A stretch of 64,000 nucleotides of DNA from Draconibacterium mangrovi (GTDB lineage Bacteria > Bacteroidota > Bacteroidia > Bacteroidales > Prolixibacteraceae): assembly GCF_010586825.1 (NCBI RefSeq), contig NZ_JAAAGB010000001.1, positions 558,001 through 622,000 of the forward strand. Direction: 5' to 3'. Positions 1 through 64,000 of this stretch are shown here, piece by piece (the stretch's first letter is position 1; each line of letters opens with the position of its first letter). A model generated the notes under the pieces. It was not told where the DNA came from. It worked only from the letters and a program-made list of their open reading frames with translations, and searched no databases. The position numbers were made by a program, and so were the translations under genes.

Positions 1-1
1 G

Positions 2-2413
2 ATATCTTTCCGTTATGAAACATCCTTTTCCATGCCTACCCAAGAGGTAGATTTAGCAGATCCGCTTACCTATATGAGATTAAACAATGAAGCGGTTTTA
101 ACACGAAATCCACTGTCTCCGATTCCATATTCAATGGAAAAAATAGAAAGTACCGAAAGAGGTGCTAACCAATTGGTTTATCCTGCAACTGACTGGTACA
201 ATACATTATTTAAGAATTACACTATTAACCACCGGGCCAACTTCAATGTAAGTGGTGGTGGAAAAATTGCCAGATATTACATTGCTGCGACGTACAACCA
301 GGATTACGGTATTCTCAAAGTAGATAAGCAAAATAATTTCAATAACAATATCGACCTGAAACGTTACCTGCTTCGTTCGAATGTGAATATAAATATCACG
401 CCAACAACAGAAGCTGTTGTCAGGTTGCATGGAACGTTCGACGACTACACCGGACCTATTGACGGAGGATCTGACCTGTACCAAAAAGTAATGCGAACCG
501 ATCCGGTACTGTTTCCGGCTTATTACCCACATACCGAAGAAACATCGCATATAAAACACATCCTTTTTGGTAACTACGATCAAGGCCAGTACATAAATCC
601 ATACGCTGATATGGTAAAAGGATATAAAGACTATACAAAATCTCTTTTCCTTGCTCAGTTTGAGGTAAAACAGAAGCTCGACTTCATAACACAAGGGTTA
701 AATATTCGAGGTTTATTCAGTACAAACAGGTATTCATTCTTTGATGTATCTCGTTATTACAACCCGTTCTATTATAACATCACAGGTTACGACAAATACG
801 AGGATACTTATCAACTTTACAGTTTAAATCCCGAAAGCGGAACTGATTACCTCACCTATAACGAAGGAGATAAAAACATTACAACTACTACTTATTCTGA
901 AGTGGCGATCAATTACGACCGTACGTTTAACGATAAACACTCCATAAGTGGTTTGTTGGTTTCAACCATGAGAAACTATCTTGAAGCAAATGCCGGTTCT
1001 TTGGCCTTGTCTCTTCCTGCAAGAAACATGGGAGTCTCTGGTCGTTTTACTTATTCTTATGACAGTAGATACTTTACTGAATTCAACTTTGGTTACAACG
1101 GTTCAGAAAGATTTGCAAAGAAAGAGCGTTTTGGTTTTTTCCCATCGATGGGTCTGGCATGGATCGCATCGAACGAGAAATTTTGGACAGACGGCCTCAA
1201 ACGAATCGTCTCGAACTTTAAATTAAAAGGTACGTACGGTTTGGTGGGAAATGACGCCATTGGCGATAAAGATGACCGTTTCTTCTACCTATCAGAAGTT
1301 AACATGAATTCTGGAAACCGGAATTTTGTTTTCGGAGAAGACCTTCAGTACTATTCGAATGGCGTAGAAATCAGCAGATACTCTAACGACCTGATTACCT
1401 GGGAAACGGCAAGAAAACTTAATCTGGGTGCAGAAATCGGACTGTTCGAAAAAATGGATATCATAGTTGATGTATACCGGGAACACCGAAGCAATATATT
1501 AATGAACCGTTCCAGTATTCCAACAACAATGGGACTAAATGCAACTCCTCAGGCAAACATTGGAGAGGCAATTGGCCGTGGAATAGACTTCTCTCTCGAC
1601 TATAACCAAGCATTTGATAATGGATGGTGGCTAACCGGAAGAGTAAACTTTACTTATGCAAAAGCAGAATATAAAGTTTACGAAGAAGTAGATAATACCT
1701 TAACTCCATGGTTGAGCCATATCGGACGCCCTGTAACACAACAGTGGGGATATGTTGCCGAACGTTTGTTTGTTGATGAATATGAAGTAGAAAACAGCCC
1801 TACGCAAACTTTTGGCGAATACATGGGGGGAGATATTAAATACCGAGATATAAATAACGACGGTATTATTTCAAGTTTAGACCGTGTTCCAATCGGATAT
1901 CCAACGGAGCCGGAAATTATCTATGGATTTGGATTTTCTTCCGGCTACAAAGGCTTTGATTTCTCCTGCTTCTTCCAGGGCCTTGCACACGAATCATTTT
2001 GGATCGATGCAACGAATACTTCGCCTTTTATTGACACCGACGGTAATGGCAGCGTAGTATCGAAAAACTCGTTACTTCAGGTTTATGCCGATGATTATTG
2101 GTCGACATCCAACCGAAACATCTATGCCTTGTGGCCAAGATTATCCGACCATATTATACAGAATAATATGCAGCGAAATACGTGGTTTATGCGCGATGGC
2201 TCTTTCCTTCGTTTAAAATCGATGGAGTTTGGATACACTATTCCCCAGCGAATCTTAGATCGATATATGATCAGAAACCTTCGCTTTTACGTAAGCGGAA
2301 CAAACTTACTCACCTTTAGCAAGTTTGATCTTTGGGATCCGGAAATGGGAGGTAACGGCTTGGGATACCCCATCCAGAAAGTGTTTAATTTAGGAGTTCA
2401 ACTTTCATTCTAA
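2..2413 (+). CDS. SusC/RagA-family TonB-linked outer membrane transporter, 5' end missing
   Basis: C-terminal part of a SusC-type TonB-dependent porin that, with SusD, imports glycan fragments or another bulky nutrient across the outer membrane. The frame is open to the first base of the window, so the signal peptide, carboxypeptidase-like domain and plug lie upstream; the ATG at 32 is internal. What remains is the 22-strand barrel, with alternating aromatic/polar strands, a late calcium-like DINNDG segment typical of SusC, and a C-terminal residue Phe after GVQLS, the usual barrel-assembly signal. SusD starts two bases after the stop codon, so the pair is translationally linked. Substrate cannot be deduced. 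Confidence 0.93.
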   Translation: MSFRYETSFSMPTQEVDLADPLTYMRLNNEAVLTRNPLSPIPYSMEKIESTERGANQLVYPATDWYNTLFKNYTINHRANFNVSGGGKIARYYIAATYNQDYGILKVDKQNNFNNNIDLKRYLLRSNVNINITPTTEAVVRLHGTFDDYTGPIDGGSDLYQKVMRTDPVLFPAYYPHTEETSHIKHILFGNYDQGQYINPYADMVKGYKDYTKSLFLAQFEVKQKLDFITQGLNIRGLFSTNRYSFFDVSRYYNPFYYNITGYDKYEDTYQLYSLNPESGTDYLTYNEGDKNITTTTYSEVAINYDRTFNDKHSISGLLVSTMRNYLEANAGSLALSLPARNMGVSGRFTYSYDSRYFTEFNFGYNGSERFAKKERFGFFPSMGLAWIASNEKFWTDGLKRIVSNFKLKGTYGLVGNDAIGDKDDRFFYLSEVNMNSGNRNFVFGEDLQYYSNGVEISRYSNDLITWETARKLNLGAEIGLFEKMDIIVDVYREHRSNILMNRSSIPTTMGLNATPQANIGEAIGRGIDFSLDYNQAFDNGWWLTGRVNFTYAKAEYKVYEEVDNTLTPWLSHIGRPVTQQWGYVAERLFVDEYEVENSPTQTFGEYMGGDIKYRDINNDGIISSLDRVPIGYPTEPEIIYGFGFSSGYKGFDFSCFFQGLAHESFWIDATNTSPFIDTDGNGSVVSKNSLLQVYADDYWSTSNRNIYALWPRLSDHIIQNNMQRNTWFMRDGSFLRLKSMEFGYTIPQRILDRYMIRNLRFYVSGTNLLTFSKFDLWDPEMGGNGLGYPIQKVFNLGVQLSF

Positions 2414-2414
2414 A

Positions 2415-4355
2415 ATGCTAAAAATGAAAAAGATACAATATATATTCATATTAGTGATACTGACAATGTCGTCGTGTAATGATTATCTTGATGTTGTTCC
2501 GGATAATGTGGCGACATTAGAATATGCATTCCTTGACAGAGTTGGAGCTGAAAAATTTCTCTTTACCTGCTATTCATATTTGCCCGATTTTGGTAGCCCG
2601 GGAGCTGATCCGGCAATTTTAAGCGGAGATGAGTTGTGGATACATGCCGAAAATGAGTGGTACAATAGCCACGTTGGTAATTTTCACACCTACCACATTA
2701 AACTTGGGCAACAAAACATAACCAACCCGTTGGCAAATTATTGGGATGGCGGCTACAGTGGAATTAACCTTTATAAGGGCATCCGCGACTGTAACATCTT
2801 TCTCGAAAATATTCATTTAGTTGGAAAAGACCTTGATAGCTTAGAACGCGCAAGATGGATAGCCGAAGTTAAATTCTTAAAAGCCTACTATCATTATTAC
2901 TTACTAAGAATGTACGGGCCTATTCCTATAATCAAAGAAAACCTGCCGGTTTCTGCCAGCATTGACGAGGTTCGCGTGTACAGAGAGCCTGTCGATGAAT
3001 GTTTTGATTACATCGTTAGTCTGCTCAATGAAGCTGTGCCCGATCTGCCGCTACAGATAAGCAATGTTGCTACAGACTACGGGCATATAACACAACCAAT
3101 TGCACTTGCAATAAAAGCAGAAGTTCTCGTAACTGCTGCAAGTCCGTTGTTTAATGGCAATCAGACATACGAAAATATGGTAGATTCTAGAGACATCCAC
3201 TTATTCAATTCTACCTATGATGAAAATAAATGGAAACTAGCAATGGATGCCTGTAAAAACGCGATAGACACAGCTCTGCTTGCAAACCATAAACTTTATG
3301 AGTTTAATGACAGCAGGTATCCTGTTACCGACTCAACAAAATTGATCATGTCGTTGCGAAATGCATTTACCGAACGCTGGAATCAGGAGGTTATTTGGGG
3401 AATGCCGGCAAACACTGCTCAAAGCTTGCAACATTTGTCCTTACCTTATTTCACAACCAACGACATCTCAGGCTCCAGAACACAGCCAATACTGTCTCCA
3501 ACCCTAACAATGGCAGAACTTTTTTACTCAAACCATGGAGTACCTATCGATGAAGATACCGAATATGATTTTGAGAATCGATACAAAACGTCAATATCAA
3601 CCGACGAAATGTATTACATCAACAAGGGCTCTTTAACTGCCAATTTGAATCAGCACCGTGAACCTAGATTCCATTCGAGCCTGGGATTTGACAGCGGAAT
3701 TTGGTTTGGAAACGGTCGCTACAAAGATGTTGGACAAGGAAACTCAAGTGAAGTTTCATGGGTTCTGCAAGCAAAATCAGGAGAAGTATCCGGAAAAGCT
3801 TCGTCGATTAGATACTCGGCAACAGGATATTTTGTAAAGAAATACTCACATTTCGAAACAGCTACCAATTCAACCGGAATTACTTATGTGAGAATGGTTT
3901 TCCCGATTATGCGTTTAGCAGACTTATATCTTTTATATGCCGAGGCACGTAACGAATACATGGGGCCTGATGCTGAAGTTTATCAATATCTTGACTTGGT
4001 AAGAGAGCGCGCAGGATTGAATGGCGTTACTGAAAGTTGGTCGCAATATTCGAGATTCCCCGATAAACCTTCCACAAAAACAGGATTACGCGAGATAATT
4101 CAGCAAGAAAGAAACTCTGAATTAGCTTTTGAAGGAAAACGATTCTGGGATTTAAGAAGATGGAAAATTGCCGACCAGACAATGAACACTGCGATTAAAG
4201 GTTGGAATGTTGAGGGTAATACCGAAATTGACTATTACAGCCTCGTTACCTACGATATTCTTTCATTTACAACAAAAGAATATCTCTGGCCTCTGAAACA
4301 AGCAACGATCAGGGTTAATCCGAATTTGATTCAAAATCCTTTCTGGGAGAATTAA
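2415..4355 (+). CDS. SusD/RagB-family nutrient-binding lipoprotein
   Basis: Surface lipoprotein that caps the SusC barrel and binds the ligand. A lipoprotein signal ends at Cys21 (LTMSSC). The N-terminal helical TPR-like region is followed by the SusD C-terminal domain, with the family hallmarks LRERAGLN-like and ERNSELAFEGKRFWDLRRW near residues 540-595. At 646 residues it is somewhat longer than typical SusD proteins. Two starts are possible, at 2415 and 2424; both keep the lipobox. It is co-transcribed with the SusC gene before it and the two lipoprotein genes after it. Confidence 0.95.
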   Translation: MLKMKKIQYIFILVILTMSSCNDYLDVVPDNVATLEYAFLDRVGAEKFLFTCYSYLPDFGSPGADPAILSGDELWIHAENEWYNSHVGNFHTYHIKLGQQNITNPLANYWDGGYSGINLYKGIRDCNIFLENIHLVGKDLDSLERARWIAEVKFLKAYYHYYLLRMYGPIPIIKENLPVSASIDEVRVYREPVDECFDYIVSLLNEAVPDLPLQISNVATDYGHITQPIALAIKAEVLVTAASPLFNGNQTYENMVDSRDIHLFNSTYDENKWKLAMDACKNAIDTALLANHKLYEFNDSRYPVTDSTKLIMSLRNAFTERWNQEVIWGMPANTAQSLQHLSLPYFTTNDISGSRTQPILSPTLTMAELFYSNHGVPIDEDTEYDFENRYKTSISTDEMYYINKGSLTANLNQHREPRFHSSLGFDSGIWFGNGRYKDVGQGNSSEVSWVLQAKSGEVSGKASSIRYSATGYFVKKYSHFETATNSTGITYVRMVFPIMRLADLYLLYAEARNEYMGPDAEVYQYLDLVRERAGLNGVTESWSQYSRFPDKPSTKTGLREIIQQERNSELAFEGKRFWDLRRWKIADQTMNTAIKGWNVEGNTEIDYYSLVTYDILSFTTKEYLWPLKQATIRVNPNLIQNPFWEN

Positions 4356-4382
4356 TATGAAAAATCGAAAAGGAATTTAAAG

Positions 4383-5594
4383 ATGAAAAAACAATATACA
4401 ATATACTTACTTTTATTTTTGACATTCGTTCTGCTAAATAATTGTAGTGAAGAATCGATCGGGCAATACCCGGTTGATGACACCCCTCCTCTACCGGTGT
4501 CAAACGTCGTTGTAGAAAATATTCCTGGAGGAGCAATATTAGATTATGATCTCCCTGATGAAGAAGATCTGTTATACGTTCAGGCAGAATATGACCTCCC
4601 GAACGGAACAAAAGGGATCATGAAAACCTCTGTATTCAGTAACGACATGACGATTAAAGGTTTTGGAAGGTCTGAAAAACGAACTGTGAACCTGATTTCG
4701 ATAGACAGAAGTCGTAATGAATCTACTCCTGTTTCCGTTGAGATTGAACCAGAAGATTCTCCGATATACGGAATTCTTGACAGTCTTGAAGTTCAGGAAT
4801 CGTTCGGTGGTTTTAAGTTAAACTGGCCCAACTCTGTTGAAGAAGACATTGTTTTAGGTGTATTGAGGAAGAATGAAGAAACTCAAGAGTATGAATACAT
4901 CGATAACTTCTATTCCTCTGAAAAATTAGCTCAAAAAGCAGTTCGCGGTTTGGATTCAACCAGGGCAACTTTCGGCATATGTGTTAGAGATACCTACGGA
5001 AATAACACTGACACCCTGGAACTAAGTCTTAAACCATTTTACGAAGAACAAATTCCTAAAGATGGATTTGTTGGCCTTAGACTATCTTCGTGGTTTAAAC
5101 TGCATAGTTACGGTGGTGGAATGGATCGTATGTGGGACGGAGTTACCAACGTTGACAACAACATCTATTACATTCAGAACGGCAATGAAATTATGCCATT
5201 CTTCACTTTCGATATGGGAGTAAAAGCAAAATTATCCCGATTTAAAATGTGGCAAAGGGTTAACTTCTTGTTTGCGCTACACAACCCACAACTATTTGAA
5301 TGGTATGGAACAAACGATGCAGCATTGGCCGCAGATTCTGAAACATTAGACTGGGAAAACAATCCTGCGTGGATTAAAATTATGGACGGCGAATCTAAAA
5401 AACCCTCAGGTTTACCGGCAGGAGCTACGCTTACACCTGAAGATGACGCATACGGACGTGCAGGCGAGGAATTTGAATTTCCACTGGATGCTCCAGCCAT
5501 TAGATACTTAAGATTTAAAGAGCTTAGAACCTGGAGCGGCTCGTCAGGCTGTTGTATTGGAGAGTTAACTTTCTGGGGACAAATTGAAAAATAA
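4383..5594 (+). CDS. DUF4959/DUF5126/DUF5000-type surface lipoprotein
   Basis: Exported lipoprotein with Cys21 after a hydrophobic stretch. The opening after the lipobox (PPLPVSNVVVENIPGGAILDYDLPD) is the DUF4959 fibronectin-like pattern. The middle, about residues 125-210, resembles DUF5126. The last 170 residues resemble DUF5000, a discoidin (F5/8 type C)-like carbohydrate-binding fold. Such three-domain proteins commonly sit directly behind SusCD pairs and are thought to help bind the glycan at the cell surface. It starts 27 bases after SusD and ends 2 bases before the next gene, so it belongs to the same operon. No catalytic motif was seen. Confidence 0.82.
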   Translation: MKKQYTIYLLLFLTFVLLNNCSEESIGQYPVDDTPPLPVSNVVVENIPGGAILDYDLPDEEDLLYVQAEYDLPNGTKGIMKTSVFSNDMTIKGFGRSEKRTVNLISIDRSRNESTPVSVEIEPEDSPIYGILDSLEVQESFGGFKLNWPNSVEEDIVLGVLRKNEETQEYEYIDNFYSSEKLAQKAVRGLDSTRATFGICVRDTYGNNTDTLELSLKPFYEEQIPKDGFVGLRLSSWFKLHSYGGGMDRMWDGVTNVDNNIYYIQNGNEIMPFFTFDMGVKAKLSRFKMWQRVNFLFALHNPQLFEWYGTNDAALAADSETLDWENNPAWIKIMDGESKKPSGLPAGATLTPEDDAYGRAGEEFEFPLDAPAIRYLRFKELRTWSGSSGCCIGELTFWGQIEK

Positions 5595-5596
5595 TC

Positions 5597-6730
5597 ATGA
5601 TAAAGAATAATACCATGAGAAAAACATATCTATATATATTCTCCATTATATCGATCGTCGTTCTGTTTTCCAGATGTTCTGAAATGAACGATATCCACGA
5701 TATGTACCTTGAAGACGGAGAACGCATTTATATCGGAAAAGTAGATTCACTAAAGGCTTATCCGGGAAACGAACGCGTGAAACTTGTATTCTGGGCTGCC
5801 GACCCAAGAGCAAAAACAGTAGGATTTTACTGGTACCCGAATAACGATTCTATGTTTGTTGATATTGAACACACCTCAGGTCTGGATTCGTTTGAAGTAT
5901 TTATTGGAGGTACAGGCAGCGACAAATCAATTCCGGAAGGGAACTATACGTTAAGAGCTATCACAAGAGATAACAAAGGTCACTTCTCTGTTCCTTATGA
6001 AAAGATCATGTCGATCTATGGCCCTCAATACCAGTCTTCACTTACTAATAGAATCATCAAATCGTTAGTTTTTGAAGAATCAGAAGGATTGCTTTCTGTT
6101 TTCTTTTCCGGCCCGGTTAACGACAACGAGATTGGACTTGGAATCAGCTATACCGACAAAGATGGCATTCCACATAATCTTTATATACCGGAATCATCAA
6201 TAGGCGATCAAACTGATATAACAAATGTTGATCCGAGTAAAGGTGTGAAGTATCAAACTTACTTCCTACCAGATCCTACAGCAATCGATACATTTGTTAC
6301 CGAGTTGGAACGCATAGAAATTGTACAAACAGTAAATGTTGCACTCAATAAACCGGTAATCGTTAGCGATATATTGCGTGAAGACTTCCCCGGCACAAAC
6401 GCCGTTGATGGTGTAATCGCAGATAACTCAAGATGGGTAAGTTCTGCATCCGGAGAACATTGGATTGAAATTGATCTGGAAGGCGATTATCCCGTTCATT
6501 CATTTGAAGTTTGGAATGGTTCAGGAGGCCAGGTAAATACGCCGCTTCCCGATTTAAGGTTTCAGGTGTTCGTAAACGACGAGTGGCAAACCATTGTTGA
6601 GGAAACCGCAAATACAAATGCAAACTATCTTGCAGTATTTGATGAGATTACAACTAGCAAAGTTAGATTCTTAACAAATACACAAACGCGAATATTTGAG
6701 CTCGCGGTTTATGTTACTTTCAGATATTGA
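5597..6730 (+). CDS. DUF4998 plus discoidin-like domain lipoprotein
   Basis: Second accessory lipoprotein of the SusCD operon; lipobox Cys27 if the first ATG is used, or Cys21 from the ATG at 5615. The N-terminal 200 residues match DUF4998 (MNDIHDMYLEDGERIYIGKVDSL-like opening, then repeated Ig-like strands). Residues 250-377 look like an F5/8 type C domain, beginning NVALNKPV and containing a WIEIDLEGDYPVHSFEVWNG-like core. Likely role is glycan binding at the cell surface; no enzyme motif is visible. A strong inverted repeat lies 25 bases after the stop, which probably ends the operon. Confidence 0.8.
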   Translation: MIKNNTMRKTYLYIFSIISIVVLFSRCSEMNDIHDMYLEDGERIYIGKVDSLKAYPGNERVKLVFWAADPRAKTVGFYWYPNNDSMFVDIEHTSGLDSFEVFIGGTGSDKSIPEGNYTLRAITRDNKGHFSVPYEKIMSIYGPQYQSSLTNRIIKSLVFEESEGLLSVFFSGPVNDNEIGLGISYTDKDGIPHNLYIPESSIGDQTDITNVDPSKGVKYQTYFLPDPTAIDTFVTELERIEIVQTVNVALNKPVIVSDILREDFPGTNAVDGVIADNSRWVSSASGEHWIEIDLEGDYPVHSFEVWNGSGGQVNTPLPDLRFQVFVNDEWQTIVEETANTNANYLAVFDEITTSKVRFLTNTQTRIFELAVYVTFRY

Positions 6731-6754
6731 TACGTATTCCTTAACCAACTAAGT

Positions 6755-6796
6755 AATGGCTGCAAGCATCTCGGCATGAGCTTTCTTGCAGCCATT
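6755..6796 (+). terminator. Rho-independent terminator after the SusCD operon
   Basis: Perfect 12-bp inverted repeat AATGGCTGCAAG / CTTGCAGCCATT with an 18-base loop, 25 bases downstream of the last lipoprotein gene. The T-tract behind it is weak, so termination may be partial. Confidence 0.6.
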
Positions 6797-6861
6797 TCCA
6801 TTTAAAGACGATCAGTTATCGAAAACGATAACTAACTTGGAAAATCAGAAAAATTATCGTT

Positions 6862-7539
6862 ATGAAAATTCAGATTCAACTACTCGTCCTCGCGCTTTTT
6901 ATTTCTTTTAGCGGAACAGCCCAGTCACAGCTGGCAAAAAACCTGCAAGAAGGCAAAGATCAGACAGTGGTAGTATACGGAACCAGTTTATCGAGTGGCG
7001 GACATGGAAAAGCCTGGATGCAATCAGTTGCCGATTATTTTAATGGCCAATACGGAGATCACCTTAACTATTATCTCGCAGGAAAAGGCGGTATGTGGTC
7101 AACCTGGGGCGTTCAGCATTTAGAGGATAGCTTAATTGCCAAAAAGCCAGATGCGGTAATTATTGAATTTGGAATTAACGATGCATTCTACAAATACGAA
7201 ACGTCTCCTGAATTGGCACAATTAAACCTTGAATACATGATAGACCGGATTCATCTGGCCTATCCAAATTGCGAAATTATTTTACAGGTTATGAATATGC
7301 CAATCCGCAAGTCTGCCGGTTATCGACCAAATCTGACAGCTTATTACAATATGTACAGAAAAGTAGCTAAAAAGCGAAAACTCTTACTGATTGACCACTA
7401 CCCCAACTGGCAGAAAATTTTGGATAAAGGCGAAACAGAATTTCTGAAACATGTGCCCGATGGAATTCATCCAAACGATGCCAGCGGAAGAGAAATAATT
7501 GCGCCGTTTATTATAGAACAACTGGAAAATGCAAAATAA
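6862..7539 (+). CDS. Secreted SGNH/GDSL-type hydrolase (esterase-like)
   Basis: Small exported hydrolase of the SGNH superfamily, 225 residues with an N-terminal signal peptide ending near TAQS. Block I is YGTSLS with nucleophile Ser42. Block III is FGIND with Asn106. Block V is PDGIHP with Asp200 and His203, completing the triad. Members in polysaccharide loci often remove acetyl groups from glycans, which fits the neighbouring SusCD genes, but the substrate is not readable. It lies 132 bases after the SusCD operon behind a terminator, so it may have its own promoter; the next gene starts 32 bases downstream. Confidence 0.85.
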   Translation: MKIQIQLLVLALFISFSGTAQSQLAKNLQEGKDQTVVVYGTSLSSGGHGKAWMQSVADYFNGQYGDHLNYYLAGKGGMWSTWGVQHLEDSLIAKKPDAVIIEFGINDAFYKYETSPELAQLNLEYMIDRIHLAYPNCEIILQVMNMPIRKSAGYRPNLTAYYNMYRKVAKKRKLLLIDHYPNWQKILDKGETEFLKHVPDGIHPNDASGREIIAPFIIEQLENAK

Positions 7540-7571
7540 CCAGTTAGTACTAAAACTCAAATTGAACAACC

Positions 7572-9257
7572 ATGAAATTTCACAAAATATCAATTTTTAT
7601 ATTAAGCATTTTGCTGTTCTCATGCAGTAGTAAAACAAAGCAGAACGAATCTGAAACGGCAGACATAGAATTGCAAAGTGCTGATGTAATTATTTATGGA
7701 GGAACCTCTGCAGCTGTTACTGCAGCCGTTGAAGTGGTCCAATCTGGCAAATCAGTAATCGTGGTATCACCCGACACACACCTTGGCGGACTTTCTTCCG
7801 GCGGACTCGGTTTTACTGACACTGGTAATAAATCAACAATTGGCGGACTTTCCCGCGAATTTTATCATCGGGTTTGGCTGCACTACAATGATGATGTTGC
7901 CTGGATTTGGGAAAACCATTCGGAGTATGGAAACAAAGGACAAGGCACTGTTGCCATGGACGGAGCAAACCGTACCATGTGGATATTTGAACCACACGTT
8001 GCAGAACAGGTGTTTGAAGACTTCATTGCTGAAAACGAAATTACTGTGCTCAAAAACGAGTGGCTCGACCGCGAAAGTGGTGTAAAAATGGAAAACGGAA
8101 AAATCGTTTCAATAACTACACTTTCAGGTAAAGCATTTACAGGTAAAGTATTTATAGATGCAACATACGAGGGCGACCTTATGGCTGCGGCGGGAGTTTC
8201 CTATCATGTAGGCCGTGAGTCATGTTCTGAATATAACGAACAGTGGAATGGCGTTCAGGCGGGAGTGTTTCATCACGGTCATCATTTCAAAACCAAAATC
8301 GATCCGTATGTTGTTCCTGGCAATCCTTCCAGTGGCTTGCTACCAAAGATTTCTGCAGAAAAACCGGGACCAAACTGCAGTAGCGATAAAAAAGTTCAGG
8401 CCTACTGTTTCCGTTTGTGTATGAGTAACCATCCTGATAACAGGATTCCATTTCCAAAACCGGATAACTACGATCCTAAAGACTATGAATTACTTGCACG
8501 TGTTTTTCAATCGGGTTGGAAAGAGTGGTTTAATAAGTTTGATATGATTCCCAATAAAAAGACGGACACCAACAACCACGGACCGTTTAGTAGCGACAAT
8601 ATTGGCATGAACTACGATTATCCCGAAGCTTCGTATGAAAGAAGACAAGAGATAATAAAAGAGCACGAAGACTACCAGAAAGGATTACTGTATTTTGTTT
8701 CTACCGATTTACGGGTTCCTGCTGATATCAGGGATAAAATGAAAAATTGGGGTTTGGCAGCCGACGAGTTTGCGGACAATGGAAACTGGCCACATCAATT
8801 GTACATTAGAGAAGCCCGCAGAATGGTTGGCGAATACGTAACCACCGAAAATGATGTATTGGGCAAACGAGCTGTTCCAAGCCCTATTGGAATGGGTTCT
8901 TACACTATGGATTCGCACAACATTCAACGCTATGTTACCGCTGAAGGATATGTGCAAAATGAAGGCGATTTGGGAGTTCACCCGCATGATCCCTACCAAA
9001 TCTCGTACGGATCAATCATTCCACAAAAAGAAGAATGCACAAACATGTTTGTTCCGGTTGCCGTTTCATCCAGCCACATAGCATATGGCTCAATACGAAT
9101 GGAACCTGTATTCATGATTTTGGGTCAGTCGGCGGCTGCAGCAGCTTGTATATCTATCGACGAAGAAATCGACGTTCAAAGCGTACAATACGAGAAATTA
9201 AAAGAAATGCTGCTTTCAAAAGGACAGGTACTAAGTTCTGATGGATCAATTCAATAA
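7572..9257 (+). CDS. Exported FAD-dependent oxidoreductase (FAD_oxidored family)
   Basis: Flavoprotein of the PF12831-type family often found in polysaccharide loci. An N-terminal hydrophobic stretch ends in LLFSC (Cys18), suggesting a lipoprotein. The dinucleotide-binding fold begins at about residue 38 with a GGTSAA variant of GxGxxG, followed by SVIVVSPDTHLGG and GGLSSGGLG. A second conserved segment, FIDATYEGDLMAAAG, is at about 198. A C-terminal FAD contact region includes FMILGQSAAAAA. Homologues are loosely called xanthan lyase-associated; the true reaction is unknown. It forms an operon with the SGNH hydrolase and may oxidise a sugar released by this locus. Confidence 0.82.
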   Translation: MKFHKISIFILSILLFSCSSKTKQNESETADIELQSADVIIYGGTSAAVTAAVEVVQSGKSVIVVSPDTHLGGLSSGGLGFTDTGNKSTIGGLSREFYHRVWLHYNDDVAWIWENHSEYGNKGQGTVAMDGANRTMWIFEPHVAEQVFEDFIAENEITVLKNEWLDRESGVKMENGKIVSITTLSGKAFTGKVFIDATYEGDLMAAAGVSYHVGRESCSEYNEQWNGVQAGVFHHGHHFKTKIDPYVVPGNPSSGLLPKISAEKPGPNCSSDKKVQAYCFRLCMSNHPDNRIPFPKPDNYDPKDYELLARVFQSGWKEWFNKFDMIPNKKTDTNNHGPFSSDNIGMNYDYPEASYERRQEIIKEHEDYQKGLLYFVSTDLRVPADIRDKMKNWGLAADEFADNGNWPHQLYIREARRMVGEYVTTENDVLGKRAVPSPIGMGSYTMDSHNIQRYVTAEGYVQNEGDLGVHPHDPYQISYGSIIPQKEECTNMFVPVAVSSSHIAYGSIRMEPVFMILGQSAAAAACISIDEEIDVQSVQYEKLKEMLLSKGQVLSSDGSIQ

Positions 9258-9347
9258 ACATACATTTGCATACTTGATCCGGGGTTGAGATCAACTCTGA
9301 GGTCAAGTACTAGCATTACATAGTCAATTTTAGTTTTTCAGAACAGT

Positions 9348-9385
9348 TCGGGTGCAATCTTTAAGATCATGCACCCGATCTTTTT
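9348..9385 (+). terminator. Terminator between convergent genes
   Basis: Inverted repeat TCGGGTGCA (9348-9356) / TGCACCCGA (9370-9378) followed by CTTTTT. It sits between the FAD oxidoreductase and the convergent ABC gene; the T-run favours the plus-strand operon. Confidence 0.7.
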
Positions 9386-9396
9386 ATGTGTACTTT

Positions 9397-11175
9397 TTAG
9401 TTTTGGTCTTCCTCTTCAAGCTGGTGTAAAAGCCGTGCATATTTGCCGCCGTATTCCAGAAGTTGTTCGTGATTACCGTGTTCGATGATTTGTCCGTCTT
9501 CCAGCACCAAAATCATATCCGAATTTTTAATGGTACTTAGGCGGTGTGCCACTGCAATTACCGTTTTTTTGGAGAAAATATTGGCAATAGCTTTTTGTAT
9601 GTACTGCTCGGTAATTGAATCAACCGCACTGGTAGCTTCATCAAGAATGATCAACTCGCTGTTTCCGGCAATGGCACGTGCAAACGAGATCAACTGTGCC
9701 TGTCCTTTCGAGAGGTTGTCGCCATTATCCTGAATAACAAAGTTGTAGCCTTCGGGCAACTGGTCGATAAAATAATTCGCATAAACAAACGATGCCGACT
9801 GTTCCACATCGCCTCGGGAAATAGATTTCCTTCCGAGCGAAATATTGAATTCAACCGTATCGTTAAACATGTAAATATCCTGCTGCATTATGGAAATCGT
9901 TTCGCGAATTTGCCCAATCGGGATCTCGGACAATTCGGTTCCGTTAATTTTTATGCTTCCGCGATAACCGGTGTAAGTTTTTGCCAATAAACGGATAATG
10001 GTAGATTTTCCCGATCCGGTTGTTCCAACCAAGGCCAGCCGATCGCCTTTTTGTAATTTAAACGACACATCTTTCAGCACGTCGGGAGTATCTTCGGAGT
10101 AACGGAAAAACACATTTTTGAACTCGATTTCCTGCAAAGCAATTGCCTCGGGAACTGTGTCTGACGATTCTGCTTTAGGATCTTCCACCTGCTGATCGAA
10201 CATTTCGCTGATATGCTCAAGCGCCGACATGGCCCGCTGGATGGTTGAAATTTGCTGGGCAAACTGTTTTACCGGCACAAAAAGGCGCTCTAGGGTGGTT
10301 ACAAAAACAATCAGGATTCCAAGCGTATAACCGTAATCCCAAATTTGCACAGCGCCGTACCAAATCACCAAAGCCGTGGCCACCGAAGTAATTCCTTCCA
10401 CAATCGAATAAAGAAACGAATCGTAAACATTCGATTTGTTTTGAGCGTCGCAAAATTGTTTGTTCATGTCGTCGTACTTATTCAGCACTTTATCCTCAGC
10501 GGCAAAAAGCTGAACGGTTTTCATTCCGGTTAATGCCTCCTGCAAATAGGCGGCCGATTTTGCCAGACTCGTGCGTGATGTGTTGTATGCCTTTCTGATT
10601 TTTTTCCGTAGAAAATTTATTGCCAGAACAATTACCGGAACGACCAGTAACAACACCAGTGTAAGACGCCAGTTGATGTAAAAAAGATAGCCCACCAGCG
10701 CCAAGGTTTTTATACTGTCGGCCAGCAAACCAAGCACTCCGGCAGCAAACGAATCCGAAACAGCTTCCATGTCGCTCGTAAGGCGCGACAAGGTTACTCC
10801 AATAGGCTTTTTATCAAAATAACTCAACGGAAAACGCAGCGATTTGCCAAACAAGCGCCGGCGCAAATCAACCACTGCCAACCCTCCAGCTTTTGAAAAA
10901 GAGTAACTGTAAACACCGTCGAATAATATATTTAGGACCAATGCCGCAGCCAGAAAAAGACTTTGTCTGATCAGGCCGTCCACATTGCCCGGAACGATAT
11001 AATTATCAACGATATCTTCAATCAACCAAAGAAATAGAATGCCTGTTCCGGTGGTAACCGGAATGGAAGCAAGACTCAGAAAGAACCATTTTTTGTGCGG
11101 TTTAAAATAGCCGGCAAACTTTCGGAACAGCTGCCAGTCGACATTTTTTATAATATTGTTTTTGCCTCTGTTCAT
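9397..11175 (-). CDS. ABC exporter half, catalytic Walker B subunit (MdlB/YheH-like)
   Basis: Inner-membrane ABC exporter half-transporter, 592 residues: six predicted membrane helices (about 30-310), then a nucleotide-binding domain. Walker A is GTTGSGKST (384-392), Walker B is LIILDE with catalytic Glu513, and the H-loop His is 544. The ABC signature is LSKGQ (488-492) rather than LSGGQ. Its partner gene ends exactly where this one begins. The two have complementary defects, the pattern of heterodimeric exporters with one degenerate ATP site. It is the last of four tightly packed minus-strand genes that also include both glutathione-synthesis enzymes, so export of a thiol compound is a reasonable but unproven inference. 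Confidence 0.9.
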   Translation of the reverse strand: MNRGKNNIIKNVDWQLFRKFAGYFKPHKKWFFLSLASIPVTTGTGILFLWLIEDIVDNYIVPGNVDGLIRQSLFLAAALVLNILFDGVYSYSFSKAGGLAVVDLRRRLFGKSLRFPLSYFDKKPIGVTLSRLTSDMEAVSDSFAAGVLGLLADSIKTLALVGYLFYINWRLTLVLLLVVPVIVLAINFLRKKIRKAYNTSRTSLAKSAAYLQEALTGMKTVQLFAAEDKVLNKYDDMNKQFCDAQNKSNVYDSFLYSIVEGITSVATALVIWYGAVQIWDYGYTLGILIVFVTTLERLFVPVKQFAQQISTIQRAMSALEHISEMFDQQVEDPKAESSDTVPEAIALQEIEFKNVFFRYSEDTPDVLKDVSFKLQKGDRLALVGTTGSGKSTIIRLLAKTYTGYRGSIKINGTELSEIPIGQIRETISIMQQDIYMFNDTVEFNISLGRKSISRGDVEQSASFVYANYFIDQLPEGYNFVIQDNGDNLSKGQAQLISFARAIAGNSELIILDEATSAVDSITEQYIQKAIANIFSKKTVIAVAHRLSTIKNSDMILVLEDGQIIEHGNHEQLLEYGGKYARLLHQLEEEDQN

Positions 11176-12941
11176 TACTGCATTTCTTTTTTCGTTTCAC
11201 CTTCCTGTTGCAGTTTTGCAATGTCGCGGTAGAAATCCGATCGTTTTAACAATTCCTCGTGATTTCCTATGGCCGCCATTTTACCATCTTCCAGCACAAT
11301 AGTAAAATCGGTTTTCTCCAACACACTCACCCTGTTCGAAATCACAACCATACTTTTCACCGCATAGTTTTCCACAATTTGTTTGATCAGAAAACGCTCG
11401 GTATCTGTGTCGACAGCTGAAAACACATCGTCGAGAATCAATAATTCGCCCTGTGTATAAAGTGCCCTTGCCAGGCTAATTCGCTGTTTCTGTCCACCCG
11501 AAAGCATAATACCTTTTTCGCCCACCATAGTTTTCCCTTTTTTAGGGAAACGCAACAGTTCGTCGGCAAAAGCACTTTTGTAAATCACATCGTCAAAACG
11601 TTTCTCGTCAATCGCTTCGTTCGATGTTAACCCAATATTGTTTTCGATGGAATCGGAAAACAGAAAAACCTCCTGACTTACCGTATTTACCACCGACCGG
11701 ATGTCTTCGCTTCGTATTGAATCGGCATCAATATCGCCATAAAAAATCTGTCCTGCTCCGGGTCGTAGGTAACCATTTAAACACTGAATCAAGGTGGTTT
11801 TTCCTGATCCAACTTTTCCGGTGATTCCAACTATCTGACCGGGTTTTATCGAAAATGATATGTCTTTCAAAACCGGTTTATCGCCGTTATGATAGGTGTA
11901 ATTCAGATTTTCTACGCGAATTCCTTCTTTAAAAAGTCCTTCCTTTTTGGATTCGGGCAGCGATTTCCGTTCATCATCGGTTCCTTTTCGGTCCATAATG
12001 GTTTGAATACTGCTGATTCCCACAAATCCTTGCTGAAAAATTGTGAGTACCCAGCCCAGCCCCATAATCGGATGGGCTAGTAGCGCGGCGTAGGCAATGT
12101 ATTCGGTTAACTCACCTATAGTGAATTTGCCGTTGATAACATACATGCCACCCACAAAAAAGATGATGATTTTTAAAATCTGCCCTAGATTACCAAGCAA
12201 GGGAATAACAAATGAGCGAATCCACGAAATTTTTAGCGAGGCCTCGTAATAAGAAATATTATCGGTCTCTACCTTATTTTCGGCATGCTCGTAAATATTA
12301 TAGCTTTTTATCACACTGTTACCCGAAAGAAAAGAGATGATCTTTCCGGAAAGCATTTGCAAGGTATCCATTCTGGCGTGTGTGTTTTTAACCATCACCT
12401 TCATGCCATAACGAACAATAAAAAAAACCACCACCATTGGAACGATACAATACAACGTGAGCATCGGCGACAGCTTCCACATCATGTATGGCGTTAGCGA
12501 CAAGGACAAGAGTATATTACCGATTTGCAAAATGCCAAACCCGGTAATCATTCGAACGCCGTTAATGTCGTTATTCACCCTCGAAATGATATTTCCGGTA
12601 GAGTTTTTATCGTAATAATCCTTTCCGAAAGAGGCCAGCTTTTGGAACATTTCGCCTTTTAACTGCCGTTCAATAAGGCGGGCCGGGAAAAAGATCAAAA
12701 TCCGCGAAAGTGTTCTTACCAAAATCAGTCCGACAGCCAGAGCTACAATGATCAATACATTTTTATGAAACTCACTTTCATTTCCTGCGCGGCCGGAGGC
12801 TATCAGGTCAATGGTTTTCTGTATAAATCCGGGTATCGTAATCGAAGTCCAGACGGTGAGCACCAGAAAGAGAATTCCGCCTGTGTACCACCACCGGTAT
12901 TGATGGGTGTATTTTAATAAGAATTTTAGTTTCGATAACAT
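11175..12941 (-). CDS. ABC exporter half with degenerate ATP site (MdlA/YheI-like)
   Basis: Partner half-transporter, 588 residues: six membrane helices (about 20-300) and a nucleotide-binding domain. Walker A GKVGSGKTT (375-383) and signature LSGGQ (480-484) are canonical. Walker B is LLILDD, so Asp505 replaces the catalytic Glu, and the H-loop position is Asn536 instead of His. With the LSKGQ signature of the other subunit these changes fall in the same composite site, as in BmrCD or TM287/288-type heterodimers. Its start codon is 24 bases beyond the stop of the glutamate-cysteine ligase gene. Confidence 0.9.
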   Translation of the reverse strand: MLSKLKFLLKYTHQYRWWYTGGILFLVLTVWTSITIPGFIQKTIDLIASGRAGNESEFHKNVLIIVALAVGLILVRTLSRILIFFPARLIERQLKGEMFQKLASFGKDYYDKNSTGNIISRVNNDINGVRMITGFGILQIGNILLSLSLTPYMMWKLSPMLTLYCIVPMVVVFFIVRYGMKVMVKNTHARMDTLQMLSGKIISFLSGNSVIKSYNIYEHAENKVETDNISYYEASLKISWIRSFVIPLLGNLGQILKIIIFFVGGMYVINGKFTIGELTEYIAYAALLAHPIMGLGWVLTIFQQGFVGISSIQTIMDRKGTDDERKSLPESKKEGLFKEGIRVENLNYTYHNGDKPVLKDISFSIKPGQIVGITGKVGSGKTTLIQCLNGYLRPGAGQIFYGDIDADSIRSEDIRSVVNTVSQEVFLFSDSIENNIGLTSNEAIDEKRFDDVIYKSAFADELLRFPKKGKTMVGEKGIMLSGGQKQRISLARALYTQGELLILDDVFSAVDTDTERFLIKQIVENYAVKSMVVISNRVSVLEKTDFTIVLEDGKMAAIGNHEELLKRSDFYRDIAKLQQEGETKKEMQ

Positions 12942-12965
12942 GATCCGGTATCCAGTTTTTGCCGT

Positions 12966-14333
12966 TTAAGCATCAATATATTTTTGCATTTGTTCGTTTT
13001 GCCAGTTGTACACCAGTTCGGGCAAGGTCTCTCTGCCTTCGTGGTAGCGTTTCAAAAGCTTTTCGGCCACCGTTATTCCGCTTTCGGTAATTTCGCGAAC
13101 CGGAGCCAAAAACCGGCTTTCATCCTCCGAACACCTTACTTTCGCACGTCGGGTAAGTCCATCCGAAGCAATCCGGCAAATTTGTTTTGCTATGGTTCCC
13201 GCATGCAAATTACCACTTTCTGCATTAAGTGCTTTTACAGGCACCTGCGCACGAAGCTCCTGCATGCTGTCAACGTCCCATTTCGAAATTAGTTCATCGG
13301 CTTCTGCCAGACTATCACCGTCGTATAACAAGCCAACCCACAAAGCCGAAACTGCTGCAATATGCGACACACAACTGGCATCGGCACCTCTCATTTCAAT
13401 AAATTGTTTGAGGCGTACATCGGGGAAAGTCGTTGAAACATGCGTCTCCCAATCTTCCTGCGTTGGTTTTAGCGGATGTTTACCCTCAAAAAATCCACGA
13501 AAGGTAAGGCCATTTGCCGAAATATATTCGCCATCGCGCAAAATGTAATACATCGGAACATCCAACAAGTAATCCACCCAGCGCTCAAAACCAAAGCCCT
13601 CATTAAAAATAAAGGGTAAAAACCCGCAGCGATCCGGATCGGTATGGTTCCAAATATGCGAACGATAAGTTAAATAGCCGTTCGGCTTTCCGGCTGAAAA
13701 TGGTGAGTTAGCAAAAATAGCCGTAACAACAGCTTGCAGCGCCTGCGACACGCGCATCTTTTTCACCATGTCTCTTTCGCTGCCAAAATCGAGATTTACC
13801 TGCGTTGACGCAGTGTTTGTCATCATATGCAGCCCAAGCTCGCCTCTTGTGGGCATGTAATTGCGCATCCAACGGTAGCGTTCTTTGGGCACCCACGGCA
13901 CATCGGCAACTTCCGACAACGGATCAACGCCCATCGGCAGACTAAAAAAATTGTAGTGCTGACTTATGGTGTTAAGTTCCTGAAAATGCTTTTTGGTTTC
14001 GCGGTACGTTTCGTGAATCGTGCTAAAATTATCGCCCGAAAGCTCAAATTGCCCACCGGGTTCCAGCGTAATTGATGCACCATTTTTCCGTAGACCGATT
14101 GCGATATTGTTTTCAAGAATTGGCTCCCAGCCGTCCTGTTGCATCTTGTTCAGGATCTTCAGAATTCCGCCGTCCTGATCAAAACAAAGGCGCCCGAAAT
14201 CTTTTCTTCTAAATAAAAACTTTTCGTTTTCTGTACCGATTCCCCATCTTTCCGGCGGTTTGCTCCCCCGTCCAAAATAGTCGACCAGTTGTGATTTATG
14301 GTTTATTTCTACTCTTTTCTCTTTTTCTGTCAT
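12966..14333 (-). CDS. gshA: Glutamate-cysteine ligase, plant/alphaproteobacterial type (GCS2)
   Basis: First enzyme of glutathione synthesis, making gamma-glutamylcysteine from Glu, Cys and ATP in the cytoplasm. At 455 residues it has the size of the plant-type family (PF04107) rather than the E. coli-type enzyme. Recognisable blocks are GIGTENEKFLF near residue 31, ASITLEPGGQFELSG near 85, the MPTRGELGLHMM segment near 162, and SHIWNHTDPDRCG near 230, a hallmark of this group. It is 24 bases downstream of the ATP-grasp ligase gene and 24 bases upstream of the ABC genes, all on one strand, so a single operon is likely. Confidence 0.9.
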   Translation of the reverse strand: MTEKEKRVEINHKSQLVDYFGRGSKPPERWGIGTENEKFLFRRKDFGRLCFDQDGGILKILNKMQQDGWEPILENNIAIGLRKNGASITLEPGGQFELSGDNFSTIHETYRETKKHFQELNTISQHYNFFSLPMGVDPLSEVADVPWVPKERYRWMRNYMPTRGELGLHMMTNTASTQVNLDFGSERDMVKKMRVSQALQAVVTAIFANSPFSAGKPNGYLTYRSHIWNHTDPDRCGFLPFIFNEGFGFERWVDYLLDVPMYYILRDGEYISANGLTFRGFFEGKHPLKPTQEDWETHVSTTFPDVRLKQFIEMRGADASCVSHIAAVSALWVGLLYDGDSLAEADELISKWDVDSMQELRAQVPVKALNAESGNLHAGTIAKQICRIASDGLTRRAKVRCSEDESRFLAPVREITESGITVAEKLLKRYHEGRETLPELVYNWQNEQMQKYIDA

Positions 14334-14357
14334 CTAATTGTTTTTTGCTTTCAGCTT

Positions 14358-15422
14358 TTACTTTGCATTTAAAATGCTGTCGAGAACATATTTTTCCACA
14401 TGGCGGTTTTTCCCGATGTACGGGTAATCGTGCATCGACAACATTGCAGGAGCATTCAGCTCAACCACAATGTAATTATCATGCGAGGCTGGCTGCTCCA
14501 TATCTTTGATTATAATATCGATTCCGGCAATTTTCAGGCCTGCCGATTTTGCCGCGTCGACGGCTACATTTTTGTAAAAATCCGGAATATCATCGGTTAC
14601 ATCAATGCTGTCGCCGCCGGTACTCAGGTTTGAATTTTTACGCAAGTACACCTTCTCCCCTTCTTTCAAAATCGTTTCCGTAGTCATCGACTGCGCATTC
14701 AAATGCCTGATCACTTCCTCATCAATATTTATTTTTAATAATGGGTGCGTGTAATCCGTTCCGCGCCCTTTATTCTTTTCATTTACCAATTCCTGAATGG
14801 AAGATTTCCCATCGCCTGAGACGTTTGCCGGTTCGCGCCAGGCAATGGCACGCACCACATAATCGATTACCAGAAAGCGGTATTCCTGCCCCGGACAAAA
14901 TTCTTCAACAATTACTTTATCCGAAAATTTAAATGCATTGTTGATGGCGGCAATTTGCTCCTCGCGGCTTTGGATATTTGTACTTACTGCAATTCCATGA
15001 TCGGTGTTAGCCGGTTTTACCACAGCGGGCAAAGGAATCGCATCCAGCACATCGGCTTTATAACCGGATTTCAGCAAAATGCCTTTTGCCTGGTGAATAC
15101 CTTTTCGCTGAAGGAACTGCCTGGTCATCCATTTATCATCCGATATCCAAAAGGCAATCAAGCTGTTGGCATCCGAAATGGTTCCTTCGTGAATAATGTA
15201 TTCTTTATTATTGTACTGCACCGAAATGAGGTTATTATCGGCATCAATAATCTCAAAATCCAGTTTGCGACGGAGAATTTCAGCAATAATAATCTGAGTG
15301 GTGGCTTCAAAATGCTCATAACCAGGTAGCGGTTTAAAATTATAGTTGCTTTTATCCATCATAACAAATTGCTTTTCGGGAAATATTCCAATGCGGCGAA
15401 ACATCCCTCTTCGTAATAACAT
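14358..15422 (-). CDS. GshF-type ATP-grasp ligase (probable glutathione synthetase)
   Basis: ATP-grasp ligase of 354 residues resembling the C-terminal half of bifunctional GshF, not E. coli GshB. Visible blocks are VVKPANTDHGIAV near 134, VIVEEFCPGQEYRFLVID near 170, ANVSGDGKSSIQELV near 198, NLSTGGDSIDVTDD near 265 and the metal-binding VVELNAPAMLS near 324. It probably adds glycine to gamma-glutamylcysteine. The first ATG is at 15422; the MetMet pair at residues 21-22 is an alternative start that would remove a poorly conserved N-terminus. It is the first gene of the four-gene cluster. Confidence 0.85.
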   Translation of the reverse strand: MLLRRGMFRRIGIFPEKQFVMMDKSNYNFKPLPGYEHFEATTQIIIAEILRRKLDFEIIDADNNLISVQYNNKEYIIHEGTISDANSLIAFWISDDKWMTRQFLQRKGIHQAKGILLKSGYKADVLDAIPLPAVVKPANTDHGIAVSTNIQSREEQIAAINNAFKFSDKVIVEEFCPGQEYRFLVIDYVVRAIAWREPANVSGDGKSSIQELVNEKNKGRGTDYTHPLLKINIDEEVIRHLNAQSMTTETILKEGEKVYLRKNSNLSTGGDSIDVTDDIPDFYKNVAVDAAKSAGLKIAGIDIIIKDMEQPASHDNYIVVELNAPAMLSMHDYPYIGKNRHVEKYVLDSILNAK

Positions 15423-15573
15423 TTGAAATTAACACATTGTGTTTAGAATAGTTTTCGAAAGCACGAATTATTGCCTGTAATTTAAAGTTGGGTTGAAATG
15501 TGAAAGGAAATCCAATCCAGATCCGTTTGGTTATGCTTACTGGATAACAATTCACAAATTAATGTTATAAAAA

Positions 15574-15598
15574 AAGAGGCCTTATAGTAAGGCCTCTT
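15574..15598 (-). terminator. Terminator of the DUF1080 gene
   Basis: Perfect 11-bp stem AAGAGGCCTTA / TAAGGCCTCTT with a 3-base loop. On the minus strand it is followed by a run of seven T, so it terminates the DUF1080 gene before the glutathione cluster. Confidence 0.85.
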
Positions 15599-15637
15599 AA
15601 ATATTTTGTGCGATAATTTGCAGAAAGCTGCAACTTT

Positions 15638-16624
15638 CTAGTTAACCGCCGGAGTAACAGTAAATTTACGGAATTCCACCGGTCCGTGGTCACCCTGAAT
15701 CTGAAATGGACCAGGTTCTCCTTCATTGCTATCCAACGAGCCACCTGTAATTCCTGGAATAGGACGGTTAGAAATAACTTCTATTCCATTAAGCAAAACG
15801 GTAACATGGCGCCCAACAAGTGTCACGTCATAAGTTTGCCATTCGCCCGGGGCATTAGCGGCATAAACCGCAGGTGCAATAAAACCGTAAATACCACCAA
15901 TACTAACATCATCAGTTCTTCCTTTTGAATCTTCGATCTGAAGTTCGTGACGGCCGCGAAGATAAATTCCACTGTTACTTCCTGCCGGATAACGGAACTC
16001 AACATGGAGTTTGAAATCGTCAAATTTATGGATACTAATCAGGTTACCACCCGATTCGGTATTCACCATTACACCGTCAATCATCTGGAACTTGCTGTTC
16101 TGTGGAATAACCCATTTTTCCATGTTATTGGTTATCATCTCAATAGGATTTCCCCAAATCGGTGGTTCTGTTCTTTCCAGCGAAGGAGCACGAACACCTG
16201 TCCATTCCAGTTTATTACCATCAAGCATTTGATAACCTGTCAGTTTATCATCTTTCAATGAAAACTCAAAATACAGATCATCAATATCCATCCATTGCGG
16301 TGGAATGGTAAAATGATATTTATCCGTAGCTTCATCGTAAACCACTTCCGAAATTGGTCGGGCACTTCCCTCATAACCAACGTAGTATCCGGTTAGCGTA
16401 GAGAAACCTGATAATTTAACCATAAGCCACCCTGGGAAACCGTTGGAAGTCATTAATCCATGGCGGAAAAGACCTAGATTCTCGATCTGCTTTTCAGTCA
16501 TATTTATCGTAAGATCCCACTTGCCAATTAATGGCGAGTCGCTTTCAACACGCTGTGCCTGTGCCGGCACAATAGCCGTAAATGCAATTGCAATTAATAA
16601 AATAATAGGTTTTAGTTTGTTCAT
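15638..16624 (-). CDS. Secreted DUF1080 (3-keto-disaccharide hydrolase-like) protein
   Basis: Exported 328-residue protein with a signal peptide ending in PAQAQ. Residues 25-150 form a lipocalin-like N-terminal region of uncertain class. Residues 160-325 carry the DUF1080 concanavalin-like fold, with the GNLISIHKFDDFKLHVEFRYP motif, GSNSGIYLRGRHELQIEDS and a final GPFQIQGDHGPVEFRKFTV block. Some DUF1080 enzymes hydrolyse 3-keto-glycosides produced by periplasmic oxidoreductases. Whether the FAD oxidoreductase at 7572 supplies such a substrate is only speculation. It is transcribed alone, divergent from the regulator at 16967. Confidence 0.8.
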   Translation of the reverse strand: MNKLKPIILLIAIAFTAIVPAQAQRVESDSPLIGKWDLTINMTEKQIENLGLFRHGLMTSNGFPGWLMVKLSGFSTLTGYYVGYEGSARPISEVVYDEATDKYHFTIPPQWMDIDDLYFEFSLKDDKLTGYQMLDGNKLEWTGVRAPSLERTEPPIWGNPIEMITNNMEKWVIPQNSKFQMIDGVMVNTESGGNLISIHKFDDFKLHVEFRYPAGSNSGIYLRGRHELQIEDSKGRTDDVSIGGIYGFIAPAVYAANAPGEWQTYDVTLVGRHVTVLLNGIEVISNRPIPGITGGSLDSNEGEPGPFQIQGDHGPVEFRKFTVTPAVN

Positions 16625-16966
16625 TGTTATTTATTTTGATGATTAAACTTGATCATCTTGTTTCTAATAAACACAAAACTACTTAAAAACAGTGTTCGTT
16701 AAAAAACAAATAGGAAAATTATCTCTCCAAAATAGCGGGAACACTCTTATTCAACTATTTATGCAGATACGCATTGGCAACAGGAAGAAGTTGTTCCCAG
16801 ATTTGCAGAAACAGGTTATCAGTTTCTCAACAGGCTATATACATTTTCAATTCAACAAATAGATATAAATGACTGTTTTCTACCTATATTTCATACAATT
16901 TTTTTATTCGTGCCAATTAAAAACTAAATTGGAAGGAAATACCTGCATGACTAATTAAGATAAGAT
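16625..16966. promoter_or_regulatory. Divergent intergenic region (342 bp)
   Basis: No gene was seen. It must hold the promoters of the DUF1080 gene (minus) and the AraC regulator (plus). Three AACAGG words occur at 16779, 16810 and 16829; the last two extend to AACAGGyTAT. A 31-base step separates the first two, as in the operators elsewhere in this island, but the match is short and may be chance. Confidence 0.35.
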
Positions 16967-18088
16967 ATGACTGTTGTTTTAAATATCGGAATTGTACTCT
17001 CATTCTTTTTGGGTATTCTCCTATTTTCGAAAAAAGACAAAGTGCTTACCGACAACATACTATCGTTGTGGCTGGTCGTTATCGGAATTCATCTTACCGG
17101 GTATTTTCTAAATTATAAGGGATACTGGGATTTATATCCTCACCTGATTGGAATTACCGCGCCTTTCCCGCTTTTATACGGCCCTTTTTTGTACCTCTAT
17201 GTTCGGTATTCGTTAAAGAGTAAAAAGCACATACAAAAAAGAGATTATATCCATTTTGCCCCGGCACTGGTTTCTTACTTGCTAATGATGCCCTTCTATT
17301 TTACATACACCGCCGACGAAAAAGTTCAGGTTGACAAAGGCCTGATTGACGATTACGGCCTTTTTTCAACAATTCTTCTCCTATCCTTCATTATATCAGG
17401 AATCGCCTATGCAATTTTAGCCTACAGAATGTTGCTGAAAAGACATAAAATTGTTGAGGACAATTACTCGTACAGTAACCGCATCGATATGAATTGGCTG
17501 CGTTTTGCCATTCTTGGAATTGGCTCTGTGTTTATAACGGCTGCTGCAGTTACTATTATGCGCGAAATGCTGGGCCTTCAGTTTCCGTTTAACGCCGACA
17601 TTTTATTTTATTCAATTATCGTAGCATTTGTGGTATTTATCGGATATTCGGGAATTCGCCAACAGGATCTTTTTACCAATACTGTGAAAAATGAAATTGA
17701 CTTGCTGAGAACGGAAAGCGAATACAAAAGATCGGGATTAAAACAGGAATTAGCTATCCAGAAACACAGTGAATTGCTGGAATTAATGCAAAAAGAAAAA
17801 CCCTATTTAAATCCCAAATTAACTTTAAGCGAACTGGCGAACACTTTATCATTGTCTTCGAATCATCTGTCGCAAATCATTAACCAATATGAGCAGGTAA
17901 ACTTTCACGATTTTGTAAATAAATACCGTGTTGAAGAATTTATTCAGCGGGTTCAATCCAATAAAAATTTTAGTCTGCTGGCACATGCGCTCGATTCGGG
18001 GTTTAATTCAAAATCGTCGTTTAACAATGTTTTCAGGAAACACAAATCAGTCACTCCTTCGCAATACATTTCAGAATTAAAGTCCTGA
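16967..18088 (+). CDS. Membrane-anchored AraC-family regulator
   Basis: One-component regulator, 373 residues. About seven hydrophobic segments fill residues 1-230 (for example 5-22, 32-50, 60-80, 95-112, 128-152, 170-195, 205-228), with a linker near 235-265. A C-terminal AraC-type double helix-turn-helix follows: first HTH around LTLSELANTLSLSSNHLSQ and second around DSGFNSKSSFNNVFRKHKSVTPSQY. The membrane domain probably senses an envelope or lipid signal and the HTH acts on nearby promoters. It lies just upstream of the protease-receptor fusion gene, a likely target. It is the most divergent of the four such regulators here. Confidence 0.88.
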   Translation: MTVVLNIGIVLSFFLGILLFSKKDKVLTDNILSLWLVVIGIHLTGYFLNYKGYWDLYPHLIGITAPFPLLYGPFLYLYVRYSLKSKKHIQKRDYIHFAPALVSYLLMMPFYFTYTADEKVQVDKGLIDDYGLFSTILLLSFIISGIAYAILAYRMLLKRHKIVEDNYSYSNRIDMNWLRFAILGIGSVFITAAAVTIMREMLGLQFPFNADILFYSIIVAFVVFIGYSGIRQQDLFTNTVKNEIDLLRTESEYKRSGLKQELAIQKHSELLELMQKEKPYLNPKLTLSELANTLSLSSNHLSQIINQYEQVNFHDFVNKYRVEEFIQRVQSNKNFSLLAHALDSGFNSKSSFNNVFRKHKSVTPSQYISELKS

Positions 18089-18271
18089 ATCACATTTTTC
18101 AGTCTAAAAATTACATTTTAGCAGAAACCAGCCAAAACACTCATTCACAACCTATTTAGGGTACACTCCTGTATGTTTGTACCTCAAAAAAGTTCAGCCT
18201 TTCACGTTTGGGCGATGCGCCTTTGTTTTTGATAAATCTTTGCGTCAGAAACAATTTTAAAACGCGAAATT

Positions 18272-21200
18272 ATGAACACCAGGATTTACAACAAAACAGC
18301 TTTATTTTATGGTCTGGCAACACTAATTCCATGGATATTATGGTTCATGGCAGGCCATATAAGTCACATCGAAAACAATGGTTCAACACCACAGTCATTG
18401 GCCAGCATTATTGCATTTTTGGGTTTACTGGCTCCGATTGTTACTACGCTCATTATGGCCAGCCACAATAAAAAGCTGGCACACGATTTAAGCCGAAGGA
18501 TTTTTAATTTTAAAAGAATCCGTTCAACCTACATCGTTCTTACAATCGTATTAATGCCATTTAGCATTTTACTTGCACAGGCTGTATCGCTTTTATTTGG
18601 TTACAGTATTGACCAGTTTCTATTTGCAAAATCTTTTTCGTTTACATCTGGCGTTTTCCCTGTATGGGTGATGCTGATTGTTGCACCGCTACTGGAAGAA
18701 TTGGCCTGGCATTCGTATGGGACTGATTCTTTGCGGGTTCGTTTCAATCTATTTACAACATCATTATTATTCGCTTTATTCTGGGGAATATGGCATGTAC
18801 CACTCAGTGGCATTAAAGATTATTACCACAGTAATCTGGTTGAGGCAGGTTGGATTTATTCGCTCAATTTTATAGTAAGTCTTTTCCCCTTTGTACTTAT
18901 TATGAACTGGATTTACTACAAAGCCAACAGAAATATCATTTTGCCCATCATATTTCACATCGCAGCCGGTTTCTTTAACGAAATATTTGCCACCCACCCG
19001 ATGAGTAAGGTCATTCAAACGGCATTATTAATAATGTTTGCACTTTATATTGTAGCAAACGACAAATCTTTTTTCTTCTCAAAAGAAATAAGAACAGCAA
19101 GTCAAAAAAACAGAACAATTTGGTTAAACAGGACTTCGAAATTGATCGTCGCCTTTATGTTTCTGGGATTGCTTTTAGTTGGATCAACCGGCCGTTTGTC
19201 GGCACAGAATCTTACGCAAACCATTAATGGGGAAGTGTTTGATGACATCACAAACGAATCGTTGCCTTTTGCAAGCATTGTAGTTAATGGAAGCGAACCG
19301 TTAATCGGCACTGTTTCAGATACAGAAGGTAACTTCATTCTGGAAAACGTTCCGGTTGGGCGCCAAACCATAAGTATTTCAATGGTTGGTTACGACACCT
19401 ATGAGATGAAGGAGTTATTGGTGAGTTCGGGGCAGGAGATTAACCTGAATATCGGGATGCAACAAAGCAATGCTGAACTTGATGAAGTTGTGGTTCGGGT
19501 GAACAAATCAACACCACTAAACAGCATGGCAACTTTAAGCAGCCGACAGTTTACAGTGGAAGAAACGCAGCGATATGCAGGAGGATTGGATGATCCGGCG
19601 CGTTTGGCAGCTTCGTTTGCCGGTGTGGTGAATCCTTCCATCAGCGATAATGGTATTTCGGTTCGCGGAAACAACCCTGATGGTTTATTGTGGCGCATCG
19701 ACGGCGTGGAGGTACCGAATCCGAACCACTTTGCCAACCTTACCATTGCCGGCGGGGGGTTAATGTCGGCCATTAGTAACCAAATGATGGCAAACAGCGA
19801 TTTTTACACCGGTGCTTTTCCGGCTGAATACGGAAATGCCTCATCGGGTGTTTTCGATATAAAACTACGCGAAGGAAACCGCAACAAACGGCAATATGCT
19901 TTCGAAGCCGGAATTTTAGGTGTTGGCGCAATGGCACAAGGGCCGTTCAAAAAAGGTTCAGATGCTACTTATATTGTCAATTACCGCAATTCAACCATGG
20001 CACTTTTAGCCCCGCTTTTACCCAATGATGCAGGAGTTTTACGGTACCAGGATCTGTCGTTTAAAACCAACTTCCCAACTAAAAAGAGCGGAACTTTTAC
20101 GCTTTGGGGAATTGGAACAATCGATGACGTTAATATGGACGCTGCTGATAGTATTGATTGGGAATCAGACTTTGATCGCGACAACTCTGAAACATCAATT
20201 TATATGTTTGCAACAGCCCTTTCGCATAAAATAAACTTGCCCGGCAATGCATTTCTGAAAACGGCTGTATCGTATTCGGGAAGCGGATTAGAGTTTGAAG
20301 AGGAGCGTTTGGACTTTAACCTGCAGCCTCATCCGCAATCGAAAGCCCAAAACACCACCAGTCAAATTACGGTTCAAAGCGATTTAACCAAACGATTTAA
20401 CGAAACACACAGCAATAAAACCGGCGTTCGGTACAGTCATCTTTCTTTTGATATTGATGTGGCAGAATCGCTTGCCGAAGGAGAAACTCCTACCCAGATT
20501 GCTAACCAAACCGGCAGCACCGATTTTGTTCAGTTCTATACGCAATCGAAAATTAACCTGTCTCAAAGCCTTGTTCTGAATGCCGGTGTTAACGCCCAAT
20601 ACCTACTACTCAATGATAATTTTTCGATTGAACCACGAATTGGATTAAAATACAACATCAACAAAAAACACAGCTTCGGAATGGCTTATGGATTACACAG
20701 CCGCCTAGAGCAATTGCCCGTATATTTTGTTTTGCAAAATGGTAACACAGCAAATAAGGATCTCGACTTTATGAAATCTGCCCATTATGTATTTTCTTAC
20801 CAGGCAAAACTCTCCGACAACCTTCATCTACGAATTGAACCCTACTACCAGCAATTAAACAATGTTCCGGTAAGCCCCAACGGTTATATTTCAACCTTGA
20901 ATAATAACAACACACTTTTCTTTAACGAAGTGCTGGTTAGCAAAGGAAAAGGACGAAATGTAGGAATTGATTTTACACTTGAGAAATTTTTAAGCCTCGG
21001 ATACTACTACATGCTAACCGCTTCGGTTTTCGATTCGAAATACACAGCAGCCGATGGTATTGAACGAAACACCCGTTTTAACCGAAATTACGTTTTTAAC
21101 CTGATGGCCGGAAAAGAATGGCAAACCGCTAAAAACAACATTTTCAGTGCCAACATGAGGCTAAATTACCTGGGAGGAAACCGCATTGAACCAATTGATT

Positions 21201-21475
21201 TGGATGCCTCGCTGCAGCAACACGATGTGATTTATGGTGAAACAAACAGGAACATTGCTTTTAGCAAAAAACATGATGATTTGCCGGTTGTATCGTTTAC
21301 CCTTTCGTATCGAAAAAATAAAGCAAAATACTCATCCGTATGGTCCTTGCAGGTGCTCAATGCCAATGGCAGCGAAGAATATTCAAACGATTTCTACAAC
21401 CTGAAAACAAACCAGATTGATACAAAATATGATGGACTTGTTATTCCAAATCTTAGTTATAAGATTGAGTTTTAA
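18272..21475 (+). CDS. Fusion: CPBP intramembrane protease domain + TonB-dependent receptor
   Basis: Single 1067-residue frame with two normally separate proteins. Residues 1-265 form a polytopic CPBP (CAAX-protease/bacteriocin-processing) domain: motif 1 is LLEELAWH (Glu142, Glu143; His147 where Arg is usual), motif 2 is LFWGIWH with His175, motif 3 is FHIAAGFFN with His229 and Asn236. Residues 286-312 look like an internal signal peptide (NRTSK, hydrophobic core, GRLSAQ). Residues 315-1067 are a TonB-dependent receptor: carboxypeptidase-regulatory-like domain (317-395), plug (about 410-530) and barrel ending in Phe. The receptor part is clearly paralogous to the free-standing gene at 31996. 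Signal peptidase cleavage near 312 would split the product into inner- and outer-membrane proteins. Confidence 0.88.
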   Translation: MNTRIYNKTALFYGLATLIPWILWFMAGHISHIENNGSTPQSLASIIAFLGLLAPIVTTLIMASHNKKLAHDLSRRIFNFKRIRSTYIVLTIVLMPFSILLAQAVSLLFGYSIDQFLFAKSFSFTSGVFPVWVMLIVAPLLEELAWHSYGTDSLRVRFNLFTTSLLFALFWGIWHVPLSGIKDYYHSNLVEAGWIYSLNFIVSLFPFVLIMNWIYYKANRNIILPIIFHIAAGFFNEIFATHPMSKVIQTALLIMFALYIVANDKSFFFSKEIRTASQKNRTIWLNRTSKLIVAFMFLGLLLVGSTGRLSAQNLTQTINGEVFDDITNESLPFASIVVNGSEPLIGTVSDTEGNFILENVPVGRQTISISMVGYDTYEMKELLVSSGQEINLNIGMQQSNAELDEVVVRVNKSTPLNSMATLSSRQFTVEETQRYAGGLDDPARLAASFAGVVNPSISDNGISVRGNNPDGLLWRIDGVEVPNPNHFANLTIAGGGLMSAISNQMMANSDFYTGAFPAEYGNASSGVFDIKLREGNRNKRQYAFEAGILGVGAMAQGPFKKGSDATYIVNYRNSTMALLAPLLPNDAGVLRYQDLSFKTNFPTKKSGTFTLWGIGTIDDVNMDAADSIDWESDFDRDNSETSIYMFATALSHKINLPGNAFLKTAVSYSGSGLEFEEERLDFNLQPHPQSKAQNTTSQITVQSDLTKRFNETHSNKTGVRYSHLSFDIDVAESLAEGETPTQIANQTGSTDFVQFYTQSKINLSQSLVLNAGVNAQYLLLNDNFSIEPRIGLKYNINKKHSFGMAYGLHSRLEQLPVYFVLQNGNTANKDLDFMKSAHYVFSYQAKLSDNLHLRIEPYYQQLNNVPVSPNGYISTLNNNNTLFFNEVLVSKGKGRNVGIDFTLEKFLSLGYYYMLTASVFDSKYTAADGIERNTRFNRNYVFNLMAGKEWQTAKNNIFSANMRLNYLGGNRIEPIDLDASLQQHDVIYGETNRNIAFSKKHDDLPVVSFTLSYRKNKAKYSSVWSLQVLNANGSEEYSNDFYNLKTNQIDTKYDGLVIPNLSYKIEF

Positions 21476-21791
21476 GTATAAACATTTTTCTTACGATACA
21501 AAAGGTCGTCAATTTTGGCGACCTTCAAATTTGTCCTTCTTATCACTGAATCAAATTTTCGAAACACGATAATGCAAAACCTTTACAATTAAAAGAAGTG
21601 TCATATTTTGAAATTTATCTTGTTCGTAATCGATTTGTCGATTCATATTGCAAATTGAAATTCTCAACCAGATTATAGCTATCTGAAATTTGAGGGCTGT
21701 CAGATTTGAAACCTCTCTGTTTAAAGCGATCGATCCATTCTTCATTAGTAATTAAATATTACTATTTTCGTTTAAATACTATTTTTATTCA
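21476..21791. other. Intergenic region, 316 bp
   Basis: No gene supported. It begins with the terminator at 21502, contains an AATCGA/TCGATT hairpin-like palindrome at 21628-21643, and must hold the promoter of the regulator at 21792. No copy of the shared operator found at 22983, 25691 and 31067 is present. Confidence 0.5.
21502..21525 (+). terminator. Terminator after the CPBP-receptor fusion gene
   Basis: Inverted repeat AAGGTCG / CGACCTT with a 10-base loop, 26 bases past the stop codon. The following T content is modest. Confidence 0.55.
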
Positions 21792-22955
21792 ATGGAATTA
21801 AACTTCTTAAATATCGCCTCACTGTTTTACATTTTTGCATCGCTAATTTTAATTGTATTTCTGCTTTCTTCAGATACAAGAGGCCGACTTAGTAATATTA
21901 TGCTTTCTTTATACCTGTTGCTTACCATTCAGGATAATGGTTCGCAGTTTACGAGCATATATATTTACGAGCAGTGGCCAATCATTGGCATGCTAATCAG
22001 TCAAACAACTTTTCTAATTATTCCCTCTCTCTATTTATTTGTAAAATCATCGGTTTACAGTGACTTTAGATTAAGATACAGTTCCTTGCTGCATGCGGGG
22101 CCGATGATAATTTTTAATTTATTGCTCATTCCCGTTTACTACAAACCATTGATTGACAATCCAGAACAGAACTGGGTCGATCTTGTATCAACCGCGTATT
22201 TTGTAAAACTGATATATATATCGATACATACCCAGATTTTTGTTTATTATATTTTTATTTTCAGAATGTTATTGAAATATCGAAACATCCTTCTCGAGAA
22301 TTATGCAAGTCCAAAACTTGATAACTACAAATGGTTGTTTCAATTCATTTCCATTCTATTTTTTGCTGAATTAATCGCCACCGTTAAAAATATTTATCGG
22401 TTTGGAGATAATGAATTTCTGTATTCCGTATTTGTTGTTATCGTAAATATTCTGGTTGTAATTATCATTTTTTGGCTGGTAATAAAAGCATTAAAAAAAC
22501 CTGAATTATTTATTGGTGTAAATGCGAATACGATACCGGTAAATCAAATGATTAAGGAAATTGAAGAAAATACGGACGACAATTTTGATGAGGAACTCTC
22601 AGGCTATAAAGAGATTATTAAAAAACTTGAAAACCATATGAAGGTAAATGAACCTTTTATGGATTCCTCATTAAGTGTTTACGATTTGGCAAAACAGATA
22701 AATGTTCCATCCAGAGACTTATCCATTGCAATAAACCATATCGTGAAAAAGCATTTTTTCGATTATGTAAATGAATACCGGATAAAAAAAGCGATGGAAA
22801 TTTTCAAAAATACCAACGATGAAAAGCTGACCGTGCTTGAAGTTTTGTACGAAGTTGGTTTTAATTCCAAATCATCGTTTAATACCGCCTTTAAAAAATT
22901 CACCGGAACAACACCTTCCGAATTCAAGAAAAAGGCCTCGAATTCAGCTGCTTAA
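21792..22955 (+). CDS. Membrane-anchored AraC-family regulator
   Basis: One-component regulator of 387 residues with seven hydrophobic segments in residues 1-240 and a C-terminal AraC double HTH. Helices lie around LSVYDLAKQINVPSRDLSIAINH and LYEVGFNSKSSFNTAFKKFTG. The DNA-binding part is strikingly similar to that of the regulator at 27308: both share PSR-D/E-LSI-INH and the FNSKSSFNTAFKK recognition segment, so they probably recognise the same operator. It is followed 144 bases later by an outer-membrane receptor gene carrying the shared operator in between, its most likely target. Confidence 0.88.
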   Translation: MELNFLNIASLFYIFASLILIVFLLSSDTRGRLSNIMLSLYLLLTIQDNGSQFTSIYIYEQWPIIGMLISQTTFLIIPSLYLFVKSSVYSDFRLRYSSLLHAGPMIIFNLLLIPVYYKPLIDNPEQNWVDLVSTAYFVKLIYISIHTQIFVYYIFIFRMLLKYRNILLENYASPKLDNYKWLFQFISILFFAELIATVKNIYRFGDNEFLYSVFVVIVNILVVIIIFWLVIKALKKPELFIGVNANTIPVNQMIKEIEENTDDNFDEELSGYKEIIKKLENHMKVNEPFMDSSLSVYDLAKQINVPSRDLSIAINHIVKKHFFDYVNEYRIKKAMEIFKNTNDEKLTVLEVLYEVGFNSKSSFNTAFKKFTGTTPSEFKKKASNSAA

Positions 22956-22982
22956 CAAAAAGTCGAACTAATCTTGAATAAT

Positions 22983-23034
22983 AGTCGAACCAATTCCCTT
23001 CTCTAAAAAACGTTTGACTTTACGCAATCGGTCG
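22983..23034 (+). promoter_or_regulatory. Operator copy A upstream of the receptor at 23100
   Basis: Conserved block: AGTCGAACCAATT at 22983, GTTTGACTTTACGCA at 23012 and CGGTCG at 23029. The distance from AGTCGA to TTGACTT is 31 bp and from TTGACTT to CGGTCG is 15 bp. A further AGTCGAACT lies at 22961. A -7-like CAATTTTG begins at 23055, 26 bp after CGGTCG. The same arrangement occurs at 25691 and 31067. Confidence 0.75.
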
Positions 23035-23054
23035 CACAGGTCTGGTGACTTCCG

Positions 23055-23062
23055 CAATTTTG
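23055..23062 (+). promoter_or_regulatory. Candidate -7 element for the 23100 receptor
   Basis: CAATTTTG resembles the Bacteroidota -7 consensus TAnnTTTG. It is placed 72 bp from the first half of operator A, the same distance as the corresponding element downstream of operator C. Confidence 0.45.
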
Positions 23063-23099
23063 TTTTCATAAATCGCAACACAATTAAAAAATCATAGTT

Positions 23100-25580
23100 A
23101 TGAAAACAATTAAACGTTCAGCACACAGATTCAGAAAAAAAGACACAAGTTTATTTAACCTTCTTTTTTTAGCGATCATGTTTATACTATTTGCGAATAG
23201 CAATGTGAATGCAGAAGGATTGGAAATTAAGAAGGGAACATTATCAGGAACCATTACTGAAAGTGGGACAAATGCTCCCCTGCAATATGCACAGATTGCA
23301 ATTTTTAACACGACAGATTCTTCTCTTGTAAACGGTACCATTACAAACGAAGAAGGGAATTTCAAAATTGAAAAAATACCTTTTGGACAATATTATCTGG
23401 TTGCTGAATATATTGGATACGAAAAAGAAGTTCAAAACGATATTATTATCGATAACGAAAGAAATACGATTGAACTAAACAATATCCGCTTGGCAGAAAA
23501 GAATACCGAAATTGATGAGGTAAATGTTGTTGGTCAAAAGAGCAATATGAATATCAGAGCGGACAAGAAAGTAGTGAATGTGGATAAAAATTTATCGGCA
23601 ACTGGCGGAACAGCCATCGATGCACTCAAAGTATCTCCTTCAATAACCGTCGATCAGGAAGGCAAAGTTTTACTGCGTGGTAGTACAAGTTTTAAAGTAC
23701 TTATTGATGGTAAGCCAACTGCCTTAAAGCCAAATGAGGCCCTTAAACAAATTCCGGCCGGTAGAATCGACAACATTGAAATTATTACTAATCCTTCAGC
23801 AAAATACGATTCGGAAGGCACCGCCGGAATCATCAACATTATTACAAAAAAAGGAATGGGTGCAGGCACCAGTGGACAAATTAATGCAGCAATTGGAACT
23901 GGTGATAAGTACAACGCCGATTTGAATTTAAATTATACAAGCGATAAATTAAGCTTTACGGTTGGCGCCAAATGGAAAGACAACAAGCAGTTTTATGACA
24001 TGGATGAGATTCTTGAAACAATAAAAGATGGCAAAAAACGCAGGAACGATGTTGTTTTCTACCGGCAACAAACTGACAAAGATTTTGGAGGAAACATTAC
24101 ATTGGATTATAATTTCAATTCGAAAAACAACTTGTCGTATTCAGCCGAACTGGGTTACGCCGATTTATATATCAATGCTAATTTTAAATACGATGAAACC
24201 ATTGAAAATCAAACCGGACATACTTATGTTTATGAAGATTTAGGGGGAGCATATTTAGCCGATTATTTTACAAACAACTTAGCACACACATACAATTTTA
24301 TCGATAATTGTAATTGGACAAATTCTGTTTTTTATTCGAAAATAAATTATTTTATGGATAATAAACAGGACAGATATTACACCGATTCTGACTTTGATTA
24401 CAATGTAACAACACCTTACTATTCCATGCGTTACGAGAACGACAATTTTAGTACAGAAATAAGGGCAAAAACAGATTACACAAAAACGTTAGAAAACAGT
24501 TCGAAATTAGAGTTGGGTGGACAGTACCATAAATACCACCGCTATTTGGACCTGCAGGCAGAAAATTTTGATTTTGATTCTAATAATTGGCAACCTGACC
24601 CAATATTCACCAATGAATTTGATTTCAACGAACAAATTTCCTCTGCTTATGCAAATTTGAGTGGCGAAAAAAATGGATTTTCGTACAATTTGGGATTACG
24701 TATAGAATATACCAACCGCCTGATTGAAAGCTTCACAATTAATAAAAAATACGAATACAAAAAACTAAACTATTTTCCTACGCTATCCATCTCAAAAGCT
24801 CTTGGCGAAACCAAACAGCTGGCTTTCAATTATTCGCGGAGAATCGATCGCCCCGATGAATTTTTCCTGAATCCTTTCCCGGATGTAAGTAATGAATTTC
24901 AGGAAGCATACGGAAATCCATTGTTGCGCCCTAATATAACCGACTCTTACGAATTCAGTTTTCAAAAGCACTTTGAGAAAGGTATGTTTAGCTCACAAGC
25001 TTATTGGCGTGCTACAAACGATGCTTACACACAGGTAATTGGGACAGATAAAGATGGAATTATGATATTAACTTTTGACAATATTTCGGATGACAAAGAA
25101 TTCGGGATTGAAAATATGTTGAATCTGCAAGCCCTAAAATGGTGGAGTTTGAATGCCAGCCTTAATTTTTTTGGACAAAATTCAAAAGGGAGAATGAACG
25201 AAGAAGCTTTTGACAGAAGTGCTTTTACTTTCGACACCCGATTAATAAACTCATTTACTATTGGAGAAAAAACCTCGGCGCAGTTAATGGCCTTTTACTT
25301 TCACGACCGGCTTGGAAATTCGATTGGAAATGTGGAAGGATTTTACTGGATCGATGCATCGGTGCAACACAATTTTTTAAACGACCGTTTATCCGTAACT
25401 CTGCAGGCAAAAGACATTTTTAATACCAACCAGTTAAAATTTGATATTAATCGTTCGGACTACCGTTTTTACGTTCACCAAAAACCTGAATATCCTACAA
25501 TTATGCTCAACCTAAGTTATAAATTCAATAACTACAAAGACAACATTAAAAAAGTAAAAACAAAACTGAAGATTGGATAA
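23100..25580 (+). CDS. TonB-dependent receptor-like outer membrane beta-barrel protein
   Basis: Outer-membrane barrel of 826 residues in the OMP_b-brl_3 class. A long basic N-region precedes a signal peptide core (residues 17-40). A carboxypeptidase-regulatory-like domain follows (about 48-135: GTLSGTITESGTNAPLQYAQI). Then comes a short plug with VLLRGSTSFKVLIDGKP and IEIITNPSAKYDSEGTAGIINIITKKG, and a large barrel from about 260. There is no SusD partner, so it is a stand-alone receptor. It sits between operator A and a regulator gene on the same strand. The ligand is unknown; it could be a peptide, siderophore or signal molecule. Confidence 0.87.
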   Translation: MKTIKRSAHRFRKKDTSLFNLLFLAIMFILFANSNVNAEGLEIKKGTLSGTITESGTNAPLQYAQIAIFNTTDSSLVNGTITNEEGNFKIEKIPFGQYYLVAEYIGYEKEVQNDIIIDNERNTIELNNIRLAEKNTEIDEVNVVGQKSNMNIRADKKVVNVDKNLSATGGTAIDALKVSPSITVDQEGKVLLRGSTSFKVLIDGKPTALKPNEALKQIPAGRIDNIEIITNPSAKYDSEGTAGIINIITKKGMGAGTSGQINAAIGTGDKYNADLNLNYTSDKLSFTVGAKWKDNKQFYDMDEILETIKDGKKRRNDVVFYRQQTDKDFGGNITLDYNFNSKNNLSYSAELGYADLYINANFKYDETIENQTGHTYVYEDLGGAYLADYFTNNLAHTYNFIDNCNWTNSVFYSKINYFMDNKQDRYYTDSDFDYNVTTPYYSMRYENDNFSTEIRAKTDYTKTLENSSKLELGGQYHKYHRYLDLQAENFDFDSNNWQPDPIFTNEFDFNEQISSAYANLSGEKNGFSYNLGLRIEYTNRLIESFTINKKYEYKKLNYFPTLSISKALGETKQLAFNYSRRIDRPDEFFLNPFPDVSNEFQEAYGNPLLRPNITDSYEFSFQKHFEKGMFSSQAYWRATNDAYTQVIGTDKDGIMILTFDNISDDKEFGIENMLNLQALKWWSLNASLNFFGQNSKGRMNEEAFDRSAFTFDTRLINSFTIGEKTSAQLMAFYFHDRLGNSIGNVEGFYWIDASVQHNFLNDRLSVTLQAKDIFNTNQLKFDINRSDYRFYVHQKPEYPTIMLNLSYKFNNYKDNIKKVKTKLKIG

Positions 25581-25690
25581 CCCTGATATTTTAAACTTTC
25601 TCTATCGTGTTGGAAGCTTTAGGTTTTGATGAAGAATGAATCAAATGCGGAGGCGGGTTTATTAGTCTTCCCAAAAATGAAAAAAGATAA

Positions 25691-25741
25691 AGTCGACCAA
25701 ATTTCTATTCATGAAACAGTTCGACTTTATTTATTCGGTCG
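25691..25741 (+). promoter_or_regulatory. Operator copy B upstream of the DUF6090-CPBP operon
   Basis: AGTCGACCAAATT at 25691, CAGTTCGACTTTA from 25717 (TCGACTT at 25721) and CGGTCG at 25736. Spacings are 30 and 15 bp, against 31 and 15 in copies A and C. A CACTTTTA element begins at 25762, 26 bp beyond CGGTCG, matching the -7-like position of the other two copies. Confidence 0.75.
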
Positions 25742-25798
25742 TACAGAAAAACTTTTTGATGCACTTTTATCAAATCAAATTAAAAAAGGGTTTTTAAA

Positions 25799-26479
25799 AT
25801 GACGAAAAAGAAAAAAATTAACTGGCTCTATTATTCGATTGAACTTCTGGTAGTTTTTATTGGTGTAACAGCAGGTTTTCTGTTAAACAACTGGCGCGAA
25901 GATAACTCGAATTCAAAACTTGAACAAAAGTATTTAAACGGCTTTTATGCCGACCTTTTATCGGATAAAGACGATCTGGATTCTTTAATACAACGTACTC
26001 AGATAAAGACGGATGGTTTATTGGAAGTGCTGAAGAAAGCAGACTACGATAATAATGCTCTCACCCGAGAAATGGCTGATGAAATTATCGGTGAGATCTT
26101 GTTTTTGGAATGGTTCACCCCCGCTGACGATACCTACGACGATATTATTAACAGTGGCAACCTGAATTTAATTTCAGATTACCGGGTTAAAGAAGCCATT
26201 AGCTCGTATTACAGCCTCCTGAACGAAGTAAAAAACGTGGAACAGTTTTACCTGAACCATATGAACGATTACGGTTTCCCTATTATCTATAAAAATTACC
26301 ACATTCTTAAACGCGAATTTATCGATGATAAATGCTACAAAAGTTTGGAGTTCACCAATATGTACCTGGGGATAATTTCTTTTTATCAGCAAAACATAAA
26401 AATATACAAGCAGGCACTTGAAAACAACCTGGAATTAGTACATGAAATAGAAAAAATAATAAAAAATGGAAACGAATAA
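25799..26479 (+). CDS. DUF6090-like membrane-anchored protein
   Basis: Protein of 226 residues with one N-terminal membrane anchor (about 10-30, LLVVFIGVTAGFLLNNW) preceded by a run of lysines, then a mostly helical, charged domain. The FIGVTAGFLLNNWREDN block resembles the anchor of the DUF6090 family, whose role is unknown. The lysine-rich start suggests that the N-terminus is cytoplasmic and the helical part periplasmic. It overlaps the CPBP protease gene by 14 bases, so the two are translationally coupled and may act together, the anchored protein perhaps as regulator or substrate of the protease. Operator B lies 58-108 bases upstream. Confidence 0.65.
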   Translation: MTKKKKINWLYYSIELLVVFIGVTAGFLLNNWREDNSNSKLEQKYLNGFYADLLSDKDDLDSLIQRTQIKTDGLLEVLKKADYDNNALTREMADEIIGEILFLEWFTPADDTYDDIINSGNLNLISDYRVKEAISSYYSLLNEVKNVEQFYLNHMNDYGFPIIYKNYHILKREFIDDKCYKSLEFTNMYLGIISFYQQNIKIYKQALENNLELVHEIEKIIKNGNE

Positions 26480-27188
26480 AACGAATACCTTAACATTGCG
26501 AGAACGGCTGGCAGCGGTTATGACTTCGCCATTTACAGTAATAACTGCAACCTCGGTAATTTTCACTTTATCAGTAATCACAAGCAACTACGGAACAATT
26601 TTAGGATTTGTAATTGCACTTTTCACACTTTGGGCAATAAAATGGAAATGGAGCTATTTTGGCTTTCAACGAAATCCATTCTTTAAAACATTGGGAAAAG
26701 CAGTGATTTACACGGGTATAATAATTCTTGTAAATGATTTTCTGTTTCAACCTGTTATCGAACTTTATTACGGTTCAACCGATCTTTCTTCGTTTGAAGG
26801 AATTAAGGGAAACGTAGCGAATTATGTCATTTTTATATTGATAATGTGGGTGGTTGCCGCTTTTGGAGAAGAGTTTCTTTTTAGAGGATACATGATCAAA
26901 AGGCTGGCAATAATATTTGGCGAATCAAAAAAAGCCTGGTTTGCAGCCATTATCGTATCGTCGGTAGTATTTGGTTTTGCGCATACTTACCAGGGAGTCT
27001 CAGGTATTGTATCTACCTTTTTTGTAGCGCTTATTTTTGGATTTATTCTGTACAAAAATCCGAAGAATCTTTGGGCAGGCGTACTTACCCATGGAATTTA
27101 CGATATGTTTGGCATCGCCATGATCTTTCTCGACAAAGAACGGGTAATAACGAACTGGGTTCTCGAAAATCTGCTAACATTCCTCTAA
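26466..27188 (+). CDS. CPBP family intramembrane glutamic-type protease
   Basis: Polytopic inner-membrane protease of the CPBP (Abi/CAAX-like) family, 240 residues. All three motifs are canonical: EEFLFR (Glu135, Glu136, Arg140), FGFAH (His173) and HGIYD (His209, Asp213). Family members process prenylated or secreted peptides, confer self-immunity to bacteriocins, or act in signalling. Its start overlaps the preceding DUF6090-like gene. It is a separate homologue of the CPBP domain fused to a receptor at 18272, and unlike that domain keeps the motif-1 arginine. Confidence 0.9.
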   Translation: METNKTNTLTLRERLAAVMTSPFTVITATSVIFTLSVITSNYGTILGFVIALFTLWAIKWKWSYFGFQRNPFFKTLGKAVIYTGIIILVNDFLFQPVIELYYGSTDLSSFEGIKGNVANYVIFILIMWVVAAFGEEFLFRGYMIKRLAIIFGESKKAWFAAIIVSSVVFGFAHTYQGVSGIVSTFFVALIFGFILYKNPKNLWAGVLTHGIYDMFGIAMIFLDKERVITNWVLENLLTFL

Positions 27189-27307
27189 ATGACTCAAGCA
27201 AACTATTTTATTTTAACAGGGTGAAGAAATTGCATTAACTAAACAAATTTCATCCACAATGCATTTATTTGTATTATTGTAGATAGCTGACAGCAATTGA
27301 CAAATAA

Positions 27308-28450
27308 ATGGAAATAACACTTTTACATGCCATTGAGTTATTGGCCGGATTTCAGGCCTTTTTATTTGCCATTTACCTCGTTATTAAAAAAGACGGACAA
27401 AAATCGAGTAATTATTTTATTGCCCTGTTTATTGCTCTTTTGGCTTTAAATGTGCTCGACTATTTTGCCAAGTTTATATTAAATCCTTTCTCCGAAAATA
27501 TTACAGTATTTATACAAACCTCCATTTATCTGGCAGCACCTGCTCTCTACTTTCATATCAAGACTTTCCTGTTTCCAGACAGTAAATTTGAGGCGAAGGA
27601 TTTGATGCATTTAACGGTATTTGTAATTACCAATATCGTTATTATTATTTTGATTATTACCGAAGTTCAAAAGGGCGACATACCTGAAGAGATTGAATAT
27701 AAAGTGGGATTAATTTTTTATTCCATTCTTTATATTCAAATGTATACTTACCTGTTCTTATCGTTTCGCGAGTTACAAAAGCACAAACAAATATTCTTCG
27801 AGAATTATTCAAATACAAACACAACGCGATACGCCTATCTCAGAAACCTGATAGTTGGAGTTGGTATTTTATTTCTTTTATCGTTCATAAATATTCTTAC
27901 CAAGCTTGTACTGCAAATACAGAGCTTGTCCTTTTTCTCTTATGTAGTAATCAGCACTGTTCTGTTTCTATTTTGCTGGCTGATATTCAGTGGCCTTCGT
28001 TCTCCCGAGTTGTTTATCGATGAACTAAACGCCCAGCCACCGGTAAAAAAACTGGTAAAAAATTCACAGTTCCAGAACGAATTGGATTTTGAACCGGAAA
28101 TAAAGGCCCAAATTGAACAGGTTCAAAAAGTTATGGCAAGCGATGAGCCATTTTTGGATCCCGCCTTAACACTTCATACGCTTGCCAAAGAATGCCATAT
28201 TCCCAGTCGCGAACTCTCGATATTGATCAACCACCACCTCAACAAACACTTTTTTGATTTTGTTAATGAGTACAGAATTGAAAAAGCAATGGAATTACTG
28301 GCTGCTCCCGACCGGAAAGAATACACCGTTTTGGAAATATTATATGAAGTAGGATTTAATTCAAAATCGTCGTTTAATACAGCTTTCAAAAAATATACAG
28401 GATTTACACCGACTGAATACCGTCGAAAAAGCTCCATGGCAGTCGCATAA
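27308..28450 (+). CDS. Membrane-anchored AraC-family regulator
   Basis: One-component regulator of 380 residues with an N-terminal multi-pass membrane domain (residues 1-240) and a C-terminal AraC HTH pair. It is a close paralogue of the regulator at 21792, with near-identical recognition segments (PSRELSILINHH and LYEVGFNSKSSFNTAFKKYTGFTPTEY). The next regulator gene starts 24 bases downstream, so the two are probably co-transcribed. Having two proteins with the same DNA-reading surface but different sensor domains suggests that two inputs converge on one set of promoters. Confidence 0.88.
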   Translation: MEITLLHAIELLAGFQAFLFAIYLVIKKDGQKSSNYFIALFIALLALNVLDYFAKFILNPFSENITVFIQTSIYLAAPALYFHIKTFLFPDSKFEAKDLMHLTVFVITNIVIIILIITEVQKGDIPEEIEYKVGLIFYSILYIQMYTYLFLSFRELQKHKQIFFENYSNTNTTRYAYLRNLIVGVGILFLLSFINILTKLVLQIQSLSFFSYVVISTVLFLFCWLIFSGLRSPELFIDELNAQPPVKKLVKNSQFQNELDFEPEIKAQIEQVQKVMASDEPFLDPALTLHTLAKECHIPSRELSILINHHLNKHFFDFVNEYRIEKAMELLAAPDRKEYTVLEILYEVGFNSKSSFNTAFKKYTGFTPTEYRRKSSMAVA

Positions 28451-28474
28451 AACAAACTTTATAGCTGAAAACTT

Positions 28475-29596
28475 ATGGAAATAATCATAACAACTTTAAT
28501 TTGGGCTGCTGTCTTTCAGGGATTTCTTCTGGGCTTCATCTTCATCTTTTCGAAAAAGCACAAAAGTTTCTCAAACAAGTTGTTAGGATTGTTCCTGATT
28601 GCATTTATTTTCGGCGCCATAAGCGACCTGATACCCTTTGATTTTATAGGAAAATACAACATCGCCCAGTTGTTCTCCTCGCCGGAAGTCAAGATGCTTT
28701 TTCCGGTGCTGTTTTTACATTATGTTCTCGAAAAAATTGGGAGATCCGGGCACTTCAAAATCTTCCTTAGAACAATGTATATTATTGCCTGCGGAATACT
28801 CTCGATTACAGTCATCAACATTGCCATATTTGTGATTGGAAAAATAACCATCTATGATATTTTCGAATCCGGATCAATTGAGTCGTTCTATATGTTCCAG
28901 CAATATTTAGCCTATCTGCTAACCATCGTTGCTGTTGTAATTTCTATTGTTGAGCTTGTTAAGTTTCAAAACATGGCAAGAAATGAATATTCCGACATCA
29001 CCATGTTATCCATAAACTGGCTCTGGCAATTTGTATTGATCTTTATTCCTGTTGTTCTTTTATGGGGCGCTGAGCTGATACGCATTTTAACAGGAGGATT
29101 AGGCCAGTCGGATATAGTTTATATTATTTGGGGAATTGTTTCCATCATTATTTACATAGTCAGTTATAAAGCATTTACTCAACAGGATTTATTTTACCCG
29201 AAAGCTGAAACCACTGAAATACAGGCTCGAAAAGCGATATCCGAAGAAGACAAATCCAAATCATCGAACACAATATGTCAAACCGTTAAAAATTCGATGG
29301 AAAGCGGACAATACTATTTGAACCAGGATTTGTCGATTCACGATTTTGCGAAAGAAATTCATGTTTCGGCTCGCACCATTTCAACCTGCATCAATAAGAG
29401 TTTTGGCTACAACTTTAACGAATGGGTAAACAATTACCGGGTTGAAAAGGCGCTGGAAATTCTGAACGACAAGAATAACGATCATCTATCGATCGAAGGA
29501 ATCGGTTTGGATTCCGGATTCAAATCGCGCTCGGCAATGTACATTGCATTTAAAAAGAAAACCGGAAAAACACCCGGCAATTTCCGAAACAATTAA
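28475..29596 (+). CDS. Membrane-anchored AraC-family regulator
   Basis: Fourth regulator of this kind, 373 residues: about seven membrane segments in residues 1-240, a polar linker near 250-270, then the HTH pair (LSIHDFAKEIHVSARTISTCINKSFG and LDSGFKSRSAMYIAFKKKTGKTP). Its recognition helices differ clearly from those at 21792 and 27308, so it should read another sequence. The four-copy 31-bp repeat array directly downstream, in front of the DUF418 gene, is the obvious candidate site. Confidence 0.87.
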   Translation: MEIIITTLIWAAVFQGFLLGFIFIFSKKHKSFSNKLLGLFLIAFIFGAISDLIPFDFIGKYNIAQLFSSPEVKMLFPVLFLHYVLEKIGRSGHFKIFLRTMYIIACGILSITVINIAIFVIGKITIYDIFESGSIESFYMFQQYLAYLLTIVAVVISIVELVKFQNMARNEYSDITMLSINWLWQFVLIFIPVVLLWGAELIRILTGGLGQSDIVYIIWGIVSIIIYIVSYKAFTQQDLFYPKAETTEIQARKAISEEDKSKSSNTICQTVKNSMESGQYYLNQDLSIHDFAKEIHVSARTISTCINKSFGYNFNEWVNNYRVEKALEILNDKNNDHLSIEGIGLDSGFKSRSAMYIAFKKKTGKTPGNFRNN

Positions 29597-29624
29597 AAAC
29601 ATCCTCCTTTTCACCATATTCCCA

Positions 29625-29733
29625 TGTCCTGATTTCTGCAGACACGATTTTCCATTGTCCTGATTCCTGCATTTCAAACCCCCTTTTGTCCTGAATTCTG
29701 CATTCCGGTGTTTAGCTTGTTCTGATTTCCGAA
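29625..29733 (+). repeat. Four direct repeats at exact 31-bp intervals
   Basis: Imperfect 16-bp copies begin at 29625 (TGTCCTGATTTCTGCA), 29656 (TGTCCTGATTCCTGCA), 29687 (TGTCCTGAATTCTGCA) and 29718 (TGTTCTGATTTCCGAA). Every step is 31 bp, close to three helical turns, so all copies face one side of the DNA. The array lies in the non-coding gap before the DUF418 gene, upstream of a weak -7-like GATATTTG at 29774. It most likely forms a cooperative activator site. Confidence 0.8.
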
Positions 29734-29797
29734 TGCGCGACACCAAAAACTTTCATAAACCACTGATACACTTGATATTTGCATTAACGATTTTTCA

Positions 29798-31054
29798 ATG
29801 CAAAAATATTTAATGATGAATCAGAAACAGGAAATACAAGAAACAAAGTTGCAACAGACAACGAAAAAGAACAGAATAAACTCTGTTGATGCCTTGCGCG
29901 GATTTGCCTTATTAGGGATAATAATTGCCAATATTCCTTATGAGTATAACACGCCGGTAACTGGAGAACTGGATTCATTAATGACTTTCCTGTATCACTT
30001 TTTAGTAGATAAAAAGTTTATTACCATTTTCTCCATTTTGTTCGGTTTTGGATTTTACATTCAAATGCAACGGGCTGCCGAAAAGAGTGTAAACTTCAAT
30101 AAGTATTTTATCGTACGAATGCTACTTTTATTCGGAGTGGGTTATGCACACGGCCTGTTGTTGTGGAATGGCGACATTCTACGCGCCTATGCTCTAGGTG
30201 GTATATTTCTTTTAATACTGCGAAAAGTATCGGTTAAAAAACTGGTTGTTTTGACGGTACTGCTAAATGTAGTATTAACCGGAGCCATTTATATCGGTTT
30301 AACTGCTTTGGGCTGGGCTTCGCGTAATTTCGATTTTGAACTGGCTCGCGAATTACCTGTAGCCACATCGTTTCTGCGGTATTTGAAGTTAAATTTTATG
30401 TTCGACCCGTGGACTAATTTCCTTAGAGATATGCCCTTAACACTTGTATTTGCTTTTGGGAATATGCTAATTGGGTTTATCCTGGCAAAAATCGATTTCT
30501 TCAAACACCCGGAGAAACATGCTAAACTAACAACATGGTTTATCACACTTGGTCTTACTTTTGGCCTGGCAGCAAGTTTTATATTCTATAAGATATCAGT
30601 TGGCGATCTGGAATTGGATTATTCATTAATCTGGGTGCCGTTTGTTCTTGTAGCAGGAATGATTTTGCAAAGCCTGTTTTACATTTCGGCATTCCTGAAA
30701 TTATACCAGTATAAATCCTTTCGAAAAGTATTACAATTTTTTAATCCGGTTGGCCGCACAGCGCTGAGCAATTATATTTTGCAATCGTTTCTCTACGTTT
30801 TTGTATTCTATCATTGCTTCAACCTCTTTAATCTTTTCGGAAAGCTCACAAATTTTCAATCGTGGATGATTGCCATCGGATTTTATGTATTCCAAACCAT
30901 AATCACTCATTTTTATTTGCAACGATTTAATCAGGGGCCCATCGAATACATATGGAAAAAATACAGCTATAAAATGGCCTTACCAAAAAATGAACGCTAT
31001 GAAAACGAATCTATTCAAGACAGCAGAATATACATTAAACACCAGGAAAACTAA
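29798..31054 (+). CDS. DUF418 family multi-pass membrane protein
   Basis: Inner-membrane protein of 418 residues related to YeiB/DUF418. The opening NRINSVDALRGFALLGIIIANI is the family signature, and the C-terminal DUF418 region (about 260-400) ends with the GPIEYIWKKYSY-like motif. About ten hydrophobic segments are visible. Its function is unknown, although the fold resembles acyltransferase-3-type membrane enzymes. A second start codon (29813) removes only five residues. Expression is probably governed by the 31-bp repeat array upstream. The next operon follows after 161 bases. Confidence 0.85.
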   Translation: MQKYLMMNQKQEIQETKLQQTTKKNRINSVDALRGFALLGIIIANIPYEYNTPVTGELDSLMTFLYHFLVDKKFITIFSILFGFGFYIQMQRAAEKSVNFNKYFIVRMLLLFGVGYAHGLLLWNGDILRAYALGGIFLLILRKVSVKKLVVLTVLLNVVLTGAIYIGLTALGWASRNFDFELARELPVATSFLRYLKLNFMFDPWTNFLRDMPLTLVFAFGNMLIGFILAKIDFFKHPEKHAKLTTWFITLGLTFGLAASFIFYKISVGDLELDYSLIWVPFVLVAGMILQSLFYISAFLKLYQYKSFRKVLQFFNPVGRTALSNYILQSFLYVFVFYHCFNLFNLFGKLTNFQSWMIAIGFYVFQTIITHFYLQRFNQGPIEYIWKKYSYKMALPKNERYENESIQDSRIYIKHQEN

Positions 31055-31066
31055 CTGTTACAACAT

Positions 31067-31118
31067 AGTCGAACCAATTATGCAACGATGAAACAGTTCG
31101 ACTTTATGCAGTCGGTCG
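31067..31118 (+). promoter_or_regulatory. Operator copy C upstream of the GIN lipoprotein-receptor operon
   Basis: AGTCGAACCAATT at 31067, CAGTTCGACTTTATGCA from 31094 (TCGACTT at 31098) and CGGTCG at 31113. Spacings of 31 and 15 bp are identical to copy A. A CAAATTTG element at 31139 is again 26 bp after CGGTCG. Confidence 0.78.
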
Positions 31119-31138
31119 ATTACAGGCCTTTAATACCC

Positions 31139-31146
31139 CAAATTTG
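31139..31146 (+). promoter_or_regulatory. Candidate -7 element for the 31216 operon
   Basis: CAAATTTG resembles TAnnTTTG and lies 72 bp from the first half of operator C, exactly as CAATTTTG does for operator A. Confidence 0.45.
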
Positions 31147-31215
31147 ACCAAGAGATTTAGAACTTAAAACAGAAAACTTAAACAATATCATTAGTAACAA
31201 TTAAAATTTAAAGTC

Positions 31216-31944
31216 ATGAAAACAAAAGTATTTTTATCAACAATTTTAGCAATCGGAGTTTTATTCACTTCATGTGAAAAAGATCATTTAGAAGTAGTTC
31301 CATCATCAAATGTTACCACCATCGATTTTTCGTCGTCAGGTGTTAACCAGTTGGCCGTTTCAGATGTCTTCCATGTGTATGTTAGCTTCTCGGAAACAGA
31401 GGAATCAGTTCGTATTGAGGCCAATGAAAACTTACACTCAGTTATCGAAACAGATCAAACGGGCGATCTTTTATCGGTAGGATTAGAGAAAAACACCAAC
31501 ATTCGCGGGGTTCCGGTTTTAAACGTTTACATTACAACCTCTTCCCTTTCAAAAGTTATGGCAGAGGGCGCCACAACCGTTGAATTCAACGATGTTTTAC
31601 AAAACGATCAGTTTGAAATAGAATTGATTGGAGCCAGCCAGTTTAAAGGATCGATCGAAACCGGAACAGTAAGCGCATACCTTGAAGGTGCCTCAACAAT
31701 GGAAATCGATGGCGCTTGCACCAATTTCCATATCGATGCAACAGGAGCTTCTGAAATGACCAGTTTTGATTTTGTCAGCGATTACCTGAATGCCAACCTG
31801 GATGGGGGCTCTGAAATCTCGCTAAGCGTTCAGCAAAAACTTGATGTTACTGCCAAGGGTGCTTCAAAAGTTTATTACAAAGGTAGTGGAGTCATCGAAG
31901 AGCAGGACTTGAAGGACGCCTCCGAAATCATCAAAGTAAACTAG
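31216..31944 (+). CDS. GIN-domain (DUF2807) lipoprotein
   Basis: Exported lipoprotein of 242 residues; lipobox LFTSC with Cys20. After residue 35 it is a right-handed beta-helix-like DUF2807 domain made of short repeats rich in EGAS, GAS and GGS turns (for example near residues 118, 138, 155, 174 and 195). The function of this family is not established; it is widespread in Bacteroidota and often adjacent to signalling or envelope genes. It precedes the TonB receptor at 31996 by 51 bases with no terminator between, so both should be driven from operator C. Confidence 0.85.
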   Translation: MKTKVFLSTILAIGVLFTSCEKDHLEVVPSSNVTTIDFSSSGVNQLAVSDVFHVYVSFSETEESVRIEANENLHSVIETDQTGDLLSVGLEKNTNIRGVPVLNVYITTSSLSKVMAEGATTVEFNDVLQNDQFEIELIGASQFKGSIETGTVSAYLEGASTMEIDGACTNFHIDATGASEMTSFDFVSDYLNANLDGGSEISLSVQQKLDVTAKGASKVYYKGSGVIEEQDLKDASEIIKVN

Positions 31945-31995
31945 AAACCAGGCGACAGAAAACAGAACCCGATTGAAAACAAGAAACAAAAAGCT

Positions 31996-34365
31996 ATGAA
32001 AACAATACTATTAACCATTTTGATATGCATCCTACCGGCGTTTATATTCGCCCAGGAATTATCTCAAACCGTTAAAGGAAAAGTAATTGATGTGGATACA
32101 AGAGGACCGCTACCGGGGGCAAATATCATTTTGCTTTCGGGCGGAACTATGGCAAAAGCCACCTCATCGGATGCCAATGGGAACTTTAAACTCGAAAAAG
32201 TTCCTGTTGGCCGACAAACCTTTAAAATTTCATTTCTCGGATACGAAGAGATTTTTCCTAATGAAATAATGGTTGGCTCGGGTCGCGAGGTTGTTCTAAA
32301 TATTGAAATGAAAGAATCGGTTGCCGATTTGGACGAAATTACAGTTTATGCGTACGACGATAAAAGCGAACCGATCAACCAGATGGCAACCATAAGTGCC
32401 ACTCAAATCACTGTGGAATCAACGTCCAGAATAGCAGCCGGAATAAACGATCCCGGAAGAACAGCACAATCATTTGCAGGCGTTTCATCAGCCGACGACG
32501 AAAACAACGAACTGGTTATCCGGGGTAATTCTCCGCGCGGGATGCTGTGGCGGATGGAAGGAATCGAAATTCCGAATCCCAACCACTTTACCAATGGCGA
32601 AGGCGGCTCCGGAGGTGGTGTTTCGGCACTAAGCACTCAGGTTTTATCCAATTCCGATTTTTTCACCGGAGCATTCCCTGCAGAATATGGCAATGCACTT
32701 TCGGGGGTGTTCGATTTAAAATTACGGAATGGTAACTACGAGAAACACGAATATGCTTTTCAACTGGGCGTGCTGGGAGCACAGGCAGCTCTTGAAGGTC
32801 CGCTAAAAAAAGGCAGCGAAGCTTCTTACCTGCTAAACTATCGTTATTCAACATTAAAAATTTTAAGCAAAGCTGGTATTGATATCAGCGGAGGCGACAT
32901 CACTCCCGAATGGCAGGATTTGTCGTATAAATTTTATATTCCTACAAAAAAAGCCGGGTACTTTTCGGTTTGGGGATTGGGAGGAATTAGTTCTGCAGGT
33001 TCCACTGTTGCTCCGGATACTTCGTACTGGAATTACAGGTCTGATCGTTTTCGGGATACCGAAGATCATCAACTTGGAATTGCCGGGATAACACACAATT
33101 ATCTTTTCCCCAACTCGAAAACCTATATCAAAACGGTGGCTGCCTATTCGCACACCAAAAATGAAGCTACGGTTGATTCGCTGGATTACAACCTGCAACC
33201 GGCAACCACAGAAAACGAAAATTTCGCCTATAACACATTTAGTTTGAATTCATTCATCAATCACAAATTCAATGCGCAGCACGTGTTGATGGGCGGTTTC
33301 ATTTTCCATAACCGCGGCTATAATCTCGATGCTTTAAGTTTGAATTTTGATACAGGCAATCTGGAACAACAAGTAAAAAGTAAGGGAAGTACCCAGGTTT
33401 TTGAATCGTACGTTCAATGGAAATATCGCCTGAATGAGAAAGTTGATATCAACTCTGGGTTACATTCTTCCTTTCTGGCACTGAACAAGGATTACAGTAT
33501 TGAACCTCGTTTGGGAATCCGCTGGGATATAAATAAACAGCACCGTATTAATTTTGGAGCCGGCCTGCACAGTAAAATTGAACCGGTCTCAGTATATCTG
33601 GCAGAAAGGGAATTAAACGATGGCAGTATTATTCAACCCAATAAGGACTTAAAAATAACGAAAGCAGCCCACGTGGTTTTGGGGTACAACTGGAATTTTG
33701 CACGCGATTTCCGATTAAAAGCAGAAGTGTATTATCAGCATTTGTATGATGTTCCGGTTGACCCGAATGACTCGACAAATACTGTAAGTTCCCTTAATTT
33801 TAGCAGCGGCTTTACCAACGAAAAACTGACTAACCAGGGAACCGGGAGAAATTACGGATTGGAACTGACACTTGAAAAGTTCTTCTCCAACAACTGGTAT
33901 ATGCTTACAACGGCATCGCTCTTCGAATCGAAATACACCATGCCCGATGGAGTTGAGCGAAACACCGCATTTAACAGCAAATACATTTTAAATGTGCTTG
34001 GCGGAAAAGAGTTTGAAGTGGGTAAAAACAAACAAAACATACTTGGATTAAACGTGAGAACCATGTGGCGAGGAGGTTACCGCACCACCCCTCTTGATTT
34101 GGAAGCATCCCTTGCCCAAAACCGCGAAGTGAGGGATTATTCTCGCGCATTTGAAACAAAAGTACCCGACTACTACAGGGTTGACTGTGGAATCAGCTAC
34201 CGGAAAAACAAACCTTCCTGGTCGTGGATCGTTTCGCTCGACATTCAAAATGTAAGCGGCCGTTTAAACGTGTGGGATGAATTCTACAGCCCGGAAACCG
34301 GAAAAGTTGAAAGAAACTATATGAATGGAATGATTCCGATTTTGAATTACAGGATTGAATTCTAG
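31996..34365 (+). CDS. TonB-dependent receptor, paralogue of the 18272 fusion
   Basis: Outer-membrane receptor of 789 residues: signal peptide (1-19, ending IFAQ), carboxypeptidase-regulatory-like domain (22-105), plug (about 120-240, with LVIRGNSPRGMLWRMEGIEIPNPNHF) and barrel ending NYRIEF. The same plug signature occurs in the fusion protein at 18272, as do FFTGAFPAEYGNA-like and DGVERNTAFN-like segments, so the two are paralogues; only this copy has an ordinary N-terminus. No SusD partner. It is probably in an operon with the GIN lipoprotein. Confidence 0.9.
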   Translation: MKTILLTILICILPAFIFAQELSQTVKGKVIDVDTRGPLPGANIILLSGGTMAKATSSDANGNFKLEKVPVGRQTFKISFLGYEEIFPNEIMVGSGREVVLNIEMKESVADLDEITVYAYDDKSEPINQMATISATQITVESTSRIAAGINDPGRTAQSFAGVSSADDENNELVIRGNSPRGMLWRMEGIEIPNPNHFTNGEGGSGGGVSALSTQVLSNSDFFTGAFPAEYGNALSGVFDLKLRNGNYEKHEYAFQLGVLGAQAALEGPLKKGSEASYLLNYRYSTLKILSKAGIDISGGDITPEWQDLSYKFYIPTKKAGYFSVWGLGGISSAGSTVAPDTSYWNYRSDRFRDTEDHQLGIAGITHNYLFPNSKTYIKTVAAYSHTKNEATVDSLDYNLQPATTENENFAYNTFSLNSFINHKFNAQHVLMGGFIFHNRGYNLDALSLNFDTGNLEQQVKSKGSTQVFESYVQWKYRLNEKVDINSGLHSSFLALNKDYSIEPRLGIRWDINKQHRINFGAGLHSKIEPVSVYLAERELNDGSIIQPNKDLKITKAAHVVLGYNWNFARDFRLKAEVYYQHLYDVPVDPNDSTNTVSSLNFSSGFTNEKLTNQGTGRNYGLELTLEKFFSNNWYMLTTASLFESKYTMPDGVERNTAFNSKYILNVLGGKEFEVGKNKQNILGLNVRTMWRGGYRTTPLDLEASLAQNREVRDYSRAFETKVPDYYRVDCGISYRKNKPSWSWIVSLDIQNVSGRLNVWDEFYSPETGKVERNYMNGMIPILNYRIEF

Positions 34366-34455
34366 AGATTAATAGTTTACACCGATAGAACAAAATAGCA
34401 GATCACTGAAGTTGCTATTCAGTTTAGACGAGAGCACCCATAAAAATTAGGAATT

Positions 34456-34486
34456 AAAAGAGACCTCTGATTCAGAGGTCTCTTTT
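34456..34486. terminator. Bidirectional terminator between convergent genes
   Basis: Perfect 15-bp inverted repeat AAAAGAGACCTCTGA / TCAGAGGTCTCTTTT with almost no loop, flanked by A and T runs. It is suited to stop the receptor operon (plus) and the small secreted protein gene (minus). Confidence 0.85.
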
Positions 34487-34502
34487 AAACTTCTGGTTAA
34501 GT

Positions 34503-35003
34503 CTATTTTTTGTCGTAAACCATTGTAGTGGTTACGTTATCTCCGTCTCGGTTTTGCCTGGTTGATACTATTGAAAGCGTTTTAGCATCGTTCAATGTCC
34601 AAACCTGAGTTGATATTCTTTCGGTACCGTTGAAGTTCATTTTTGTAACGATAGTTAGCGATTTTCCATCGTCAGACCACTTGGCTGTCGACTTGCTTTC
34701 GCCTCTTCCAAAAGAATTTACACTTTCTTTACCATCAAGTGTGTACTTACTTGTAAAACTCTGATCGTTAAACGATCTTTCAACCGAAATAAGATTGGCC
34801 TCTTGTTTTACAACAAAGTCGCCACCTCCAAATCGGCGGCCGCTATCGTCCAATTTACTTTTCGATTCATTGAAAGCCCAACTGCCTGCAAAGTCAGCTT
34901 TACCCTGTGCATTTGACATTGCCGGAACAATAAGCAATAAGCACATTACAACTGAAAACATCCGCAAGAAACTCATTTGTTTGATTGTGTGATTTCTTTT
35001 CAT
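34503..35003 (-). CDS. Small secreted lipocalin-like protein
   Basis: Exported protein of 166 residues with a signal peptide ending in SNAQ near residue 33. The mature part is beta-rich with spaced strands (FAGSWAFNESKSKLD, ISVERSFNDQSFTSKYTLDG, TAKWSDDGKSLTIVTKMN, TQVWTLNDAKTLSIVS), the look of an eight-stranded lipocalin-like or DUF-type barrel that may bind a small hydrophobic ligand. No specific family was recognised. The internal Met at residue 10 is an alternative start that would shorten the N-region. It is monocistronic, convergent with the receptor operon. Confidence 0.75.
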   Translation of the reverse strand: MKRNHTIKQMSFLRMFSVVMCLLLIVPAMSNAQGKADFAGSWAFNESKSKLDDSGRRFGGGDFVVKQEANLISVERSFNDQSFTSKYTLDGKESVNSFGRGESKSTAKWSDDGKSLTIVTKMNFNGTERISTQVWTLNDAKTLSIVSTRQNRDGDNVTTTMVYDKK

Positions 35004-35674
35004 GACAATTAAATTAGTTTGAATGATTGAATTGATTTAATTATTAATTAGGCGCGATCCTGGCATAAAAAAATACAGCATGCATTTTCACCAATTTCAT
35101 TCCCCATTATATTATCGAGTTTAACTTTTCCATCCGATTCAGAGAACAACACCACAGCTTTGGCAGAGCAACATTTTTTTAGATAAACAAACCACGCCAC
35201 CCAACGGAAGATGTCATTATTTGTTTGTTTTCAAATACTTGGTGTTTGACTATTAAAAACATAAAAAGTAAAATCGTAAACTAAAGAAAATAAAATGATG
35301 CTCATAATCCGGCTTAATTGTAGAAACCATCGATCCGATTACAGCAATATTGAAATCTGCGGACAAAAGAAACAGGCCGAAAAAAAACAATGCTTTAGAA
35401 AGGGCATTGCCTAGCTGATGTATAAAGACCTTTCCACATAATCTGCTGATTCAGAAATGAAATTGGATACCACCAAAAGAGGCACTACAGCTGCCAAAGA
35501 GTCTACATTCGGGAAAGTATTAACAAAACGACTTTTGGCAGAAATCAAACGCAACTTTTCAAGTCGATTTCAGTACATATAAAAAGAGTAATTACTCCGT
35601 TTTATTAATTTAAAATGGATACCCATTTAATAAATCACGCCATGACTTATTATTAATCATTAAAACAGACAGAA
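35004..35674. other. Long divergent intergenic region, 671 bp
   Basis: No gene with a start codon was found. It must contain divergent promoters for the secreted protein and the OsmC gene. A 42-codon open stretch on the minus strand (35048-35173) with four cysteines lacks any start codon. Near the OsmC side lie a 12-bp palindrome and an imperfect inverted repeat, listed separately. Confidence 0.5.
35586..35628 (+). promoter_or_regulatory. Palindromes upstream of the OsmC gene
   Basis: Perfect 12-bp palindrome GAGTAATTACTC at 35586-35597 followed by AAATGG / CCATTT inverted halves at 35613-35628. Placed 47-90 bases before the start codon, they could be operators for a dimeric regulator. This is inference only. 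Confidence 0.35.
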
Positions 35675-36238
35675 ATGGAAACAGTAATCGAAAAAAATGG
35701 CGTAAATGTTGACCAACTATTTGGTACAATTGAGTCGGTAAAAGGGGATGCAGAAGTTGCAAAATTTCAATTTAGGTCGCACACCGATTGGATAAGCGGG
35801 GGACACTGCAAAACAGAAATTAAAGATTTTTACGGGGCAAAAATGGAAGATACATCGCGCGAAGAACCTTTTGTTTTTGAAGGTGACGAACCTCCAGTTC
35901 TACTTGGCCAAAACCATGGAGCCAATGCAGTTGAGGCAGTTTTACACGCCTTAGCTTCCTGTTTAACAGTTGGCTATGTCTACAATGCATCTGCAATGGG
36001 AATTACGATCAATTCCCTCGAATTTGACATGGAAGGCGATATTGATCTACACGGTTTTCTGGGATTATCAGATACAATCAGACCGGGTTATCAGGATATC
36101 AAGGTTGTTTATAAAATAAGTGCAGATGCCCCAACGGAAAAACTGGATGAGCTGTGCAACCATGTTCAAAAGACATCGCCAGTTCTTGACATTATCAGAA
36201 ATCCGGTTCAGGTATCAATCGAAAGAGTAAGTGCTTAA
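35675..36238 (+). CDS. OsmC family protein (peroxide-type), paralogue 1
   Basis: OsmC/Ohr-superfamily protein of 187 residues, a cytoplasmic family with thiol-dependent peroxide-reducing members. The GEDEPPVLLGQN-like stretch near 70-80 and HALASCLTVGY with Cys96 are characteristic; Cys96 is the probable peroxidatic residue. The usual resolving Cys of the C-P-V motif is Ser168 (TSPV), although Cys161 lies nearby. It is clearly paralogous to the minus-strand gene at 42578. An inverted repeat with flanking A/T runs ends the transcript. Confidence 0.85.
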   Translation: METVIEKNGVNVDQLFGTIESVKGDAEVAKFQFRSHTDWISGGHCKTEIKDFYGAKMEDTSREEPFVFEGDEPPVLLGQNHGANAVEAVLHALASCLTVGYVYNASAMGITINSLEFDMEGDIDLHGFLGLSDTIRPGYQDIKVVYKISADAPTEKLDELCNHVQKTSPVLDIIRNPVQVSIERVSA

Positions 36239-36279
36239 TAGTCAATTTTTGGCACCGGTTCAGAATTTATAATGCAAAA

Positions 36280-36310
36280 AAAATGAGGTCATTTTAGACC
36301 TCTTTTTTTT
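36280..36310 (+). terminator. Terminator after the OsmC gene
   Basis: GAGGTC (36285-36290) / GACCTC (36297-36302) stem, extended by A-T pairs and followed by eight T. Confidence 0.8.
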
Positions 36311-36510
36311 GCTCCCCTAACTGTCAGAAGTTGCCATCTATTCAATTTTATGTAAAAATATTTAACCTATTCATTATTCGGAAATATAAAATTACCCGAA
36401 CAACTAATGCGTTTGAATAAATGATTTCGAGCATTCAATAAATAAGTCATTACATATCAGTAAATTTGTTTCAGCAAAGAGTGTAACGTTCCATATATTA
36501 TACTTTAATA

Positions 36511-39500
36511 ATGAACGTTGAAAATAAATATCTGGGGATTGATGTCGGGTCGGTTGCCATATCAATAGTTATTTTGGACGATAAAAAGGAAATAATTGAT
36601 ACGGCATACGATTTTCATGAAGGAAAAATTGCCGATAAATTAATTGAACTTCTATCTCCATTAAACCTCAAAAATATACGTGGAATAGCCACAACATCTT
36701 CTACTCCTTCTTATATCAAAAGTTCTGCAGTTTACGATAGTCGCGTAACGTATATTACAGCGTCGAAATCAATGCACAAAAAGGTTGGTTCGATTCTGAT
36801 TGTGGGAGGTGAAAGATTTGGCCTTGTTTTGTTCGATGACAAACAACAGTACCGGACATTTAAAGGCAACTCATCCTGTGCTGCCGGAACAGGTAGTTTT
36901 TTAGATCAGCAAGCCAAACGCCTAAACCTGGATAGCATTTCCAGTTTTAGCGACCTTGCAAATCAAAATCAGGGAGACTTTCCGAAAATCGCATCGAGGT
37001 GCTCCGTTTTTGCAAAAACCGATCTTATTCATGCCCAGCAGGAAGGTTATTCGCTTTCTGAAATTTGCGACGGATTGTGTCACGGCTTGGCTAAAAATAT
37101 TGTGGATACATTATTTAATGCCGGTAATATAGCATCTCCAATGATTTTTACAGGAGGAGTTTCATTGAATGTAGCAGTAGCCCGGCACATTGAAAACCTT
37201 ACCGGAATTAAACCGGTGATTGGAGAACATTCGCATCTTTATGGAGCAATTGGTGCAGCTATTAATCTTATCGGTGATAAAAAGGGAAAATTAAGTTTTG
37301 ATTTTAAGGTACCGGGTGATATTCTCTTGGAGGATAAAAAGGAAAGGACCTATTTCTACAAACCTTTGAAACTGGAGTTATCCGAATATCCTGATTTTAC
37401 AGCTTTTGACAAATACAATTTCGAATCCAAAATAGTAAAGCATGTTACAGAAGTTGAAGTTGATATTTACACTGAAATTAAAAACCGGGAATATGACGTT
37501 TTTATGGGTATTGATATTGGTTCAACGAGTACTAAAGCACTTCTTCTGAATGAAAATAAAGATGTTCTGGCAGGTTTTTACACACGTACTTCCGGTCAGC
37601 CCGTAAATGCGGTTCGCGCCATATTTGAAACCATTCAGGACATTATTTCTAAAACGAACTGCCAGTTAAATATTTTAGGAGTTGGCACAACCGGTTCAGG
37701 CAGAAAGTTTATCGGTAAAATTATTGGTGCCGATATTATTCCTGATGAAATTACTGCACATGCAAGGGCTGCCATTGAGTTGGATGCCGAAGTGGATACC
37801 ATTATTGAAATTGGCGGGCAGGACGCAAAATTTACCACATTAAGTAATGGAAGAGTCACTTTCTCGATAATGAACAATGTTTGCGCTGCCGGTACAGGTA
37901 GTTTTATTGAAGAACAGGCAAAAAAACTGGGAGTGAACCTGGATGACTATTCAGAAAGAGCCATGAATACAATTGCCCCGATTGCCAGTGACAGGTGCAC
38001 TGTTTTTATGGAGCGCGATTTAAATCATTACCTCAACGAAAACTACGCGACCAACGAAATACTGGCATCTGTCCTACATTCGGTTCGCGAAAACTATCTG
38101 CTCAAAGTTGCTATTGAAAAAAATATCGGGAACAAAATTTTCTTCCAGGGAGCAACGGCGAAAAACCAGGCATTGGTTGCCGCATTCGAGCAAAAACTAA
38201 ATAAACCGATTCTGGTTTCGAAATATTGCCATTTAACCGGTGCATTAGGAGTTGCACTTGAATTATCCGACAAAAAAATAAACCAAACAAAATTCAGAGG
38301 AATAAAACTTTATAAGAACGAAATACCTGTACAAACTGAAATTTGTGACATATGTACCAATCATTGCAAATACAAAATTGCGGAAGTGGAAGGTGAAAAA
38401 GAGGCATATGGATTCTTATGCGGCAGAGATTACAACTCCACCAGTTTTGTCGACAACAATACCTCCGATTTCAACCTTGTAAAAGAGTACAACAAACACT
38501 TCAGGTTTAAAGCCCTGAATAAAGGAGAATCAAAAATAGCAATTGGAATTCCGGCCGGTTTATATCTATTCGAAGACCTGTTGCTGTGGCAGCGATTTTT
38601 CGATTTGTTAAATATAAAAACGGTTACCAGCGCAAACTTTCGTGATGCAGTAAAGACAGGAAAACGAATTTCCGGTGCCGAATTCTGTTCCCCGATGAAT
38701 GCGATACAGGGACATGTAAAGTATCTCCTCGACAAAGCCGATTACATATTTTTGCCAACCTATCTTGAAGAACGTCAGAAATCTAAAAGCTTACGCCGGC
38801 AATATTGCTACTACAGTCAGTTTGCTCCTCCTGTTGTGGCTTCGATCGATGAGATTGCCGAACAGAATAAAATTATAAACCCGGTTCTTTTCTCCCTTCA
38901 AAATGAAGTGCTTTTAAAAAATGAATTGTTCAATTCCCTAAAAAAGGCCGGGTTTACAGGTATAAATCTGATAAGCATTTCAAATGCTTTTAACAAAGCC
39001 AAACGAGAGAAGGAGGAAAAATTAAATTCATGGAAAGCTAAATTCCAAACTAAATCGTCCACAGATCCGAACCTAAAAGTTATCTTACTGGGAAGGCCTT
39101 ATACGGTTCTCACACCGGTTATGAATAATAATATTCCGGATATTTTTGCGAAGAAAGGAGTGAAAATCTTTTATCAGAATATGTTGAACGTAAATGAAAA
39201 TGAGATTGATAGCATCAGTGAAATTTTAAGCTCTACAAAATGGAAATTTGCATCAGCCATTCTGACTGCTGCCGATTATGTGGCCCCGAAAAAGGATTTA
39301 TACCCCGTATTTATTTCTTCTTTTAAATGTTCTCCCGATTCGTTCACGATTGAATACTTCAAACAAATAATGGATTTTTATAAAAAACCTTATTTGATTT
39401 TACAGCTGGATGAATACAATTCTAATGTAGGTTATGAAACGCGGATTGAAGCTGCGCTCCGTTCTTTTCAAAATCATTATCATTCTATCGAAACAGTGAA

Positions 39501-40716
39501 AAGTAACAGCGCTAAATCGACTAACAATTTGATAACCGACGCTGCTGAACTTAAAGGTAAAATCCTGCTAATGCCATCTTTGGGCGAATATGCCTCGAAA
39601 TTGCTTGAGGCCAATTTACGCCGGATTGGAATTGAAGCACATACCCTTTTTGATTCAGAAGATTCGATAAAAAGAAGCCTTAATTCGAATACCGGTCAGT
39701 GTTTGCCTCTAAATATTATCCTTCAGGATGCATTCGATTATATCGAGAAAAATAACCTCGATCCGGCAAATACAGTTTTATGGATGATCGAATCTCCGAT
39801 TTCCTGTAACCTGGGAATGTTTATAAATTACATGGCTAAACTTCTGAGAGAGCAAAAGGAAGAATTCCAACAATTGCGGATTTACTGCGGGCAAATAACT
39901 TTTGCCGATATTTCAATAAACACTTCCATAAATTCCTACCTGGCATTTCTGTTTGGTGGTTTTCTTCGCAAAATAGAGTGTAAACTAAGACCATACGAAA
40001 TACAAAAAGGCCAGACCGATATTTTTATAAAAAAGTCGATGGAACTTCTTTATCAAACTTTCATGGATGGAAGCTCGAAAGAAGAAGCTTTGAAACAAGT
40101 TATTACATGGAGTAAAACAATTAAAACAAAAAAACAACACCGCCCAAAAGTGGCAATTTTTGGAGATTTGTATGTCCGCGACAACGACGTGTTTAATCAG
40201 AATTTAATCCGCTTTATTGAGAAAAACGGGGGAGAAGCAATTACAACTCCGTACAGTGAGTATATAAAAATTATAGCTTTTGCTTCGAACAACCGTTTAA
40301 TAAAAGAAGGTTTTTATATGAAAGCATCGTTACAACGTTTCCTTATAGCACTAGCAACTCAGTTGGAAGAGAGATATTTGAACCTTTTTAATGAAATTTT
40401 ACACGAACCTATTTCCAAACCACTAAAATCATACAACGAGAATCTGAAAAAATTAAACCTTACGACCTCCTACAATGGAGAATCACTTGAAAACGCACTT
40501 AAAATTATACATCTGATAGAGTATTACCCGGATATTGCTTTATTCGTACAAACAAATCCATCGTATTGTTGTCCGTCACTTGTAACGCAGGCAATGAAAT
40601 CGAAAATGGAAAAAATAACCGGGATTCCCATTGTTACGATAGAATATGACGGCACGAGTTCGTCTAAAAATGAAGATATAATTCCTTTCTTAACGTATAC
40701 AAATAGAGCAAAATAA
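36511..40716 (+). CDS. Large acyl-CoA dehydratase activase-type protein (BadF/BcrA/HgdC, DUF2229)
   Basis: Cytoplasmic 1401-residue iron-sulfur protein with two ASKHA ATPase modules in tandem, followed by dehydratase-like domains. Module 2 (331-590) is canonical: GIDIGSTSTK, GGQDAK (435-440), CAAGTGSF (Cys458) and RCTVF (Cys496), the two Cys that ligate a shared [4Fe-4S] cluster in HgdC-type activators. Module 1 (5-255) keeps DVGS, Cys123 and Cys164 but has GGER at 99-102 in place of GGQD. Residues about 650-1000 match DUF2229 and the remainder resembles an HgdB-like subunit (FISSFKCSPDSF, then PYLILQLDEYNSN). The family performs ATP-driven low-potential electron transfer; this long form has no settled function. 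Confidence 0.88.
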   Translation: MNVENKYLGIDVGSVAISIVILDDKKEIIDTAYDFHEGKIADKLIELLSPLNLKNIRGIATTSSTPSYIKSSAVYDSRVTYITASKSMHKKVGSILIVGGERFGLVLFDDKQQYRTFKGNSSCAAGTGSFLDQQAKRLNLDSISSFSDLANQNQGDFPKIASRCSVFAKTDLIHAQQEGYSLSEICDGLCHGLAKNIVDTLFNAGNIASPMIFTGGVSLNVAVARHIENLTGIKPVIGEHSHLYGAIGAAINLIGDKKGKLSFDFKVPGDILLEDKKERTYFYKPLKLELSEYPDFTAFDKYNFESKIVKHVTEVEVDIYTEIKNREYDVFMGIDIGSTSTKALLLNENKDVLAGFYTRTSGQPVNAVRAIFETIQDIISKTNCQLNILGVGTTGSGRKFIGKIIGADIIPDEITAHARAAIELDAEVDTIIEIGGQDAKFTTLSNGRVTFSIMNNVCAAGTGSFIEEQAKKLGVNLDDYSERAMNTIAPIASDRCTVFMERDLNHYLNENYATNEILASVLHSVRENYLLKVAIEKNIGNKIFFQGATAKNQALVAAFEQKLNKPILVSKYCHLTGALGVALELSDKKINQTKFRGIKLYKNEIPVQTEICDICTNHCKYKIAEVEGEKEAYGFLCGRDYNSTSFVDNNTSDFNLVKEYNKHFRFKALNKGESKIAIGIPAGLYLFEDLLLWQRFFDLLNIKTVTSANFRDAVKTGKRISGAEFCSPMNAIQGHVKYLLDKADYIFLPTYLEERQKSKSLRRQYCYYSQFAPPVVASIDEIAEQNKIINPVLFSLQNEVLLKNELFNSLKKAGFTGINLISISNAFNKAKREKEEKLNSWKAKFQTKSSTDPNLKVILLGRPYTVLTPVMNNNIPDIFAKKGVKIFYQNMLNVNENEIDSISEILSSTKWKFASAILTAADYVAPKKDLYPVFISSFKCSPDSFTIEYFKQIMDFYKKPYLILQLDEYNSNVGYETRIEAALRSFQNHYHSIETVKSNSAKSTNNLITDAAELKGKILLMPSLGEYASKLLEANLRRIGIEAHTLFDSEDSIKRSLNSNTGQCLPLNIILQDAFDYIEKNNLDPANTVLWMIESPISCNLGMFINYMAKLLREQKEEFQQLRIYCGQITFADISINTSINSYLAFLFGGFLRKIECKLRPYEIQKGQTDIFIKKSMELLYQTFMDGSSKEEALKQVITWSKTIKTKKQHRPKVAIFGDLYVRDNDVFNQNLIRFIEKNGGEAITTPYSEYIKIIAFASNNRLIKEGFYMKASLQRFLIALATQLEERYLNLFNEILHEPISKPLKSYNENLKKLNLTTSYNGESLENALKIIHLIEYYPDIALFVQTNPSYCCPSLVTQAMKSKMEKITGIPIVTIEYDGTSSSKNEDIIPFLTYTNRAK

Positions 40717-40742
40717 AAACAGAGCCGTCGGAAGTTGCACGC

Positions 40743-40806
40743 TAATCTGTAATTTTCTTGCGTACCAATCAATTAGGCATACACTCGTTTTGATAATCTG
40801 TAATTT
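40743..40806 (+). repeat. Two 13-bp direct repeats before the lyase gene
   Basis: TAATCTGTAATTT occurs at 40743-40755 and 40794-40806, 51 bp apart, in the 249-bp gap before the lyase gene. A regulatory role is possible; no protein is suggested. Confidence 0.4.
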
Positions 40807-40965
40807 ATTTCAAGTCAAATTTTGATATTCCAAGTTTTATTAGAGGTTTTTCTAACAATCTATTTGCCAAAACTATGTATTCTAAGACATATTATTATAT
40901 TTATGCCTTCTGAAAAGCTGTATAGCTTTATTATTTAAAAACCAATAACAATTACCTATTTCATT

Positions 40966-42414
40966 ATGGCTAATATTAAATTTTTTTTAGGCGAAGAACT
41001 TCCATTGGAAATGCATAAAGTTAGAATGGTTCAACGCCTTGATTTAGTTCCGGTTGAAAGAAGGCTGAAAGCCATTGAGGAGGCCGGCAATAATACATTT
41101 CTCCTCTACAATAAAGACATTTACCTTGATATGCTTACCGATAGCGGCGTAAATGCAATGAGCGACAAACAAACTGCTGCAATGCTCACTGTGGATGACA
41201 GTTATGCGGGTTCTGCAACATTCACCCGGCTACAAGACAAAATAGCTGAAATTTTCGGAAAAGAATATTTTTTACCTGTCCACCAGGGACGCGCTTGTGA
41301 GAACTTGCTATCGTTGGCCTTTGTAAAAAAAGACACCTACATTCCGATGAACTACCACTTTACCACAACAAAAGCCCATATAATGATAAATGGTGGCAAG
41401 GTGCTGGAACTGTTTTTACCCGACGCTTTAGATTCGGTTAGTTCGAAGCCTTTTAAGGGGAATATTGATTTAAATCAGTTACAGAAATTAATTGATGAGG
41501 AAGGTGCTGATAAGATTTCATTTATTCGTATTGAAGCCGGTACCAACCTGATTGGAGGACAACCTGTTGCTTTGGACAACTTTATTGAAACAGGTAAAAT
41601 TGCAAGAAAATACAAGATTCCGTTTATTGTTGATGCAAGTTTGTGGGCTGATAACCTGCATTTCATCAAAACACGTGACGAAAAGTATAAAAACCATTCC
41701 ACCCGTGAAATTACCAGGATTTTATCTGATTCTGCTGATATCGTTTATTTCTCAGCACGTAAACTCGGACACGTAAGAGGTGGAGGTATAATTACCAATG
41801 ATGAGGCTGCCTACAAAAAACTTTTGGAAATGCTACCGCTTTACGAAGGCTTCTCTACTTACGGAGGTATGTCAACCCGCGAGATGGAGGCAATGGTAGT
41901 TGGACTGGATGAAACCATGGACGAAGAAATGATCAACCAGGGGCCTATTTTCATTAAATATATGGTTGATGAATTGGTTAAACTCGGAGTTCCGGTAATA
42001 ACTCCTCCGGGAGGACTGGGAGCCCACCTTGATGCCATGGCTTTTCTTGATCATGTGCCACAAAAGGAATACAGGGCAGGTTCATTAGCAGCCGCTTTAT
42101 ACATTGCCAGTGGTGTACGAGGCATGGAAAGAGGTACAATTTCGGAGGAAAGAGAGGAAGATGGCAGCGACCATTTTGCAGCTGTTGAGCTTTTACGACT
42201 TGCTCTTCCCCGTCGTGTTTTCACCTTATCGCAGGTAAAATATACCATCGACCGGATTGCATGGCTTTACGAAAACAGAAAGCTTATTGGCGGACTCGAA
42301 TTTTACGAAGAGCCAAAAGTGCTTAGGTTTTTCTTTGGTAAGCTAAAACCAACCTCCGACTGGCAGGAAAAGCTTGTGGAGAAATTTAAAGCCGATTTTG
42401 GTGATAGTCTGTAG
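40966..42414 (+). CDS. Tryptophanase/beta-eliminating lyase family enzyme
   Basis: PLP-dependent lyase of 482 residues related to tryptophanase and tyrosine phenol-lyase (PF01212). Aligned by eye with TnaA, it keeps LLYNKDIYLDMLTDSG, the YAGS phosphate-cup segment near 80, PVHQGRACEN near 104, IGGQPVALDN near 196, VDAS with Asp223, and the Schiff-base lysine Lys266 in FSARKLGH. The C-terminal LEFYEEPKVLRFF block matches TnaA. The residues after the lysine (LGHVRGGG against DAMVPMGG in TnaA) differ, so the preferred substrate may not be tryptophan. A strong terminator follows. It is transcribed alone. Confidence 0.8.
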   Translation: MANIKFFLGEELPLEMHKVRMVQRLDLVPVERRLKAIEEAGNNTFLLYNKDIYLDMLTDSGVNAMSDKQTAAMLTVDDSYAGSATFTRLQDKIAEIFGKEYFLPVHQGRACENLLSLAFVKKDTYIPMNYHFTTTKAHIMINGGKVLELFLPDALDSVSSKPFKGNIDLNQLQKLIDEEGADKISFIRIEAGTNLIGGQPVALDNFIETGKIARKYKIPFIVDASLWADNLHFIKTRDEKYKNHSTREITRILSDSADIVYFSARKLGHVRGGGIITNDEAAYKKLLEMLPLYEGFSTYGGMSTREMEAMVVGLDETMDEEMINQGPIFIKYMVDELVKLGVPVITPPGGLGAHLDAMAFLDHVPQKEYRAGSLAAALYIASGVRGMERGTISEEREEDGSDHFAAVELLRLALPRRVFTLSQVKYTIDRIAWLYENRKLIGGLEFYEEPKVLRFFFGKLKPTSDWQEKLVEKFKADFGDSL

Positions 42415-42438
42415 TTAATATTGATTATTAAATATTCT

Positions 42439-42470
42439 AAATCCTGTTCAAATAGAACAGGATTTTTTTT
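42439..42470 (+). terminator. Terminator after the lyase gene
   Basis: AAATCCTGTTC / GAACAGGATTT stem with a five-base loop, followed by a run of T. Confidence 0.9.
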
Positions 42471-42514
42471 ATCTCAATATTTGACAAACTGACCTACCTT
42501 CCAAAAAATAAGAT

Positions 42515-42552
42515 ATCAAAAAGGTCAACCGAATTCGATTGACCTTTTTGAT
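42515..42552 (-). terminator. Terminator after OsmC paralogue 2
   Basis: Perfect 14-bp inverted repeat ATCAAAAAGGTCAA / TTGACCTTTTTGAT, placed 26 bases beyond the minus-strand OsmC stop codon. Confidence 0.8.
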
Positions 42553-42577
42553 TTATGTTGTGCAAATCCCGTGAAGA

Positions 42578-43132
42578 TTAATGAACTGATACTTGAACAT
42601 CAGTCGGATTAATCAGAGAATTATATACAGGTGACTGTTTGGCAAAACTTATCAATTGTTCTTTTTCTTCATCGCTTGCTCCCTCGATTTCGAAATTAAC
42701 ACGAATCTGACTGAACGCTTTCGGCACATTTGGATCCATTCCTAAAAATCCCTGAAGATCGACATCGCCTTCGATACTTGAAGAAACTCCGGAAACTTCA
42801 ATTCCTTTCCCTGCCGCCAACAAAACCATTGCCGTTGTCATACAGGCAAGCAAACCATGTAATAGAATCTCGCCCGGATTAGCTCCCTTGTTTTCACCCA
42901 GTAATACCGGAGGCTCATCATTGTCAAATACAAAAGGAGTTTCACGCGAAGTATCTTCATGGCAGGCGCCATAAAAACCCTGAACAAAACTTCGGTTGTG
43001 TCCACCAGATATCCAGGTATTTGTTGCTCGCAATTCAAATTTTGCAATTTCCGGATTACCCTGAATTGCAGTAACTGTGTTCATAATTCCTTCTGCATTG
43101 AAGCCGTTAATCGTTTTTACTTTTGTTTCCAT
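42578..43132 (-). CDS. OsmC family protein, paralogue 2
   Basis: OsmC-superfamily protein of 184 residues, paralogous along its whole length to the one at 35675 (shared DEPPVLLG, GDVDLQGFLGM-like and ISGGHN segments). Peroxidatic Cys97 is in LLACMTTAM. As in the paralogue, the resolving-Cys position reads SPV (Ser167), so any peroxide chemistry would need another thiol donor. Transcribed in the same direction as the AraC regulator upstream, 168 bases away, which may control it. Confidence 0.85.
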   Translation of the reverse strand: METKVKTINGFNAEGIMNTVTAIQGNPEIAKFELRATNTWISGGHNRSFVQGFYGACHEDTSRETPFVFDNDEPPVLLGENKGANPGEILLHGLLACMTTAMVLLAAGKGIEVSGVSSSIEGDVDLQGFLGMDPNVPKAFSQIRVNFEIEGASDEEKEQLISFAKQSPVYNSLINPTDVQVSVH

Positions 43133-43300
43133 TTTAATTATTTTTTAAGGTTAAAAAATCAAGTAACAATGCAAAGATAGAGGCGAACAATGCCTTAGAG
43201 ATAGACACTTTGGTCCATAAAATCTACAAAAAAGCCCAAATGGTCTTTTTTATAGTTTTATGAAGGATTTTTAAGTTGAAAATAAAGGATATCGTGTGGT

Positions 43301-44164
43301 TCAGGCTTTAACTGATCGATACTGCAGCGGAGTACAATTAAGTTTTTGTTTGAATACACGAATAAAACTGGAAGGTTCTTCAAAACCGCTTTCAAAAGCA
43401 ATCTGACCTACTGTTTTATCCGAGGTTTGCAAAAGATGGGCAGCAAGGTCGAGCCGTTTTTGGGTTAGCCACTTCCCGGGGGATGTATTATAAACGGAGT
43501 TAAACATTCTTTTAAAAGAGCTCAAACTCATGTTGCACAGTTTTGCAAATTCCTCCAGCTTGAGATTAAAAGCAAAATTGTCTTCCATTACCTGTCTCAG
43601 TTGTGTGCTTTGATCTTTGCTGAGTGAATGAAGGTATTTGGCAACATTTTTATGCAATGGGCGGGTAAAAATATTTAGCAACAATTCTTCCAGTTTGTGA
43701 ACCAGCAAATTTTTATCGGGAACGAACTCAGCCCCTAGAAAATGTGCCAGGGAATTGACGTATGCTTCCAAATACTCATCAAGCTGGATGCGAATTACAG
43801 AATCTAACTCAGATATGTCTTCGGATGTTTTACGAACGACTTCAGTAAAGCGGGCCATGAATTTTTTAATAAAATCGTCGGGAATAAATATCATCAATGC
43901 ACAGTAGTCCTCCTCAAAATACTGATGAACTAAGTTGGCCCCCTTTTTTACAAATAACGAATCACCTGTTTCAACAACATACTCATTATATATGCTTTTC
44001 CACATTTTTTTCCCGCTGGTAACAAACACAAAATAATTTGTATCCGACCAAATACCCGCCCTGGTCTCTTCATATACACATTTGTATTCAACAAATAGCA
44101 AGTCATCTATAGTTAGCTTTTTATAGTGGCTGTTATTTCTGATATATGAATGCAAATCAAGCAT
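43301..44164 (-). CDS. Soluble AraC-family transcriptional regulator
   Basis: Cytoplasmic regulator of 287 residues without membrane segments, unlike the four regulators at 16967-29596. Residues 1-160 form a cupin-like sensor, and 190-287 carry the AraC double HTH (LKLEEFAKLCNMSLSSFKRMF and GQIAFESGFEEPSSFIRVFKQKLNCTPLQYR). The neighbouring OsmC gene on the same strand suggests control of an oxidative or thiol stress response, but this is inferred from position only. Confidence 0.87.
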   Translation of the reverse strand: MLDLHSYIRNNSHYKKLTIDDLLFVEYKCVYEETRAGIWSDTNYFVFVTSGKKMWKSIYNEYVVETGDSLFVKKGANLVHQYFEEDYCALMIFIPDDFIKKFMARFTEVVRKTSEDISELDSVIRIQLDEYLEAYVNSLAHFLGAEFVPDKNLLVHKLEELLLNIFTRPLHKNVAKYLHSLSKDQSTQLRQVMEDNFAFNLKLEEFAKLCNMSLSSFKRMFNSVYNTSPGKWLTQKRLDLAAHLLQTSDKTVGQIAFESGFEEPSSFIRVFKQKLNCTPLQYRSVKA

Positions 44165-44400
44165 GTTTATAAGGTATTTATTCGTGCTAAAACTGATTAT
44201 GAGAGCTATTCAAATTTCAGTTTATACATTAAGGCATAATGATTTAGTACAAATAACATGATTATTTGTTCAATCTTGAAGAGTAGTTTTGTGTAAGTTT
44301 CAAACTAATGAGGAAGAGATAATTGTAACCTGCTAATTCACGACAGTATTCAATATTCTCATCCATTTCGGTATGGGTTTTCAAAAATCCGGGTATAAAA

Positions 44401-44428
44401 AAAGAGGTCAAAAAAAATTGACCTCTTT
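44401..44428 (-). terminator. Terminator after tRNA-Asn
   Basis: AAAGAGGTCAA / TTGACCTCTTT stem (44401-44411, 44418-44428), followed on the minus strand by a run of T, 9 bases past the tRNA CCA. Confidence 0.85.
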
Positions 44429-44436
44429 AATTTTGG

Positions 44437-44513
44437 TGGCTCCCCAGGTTGGACTTGAACCAACGACCTACGGATTAACAGTCCGCCGCTCTAACCAACT
44501 GAGCTACTGGGGA
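44437..44513 (-). tRNA. tRNA-Asn (anticodon GTT)
   Basis: The minus strand folds as a standard cloverleaf. The acceptor stem is TCCCCAG / CTGGGGA, the D-arm has AGCTCAGTTGGTTAGAGC, the anticodon loop is CTGTTAA with anticodon GTT, and the T-arm has GGTTCAAGTCC. Discriminator G and an encoded CCA end follow, for 77 bases including CCA. Confidence 0.97.
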
Positions 44514-44718
44514 AGGTTTAATTCCCTTTGTGAGAACGTTTGCTTTTCAAAAGCGATGCAAAAGTAATAGCTTTTCTTAAAAGTCAAAACTTTTTTCTAA
44601 AAAAAATCAATTAAAAATTCTATCCCCCATCAAAGGAAAATATGGAACAAACTCAAACCATATTCTTCTTTTATTGTTATACAGACAGTTATTAAATACA
44701 AACATTCAAAATAGAGAA

Positions 44719-45195
44719 ATGAAAAAAATTACAAAACTTTTTTCCGCGGCCTTAATCGTAGGCATTATAGCATTTTCAAGTTTCCAGGCAAAAGCACATT
44801 GCGAAATTCCTTGTGGTATTTATGGCGACTCGGTTCGCATTGCCCTGTTATACGAACATATTGAAACCATTGAAAAATCGATGAACCAGATTAACGAATT
44901 ATCGAAATCAGAAAACCCCGATTACAACCAGTTGGTTCGCTGGGTAATGAACAAAGAAGAGCACGCCAAAGAAATGCAGGAAATTGTAAGCCAGTATTTT
45001 TTGCATCAACGAGTAAAAATTACCTCATCGGCTGATGAGGCTGCTTACCGCAAATATGTAAAACAACTGGAACTGCTGCACCACCTTTCGGTATTTGCAA
45101 TGAAAAGCAAACAAAGCACCGATTTAAGCATTATAGATGCACTGCGCGAAAAGCTTCACCTTTTTGAACACGCTTATTTTGGCGACGATCATTAA
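44719..45195 (+). CDS. sodN: Nickel superoxide dismutase with signal peptide
   Basis: Ni-dependent superoxide dismutase, removing superoxide. The mature N-terminus matches the nickel hook H-C-x-x-P-C-G-x-Y: His27, Cys28, Pro31, Cys32, Gly33 and Tyr35 in the precursor become residues 1, 2, 5, 6, 7 and 9. A typical signal peptide (MKKITKLFSAALIV core, ending QAKA) directly precedes His27, so ordinary signal peptidase cleavage would create the free N-terminal His needed to bind Ni. The rest is helical, as in the four-helix NiSOD fold, with 132 mature residues against about 117 in Streptomyces. The ATG at 44719 was chosen over 44674, which adds 15 residues before the signal peptide. No sodX-type protease gene is nearby. 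Confidence 0.88.
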   Translation: MKKITKLFSAALIVGIIAFSSFQAKAHCEIPCGIYGDSVRIALLYEHIETIEKSMNQINELSKSENPDYNQLVRWVMNKEEHAKEMQEIVSQYFLHQRVKITSSADEAAYRKYVKQLELLHHLSVFAMKSKQSTDLSIIDALREKLHLFEHAYFGDDH

Positions 45196-45220
45196 AAAGC
45201 ACGACAGAAAAAAAATAGAA

Positions 45221-45247
45221 AAAGGGCCTTAATTAAGGTCCTTTTTT
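45221..45247 (+). terminator. Terminator after sodN
   Basis: AAAGGGCCTTAA / TTAAGGTCCTTT stem with one G-U pair, followed by T-rich sequence. Confidence 0.8.
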
Positions 45248-45392
45248 GTGTCTGCTAACCAACATTCAATCTTTAAAATCGTTTGAACAGGAAAGGTTCT
45301 CCGGTGAATTAACACTCCGCTGTCAACTGTTTAATTTGTTTCCGTCAAAACAACTTGTTTTTAATCGTTATTTTAGCTTAAAATTAGAAACT

Positions 45393-46817
45393 ATGATCCC
45401 AAAAATATCCATTACCTCAAAAATAGCGGGCGAGCATTCGCTGGCCTGCTTATGCACCGACTTAAAGGAAACAGCTACTATTCAACTCTCGGAAACAGAA
45501 AAGTCGTTTCTGCAAAAGAAGTTTGAAAAGGAAGATACCTGTGTGATTCCCCGTATTCCACATATTCTTTTTTTTGGCAAAATAAAAACCGACAAAGAAC
45601 CCTACCAGCAAGCCGAAATGGCAAGGATTGCCGGCACTAAACTTTACGATGCCCTAAAATTAGCCGGCGAAACATCCGTTCAACTTACCAATTTTTGTGA
45701 AGCCGGGTTTTTACCTGATTTTTTAGAAGGATTGCTGCTTAACTCTTACACATTCGAGAAATACAAAAAGGAGAAAGAGACATTTCTTATCGAAAATATT
45801 TTAATCGTTGATGAGAAGATCACTAATGAGAAGATCAACGAGATTATAAATACAACAAAGGCAACTTTCGTTGCGCGCGATCTGGTTAACGAACCGTTGT
45901 CGTTTCTTACGGCAAACCAGTTCTCAAAAGAAATTGAAAAACTGAGTGACGAAGCCGGTTTTTCACTCGAAGTTTTTCACAAGAAAAAAATTGAAGCGCT
46001 AAAAATGGGAGGACTGCTTGCCGTAAACAAAGGCAGTATCGATCCGCCAACTTTTAATATACTGGAGTGGAAACCTGAAAATGCCTCCAACAAACAAGCC
46101 ATTGTTTTGGTAGGAAAAGGAGTGGTTTACGACACCGGCGGACTAAGCCTGAAACCAACTCCCAACTCGATGGATTACATGAAGTCGGACATGGGTGGAG
46201 CTGCAGGAATTGTGGCAGCCATATACGCCGCCGCCCTCAATAAACTTCCCTTGCATATTGTTGGTCTGGTTCCGGCAACCGACAACCGCCCCGATGGAAA
46301 TGCTTACGTTCCGGGCGATATCATAAAAATGTTTGACGGAACCACGGTGGAAATAAAAAACACCGATGCTGAAGGTAGGCTCATCCTGGCCGATGCATTA
46401 AGCTATGCAAAAAAATACCAACCGCAACTGGTAATTGATTGCGCTACCTTAACCGGATCGGCCGATATTATTGCAGGCCCACACGCAGCAGTGGTTATGG
46501 GAAACACCACTGAAAACTTGGAACAACTAAAACAATCGGGATTAAACACCTACGAACGTTTGATAGAAGTACCGCTTTGGGAGGAATATGCCGCGCCGTT
46601 AAAATCGCCGATTGCCGACCTGAATAACCTTGGCGTACGTGAAGGACAAACAACCATTGCCGGAAAATTCCTGGAACATTTTACTGATTACAAGTGGATA
46701 CATGTTGATATGGCAGGACCCGCTTTCAGAAAAGAAAAGGAGGCATACCGCCCTGCCGGAGGAACAGGTTTTGGCACACGGTTACTTTATGATTTTCTAA
46801 AATTGCAAACAAAATAA
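45393..46817 (+). CDS. M17 leucyl aminopeptidase family protein
   Basis: Cytoplasmic metallo-aminopeptidase of 474 residues releasing N-terminal amino acids from peptides. The N-terminal domain (1-160) is followed by the catalytic domain with the metal ligands VGKGVVYDTGGLSLKP, SMDYMKSDMGGAAG, the family signature NTDAEGRLILADAL, and the C-terminal GPAFRKEKEAYRPAGGTGFG loop. The frame is open from 45246, but that stretch overlaps the upstream terminator and has no family resemblance, so the ATG at 45393 was chosen. Monocistronic. Confidence 0.92.
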   Translation: MIPKISITSKIAGEHSLACLCTDLKETATIQLSETEKSFLQKKFEKEDTCVIPRIPHILFFGKIKTDKEPYQQAEMARIAGTKLYDALKLAGETSVQLTNFCEAGFLPDFLEGLLLNSYTFEKYKKEKETFLIENILIVDEKITNEKINEIINTTKATFVARDLVNEPLSFLTANQFSKEIEKLSDEAGFSLEVFHKKKIEALKMGGLLAVNKGSIDPPTFNILEWKPENASNKQAIVLVGKGVVYDTGGLSLKPTPNSMDYMKSDMGGAAGIVAAIYAAALNKLPLHIVGLVPATDNRPDGNAYVPGDIIKMFDGTTVEIKNTDAEGRLILADALSYAKKYQPQLVIDCATLTGSADIIAGPHAAVVMGNTTENLEQLKQSGLNTYERLIEVPLWEEYAAPLKSPIADLNNLGVREGQTTIAGKFLEHFTDYKWIHVDMAGPAFRKEKEAYRPAGGTGFGTRLLYDFLKLQTK

Positions 46818-46892
46818 CAAACACTCCGCTTGAGCACAAACAGCATGGTAATCACTCAGAAATAAGATCATGCTTATTTAAATTAAATAAAT

Positions 46893-46900
46893 TAACTTTG
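46893..46900 (+). promoter_or_regulatory. Bacteroidota-type -7 promoter element before pdxA
   Basis: TAACTTTG matches the TAnnTTTG consensus exactly, 44 bases before the pdxA start codon and preceded by AT-rich DNA. Confidence 0.55.
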
Positions 46901-46943
46901 CGACACCTTATAAAAAAGGGCAAATTTTCTGAAATAAAATACA

Positions 46944-48050
46944 ATGGCAAAACAAGATACAATACGCATAGGAATTACTCACGGAGATATAAACGGAATT
47001 GGATATGAAGTAATCTTAAAAACACTTTCGGATCCTCGTATTCTCGAAATGTGCACACCGGTTGTTTATGGTTCACCCAAAGTTGCGGCTTACCACCGTA
47101 AAGCACTCGATATAAACGACGTAAGCTTTAACCACATTCGCAGCACCAAAGAATTACTCCCCAGAAAAGCGAACATAATAAATTGTGTTGACGAAAACAT
47201 TCGGGTGGAATTGGGTAAATCAACCACTGAAGCCGGAGTTTCGTCGTTTGAAGCGCTTGACCGTGCTACCAACGATCTTCAAAAAGGATATATTGATGCA
47301 CTGATTACGGCACCAATCAACAAAGACAACATTCAAAGTGAAGAATTTAATTTCCCCGGACATACTGAGTTTCTGGCACAAAAATTCGACACAAAAGACT
47401 ACGCCATGTTAATGGTGAGCGAATCGCTGAAAATTGGTGTGGTTACTACACACATTCCTATTTCGAAGGTGTCTGAAAGCCTGAATAAAGATCTAATCCT
47501 TTCAAAGATCAGGATCATTGCCAAATCACTTCAGCAAGACTTTGCCATTACCAAACCGCGTATTGCCGTTTTTGGATTAAATCCGCATGCCGGCGACAAT
47601 GGTTTAATTGGAAAAGAAGACAAGGAAATCATTCTTCCCGCAGTAATTCAGGCCAAAAAAGAAGGCATTATGGCACTCGGACCATACCCTGCCGACGGAT
47701 TTTTTGGGTCGGAAGATTACCGGAAATTCGATGCAATTTTAGCCATGTACCACGACCAGGGTTTAATTCCGTTTAAGCTGGCCTCGTTCGAACGTGGTGT
47801 AAACTACACCGCCGGACTTCCTGCCATTCGCACATCGCCGGCTCACGGTACCGCTTATGCCATTGCCGGAGAAGGCAAAGCATCGCCCGAATCATTCCGC
47901 CAGGCTTTGTACCTTGCTATCGATGTTTATAAAAACAGAAGTATTTACAGCGAAATCAGTAAAAATCCGCTGAGAAAATACGACATCAACCCCAACCAGG
48001 TTGATGAAAGTGTTGATATTGAAGCATCAGAGGAGGAAGATACAATCTAA
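46944..48050 (+). CDS. pdxA: 4-hydroxythreonine-4-phosphate dehydrogenase
   Basis: NAD-dependent enzyme of pyridoxal 5'-phosphate synthesis, oxidising 4-phosphohydroxy-L-threonine. The 368-residue protein starts ITHGDINGIGYEV, has the metal/substrate segments ITAPINKDNIQ, FPGHTEFLAQ, the LNPHAGDNGLIGKEDKEII block and MYHDQGLIPFKLASFERGVNYTAGLP with the catalytic His-Asp region, then TSPAHGTAYAIAG. A short acidic C-terminal tail is extra. It is 12 bases upstream of ruvA and probably co-transcribed. Confidence 0.96.
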   Translation: MAKQDTIRIGITHGDINGIGYEVILKTLSDPRILEMCTPVVYGSPKVAAYHRKALDINDVSFNHIRSTKELLPRKANIINCVDENIRVELGKSTTEAGVSSFEALDRATNDLQKGYIDALITAPINKDNIQSEEFNFPGHTEFLAQKFDTKDYAMLMVSESLKIGVVTTHIPISKVSESLNKDLILSKIRIIAKSLQQDFAITKPRIAVFGLNPHAGDNGLIGKEDKEIILPAVIQAKKEGIMALGPYPADGFFGSEDYRKFDAILAMYHDQGLIPFKLASFERGVNYTAGLPAIRTSPAHGTAYAIAGEGKASPESFRQALYLAIDVYKNRSIYSEISKNPLRKYDINPNQVDESVDIEASEEEDTI

Positions 48051-48062
48051 AAAAGCGTTGCT

Positions 48063-48644
48063 ATGTACGAATTCATTAAGGGTAACATTGCCGAAATAAG
48101 CGCAACGCATGTTGTGGTAGAAGCTTCCGGCGTGGGCTACTTTGTTCATATTTCGTTGAACACTTACAGCACTCTAAACGGTAAAAAGGAAGTGAAAGTT
48201 TTTTTGCACCAGGTAGTTCGCGAAGATGCTCATATATTGTATGGTTTTGCCACCACCACCGAACGTGAATTATTTCGTAACCTGATTTCGGTAAATGGAG
48301 TTGGTGCCAGCACAGCAAACATGATGCTTTCGTCGTTAAATCCTGAAGAATTAAAAGCAGCAGTAACCACCGAAAATGTGGCGGTATTAAAAGCCGTAAA
48401 AGGAATTGGTGCAAAAACGGCGCAACGTATCATAATAGATTTAAAAGATAAACTCGGAAAAATACCCGATTCGGGGCAAATTTTAACCGTGGCAGACAAT
48501 ACTATAAGGAATGAATCGTTATCTGCATTAGTCATGCTTGGTTTTGCAAAGAAAGATGCAGAAAAGGTAGTAACGAAGATACTTCAGGAGCAACCTGATG
48601 CAAACGTCGAAAGCGTTATAAAACAAGCATTGAAAAGGTTATAA
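48063..48644 (+). CDS. ruvA: Holliday junction branch-migration protein RuvA
   Basis: DNA-binding subunit of the RuvAB complex, 193 residues, the usual size. Domain I is the OB fold (1-65, MYEFIKGNIAEISATHVVVE). Domain II carries two helix-hairpin-helix motifs (FRNLISVNGVGASTANMML and LKAVKGIGAKTAQRIIIDLKDK). Domain III is the C-terminal RuvB-contacting three-helix unit after a flexible linker. Its position between pdxA and sprA suggests one transcript with pdxA, while sprA starts 85 bases later. Confidence 0.97.
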   Translation: MYEFIKGNIAEISATHVVVEASGVGYFVHISLNTYSTLNGKKEVKVFLHQVVREDAHILYGFATTTERELFRNLISVNGVGASTANMMLSSLNPEELKAAVTTENVAVLKAVKGIGAKTAQRIIIDLKDKLGKIPDSGQILTVADNTIRNESLSALVMLGFAKKDAEKVVTKILQEQPDANVESVIKQALKRL

Positions 48645-48729
48645 AATTTACCATTTTCGAAAAAGAAAACCTAACGGGAAGTAGCAACCATTTTTTTCGA
48701 AAAGCCTTTGTTGTAGTAATTTTAAAGAA

Positions 48730-51700
48730 ATGACACTTAGCCGAAGTTTACCTAAAATATGCTTCATTCTATTTGTATTTTTTGCCCTTTCAGTTCCTTT
48801 CAACGGAGAAGCTCAGGAAGTGCCGGAAATAGATACAACAGGCACATTACCCTATCCTTTTAAAGACCAGCCGGCTTTTGGATATACCGATCAGGATTCA
48901 GCGAAATTATACCTCAACAAGCCCAGCAACATAAAATACGAAATTGAGTACGACCCGATTACGGGACAATACGTGTTTTACGAAAAGGTGGGATCGCTGA
49001 ATTACCGTCTGCCTCAAAGTATGTCGCTCGACGATTACCTTGAATATGATTTCGACAAATCGATTCAGGATTACTGGCGAATGAGAACTCATCAGGAATC
49101 GGTTGATGCCCGCGGCGGACTGCTGCCCAAACTGACAATTGGCAGCGAGGCCTTTAACCGTATTTTCGGAGGAAACACCATCAATATTCAGCCGCAGGGT
49201 TATGTTGAAGTAAGTTTTGGTTACCAGGTAAATAAAACCGAAAACCCGTCGATTCCCGAACGCTTGCGAAAAGTTCCGACTTTCGATTTCGACGAGAAAA
49301 TTCAAATGAACGTTACCGGCCAGATCGGTACAAAAATGAATATGCGGGTGAACTACAACACCGAGGCTACTTTTGATTACGAAAACAAAATGAACCTGGA
49401 GTACACCGGCGACGAAGATGAAATTCTACAACGTATTGAAGCCGGTAATGTGTCGTTGCCCTTAAACGGTTCGTTAATAACCGGAGCCTCGAACCTGTTT
49501 GGTGTTAAAGCCGAAATGCAGTTCGGCAAACTTACACTTACCACACTGTTTTCGCAACACCGCGGCGAATCAAAAACCGTGGAAACCGAAGGAGGCGCCC
49601 AGGTGGCCACTTTCGATATGTCAGCAGCCAATTACGATGCCAACCGCCACTTTTTCCTGGCTCAATATTTCCGCGATCACTACAACGAATGGTTGCAAAG
49701 CACGGCTGTTCCGCGTTCGCCCATAACCATCAACAAAGTAGAAGTTTGGGTAACCAACAAATCAAACGATTTCGATGATTCGCGAAACATTCTGGCCTTT
49801 CAGGATTTAGCCGAACACGATCCGCATATTTACAATCCTATTTCGCAGTTTCAGCAAAATAACGGGCTGCCCTACCCTCAAAATATTTTCCCAAACAACG
49901 AGGCCAACGGCCTTTACAATGAAATGAACACCACCTACAACAGTGTTCGTCAGGTACAGAACATTACTAATGTAATGTCACAATTTGGAGAGAATTTTAA
50001 AGGCGGAACCGACTTTGAAAAAATTGAGCAGGCACGAAAACTGAACGATTCTGAATTTACCATCAACAAACAATTGGGATATATTTCGTTAAACAGTGCT
50101 TTAAATACCGATGAAGTTTTGGCAGTAGCCTTTAACTTTACCTACAACGGGCAAACTTTTCAGGTGGGTGAATTCTCAACCGATGGTATTGATGCGCCGC
50201 AAACACTTTTTATGAAGTTGTTGAAAGGCACCAATTTGTCGCCGGGAAAACCTACCTGGAACCTGATGATGAAAAACATTTATAACCTGAATGCCTACCA
50301 GTTAACCAGCGACGATTTTGAGTTGAATGTGGTATACCAAAACGACTCTACCGGAACCTACATCAATTACCTGCCCGCATCACGAATCCAGGGACATATT
50401 CTTTTGGAGGTAATGCGGCTGGATATGCTTAATTCGCAGCTCGACCCAACAAAAGACGGGGTGTTTGACTTTGTTGAAGGCATTACGGTTAACTCAAACT
50501 CGGGGCGTATTATTTTCCCAGTGGTTGAACCATTTGGCAGTCATCTGGCCGATTCCCTTCAAAATCCGTCCGACATTGAGCAATTCACTTTCCAAACGCT
50601 ATACGATTCTACCCAGGTAAAAGCAGAACAAGATGCCGAGCACAATAAATTCAGGCTTACCGGTAGTTACAAAGGTTCGTCAAGCTCCGATATTGCGCTG
50701 GGAACTTTAAACCTTACGCAAGGTTCGGTTACCGTTACCGCCGGTGGACAGGTACTTACCGAAAATGTGGATTATACGGTTGACTACACGTTGGGCCGGG
50801 TAAAAATTATTAACCAGGCACTATTGGAAGCCGGAACTCCGATTCAGGTAGCAACCGAAAGCGAAGACCTGTTTACCATGCAGCGCAAAACCCTGATGGG
50901 AACACATGCCAACTATGCTTTCTCCGATAATTTTAACATTGGAGCAACCATGTTGTGGATGAACGAACGCCCTTTAACTGAAAAAGTGGATTATGGTGAA
51001 GATCCGATTTCGAACATGATATACGGAATGGATGCCCGCTACAACACCGAAGCGCCTTTTATCACAAAAGCATTAGACGCACTGCCTTTTTATAGTACAA
51101 CTGCCACTTCATCAATTGATGTTGAGGCAGAATTTGCCCAACTGATTCCGGGAAGTTCAAAATCGATTAACGGAGCTGTTTATATTGATGATTTTGAAGC
51201 CACTAAAACAGCTATTGATATGCGAACCCGTTCAGCGTGGATGTTGGCAAGTACACCGCAGAACCAAAACAATATGTTTCCGGAAGCCAACCTGAGTAAC
51301 TCGCTCGAGTACGGTATGAACCGTGCAAAGTTGGCGTGGTACAATATAGATCCCTTGTTTTTGAGAAACAATTCGCTGACTCCCGATTATATAAAAGATG
51401 ACCGAAATTTACAATCGAACCACCTGGTGCGTGAGGTGTTCGAACAAGAGATATTTCCGGAACGTGAATTTACAACCGGCGAGCCAACAAACATTGCAGT
51501 ACTCGATCTGGCTTTTTATCCAACAGAGCGTGGTCCGTATAACTACGATACCGGTAACTCAAGTAATGCGGCAGGTGTAAACCCCGATGGTACTTTACGC
51601 GATCCGGAGTCGCGCTGGGGGGGTATTATGCGCGAAATACAAACCAGCGACTTTGAAAATGCCAACATCGAATACATCGAATTCTGGATGATGGATCCAT

Positions 51701-54700
51701 ACGTTGATCCGGATGATGATTGGGGCCCACTTGAACCGATGGAAAATGAAGGAGAACTGTATTTCAACCTTGGAGAAATTTCGGAAGATGTATTAAAAGA
51801 CTCGCGAAAATCTTTTGAGAACGGATTACCTACAACTGCCGAACCGACGAATGTCGACACCACCATTTGGGGACGCGTTTCAACACAACAATCGCTGGTA
51901 AATGCTTTTGATAACACAGTAAATTCGCGCGAGTATCAGGATATTGGTTTTGACGGACTGAACGATGACGATGAACAGTCTCACTTCCAGCAATACCTGC
52001 AGGAACTTGAACTAAAAGTAAATAACGCGGTTTACCTGAAAGCATTGGACGATCCATCCTCAGATAACTTCCACTATTTCCGCGGATCGGATTACGACAG
52101 GGATCAATTAGGCATTTTAGCACGTTACAAACAATACAACGGCCCCGAAGGTAACTCGCCAACTACGGAAATGTCACCGGAAAGCTATCCTACGTCGGCA
52201 ACCACACTGCCTGACATCGAAGACATTAACGATGACAATACGCTCAATGAATACGAACGCTATTTTCAATACAAGGTTAGTATTAGAAAAGAGGACATGG
52301 TTGTTGGACAAAATTACATTGTTGATAAAAGAAGCCGGCCTGTTCAGCTAAAAAATGGGAAAACAGGAGAAGCAGCGTGGTATCAGTTTAAGATTCCGGT
52401 AACTAAACCTGATGCAGTAATTGGCGGTATCAACGATTTTAGTTCCATTCGTTTTATGAGGATGTTCTTACACGGTTTCCAGGATTCTGCTGTTATGCGT
52501 TTTGCCACACTCGACCTTGTTCGTGCGGATTGGCGTCGTTACACCGGCGATATTTTGGAAAATGGCGGAACTCCTTCACCAAATGCGCAATTCGATATTT
52601 CGGCAGTAAGTATTGAGGAAAATTCAGGCCGCTCTCCGGTTAACTACATATTGCCTCCTGGAGTATCAAGGGTAATCGATCCGGCCAATCCACAGTTGCG
52701 CCAGTTAAACGAGCAGTCGATTGAAATGAAAGTAACCGAACTGGAGCCAGGCGACGCACGTGCGGCATACAAATCGTTGTACATGGATTTCAGAAGGTAC
52801 AAAACCCTGAAAATGGATGTGCATGCTGAAGAAATTGAAGAATACCCGCTGGAAGACGATGAACTGTATTTCTTTATTCGTTTGGGTTCAGATTATAATT
52901 ACAACTATTACGAATACGAAGTACCATTGACCTTAACTCCACCCAGTGATAAATATGATGGTAACGTTGAAAGCGACCGTTATATAGTCTGGCCCGATCA
53001 GAACCGGATCAATATTCCGCTCGAACTGTTTACCAACCTGAAACTGGAACGTAACGATGCGATGAGAGTCGAAGGCTCAGCCATTTCGATGCAGGATGTT
53101 TTTGAAGGTTCGCACAAGGGATGGAACGACGGTAAAAACCGGGTAAAAGTGAAAGGTAGCCCAAACCTGGGTAATGTTGAGGTAATGATGATGGGTGTTC
53201 GCAACAAAAGAGGCCAGGTAAACACCGGACCAAAGTCGGTGATTGTTTGGGCCAACGAATTACGCCTTACCGATTTTGATGATGAAGGCGGATGGGCGGC
53301 TAATGCACGTGTTTCAACACGTTTGGCCGATTTGGGTAGCGTGGTGGTTGCCGGACGAAAACGTACTGCGGGTTTCGGAAGTATTGATGAAAATATTAAC
53401 AACAGGATGATCGACGATCTGGATGAAATCGATGTGTCGGCATCAATCGACTGGGGACGCTTCTTCCCTGAACGGGCCGGTGTTCGTATTCCGATGTATT
53501 ATGGTTACTCCAACAGTACAGCAACACCAAAATATGATCCGGTAAATCCGGATATTGAGTTAAAAGAATCGCTGTCTCATGCACGAACCAGCAGCGAGAA
53601 GGATTCGATAAAAAATATATCGCAGGATGTAATTGAGCGAAAAAGTCTCAACTTTACCAACGTGAAAGTGGAGCCACAGCGCCAAAAAGAGAAAACACAT
53701 TTGTGGGATCCGGAAAACTTTGCTGTTACCTATTCGTACAATGAAACTTCGAAACGAAACATTACTACGGAGTACAACGTGAACAGAACGCACCGTTTTA
53801 TGTTCTCGTACAACTACAGCAGCCGGCCAAAATTGATTCAGCCGTTTAGCAAAGTTCAGTTGCTGCAAAAAGGGCCTTTAAAATTGATTGGCGACTTTAA
53901 CTTTTATCCGCTGCCAACACAAATTTCGTATCGTACCGACCTCTTCCGTAAGTACCACGAGCGCCAATCGAGAAATATTACCAATCCAAACCTGATTCTC
54001 CCGTCTACCTTCGACAAGGATTTCCTGTGGAACCGTTACCTCGATATCCGATATGATGTTACCCGTTCGTTGAAATTCGATTTCTCATCACGCGGAACTT
54101 CGCGAATTGATGAACCAGAAGGCCGGATCAATAAAAATGACGACGATTACGAATGGAAACGCGATTCGATTCTCACAAACCTGTGGGATTTAGGACGGCC
54201 AACAATATACAATCACAGTTTTAATGCCACTTACCAGGTGCCACTCCGAAGTATTCGGGCATTAAATTTTATGAGTGGAACAGTTCGCTACGCGGGAACT
54301 TACGAATGGGCTGCCGGATCGTTAACCAACGATGACATTAACGTTGGAAATATAATAACCAACTCGCGTAACCTTACTCTTACCGGTAACGCCAACTTCC
54401 AAACCCTGTTTAACAAAGTGCCTTATTTTAAAGAGGTTGACCAAAAATTCAGGCGAACAGGACGTGGGCGTGGCAGCCTCAACAGCCGGAGTACAAGAGG
54501 AGGTGCAAACCAGCAAACCGAACCACTGCAACGGAAACAGGAAGAAACATTTAGCCGAAGTGCAAAATTTACAGCCGACCAGGGCCAACAATTTGCCCAC
54601 AAGCTAAATACCAAAAAAGTAAAAGTTCTGGTTACTGATGTGGACGGGAAAACTGTTCCCGGACGAACAAATATAATAGATGCTAATACCATCGAGTTTG

Positions 54701-56220
54701 TTCCATCGGTTGATGTGCAGCAAGCAATGCTTACCGTTACAGGAAAACGAGGCGATCAGTCATTCATGAAAGACATGTTGGACCTGACCACAAGAATGGT
54801 GATTGGAGTGCGGACCTTCACTGTAAACTACAGCAAAAACGGAGGTACTGTTTTGCCGGGATTCCTGCCTGAACCAACGTTGTTTGGAACCGGTAATTTT
54901 AGTGGCGATCCGGAATGGGGAACACAAACACTCGATCCGAAGCTGGCTCCGGGACTTCCATTCCTGTTTGGCTGGCAAGACCGAGATTTTGCAATAAAAG
55001 CTGCAGAGAACGGCTGGCTGACCATCGACTCAACGTTAAATCAACCGTTCCAGATTATGGAAAACGAGCGGATTAATCTGCGTACATTGTGGGAACCGCT
55101 GCCCGATTTGCGAATTGACATCAATGCCAACCGCTCGATATCGAAAAATATCACTGAGTTCTACAACTACGATACAAACTCCGGTAGTTTTGTTGCCAAC
55201 AGTTATTCCGAAAGCGGAAACTTTAGTATGTCGACTCTGACATTGGGAACTGCCTTCTTTAAAATAGGAAAAGAAGAAGTATCCAGCTCGGATGCTTTCG
55301 AAAAAATGAAAGAGAACCGCCTGACTATAGCCAGACGTCTGGCTCAACAGCGTGGCACAAGTGCAGGTTATGATCCGAATGCTCAGAACGAAAACTATCC
55401 GGGATACCCCGATGGTTACGGGCCAAACTCGGTGGAAGTTCTTGTTCCGGCATTCCTGGCGGCATATCAAAATAAAGATCCGGAAAGTGTGTCTTTGGGC
55501 TTGTTCCCGTCATTAAAATATATCCGTCCGAACTGGAGCATTCGTTACGAAGGAATGGTATCGCGTATTCCGGGGCTGAATAAAGTAATGCGTTCGATGA
55601 ATTTCCAACATACCTATCGCTCAACCTACAACGTTGGGTCGTATGCCACCAACCTGAATTTTATTGCTGCAGAAGATGGCTACACCATGGTGCGCGACCT
55701 GGCCGATAACTTTGTTCCTGCATACGATTTTAATACGGTAAGTATCGTTGAAGCTTTCAATCCGCTGATCAATATCGACATCATGTGGCTTAGCGACCTC
55801 ACTACACGCGGAGAGATCAAACGTGCTCGTAACCTGAACCTGTCGTTATCGAATAACCAGCTTACAGAGATACTGAGCAACGAATATACTTTTGGATTAG
55901 GTTACCGATTTACACGAATGGATTTGATCATTAAAACAAAAAATTCGCAACAGGCTTACTCTAACGATTTAAATGTTCGTGCTGATATTTCGTACCGGAA
56001 AACAAAAACACTTTTACGCCAGTTGGACGATGACAGCAACCAGATTACTGCAGGACAAGGTAACTTTACCTTAAAAACCTATGCCGACTACCGCTTGAGC
56101 GATAAATTTGAAATGCGTGTGTATTACGATCGTATTATTAACGATCCGTTTACCTCGCTATCGTACCGTACAACCAATGCGAATTTTGGGGTAAGTTTCC
56201 GTTTCACACTGGCTAACTAA
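48730..56220 (+). CDS. sprA: SprA (Sov), outer-membrane translocon of type IX secretion/gliding
   Basis: Giant outer-membrane protein of 2496 residues that forms the export channel of the type IX secretion system and, where present, serves gliding motility. A signal peptide (1-28, ending GEAQ) precedes a periplasmic stretch and the SprA N-terminal repeats (about 50-550; SIPERLRKVPTFDFDEKIQMNVTGQIG-like region). The remainder is a 36-strand barrel with long loops, ending GVSFRFTLAN. The length fits the family (about 2400-2500). It implies that this organism secretes T9SS cargo, although no C-terminal sorting domain protein was noticed in the window. Confidence 0.95.
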   Translation: MTLSRSLPKICFILFVFFALSVPFNGEAQEVPEIDTTGTLPYPFKDQPAFGYTDQDSAKLYLNKPSNIKYEIEYDPITGQYVFYEKVGSLNYRLPQSMSLDDYLEYDFDKSIQDYWRMRTHQESVDARGGLLPKLTIGSEAFNRIFGGNTINIQPQGYVEVSFGYQVNKTENPSIPERLRKVPTFDFDEKIQMNVTGQIGTKMNMRVNYNTEATFDYENKMNLEYTGDEDEILQRIEAGNVSLPLNGSLITGASNLFGVKAEMQFGKLTLTTLFSQHRGESKTVETEGGAQVATFDMSAANYDANRHFFLAQYFRDHYNEWLQSTAVPRSPITINKVEVWVTNKSNDFDDSRNILAFQDLAEHDPHIYNPISQFQQNNGLPYPQNIFPNNEANGLYNEMNTTYNSVRQVQNITNVMSQFGENFKGGTDFEKIEQARKLNDSEFTINKQLGYISLNSALNTDEVLAVAFNFTYNGQTFQVGEFSTDGIDAPQTLFMKLLKGTNLSPGKPTWNLMMKNIYNLNAYQLTSDDFELNVVYQNDSTGTYINYLPASRIQGHILLEVMRLDMLNSQLDPTKDGVFDFVEGITVNSNSGRIIFPVVEPFGSHLADSLQNPSDIEQFTFQTLYDSTQVKAEQDAEHNKFRLTGSYKGSSSSDIALGTLNLTQGSVTVTAGGQVLTENVDYTVDYTLGRVKIINQALLEAGTPIQVATESEDLFTMQRKTLMGTHANYAFSDNFNIGATMLWMNERPLTEKVDYGEDPISNMIYGMDARYNTEAPFITKALDALPFYSTTATSSIDVEAEFAQLIPGSSKSINGAVYIDDFEATKTAIDMRTRSAWMLASTPQNQNNMFPEANLSNSLEYGMNRAKLAWYNIDPLFLRNNSLTPDYIKDDRNLQSNHLVREVFEQEIFPEREFTTGEPTNIAVLDLAFYPTERGPYNYDTGNSSNAAGVNPDGTLRDPESRWGGIMREIQTSDFENANIEYIEFWMMDPYVDPDDDWGPLEPMENEGELYFNLGEISEDVLKDSRKSFENGLPTTAEPTNVDTTIWGRVSTQQSLVNAFDNTVNSREYQDIGFDGLNDDDEQSHFQQYLQELELKVNNAVYLKALDDPSSDNFHYFRGSDYDRDQLGILARYKQYNGPEGNSPTTEMSPESYPTSATTLPDIEDINDDNTLNEYERYFQYKVSIRKEDMVVGQNYIVDKRSRPVQLKNGKTGEAAWYQFKIPVTKPDAVIGGINDFSSIRFMRMFLHGFQDSAVMRFATLDLVRADWRRYTGDILENGGTPSPNAQFDISAVSIEENSGRSPVNYILPPGVSRVIDPANPQLRQLNEQSIEMKVTELEPGDARAAYKSLYMDFRRYKTLKMDVHAEEIEEYPLEDDELYFFIRLGSDYNYNYYEYEVPLTLTPPSDKYDGNVESDRYIVWPDQNRINIPLELFTNLKLERNDAMRVEGSAISMQDVFEGSHKGWNDGKNRVKVKGSPNLGNVEVMMMGVRNKRGQVNTGPKSVIVWANELRLTDFDDEGGWAANARVSTRLADLGSVVVAGRKRTAGFGSIDENINNRMIDDLDEIDVSASIDWGRFFPERAGVRIPMYYGYSNSTATPKYDPVNPDIELKESLSHARTSSEKDSIKNISQDVIERKSLNFTNVKVEPQRQKEKTHLWDPENFAVTYSYNETSKRNITTEYNVNRTHRFMFSYNYSSRPKLIQPFSKVQLLQKGPLKLIGDFNFYPLPTQISYRTDLFRKYHERQSRNITNPNLILPSTFDKDFLWNRYLDIRYDVTRSLKFDFSSRGTSRIDEPEGRINKNDDDYEWKRDSILTNLWDLGRPTIYNHSFNATYQVPLRSIRALNFMSGTVRYAGTYEWAAGSLTNDDINVGNIITNSRNLTLTGNANFQTLFNKVPYFKEVDQKFRRTGRGRGSLNSRSTRGGANQQTEPLQRKQEETFSRSAKFTADQGQQFAHKLNTKKVKVLVTDVDGKTVPGRTNIIDANTIEFVPSVDVQQAMLTVTGKRGDQSFMKDMLDLTTRMVIGVRTFTVNYSKNGGTVLPGFLPEPTLFGTGNFSGDPEWGTQTLDPKLAPGLPFLFGWQDRDFAIKAAENGWLTIDSTLNQPFQIMENERINLRTLWEPLPDLRIDINANRSISKNITEFYNYDTNSGSFVANSYSESGNFSMSTLTLGTAFFKIGKEEVSSSDAFEKMKENRLTIARRLAQQRGTSAGYDPNAQNENYPGYPDGYGPNSVEVLVPAFLAAYQNKDPESVSLGLFPSLKYIRPNWSIRYEGMVSRIPGLNKVMRSMNFQHTYRSTYNVGSYATNLNFIAAEDGYTMVRDLADNFVPAYDFNTVSIVEAFNPLINIDIMWLSDLTTRGEIKRARNLNLSLSNNQLTEILSNEYTFGLGYRFTRMDLIIKTKNSQQAYSNDLNVRADISYRKTKTLLRQLDDDSNQITAGQGNFTLKTYADYRLSDKFEMRVYYDRIINDPFTSLSYRTTNANFGVSFRFTLAN

Positions 56221-56325
56221 TTGTTAATCCAACTTTATTTGAGAAATAGTTTTTTGAAGCTTCTGCCAACAATATTTTGATATTTCAAAAAAAACGTTTT
56301 TCTTGCAGAAGATTAAAATTAAAAA

Positions 56326-56376
56326 ATGCAAAAAATAAATACAATATGGCTTCCGTGGTGGGGTCTTCTTACGTAA
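56326..56376 (+). CDS. trpL: trp leader peptide 1 (16 residues, three Trp)
   Basis: Short frame MQKINTIWLPWWGLLT with Trp at positions 8, 11 and 12, too short for routine gene calling. The Trp codons lie at 56347 and 56356-56361. The region containing the first Trp codon, CAATATGGC (56342-56350), pairs perfectly with GCCATATTG (56391-56399). GTTAGGAGT (56377-56385), right after the stop codon, can pair with GCTTCTAAC (56425-56433), which would disrupt the terminator at 56422. A stalled ribosome would therefore allow read-through when Trp-tRNA is scarce. Confidence 0.85.
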   Translation: MQKINTIWLPWWGLLT

Positions 56377-56421
56377 GTTAGGAGTTAAGAGCCATATTGC
56401 TATTTTTAAAGATATGACAGG

Positions 56422-56449
56422 CCTGCTTCTAACAAAAGCAGGTTTTTTT
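56422..56449 (+). terminator. trp attenuator terminator 1
   Basis: CCTGCTT / AAGCAGG stem with a seven-base loop, followed by seven T. The 5' arm overlaps the antiterminator partner of leader 1. Confidence 0.88.
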
Positions 56450-56468
56450 GTTTTATAGATAAATTATT

Positions 56469-56525
56469 ATGAGAACAAACAATAACATTTGGTGGTGGCG
56501 TAACAACTTTTTACAAATATCGTGA
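56469..56525 (+). CDS. trpL: trp leader peptide 2 (18 residues, WWW)
   Basis: Second short frame, MRTNNNIWWWRNNFLQIS, with three consecutive Trp codons at 56490-56498. TGGCGTA overlapping the last Trp codon can pair with TACGTCA (56534-56540). A second intrinsic terminator follows at 56557. An antiterminator pairing was not found by eye. It shares no obvious sequence with leader 1 apart from the Trp cluster, so it may have arisen separately. Confidence 0.85.
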   Translation: MRTNNNIWWWRNNFLQIS

Positions 56526-56556
56526 AGAGAGGATACGTCATTGCATAAACTTAAAG

Positions 56557-56588
56557 CGGCTCATCGGATTTCACGGTGAGCCGTTTTT
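56557..56588 (+). terminator. trp attenuator terminator 2
   Basis: CGGCTCATCG / CGGTGAGCCG stem (one G-U pair) with a seven-base loop, followed by TTTTT; about 120 bases before trpE. Confidence 0.85.
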
Positions 56589-56610
56589 AGTTTAAACCAG
56601 AATATAACAA

Positions 56611-56670
56611 CACCCCTCCTGACCTCCCCGAAGGGGAGGAAATCTCCCCCTTCGGGGGATAAAGGGGGTC
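56611..56670. repeat. GC-rich palindromic repeat before trpE
   Basis: Nested hairpins CCTCCCC-gaa-GGGGAGG and TCCCCC-ttc-GGGGGA, enclosed by an outer ACCCC / GGGGT pair. Its ends (CACCCCT and AAAGGGGGT) resemble those of the repeat at 60544. It looks like a REP-type mobile palindrome and could also affect trpE translation, since the start codon is 36 bases downstream. Confidence 0.7.
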
Positions 56671-56705
56671 AAAAAAATAAACAAAGAACAAAACATAAAA
56701 ACAAA

Positions 56706-58115
56706 ATGGAAAAACTCAATTTTAAACCTGTCGTACGTAAAATACTTGCCGACACCGTAACTCCGGTTAGCATTTATTTACGACTTCGCACGCTTTATCC
56801 TAAGTCGATATTGCTGGAAAGCTCCGATTACCACGGAGTTGAAAACGCTTACTCATTTATTGCTTTTAACCCAATTGCCAATTTTAAAGTCACAAACGGC
56901 GAGGTTGGCATCGATTTGCCGGGCAGAGCGCAAGAAAACTTTAGCCTTTCTCCCGAAAAGAAATTGCATGATGAGCTGGACAAGTTCTTCAAAACATTTA
57001 ATGTTGATTCGGATGAAATTGAATTGCCGGCCAACGGTTTATTTGGCTACCTGAATTTCGATGCCATTCAACATTTCGAAAGCATTCGTTTTTCGTCACC
57101 AAAAACCGAAGAATATCAGACGCCGGAAGTACACTACAGCTTTTATAAATATGTAGTGGCCATCGATCACCACAAAAACCAAATCCACATTGTAGAAAAC
57201 TTGTTGGAAGGCGAAGAGTCGCAAATGGATTACGTTCATCATTTGTTGGTGAACCTCAACTTTTCAACGGCAAGTTTCGATGTACGCGGCGAAGAAAAAT
57301 CGAATATCACTGATGAAGAATACATGCACATGGTAACCAAAGGCAAAGAGCACTGCTACCGTGGCGATGTTTTCCAAATCGTTTTGAGCCGCCAGTTCTC
57401 GCAGGAATTTGTTGGCGACGATTTTAATGTATATCGCGCACTTCGTTCAATCAATCCATCGCCGTACCTGTTCTACTTCGACTACGGCACTTACAGTATT
57501 TTCGGATCGAGTCCGGAAGCTGAAATCAGAATAAAAGACAACAAAGCATACATTCACCCCATTGCCGGAACGTTTAAACGAACCGGAAATGATGATCAGG
57601 ATCGTGAGCTGGCTGAAAAGCTGAGCAAAGACCCCAAAGAAAATGCTGAGCACGTGATGTTGGTAGATCTTGCCCGTAACGATCTGAGCAGAAATGCCAA
57701 TAATGTAATTGTGGAAACCTACCGCGAGGTACAATTCTTCTCGCATGTGATTCACCTGGTTTCGCAGGTTTCGGGAGAAATTACCAGCGATACCAACCTG
57801 ATAAAAGTACTGGGAGAAACGTTCCCGGCCGGAACACTTTCGGGTGCACCAAAGTATAAAGCCATGGAACTGATCGACAAATACGAAAACCAGAACCGGG
57901 GTTATTACGGCGGTTGTATTGGTTATCTTGGTTTTGATAATTCGGTGAACCATGCGATTATGATTCGCTCGTTTTTGAGCAAAGACAAAAAGCTGTTTTA
58001 TCAGGCGGGTGCAGGTATTGTCGCCGACTCGCAGGAAGAGAGTGAACTGCAGGAAGTGAATAACAAACTGGCTGCCTTGAAAAAGGCTATTGAAATGGCT
58101 AAAGGAATTAATTAA
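56706..58115 (+). CDS. trpE: Anthranilate synthase component I
   Basis: Converts chorismate and ammonia to anthranilate, the first step of tryptophan synthesis. The 469-residue protein has the Trp feedback-inhibition motif LLESS near residue 37. The chorismate-binding domain (about 200-460) contains QIVLSRQFSQ, INPSPYLFYFDYG, GSSPEAEIR, HPIAGTFKRTG, ENAEHVMLVDLARNDL and FPAGTLSGAPK. First structural gene of the trpEGDCFBA operon; trpG begins 12 bases later. Its transcription should depend on read-through of two attenuators. Confidence 0.97.
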   Translation: MEKLNFKPVVRKILADTVTPVSIYLRLRTLYPKSILLESSDYHGVENAYSFIAFNPIANFKVTNGEVGIDLPGRAQENFSLSPEKKLHDELDKFFKTFNVDSDEIELPANGLFGYLNFDAIQHFESIRFSSPKTEEYQTPEVHYSFYKYVVAIDHHKNQIHIVENLLEGEESQMDYVHHLLVNLNFSTASFDVRGEEKSNITDEEYMHMVTKGKEHCYRGDVFQIVLSRQFSQEFVGDDFNVYRALRSINPSPYLFYFDYGTYSIFGSSPEAEIRIKDNKAYIHPIAGTFKRTGNDDQDRELAEKLSKDPKENAEHVMLVDLARNDLSRNANNVIVETYREVQFFSHVIHLVSQVSGEITSDTNLIKVLGETFPAGTLSGAPKYKAMELIDKYENQNRGYYGGCIGYLGFDNSVNHAIMIRSFLSKDKKLFYQAGAGIVADSQEESELQEVNNKLAALKKAIEMAKGIN

Positions 58116-58127
58116 AAACTTGAAACG

Positions 58128-58703
58128 ATGAAGATATTAGTTATCGATAATTACGACTCATTTACCTACAACCTGGTACATGCCATAAAAAAGATTTCAG
58201 GCCAGCCGGTTGATGTATTTCGCAACGACCAGATTGCGTTGGAAGAGATTGACAAATACGACAAAATCGTTCTTTCTCCGGGTCCCGGAATTCCTGAAGA
58301 AGCAGGTCTTTTACTCGACATTATCAAAGCTTATGCACCAAAGAAAAGTATGCTGGGCGTTTGTTTGGGGCATCAGGCGATTGGAGAAGCTTTTGGGGGC
58401 AAACTACATAACATGAATCGTGTGCTGCACGGAATTGCCACCCCCGTAAAACAAACCGGAATTAAATCGCCGTTGTTCGAAGGGCTACCCGAATCATTCG
58501 ATGTGGGCCGTTACCACTCGTGGATCGTTCAGGATGAACAACTGCCCGAATGTTTTGAAGTTACCAGCTACGACGAAGATGGACTGGTAATGTCGATGCA
58601 GCACAAAGAATACGATGTACAGAGTGTGCAGTTCCACCCGGAATCGGTACTTACCCCGCTGGGCGAAAAAATGATCGAAAACTGGTTGAATCCGAACAAG
58701 TAG
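58128..58703 (+). CDS. trpG: Anthranilate synthase component II (glutamine amidotransferase)
   Basis: Class I glutamine amidotransferase that supplies ammonia to TrpE. The 191-residue protein has the catalytic triad Cys79 (GVCLGHQ), His170 and Glu172 (QFHPES), and the N-terminal LVIDNYDSFTYN motif. The same domain can serve para-aminobenzoate synthesis in some bacteria; here it lies inside the trp operon. Spacing to trpD is 33 bases. Confidence 0.97.
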   Translation: MKILVIDNYDSFTYNLVHAIKKISGQPVDVFRNDQIALEEIDKYDKIVLSPGPGIPEEAGLLLDIIKAYAPKKSMLGVCLGHQAIGEAFGGKLHNMNRVLHGIATPVKQTGIKSPLFEGLPESFDVGRYHSWIVQDEQLPECFEVTSYDEDGLVMSMQHKEYDVQSVQFHPESVLTPLGEKMIENWLNPNK

Positions 58704-58736
58704 TAAATCAAATTCAAAAAACTCAACTGCTTAAAA

Positions 58737-59732
58737 ATGAAAGAAACATTACAATACCTATTTGAAGGTAACACCCTCACGCGCGAAGAAGCAAAAGCTG
58801 CCTTAACCGGCGTTGGGAAAGGCCTTTATTCTGAAGCCGAATTTGCCGCATTTCTAACCGTTTTTAAAATGCGTCCGTTGCAGTCGGAAGAACTGGGAGG
58901 TTTTCGCGATGCCATGGCGGAACTCAGCAAAAAAGTTGATCTGTCAGACTACAACGCAATCGATATTGTGGGCACCGGCGGCGACGGCAAAAACACGTTC
59001 AACATCTCTACACTCTCGTGTTTTGTTGTTGCTGGTGCTGGTGTGAATGTCACCAAACATGGCAATTATGCCGCCACTTCAAACAGCGGCTCATCAAACG
59101 TTTTGGAATTTCTGGGCTACGAATTCAGTAACGAAACAGACAAACTAAAAAGCGACCTGGAAAAAGGAGGATTTTGCTTTTTACATGCTCCGCTTTTTCA
59201 TCCGGCAATGAAACACATTGCTCCGGTACGCAGGGCCTTAAAAGTGCCAACTTTCTTTAATATTCTTGGGCCGATGATCAACCCCTCGGAACCAAAATAC
59301 CAGCTACTTGGAGTGAATAACAGTTTAAATTTCGATTACTACAAGAACGTGTATAAAACACTGAATGTTAACTTTGCCATTGTGAACAGTATTGATGGCT
59401 ACGACGAAATTTCGCTGACTGCCGACACACACTTTGCCACAAAATCAGAAGAAAAACTGGTGTCACCGTCAGAATTTGGATTGCCACAGGTTGCTCCTGA
59501 AAAACTTTTTGGTGGAGAATCGGTGGAAGACGCTGCAAAAATATTTATCGATGTTCTGAAAGGTAACGGAACAACAGAGCAAACAAATGTTGTTCTTGCA
59601 AACGCGGCCGTTGCATTGCAGGTTGTTTTTTCGGATAAAACATTAACGGAATGTGTTGAAATGGCGCGCGAATCTTTACTCAGCGGAAATGCGTTGAAAA
59701 AGTTGGAAGCAGTTACAAACAAGTCCTTTTAA
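58737..59732 (+). CDS. trpD: Anthranilate phosphoribosyltransferase
   Basis: Transfers the phosphoribosyl group of PRPP to anthranilate. The 331-residue protein has the PRPP loop GTGGDGKNTFNIST near residue 80, the KHGNYAATSNSGSSNVLE segment near 109, and RRALKVPTFFNILGPMINP near 165. The helical N-terminal domain starts at residue 1 without an extension. trpC starts 20 bases later. Confidence 0.97.
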   Translation: MKETLQYLFEGNTLTREEAKAALTGVGKGLYSEAEFAAFLTVFKMRPLQSEELGGFRDAMAELSKKVDLSDYNAIDIVGTGGDGKNTFNISTLSCFVVAGAGVNVTKHGNYAATSNSGSSNVLEFLGYEFSNETDKLKSDLEKGGFCFLHAPLFHPAMKHIAPVRRALKVPTFFNILGPMINPSEPKYQLLGVNNSLNFDYYKNVYKTLNVNFAIVNSIDGYDEISLTADTHFATKSEEKLVSPSEFGLPQVAPEKLFGGESVEDAAKIFIDVLKGNGTTEQTNVVLANAAVALQVVFSDKTLTECVEMARESLLSGNALKKLEAVTNKSF

Positions 59733-59752
59733 GACAGAGCAAATAAAAGACA

Positions 59753-60541
59753 ATGAATATTCTTGATAAAATAGTAGCAACAAAAACACAAGAAGTAGCT
59801 GCCCAGAAAAAAGTGGTTAGCATTGAGCAGCTTGAAAAATACCCGGCTTTTGCGAGAAAATGTAATTCGCTAAAGGAAAACCTGCTTAAAGAAGATGCTT
59901 CAGGTATTATTGCAGAATTTAAGCAAAAATCGCCATCAAAAGGAGAGATTAACTTTTCAGCAAAAGTGGAAGAAGTAACTACAGCATACAACGCCGCAGG
60001 CGCTTCGTGTCTTTCGGTCCTCACAGATTTTGAATACTTTGGTGGCACATTGGCGAACCTGGCAAAAGCACGTGAAGCCAATCCCGATATCCCGATTTTG
60101 CGTAAGGATTTTATGATCGATACTTACCAGATTGTGGAAGCTAAAGCTTATGGCGCGGATGTGATCCTTTTAATTGCCGCGTGTCTTTCAAAAGAAAAGG
60201 CACTGGAACTGGCAAAAAAAGCCAAAGAATTGGGATTGGATGTGTTGATGGAAATCCACAATGCCGAAGAGTTGGAGATCGTTAACGACTATGTTGATGT
60301 TGTGGGCGTAAACAACCGTAACCTGAAAACTTTTGAGGTGAGCGTTGAAACTTCGGTGGAGCTTTCGCAACTTATTCCGGCGAAATTTGTAAAAATATCG
60401 GAAAGTGGTTTGGCAGGAGCTGCCGAGATCAAATACCTGAAAGAGCATGGTTTTAAAGGCTTTCTTATTGGTGAGACCTTTATGAAAACCGACGATCCCG
60501 GTGTGGCTTGTAAAAAACTGATTGAAGAGATTAGAGATTAA
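59753..60541 (+). CDS. trpC: Indole-3-glycerol phosphate synthase
   Basis: Closes the indole ring from carboxyphenylamino-deoxyribulose phosphate. The 262-residue TIM barrel has the catalytic EFKQKSPSKG motif near residue 61, SVLTDFEYFGG near 94, RKDFMID near 117, GVNNRNL near 186 and SESG near 218. It is not fused to TrpF as in E. coli; a palindromic repeat separates the two genes. Confidence 0.97.
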   Translation: MNILDKIVATKTQEVAAQKKVVSIEQLEKYPAFARKCNSLKENLLKEDASGIIAEFKQKSPSKGEINFSAKVEEVTTAYNAAGASCLSVLTDFEYFGGTLANLAKAREANPDIPILRKDFMIDTYQIVEAKAYGADVILLIAACLSKEKALELAKKAKELGLDVLMEIHNAEELEIVNDYVDVVGVNNRNLKTFEVSVETSVELSQLIPAKFVKISESGLAGAAEIKYLKEHGFKGFLIGETFMKTDDPGVACKKLIEEIRD

Positions 60542-60543
60542 AA

Positions 60544-60599
60544 TCACCCCTTTAATCCCTCAAGGGGGCAATTATCCCCTTGAGGGATTAAAGGGGTGA
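60544..60599. repeat. Large palindromic repeat between trpC and trpF
   Basis: Perfect inverted arms of 24 bases (60544-60567 and 60576-60599) that start TCACCCCTTTAATCCC and enclose an eight-base centre. It fills nearly the whole 76-bp gap between two co-transcribed genes. No T-tract follows, so it is unlikely to terminate strongly; it could stabilise the upstream mRNA. Related in layout to 56611-56670. Confidence 0.85.
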
Positions 60600-60617
60600 A
60601 ACTTAACAAGTGAATAG

Positions 60618-61247
60618 ATGACAAAAAACCTAAAAATAAAAGTTTGCGGGATGAAATTCACGCAAAATCGTGAACAGGTGGAAGCGCTTGGCGTTGACCT
60701 GCTAGGCTATATTTTCTATGGCCCTTCGAAACGATTTGTTGGTGATACACCCGATGCCGGACTCTTTCAATCTGACAAACCCAAAGTGGGTGTTTTTGTA
60801 AACGAGAATGCATTTGAAATTCTGGGTTTGGCAAAGAACTTTGGTTTCGAATACATTCAATTGCACGGCAAAGAAAATCCAAAAACCTGCGGATTATTAA
60901 AAAATCAGGGTCTAAAAGTACTAAAGGCCTTTCCTATGGATGATGATTTTAAATTTGCGACAACAGCAGCCTATGAGGAAAACGTGGATTATTTCTTATT
61001 CGATACCAAAACCAAAGAGCATGGTGGTTCGGGTAAAAAATTCAATTGGCAGATACTGGAAAACTACACCGGGAATACACCCTTTTTTCTCAGTGGCGGA
61101 ATTGGCCCTGACGACGCTGCAGAAATTAAAGAACTAAATCATCCGATGCTTGCCGGATTAGATCTGAATAGTGGGTTTGAGGATGAACCCGGATTAAAAA
61201 ACATTGAAAAACTAAAACATTTTATTGCGCAAATGAAAGCAGAATAA
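60618..61247 (+). CDS. trpF: Phosphoribosylanthranilate isomerase
   Basis: Isomerises phosphoribosylanthranilate before the TrpC step. The 209-residue TIM barrel has the catalytic Cys in KVCGMKF near residue 10, GYIFYGPSKRFV near 30, VGVFVNE near 56, IQLHGKE near 77, the catalytic Asp in FLFDTKTKEHGGSGKKFNW near 127, and FLSGGIGPDDA near 156. Single-domain form, located between trpC and trpB. Confidence 0.96.
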   Translation: MTKNLKIKVCGMKFTQNREQVEALGVDLLGYIFYGPSKRFVGDTPDAGLFQSDKPKVGVFVNENAFEILGLAKNFGFEYIQLHGKENPKTCGLLKNQGLKVLKAFPMDDDFKFATTAAYEENVDYFLFDTKTKEHGGSGKKFNWQILENYTGNTPFFLSGGIGPDDAAEIKELNHPMLAGLDLNSGFEDEPGLKNIEKLKHFIAQMKAE

Positions 61248-61281
61248 ATGCTGTTTTTTTTGCGCCAAAGCAATACAGATT

Positions 61282-62463
61282 ATGAAATATCAAGTAGATG
61301 AAAAAGGATATTACGGCGAATTTGGCGGGGCATGGATACCCGAAATGATGTTCACCAATGTTGATGAACTCAAGCGCCGCTACCTTGAAATTATAGAATC
61401 AGATTCGTTCAAAAAAGAATTCGATCAGCTATTAAAAGATTATGTGGGGCGTCCGTCACCGCTGTATTATGCCAGCCGCCTTTCGGAACATTACGGCAGC
61501 AGAATCTACCTCAAAAGGGAGGATTTGAACCATACCGGATCGCATAAACTGAATAACACCATCGGGCAAATTCTATTGGCACAACAACTGGGCAAAACCC
61601 GCATTATTGCCGAAACGGGTGCCGGACAGCACGGCGTGGCAACTGCAACTGTTTGCGCCCTGAAAGGTATTAAATGTATCGTTTACATGGGAGCACTGGA
61701 TGTTTCACGCCAGGCACCAAACGTAAAAAAAATGAAAATGCTCGGTGCCGAAGTAATTCCTGTGCACAGCGGTAACAAAACACTTAAAGATGCCACCAAC
61801 GAAGCCATGCGCGACTGGATCAACAATCCGGAAGATACGCATTACATTATCGGTTCAGTGGTTGGGCCACACCCCTACCCCGACATGGTTGCTCGTTTCC
61901 AATCGGTTATCAGTGCCGAGATGAAAAAACAACTGCTGGAACAAACCGGATCGGAATTCCCGACACGTATTTTGGCATGTGTAGGCGGAGGAAGTAATGC
62001 CGCCGGAGCTTTTTATCATTTCCTGGATGACGAGCAGGTGGAACTAATCGGAGTGGAAGCTGCCGGAAAAGGAGTTGACACCAACGAAACTGCAGCAACT
62101 TTAACTGTTGGAACTCCCGGCGTCTTACACTCGAGCCGAACTGTATTAATGCAAAATGAGGACGGACAAATTACCGAACCATATTCCATCTCTGCCGGAC
62201 TGGATTACCCGGGAATAGGGCCGTTACATGCGCACCTTTTTAAAACCGGTCGAGCAAAGTTTCTGGCTGCCACCGACGAGGAAGTTTTACAGGCAGTGTT
62301 GCTGCTAACACAAAAAGAAGGCATTATTCCGGCACTGGAATCAGCTCATGCGCTTGCGGCACTGGATAAAATAAAAATGAATCCTGACGATGTGAATGTG
62401 ATTAACCTTTCGGGCAGTGGAAACAAGGATATGGAAACTTACCTGGATTATTTTGGATATTAA
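61282..62463 (+). CDS. trpB: Tryptophan synthase beta chain
   Basis: PLP enzyme joining indole and serine to give tryptophan, in an alpha2-beta2 complex with TrpA. The 393-residue protein has the Schiff-base Lys89 in HTGSHKLNN, the ETGAGQHGVA carboxylate loop, the phosphate-binding CVGGGSNAAG near residue 231, and the C-terminal LSGSGNKDMETY. It has the standard TrpB1 type and length. trpA starts 42 bases later. Confidence 0.98.
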   Translation: MKYQVDEKGYYGEFGGAWIPEMMFTNVDELKRRYLEIIESDSFKKEFDQLLKDYVGRPSPLYYASRLSEHYGSRIYLKREDLNHTGSHKLNNTIGQILLAQQLGKTRIIAETGAGQHGVATATVCALKGIKCIVYMGALDVSRQAPNVKKMKMLGAEVIPVHSGNKTLKDATNEAMRDWINNPEDTHYIIGSVVGPHPYPDMVARFQSVISAEMKKQLLEQTGSEFPTRILACVGGGSNAAGAFYHFLDDEQVELIGVEAAGKGVDTNETAATLTVGTPGVLHSSRTVLMQNEDGQITEPYSISAGLDYPGIGPLHAHLFKTGRAKFLAATDEEVLQAVLLLTQKEGIIPALESAHALAALDKIKMNPDDVNVINLSGSGNKDMETYLDYFGY

Positions 62464-62505
62464 CCTCGGACTTCCGACTTCGGGCTTCCGACTATTTCAA
62501 TAAAA

Positions 62506-63288
62506 ATGAACAACAGAATCAATCAACTTTTCGAAAGAAAAAAAGAAAACATACTCTCGGTATATTTTACTGCCGGGTTCCCCAATCTGAACGATACCGT
62601 TGAAATTATTCAGCAGCTGGAAAAAAATGGCGTCGACCTCATCGAAATTGGTATGCCTTTTTCCGATCCTACAGCTGACGGTCCAACCATTCAGCGCACC
62701 AGCGAAATTGCCTTAAAAAACGGCATGTCAATCAAAGTACTTTTCGAGCAATTAAAAACCATTCGTGAATCGGTTTCTATACCACTGGTTTTAATGGGAT
62801 ACTTAAATCCTGTATATCAATATGGCGTAGAAAAGTTTTGCCAAAAGTGCAACGAAATTGGCATAGACGGAACAATTCTGCCCGACCTTCCGTTGGATGA
62901 GTTTGAAGCAAACTACAAAACTATATTTGAACAAAACAACCTGCACAATATTTTGCTGATTACGCCACAAACGTCGGAAGCACGCATTCGACAGATCGAT
63001 GATGCCAGCGAAGGATTTATTTACATGGTGTCATCGTCGTCGACAACAGGTGCCGGCAAAAAAGTGGAAGATTTCCATGCGGACTATTTTGAGCGCATTC
63101 AGGCAATGAATCTCAAAAATCCGCGCCTTATCGGGTTTGGAATTTCGGATAATGCCACATTTACAAATGCCTGTAAATATGCCAGCGGAGCCATTATCGG
63201 AAGTGCCTTTGTAAGTTCATTCAGCGAGGAAGTAAAAACTGCCGATTCGGTTGCCCAATTTGTAAAAAACATGCTAACGGCCGACTAA
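62506..63288 (+). CDS. trpA: Tryptophan synthase alpha chain
   Basis: Cleaves indole-3-glycerol phosphate to indole, which passes through the tunnel to TrpB. The 260-residue TIM barrel has the catalytic Glu and Asp in LIEIGMPFSDPTADGPTIQ near residues 46-60, LMGYLNPVYQYG near 96, DGTILPDLPLDE near 124, and the phosphate-binding YMVSSSSTTG near 170. Last gene of the trp operon; no strong hairpin terminator was seen directly behind it. Confidence 0.97.
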   Translation: MNNRINQLFERKKENILSVYFTAGFPNLNDTVEIIQQLEKNGVDLIEIGMPFSDPTADGPTIQRTSEIALKNGMSIKVLFEQLKTIRESVSIPLVLMGYLNPVYQYGVEKFCQKCNEIGIDGTILPDLPLDEFEANYKTIFEQNNLHNILLITPQTSEARIRQIDDASEGFIYMVSSSSTTGAGKKVEDFHADYFERIQAMNLKNPRLIGFGISDNATFTNACKYASGAIIGSAFVSSFSEEVKTADSVAQFVKNMLTAD

Positions 63289-63488
63289 TGTGTGACTGCT
63301 AAAAGTTTAACAAAAATAAATGTTCTGAAACATGATTTAGGTAGAACCGATCTAAATAACACATGCTCAGCGTAATAGAATGTGGTCGCTGAAAAAGACT
63401 CGTTAATTAGTGTTAAAGGATATTTTACAGCATACTTTAATTCAATTTTGGATGTTATTTTTAGTAACGAACAATAAAAGAAGAAGCC

Positions 63489-63680
63489 ATGTTAGAATAC
63501 GCAAAAGTAATTCTACCCAAAGTTAGTTTTAGCAAAGAATTGTTCAGTAAAGAGTTATCCAAATGCATTAACTGGGTAGAGCCCGATCAGTTGCAGAACT
63601 TACGCAACTGGTGCTATGAAAATTTTAAAGAGATGTACCCCGATGTACTGGCAGAAGCATTTGCCGGCATCGCGGCTTAA
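63489..63680 (+). CDS. Small uncharacterised protein (63 residues)
   Basis: Short cytoplasmic-looking protein with no signal peptide or membrane segment. It is predicted amphipathic helical, with a central segment WVEPDQLQNLRNWCYENF. It has its own gap of 200 bases upstream, with a CAATTTTG -7-like element about 40 bases before the start, and a strong terminator directly after, which supports a real, separately expressed gene. No family was recognised. Confidence 0.7.
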   Translation: MLEYAKVILPKVSFSKELFSKELSKCINWVEPDQLQNLRNWCYENFKEMYPDVLAEAFAGIAA

Positions 63681-63691
63681 AGTATTAACCG

Positions 63692-63716
63692 GGCGGGATT
63701 TTATCCCGCCTTTTTT
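63692..63716 (+). terminator. Terminator of the 63-residue gene
   Basis: GGCGGGAT / ATCCCGCC stem with a three-base loop, followed by TTTTTT. Confidence 0.92.
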
Positions 63717-63721
63717 ATGCT

Positions 63722-64000
63722 TCAAAGTTTTTTAATCATCCAAATATCGCAGCCCGTATGCCCCGAATCACCTAATGGCTTATCCAGTTGTTCAAATCCT
63801 GCCCGTTCGTACATTCCCACCGCATTATCAAACTCTGGCAAGGTTTCAATGTATATTTCGGAATAACCCAGTTCTTTTGCCGACTCGATACTTTGTTCCA
63901 TTAATACCGTGCCCAAACCTTTTCCCCGGGCTTTTGCCAACAGGTAAAACTTTACCAATTCAGCGCAGCCTTTGGGCAAACCAACGGTAGGGTAAATGCC
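63722..64000 (-). CDS. GNAT family N-acetyltransferase, 5' end missing
   Basis: C-terminal part of a GNAT acetyltransferase. The acetyl-CoA loop motif A is partly visible as LLAKARGKGLGTVLMEQ (R/Q-x-x-G-x-G/A type), followed by the ELGYSEIYIETLPEFDNAVGMYERAGF motif B region. The frame stays open to the last base of the window, so the N-terminus lies beyond; the TTG at 63977-63979 is internal. The substrate cannot be inferred. Convergent with the 63-residue gene. Confidence 0.88.
   Translation of the reverse strand, partial: GIYPTVGLPKGCAELVKFYLLAKARGKGLGTVLMEQSIESAKELGYSEIYIETLPEFDNAVGMYERAGFEQLDKPLGDSGHTGCDIWMIKKL

What the first reader, a model, noticed from the sequence alone, without database searches (positions are those of the whole stretch)
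56326..56588. Two tandem Trp-rich leader peptides, each with its own terminator, before one trp operon
Leader 1 has W at 8, 11 and 12; leader 2 has WWW. Each is followed by an intrinsic terminator with a T-run. For leader 1 a full set of alternative pairings is visible: CAATATGGC with GCCATATTG, antiterminator GTTAGGAGT with GCTTCTAAC, and a terminator arm overlapping the latter. Attenuation by Trp-codon stalling is textbook in Proteobacteria, but two independent units in series would multiply the response range and are unusual.
Basis: partly seen in the sequence, partly recalled or inferred. Interest (0 to 1): 0.8.

Follow-up and report, generated by a model that had tools for sequence, protein, structure and literature searches.

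The report
Two tryptophan switches in a row
In a marine bacterium and most of its sampled relatives, the genes for making tryptophan sit behind two apparent sensor-and-stop switches in a row, and the core of the first survives as a conserved RNA even in relatives where it no longer looks able to work as a switch.

Summary
A Draconibacterium-like genome (Prolixibacteraceae) has two Trp-codon leader ORFs (56326-56376, W8/W11/W12; 56469-56525, WWW), each followed by an antiterminator/terminator pair, before trpEGDCFBA. Antiterminator halves fit their own terminators better than shuffled ones (0 of 5000 permutations as good, each unit). Folds with the ribosome on the last Trp codon expose the antiterminator in 79 of 80 (unit 1) and 108 of 109 (unit 2) cases, though shuffle controls are mixed (14 of 23, 21 of 41; this genome's unit 1 fails). 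Two units occur in 81 of 124 family trpE upstreams examined. Outside, 0 of 26 usable class loci and no credible one of 38 named loci have two. Unit 2 resembles the single trp leader of other Bacteroidota; unit 1 is an extra, family-restricted one. In 17 genomes of 6 genera it persists without its terminator, in 15 of them without AUG/GUG/UUG in the Trp frame. Its role there is unknown; a binding site or aptamer is the boldest reading. All evidence is computational.

The parts
56276..56305 (+). promoter-like site TTTG-N18-TTTTCTTG upstream of unit 1 (Bacteroidota-type consensus recalled)
   Evidence: 62 of 74 tandem genomes score 8/10 or more upstream of unit 1, 13 of 74 between the units; mean best score 7.97, shuffled 6.15. 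This genome scores 8 upstream and 7 between. No transcription start was measured.
56326..56376 (+). leader peptide ORF 1, MQKINTIWLPWWGLLT*
56333..56411 (+). unit-1 core RNA (model R1): outer stem CAATATGGC 56342-56350 / GCCATATTG 56391-56399, inner hairpin, asymmetric internal loop TTCCGTGGTGGGG
56377..56385 (+). antiterminator half of unit 1 (GTTAGGAGT)
   Evidence: own-target duplex -11.3 kcal/mol for this genome
56425..56433 (+). antiterminator partner in terminator 1 (GCTTCTAAC)
56419..56448 (+). intrinsic terminator 1 with T-run
56469..56525 (+). leader peptide ORF 2, MRTNNNIWWWRNNFLQIS*
56521..56529 (+). antiterminator half of unit 2 (CGTGAAGAG), overlapping the stop codon
   Evidence: own-target duplex -12.0 kcal/mol for this genome; also part of the inner hairpin
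56569..56577 (+). antiterminator partner in the loop and upper 3' arm of terminator 2 (TTTCACGGT)
56556..56588 (+). intrinsic terminator 2 with T-run
56706..63288 (+). trpE, trpG, trpD, trpC, trpF, trpB, trpA

Best explanation
The leader carries two ribosome-mediated transcription attenuators in series, most likely on one transcript, both read by Trp-tRNA supply. With enough Trp, the ribosome reaches the leader stop codon, covers the antiterminator half, the terminator forms and RNA polymerase stops. With little Trp, the ribosome stalls on UGG codons, the half at or beyond the stop codon is free, pairs with terminator sequence and polymerase goes on. Polymerase must pass this test twice, first with W/WW codons and terminator 1, then with WWW and terminator 2, so read-through in excess Trp would be roughly the product of two leak rates (inferred). 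Unit 2 is like the single trp leader of other Bacteroidota; unit 1 is an addition seen only in Prolixibacteraceae, built on a structured RNA core whose conservation is not explained by attenuation. Shown in sequence: ORFs, terminators, co-variation, conservation. Inferred: stalling, read-through, one transcript, multiplicative effect.
For: Two units in 81 of 124 family loci. The antiterminator half of unit 1 pairs better with its own terminator than with those of other genera: mean -9.94 against -7.37 kcal/mol, 0 of 5000 permutations as good, 67 unique pairs. Unit 2: -8.86 against -6.87, 117 sequences, 0 of 5000; the 33 outside the held family genomes alone -10.17 against -7.89, 0 of 5000. Constrained folding: at least 3 more antiterminator pairs with the ribosome on the last Trp codon than on the stop codon in 79 of 80 unit 1 and 108 of 109 unit 2, reverse in none. 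Promoter-like sites score 8/10 or more upstream of unit 1 in 62 of 74 and between the units in 13 of 74. One W-leader unit in 16 of 26 usable class loci, two in none.
Against: No expression data. Against spacer shuffles, antiterminator pairing at the Trp stall exceeded at least 95% of 40 shuffles in only 14 of 23 unit 1 and 21 of 41 unit 2, and in this genome unit 1 does not stand out (0.23 of shuffles reach it; unit 2 0.03). Masking up to the stop codon by itself leaves less RNA to pair, which favours the result. With no ribosome 34% of unit 1 and 44% of unit 2 still show 5 or more antiterminator pairs (this genome 1.9 and 3.2), so basal termination without translation is not general in the model. 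At full length the terminator usually wins at equilibrium (mean stem probability at the last Trp codon 0.78 and 0.96), so antiterminators would have to form first. Permutations do not correct for relatedness. A few rows are wrong by construction: G128 was given the terminator of unit 2, and G133, G135 and G136 are unit-1-like.
Confidence: 0.8

Rival explanations
1. Only unit 2 regulates the operon; unit 1 is a relic or serves another role, for example a 5' stabilising or pausing RNA, and its ORF is incidental.
For: 17 genomes keep the unit-1 core without its terminator while one W-leader unit with a terminator remains. In this genome the unit-1 antiterminator is not beyond shuffles.
Against: In tandem genomes terminator 1 and its antiterminator half co-vary, and ATG, Trp frame, stop and terminator are kept together over genera.
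Confidence: 0.12
2. The unit-1 core is a ligand- or protein-sensing RNA that controls terminator 1 directly or modulates leader 2; Trp codons in leader 1 are secondary.
For: The internal loop UUCCGUGGUGGGG is frozen: codons CCG and GGT are 56 of 56 in the ATG+ genomes with the peptide NTIWLPWWGL, while fourfold sites of trpE in 10 genomes of the ATG-less clade agree only 38% between genera. In that clade of 12 genomes the two core parts are 95% and 92% identical between genera against 60% just upstream.
Against: Where ATG and terminator are present, the Trp codons stay in frame in the loci listed. No ligand or protein is known. The nearest cis-regulatory Rfam resemblances are Trp leader families below cut-off. 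In the terminator-less genomes no output switch was found.
Confidence: 0.15
3. T-box or other tRNA-binding leader rather than leader-peptide attenuation.
For: UGG and UGGU motifs in an internal loop of a long stem.
Against: No T-box match at gathering score in the window or in 20 loci, nor up to E 10 in 56200-56720; predicted Trp ORFs with ATG, stop and terminator, two per locus, in 81 of 124 loci.
Confidence: 0.02
4. In the lineages without AUG, leader 1 is still translated from a non-standard start (AUA, AUU), so no separate RNA function is needed.
For: AUA AAU ACA AUA UGG is kept in 12 of 12 genomes of the main clade (G052, G072, four g15, six g21).
Against: In the Trp frame stop positions vary and six of those 12 (G052, G072, G103, G104, G126, G130) run through the 3' arm; in G073 and G100 the first UGG and the UGGUGG are no longer in one frame; no terminator remains to control. 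AUA starts are very weak in E. coli (recalled).
Confidence: 0.08

Closest known systems
Bacteroid-trp leader RNA (Rfam RF01692; one table row of Weinberg 2010, PMC2864571, seen in passages; mentioned for F. psychrophilum in PMC6414381, passage)
   Same: Bacteroidota, upstream of trp genes, named by Rfam a tryptophan peptide leader; a class locus (L276) with one WWW leader scores 71.3 bits, above the cut-off 49.
   Different: Unit 1 scores 27.8 bits, below 49; unit 2 of this window has no listed hit to it. Of 20 loci scanned only L276 passed. The passages seen mention no tandem arrangement for it.
Proteobacterial trpL attenuator (Rfam RF00513 Trp_leader; E. coli mechanism recalled)
   Same: UGG codons in a short ORF, antiterminator against terminator.
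   Different: Unit 1 scores 25.2 bits against cut-off 41; two units; in unit 2 the antiterminator target is the terminator loop and upper 3' arm.
Tandem attenuators of Salmonella mgtCBR, and tandem riboswitches of Bacillus clausii metE cited there (PMC3641672, passages)
   Same: Two signal-reading units in one leader; mgtCBR uses two short ORFs.
   Different: mgtCBR units respond to different signals (ATP, proline) and, in that paper's words, unlike metE lack two anticipated intrinsic terminators; metE senses SAM and B12 directly. Here both units carry codons for one amino acid and each has an intrinsic terminator.
rimP leader with a second terminator in tandem (PMC2965389, passages)
   Same: Two terminators in one leader.
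   Different: No leader peptide is mentioned for it in the passages seen; the sensor is proposed there to be NusA.
Actinobacterial trp attenuators (PMC1262725, passages)
   Same: Trp leader peptides with 2-3 UGG codons and terminators before trp operons.
   Different: The terms 'tandem' and 'two leader' do not occur in that text.

Membership tests
Ribosome-mediated leader-peptide attenuator (unit 1) | short ORF with repeated codons of the amino acid made by the operon | tested here: met
   W8, W11, W12; operon is trp
Ribosome-mediated leader-peptide attenuator (unit 1) | mutually exclusive antiterminator and terminator, conserved by co-variation | tested here: met
   over relatives; in this genome alone not beyond shuffles
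Ribosome-mediated leader-peptide attenuator (unit 2) | short Trp ORF plus co-varying antiterminator and terminator | tested here: met
Ribosome-mediated leader-peptide attenuator | Trp-dependent termination and codon-dependent relief | not testable with these tools
   needs RNA measurements
Bacteroid-trp RF01692 | score at or above gathering score 49 | tested here: not met
   27.8 bits for unit 1, no listed hit for unit 2
Trp_leader RF00513 | score at or above gathering score 41 | tested here: not met
   25.2 bits
T-box leader | Rfam T-box match | tested here: not met
   no match at gathering nor up to E 10 in 56200-56720
Riboswitch | ligand-dependent fold change | not testable with these tools
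   no ligand assay possible

The most novel reading that the evidence does not exclude
The unit-1 core is a new, Prolixibacteraceae-specific regulatory RNA with a conserved binding loop (UUCCGUGGUGGGG or UUUGGUGGGG closed by two helices) that senses a tryptophan-pathway metabolite or binds a regulator. It was combined with a leader peptide and terminator into a dual sensor, and it still acts alone, next to leader 2, in lineages that lack those parts.
Probability: 0.17. Interest if true: 0.87.

Novelty: new variant of a known kind. Interest (0 to 1): 0.6.

Why it matters
Trp attenuation is the textbook RNA switch, usually drawn as one unit per operon. A family in which most sampled members keep two same-signal units in series is a natural test of whether stacking attenuators sharpens or widens a response, with single-unit relatives as controls. 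A conserved core that outlives the leader peptide and terminator suggests either a hidden RNA sensor or an unrecognised requirement of attenuation, such as synchronising ribosome and polymerase.

Tried and rejected
Chance: rejected by conservation over 81 of 124 family loci. Recent duplication of one unit: peptides, terminators and stems look different by eye; not tested formally. DNA operator of fixed spacing: the two 9-nt arms lie 33 to 43 nt apart (one spurious hit in G068 left out), and most changes in the outer stem keep pairing (95.5% of cells paired, covariation score above all 500 shuffles, 19 cells with two-sided changes against 4.8). Against that: the count of pair types is not above shuffles (242 of 500 reach it), and 18 of the 19 two-sided cells lie in the outer AAATA part, so the 9-pair CAATATGGC stem itself has a single compensatory change (G084); its near-invariance is unexplained. 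T-box: no match. Core in other families: model R1 hit 101 of 140 family genomes but 3 of 295 in an order sample, two of them family members; the third (G691, 33.5 bits) lies inside a 195-codon ORF. An exact pattern hit 1 of 295 in a class sample, the window's own genome. A pairing of the unit-1 loop CCGUG with CACGG of terminator 2 was considered and dropped, because g8, g9 and g17 lack CCGUG in the loop while unit 2 keeps a CACG target (by eye).

Literature: nine searches of open PMC text; several matched more papers than were listed (for example 3,329, 15 shown). Among the listed titles and abstract starts I saw none on tandem trp leader peptides or a natural tryptophan riboswitch. Five papers were opened, passages only. 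Subscription journals are mostly not held, so absence from print is not shown.

Errors of mine: one search read reverse-strand loci unflipped (corrected); scripts 27 and 66 failed and were rerun; in the tree row L232_G138 seems to be read on the wrong strand (branch length 10) and its place is meaningless, and state labels were set by hand (G135 as tandem although one search found one unit). One search missed second units in G020, G029 and G133; one search is the count used. An earlier count gave 131 regions; the right number is 124.

Full report
What is there. The window belongs to a Draconibacterium-like genome: its TrpE is 99% identical to that of Draconibacterium sediminis and 97% to that of D. 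orientale. Between sprA (48730-56220) and trpE (56706) lie two short Trp-rich ORFs, each followed by a hairpin with a T-run. The operon behind is trpEGDCFBA by Pfam domains.

Conservation. Of 140 family genomes, 127 had a TrpE match at E 1e-80. I took 124 upstream regions; G070, G079 and G123 were dropped because the match was partial or too near a contig end. With a relaxed terminator rule on at most 1300 nt, 81 of 124 have two W-leader units, 29 one, 11 none, and 3 are too short. The 11 include all 8 genomes of genus g3; in 5 of those 8 a W-leader with terminator lies 1.4 to 1.7 kb up, so their gene order may differ. Outside: a class sample of 149 genomes gave 49 with TrpE at E 1e-70; of these, 29 loci besides the own genome, the best matches, were provided. 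Of the 29, 26 had enough upstream DNA: 16 one unit, 10 none, none two. Of 38 named loci that are not among the held family genomes (four of 42 dropped: L073, L088, L110 as family, L079 without upstream DNA), 33 have one unit, 4 none by the rule (all 4 do show a W-rich ORF) and 1 (L076) an apparent double in which both ORFs share one terminator. Whether some of these named loci are unrecognised family members was not tested.

Mechanism tests. Antiterminator halves fit their own terminators better than those of other genera for unit 1 and unit 2 (84 from family genomes, 33 from elsewhere). In unit 2 the partner is the terminator loop plus the upper 3' arm; letters change between lineages (CCGTG/CACGG, GGAAGTT/AACTTCC, AGAGTTGA/TCAACTCT) while pairing persists (by eye). 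For leaders that end late, the fixed region window misses the half, so its energies there are weak. A fold model in which the ribosome and everything upstream are masked up to 13 nt past the first base of the A-site codon gives at least 3 more antiterminator pairs at the last Trp codon than at the stop codon in 79 of 80 unit 1 and 108 of 109 unit 2; the 109 include single-unit genomes and a few doubtful ORFs. Part of this contrast is built in, since the stop position masks more RNA. With no ribosome 34% and 44% still have 5 or more such pairs. Against spacer shuffles 14 of 23 and 21 of 41 exceed at least 95%, and unit 1 of this genome does not.

One transcript. A TTTG-N(17-23)-TAnnTTTG-like site scores 8/10 or more upstream of unit 1 in 62 of 74 tandem genomes and between the units in 13 of 74. 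The stretch searched between the units is 50 nt at the median against 80 nt upstream, which favours the upstream side; the consensus is recalled.

The unit-1 core. Aligning 46 representatives gives a 14-pair outer stem with 95.5% standard pairs and a covariation score above all 500 shuffles, mostly owed to the outer five pairs, an inner hairpin of varying sequence and an asymmetric internal loop. The covariance model (77 positions) finds it in 101 of 140 family genomes; in 97 of these the best hit lies upstream of trpE on the same contig, and in 4 (G013, G021, G059, G097) on a contig where trpE was not seen. Weak second hits (34 bits or less) are one other place in G052 and opposite-strand readings of the same site. 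In an order sample of 295 no credible further locus was found. An exact pattern occurs once per genome in 35 of 37 genus genomes. In 56 genomes with the peptide NTIWLPWWGL outside the ATG-less clade, codons are fixed (CCG 56 of 56, GGT 56 of 56; CTT to CTG in 4).

Core without switch. In 17 genomes (G052; G072; G073-G076; G100; four g15; six g21) the core lies upstream of a single W-leader unit and has no terminator of its own by the script. In 15 of these 17 no ATG, GTG or TTG is open to the Trp frame; G128 has an ATG 30 codons up and G076 a TTG 10 codons up. G057 is a border case: ATG present, terminator 1 too weak for either rule. Some of the 17 have ATGs in another frame (g15; G073 and G100, where the ATG inside the stem is in frame with two Trp codons; by eye). 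So a loss of Trp-codon translation is likely but not proven. In the 12 genomes of the main clade, between-genus identity (45 pairs) is 95% and 92% for the two core parts, 60% just upstream, 56% in the hairpin loop, 69% up to the Trp codons of leader 2 and 80% for the start of unit 2; trpE fourfold sites of 10 of them agree 38%. A TrpE tree of 71 rows needs 3 changes for the core-only state, so the switch parts were lost or gained more than once (one row misread, labels by hand). The direction is not settled.

Modularity. In L041 and L051 a nucleotidyltransferase ORF and a HepT-like ORF sit between unit 1 and unit 2 (Pfam for L051; L041 by likeness). L050 has the nucleotidyltransferase-like ORF there and no HepT ORF of 80 codons, though the end of such a gene can be recognised by eye. 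Unit 1 thus also precedes added genes. G136 keeps a unit-1-like switch and no detected unit 2. Units seem to be gained, lost and separated one by one.

Known relatives and novelty. Unit 1 fails the Rfam cut-offs of Bacteroid-trp (27.8 against 49) and Trp_leader (25.2 against 41), while one single-leader class locus of the 20 loci scanned passes Bacteroid-trp at 71.3. It works like a leader-peptide attenuator but is not filed in those Rfam families. Tandem attenuators are known in Salmonella mgtCBR, for two different signals. I saw no description of two trp leader peptides in series in the capped listings of the searches named. Verdict: a new variant of a known kind, with an unexplained conserved RNA core as the most interesting loose end.

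Noticed in passing
L051:2104-2728; L041:292-916; L050:2088-2414: A nucleotidyltransferase and a HepT-like ORF, as in MNT/HepT toxin-antitoxin pairs, lie between attenuator unit 1 and unit 2 of the trp leader in L041 and L051; L050 has the first ORF and no intact HepT-like ORF of 80 codons.
   Followed up: partly
56608-56668: GC-rich hairpin repeats (CCCCGAAGGGG, CCCCCTTCGGGGG) between unit 2 and trpE, present in some close relatives (L033) and absent in L007; a stretch between unit 2 and trpE in L132 matches Rfam Acido-Lenti-1.
   Followed up: no
56260-56311: Inverted repeat CTTCTGC/GCAGAAG flanking the promoter-like site of unit 1; left arm not kept in L017.
   Followed up: no
L184 (G100), leader region: One 45-codon ORF starting inside the unit-1 stem runs through to the WWW of leader 2 (MANSWW...NIWWW...), apparently fusing both sets of Trp codons.
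   Followed up: no
unit 2 and single leaders such as L071, L101, L111: In these Bacteroidota trp leaders the antiterminator half pairs with the terminator loop and upper 3' arm, with co-variation, unlike the 5'-arm pairing of E. coli (recalled).
   Followed up: partly
44440-44513, minus strand: tRNA gene, the only Rfam match in the window at gathering score.
   Followed up: no
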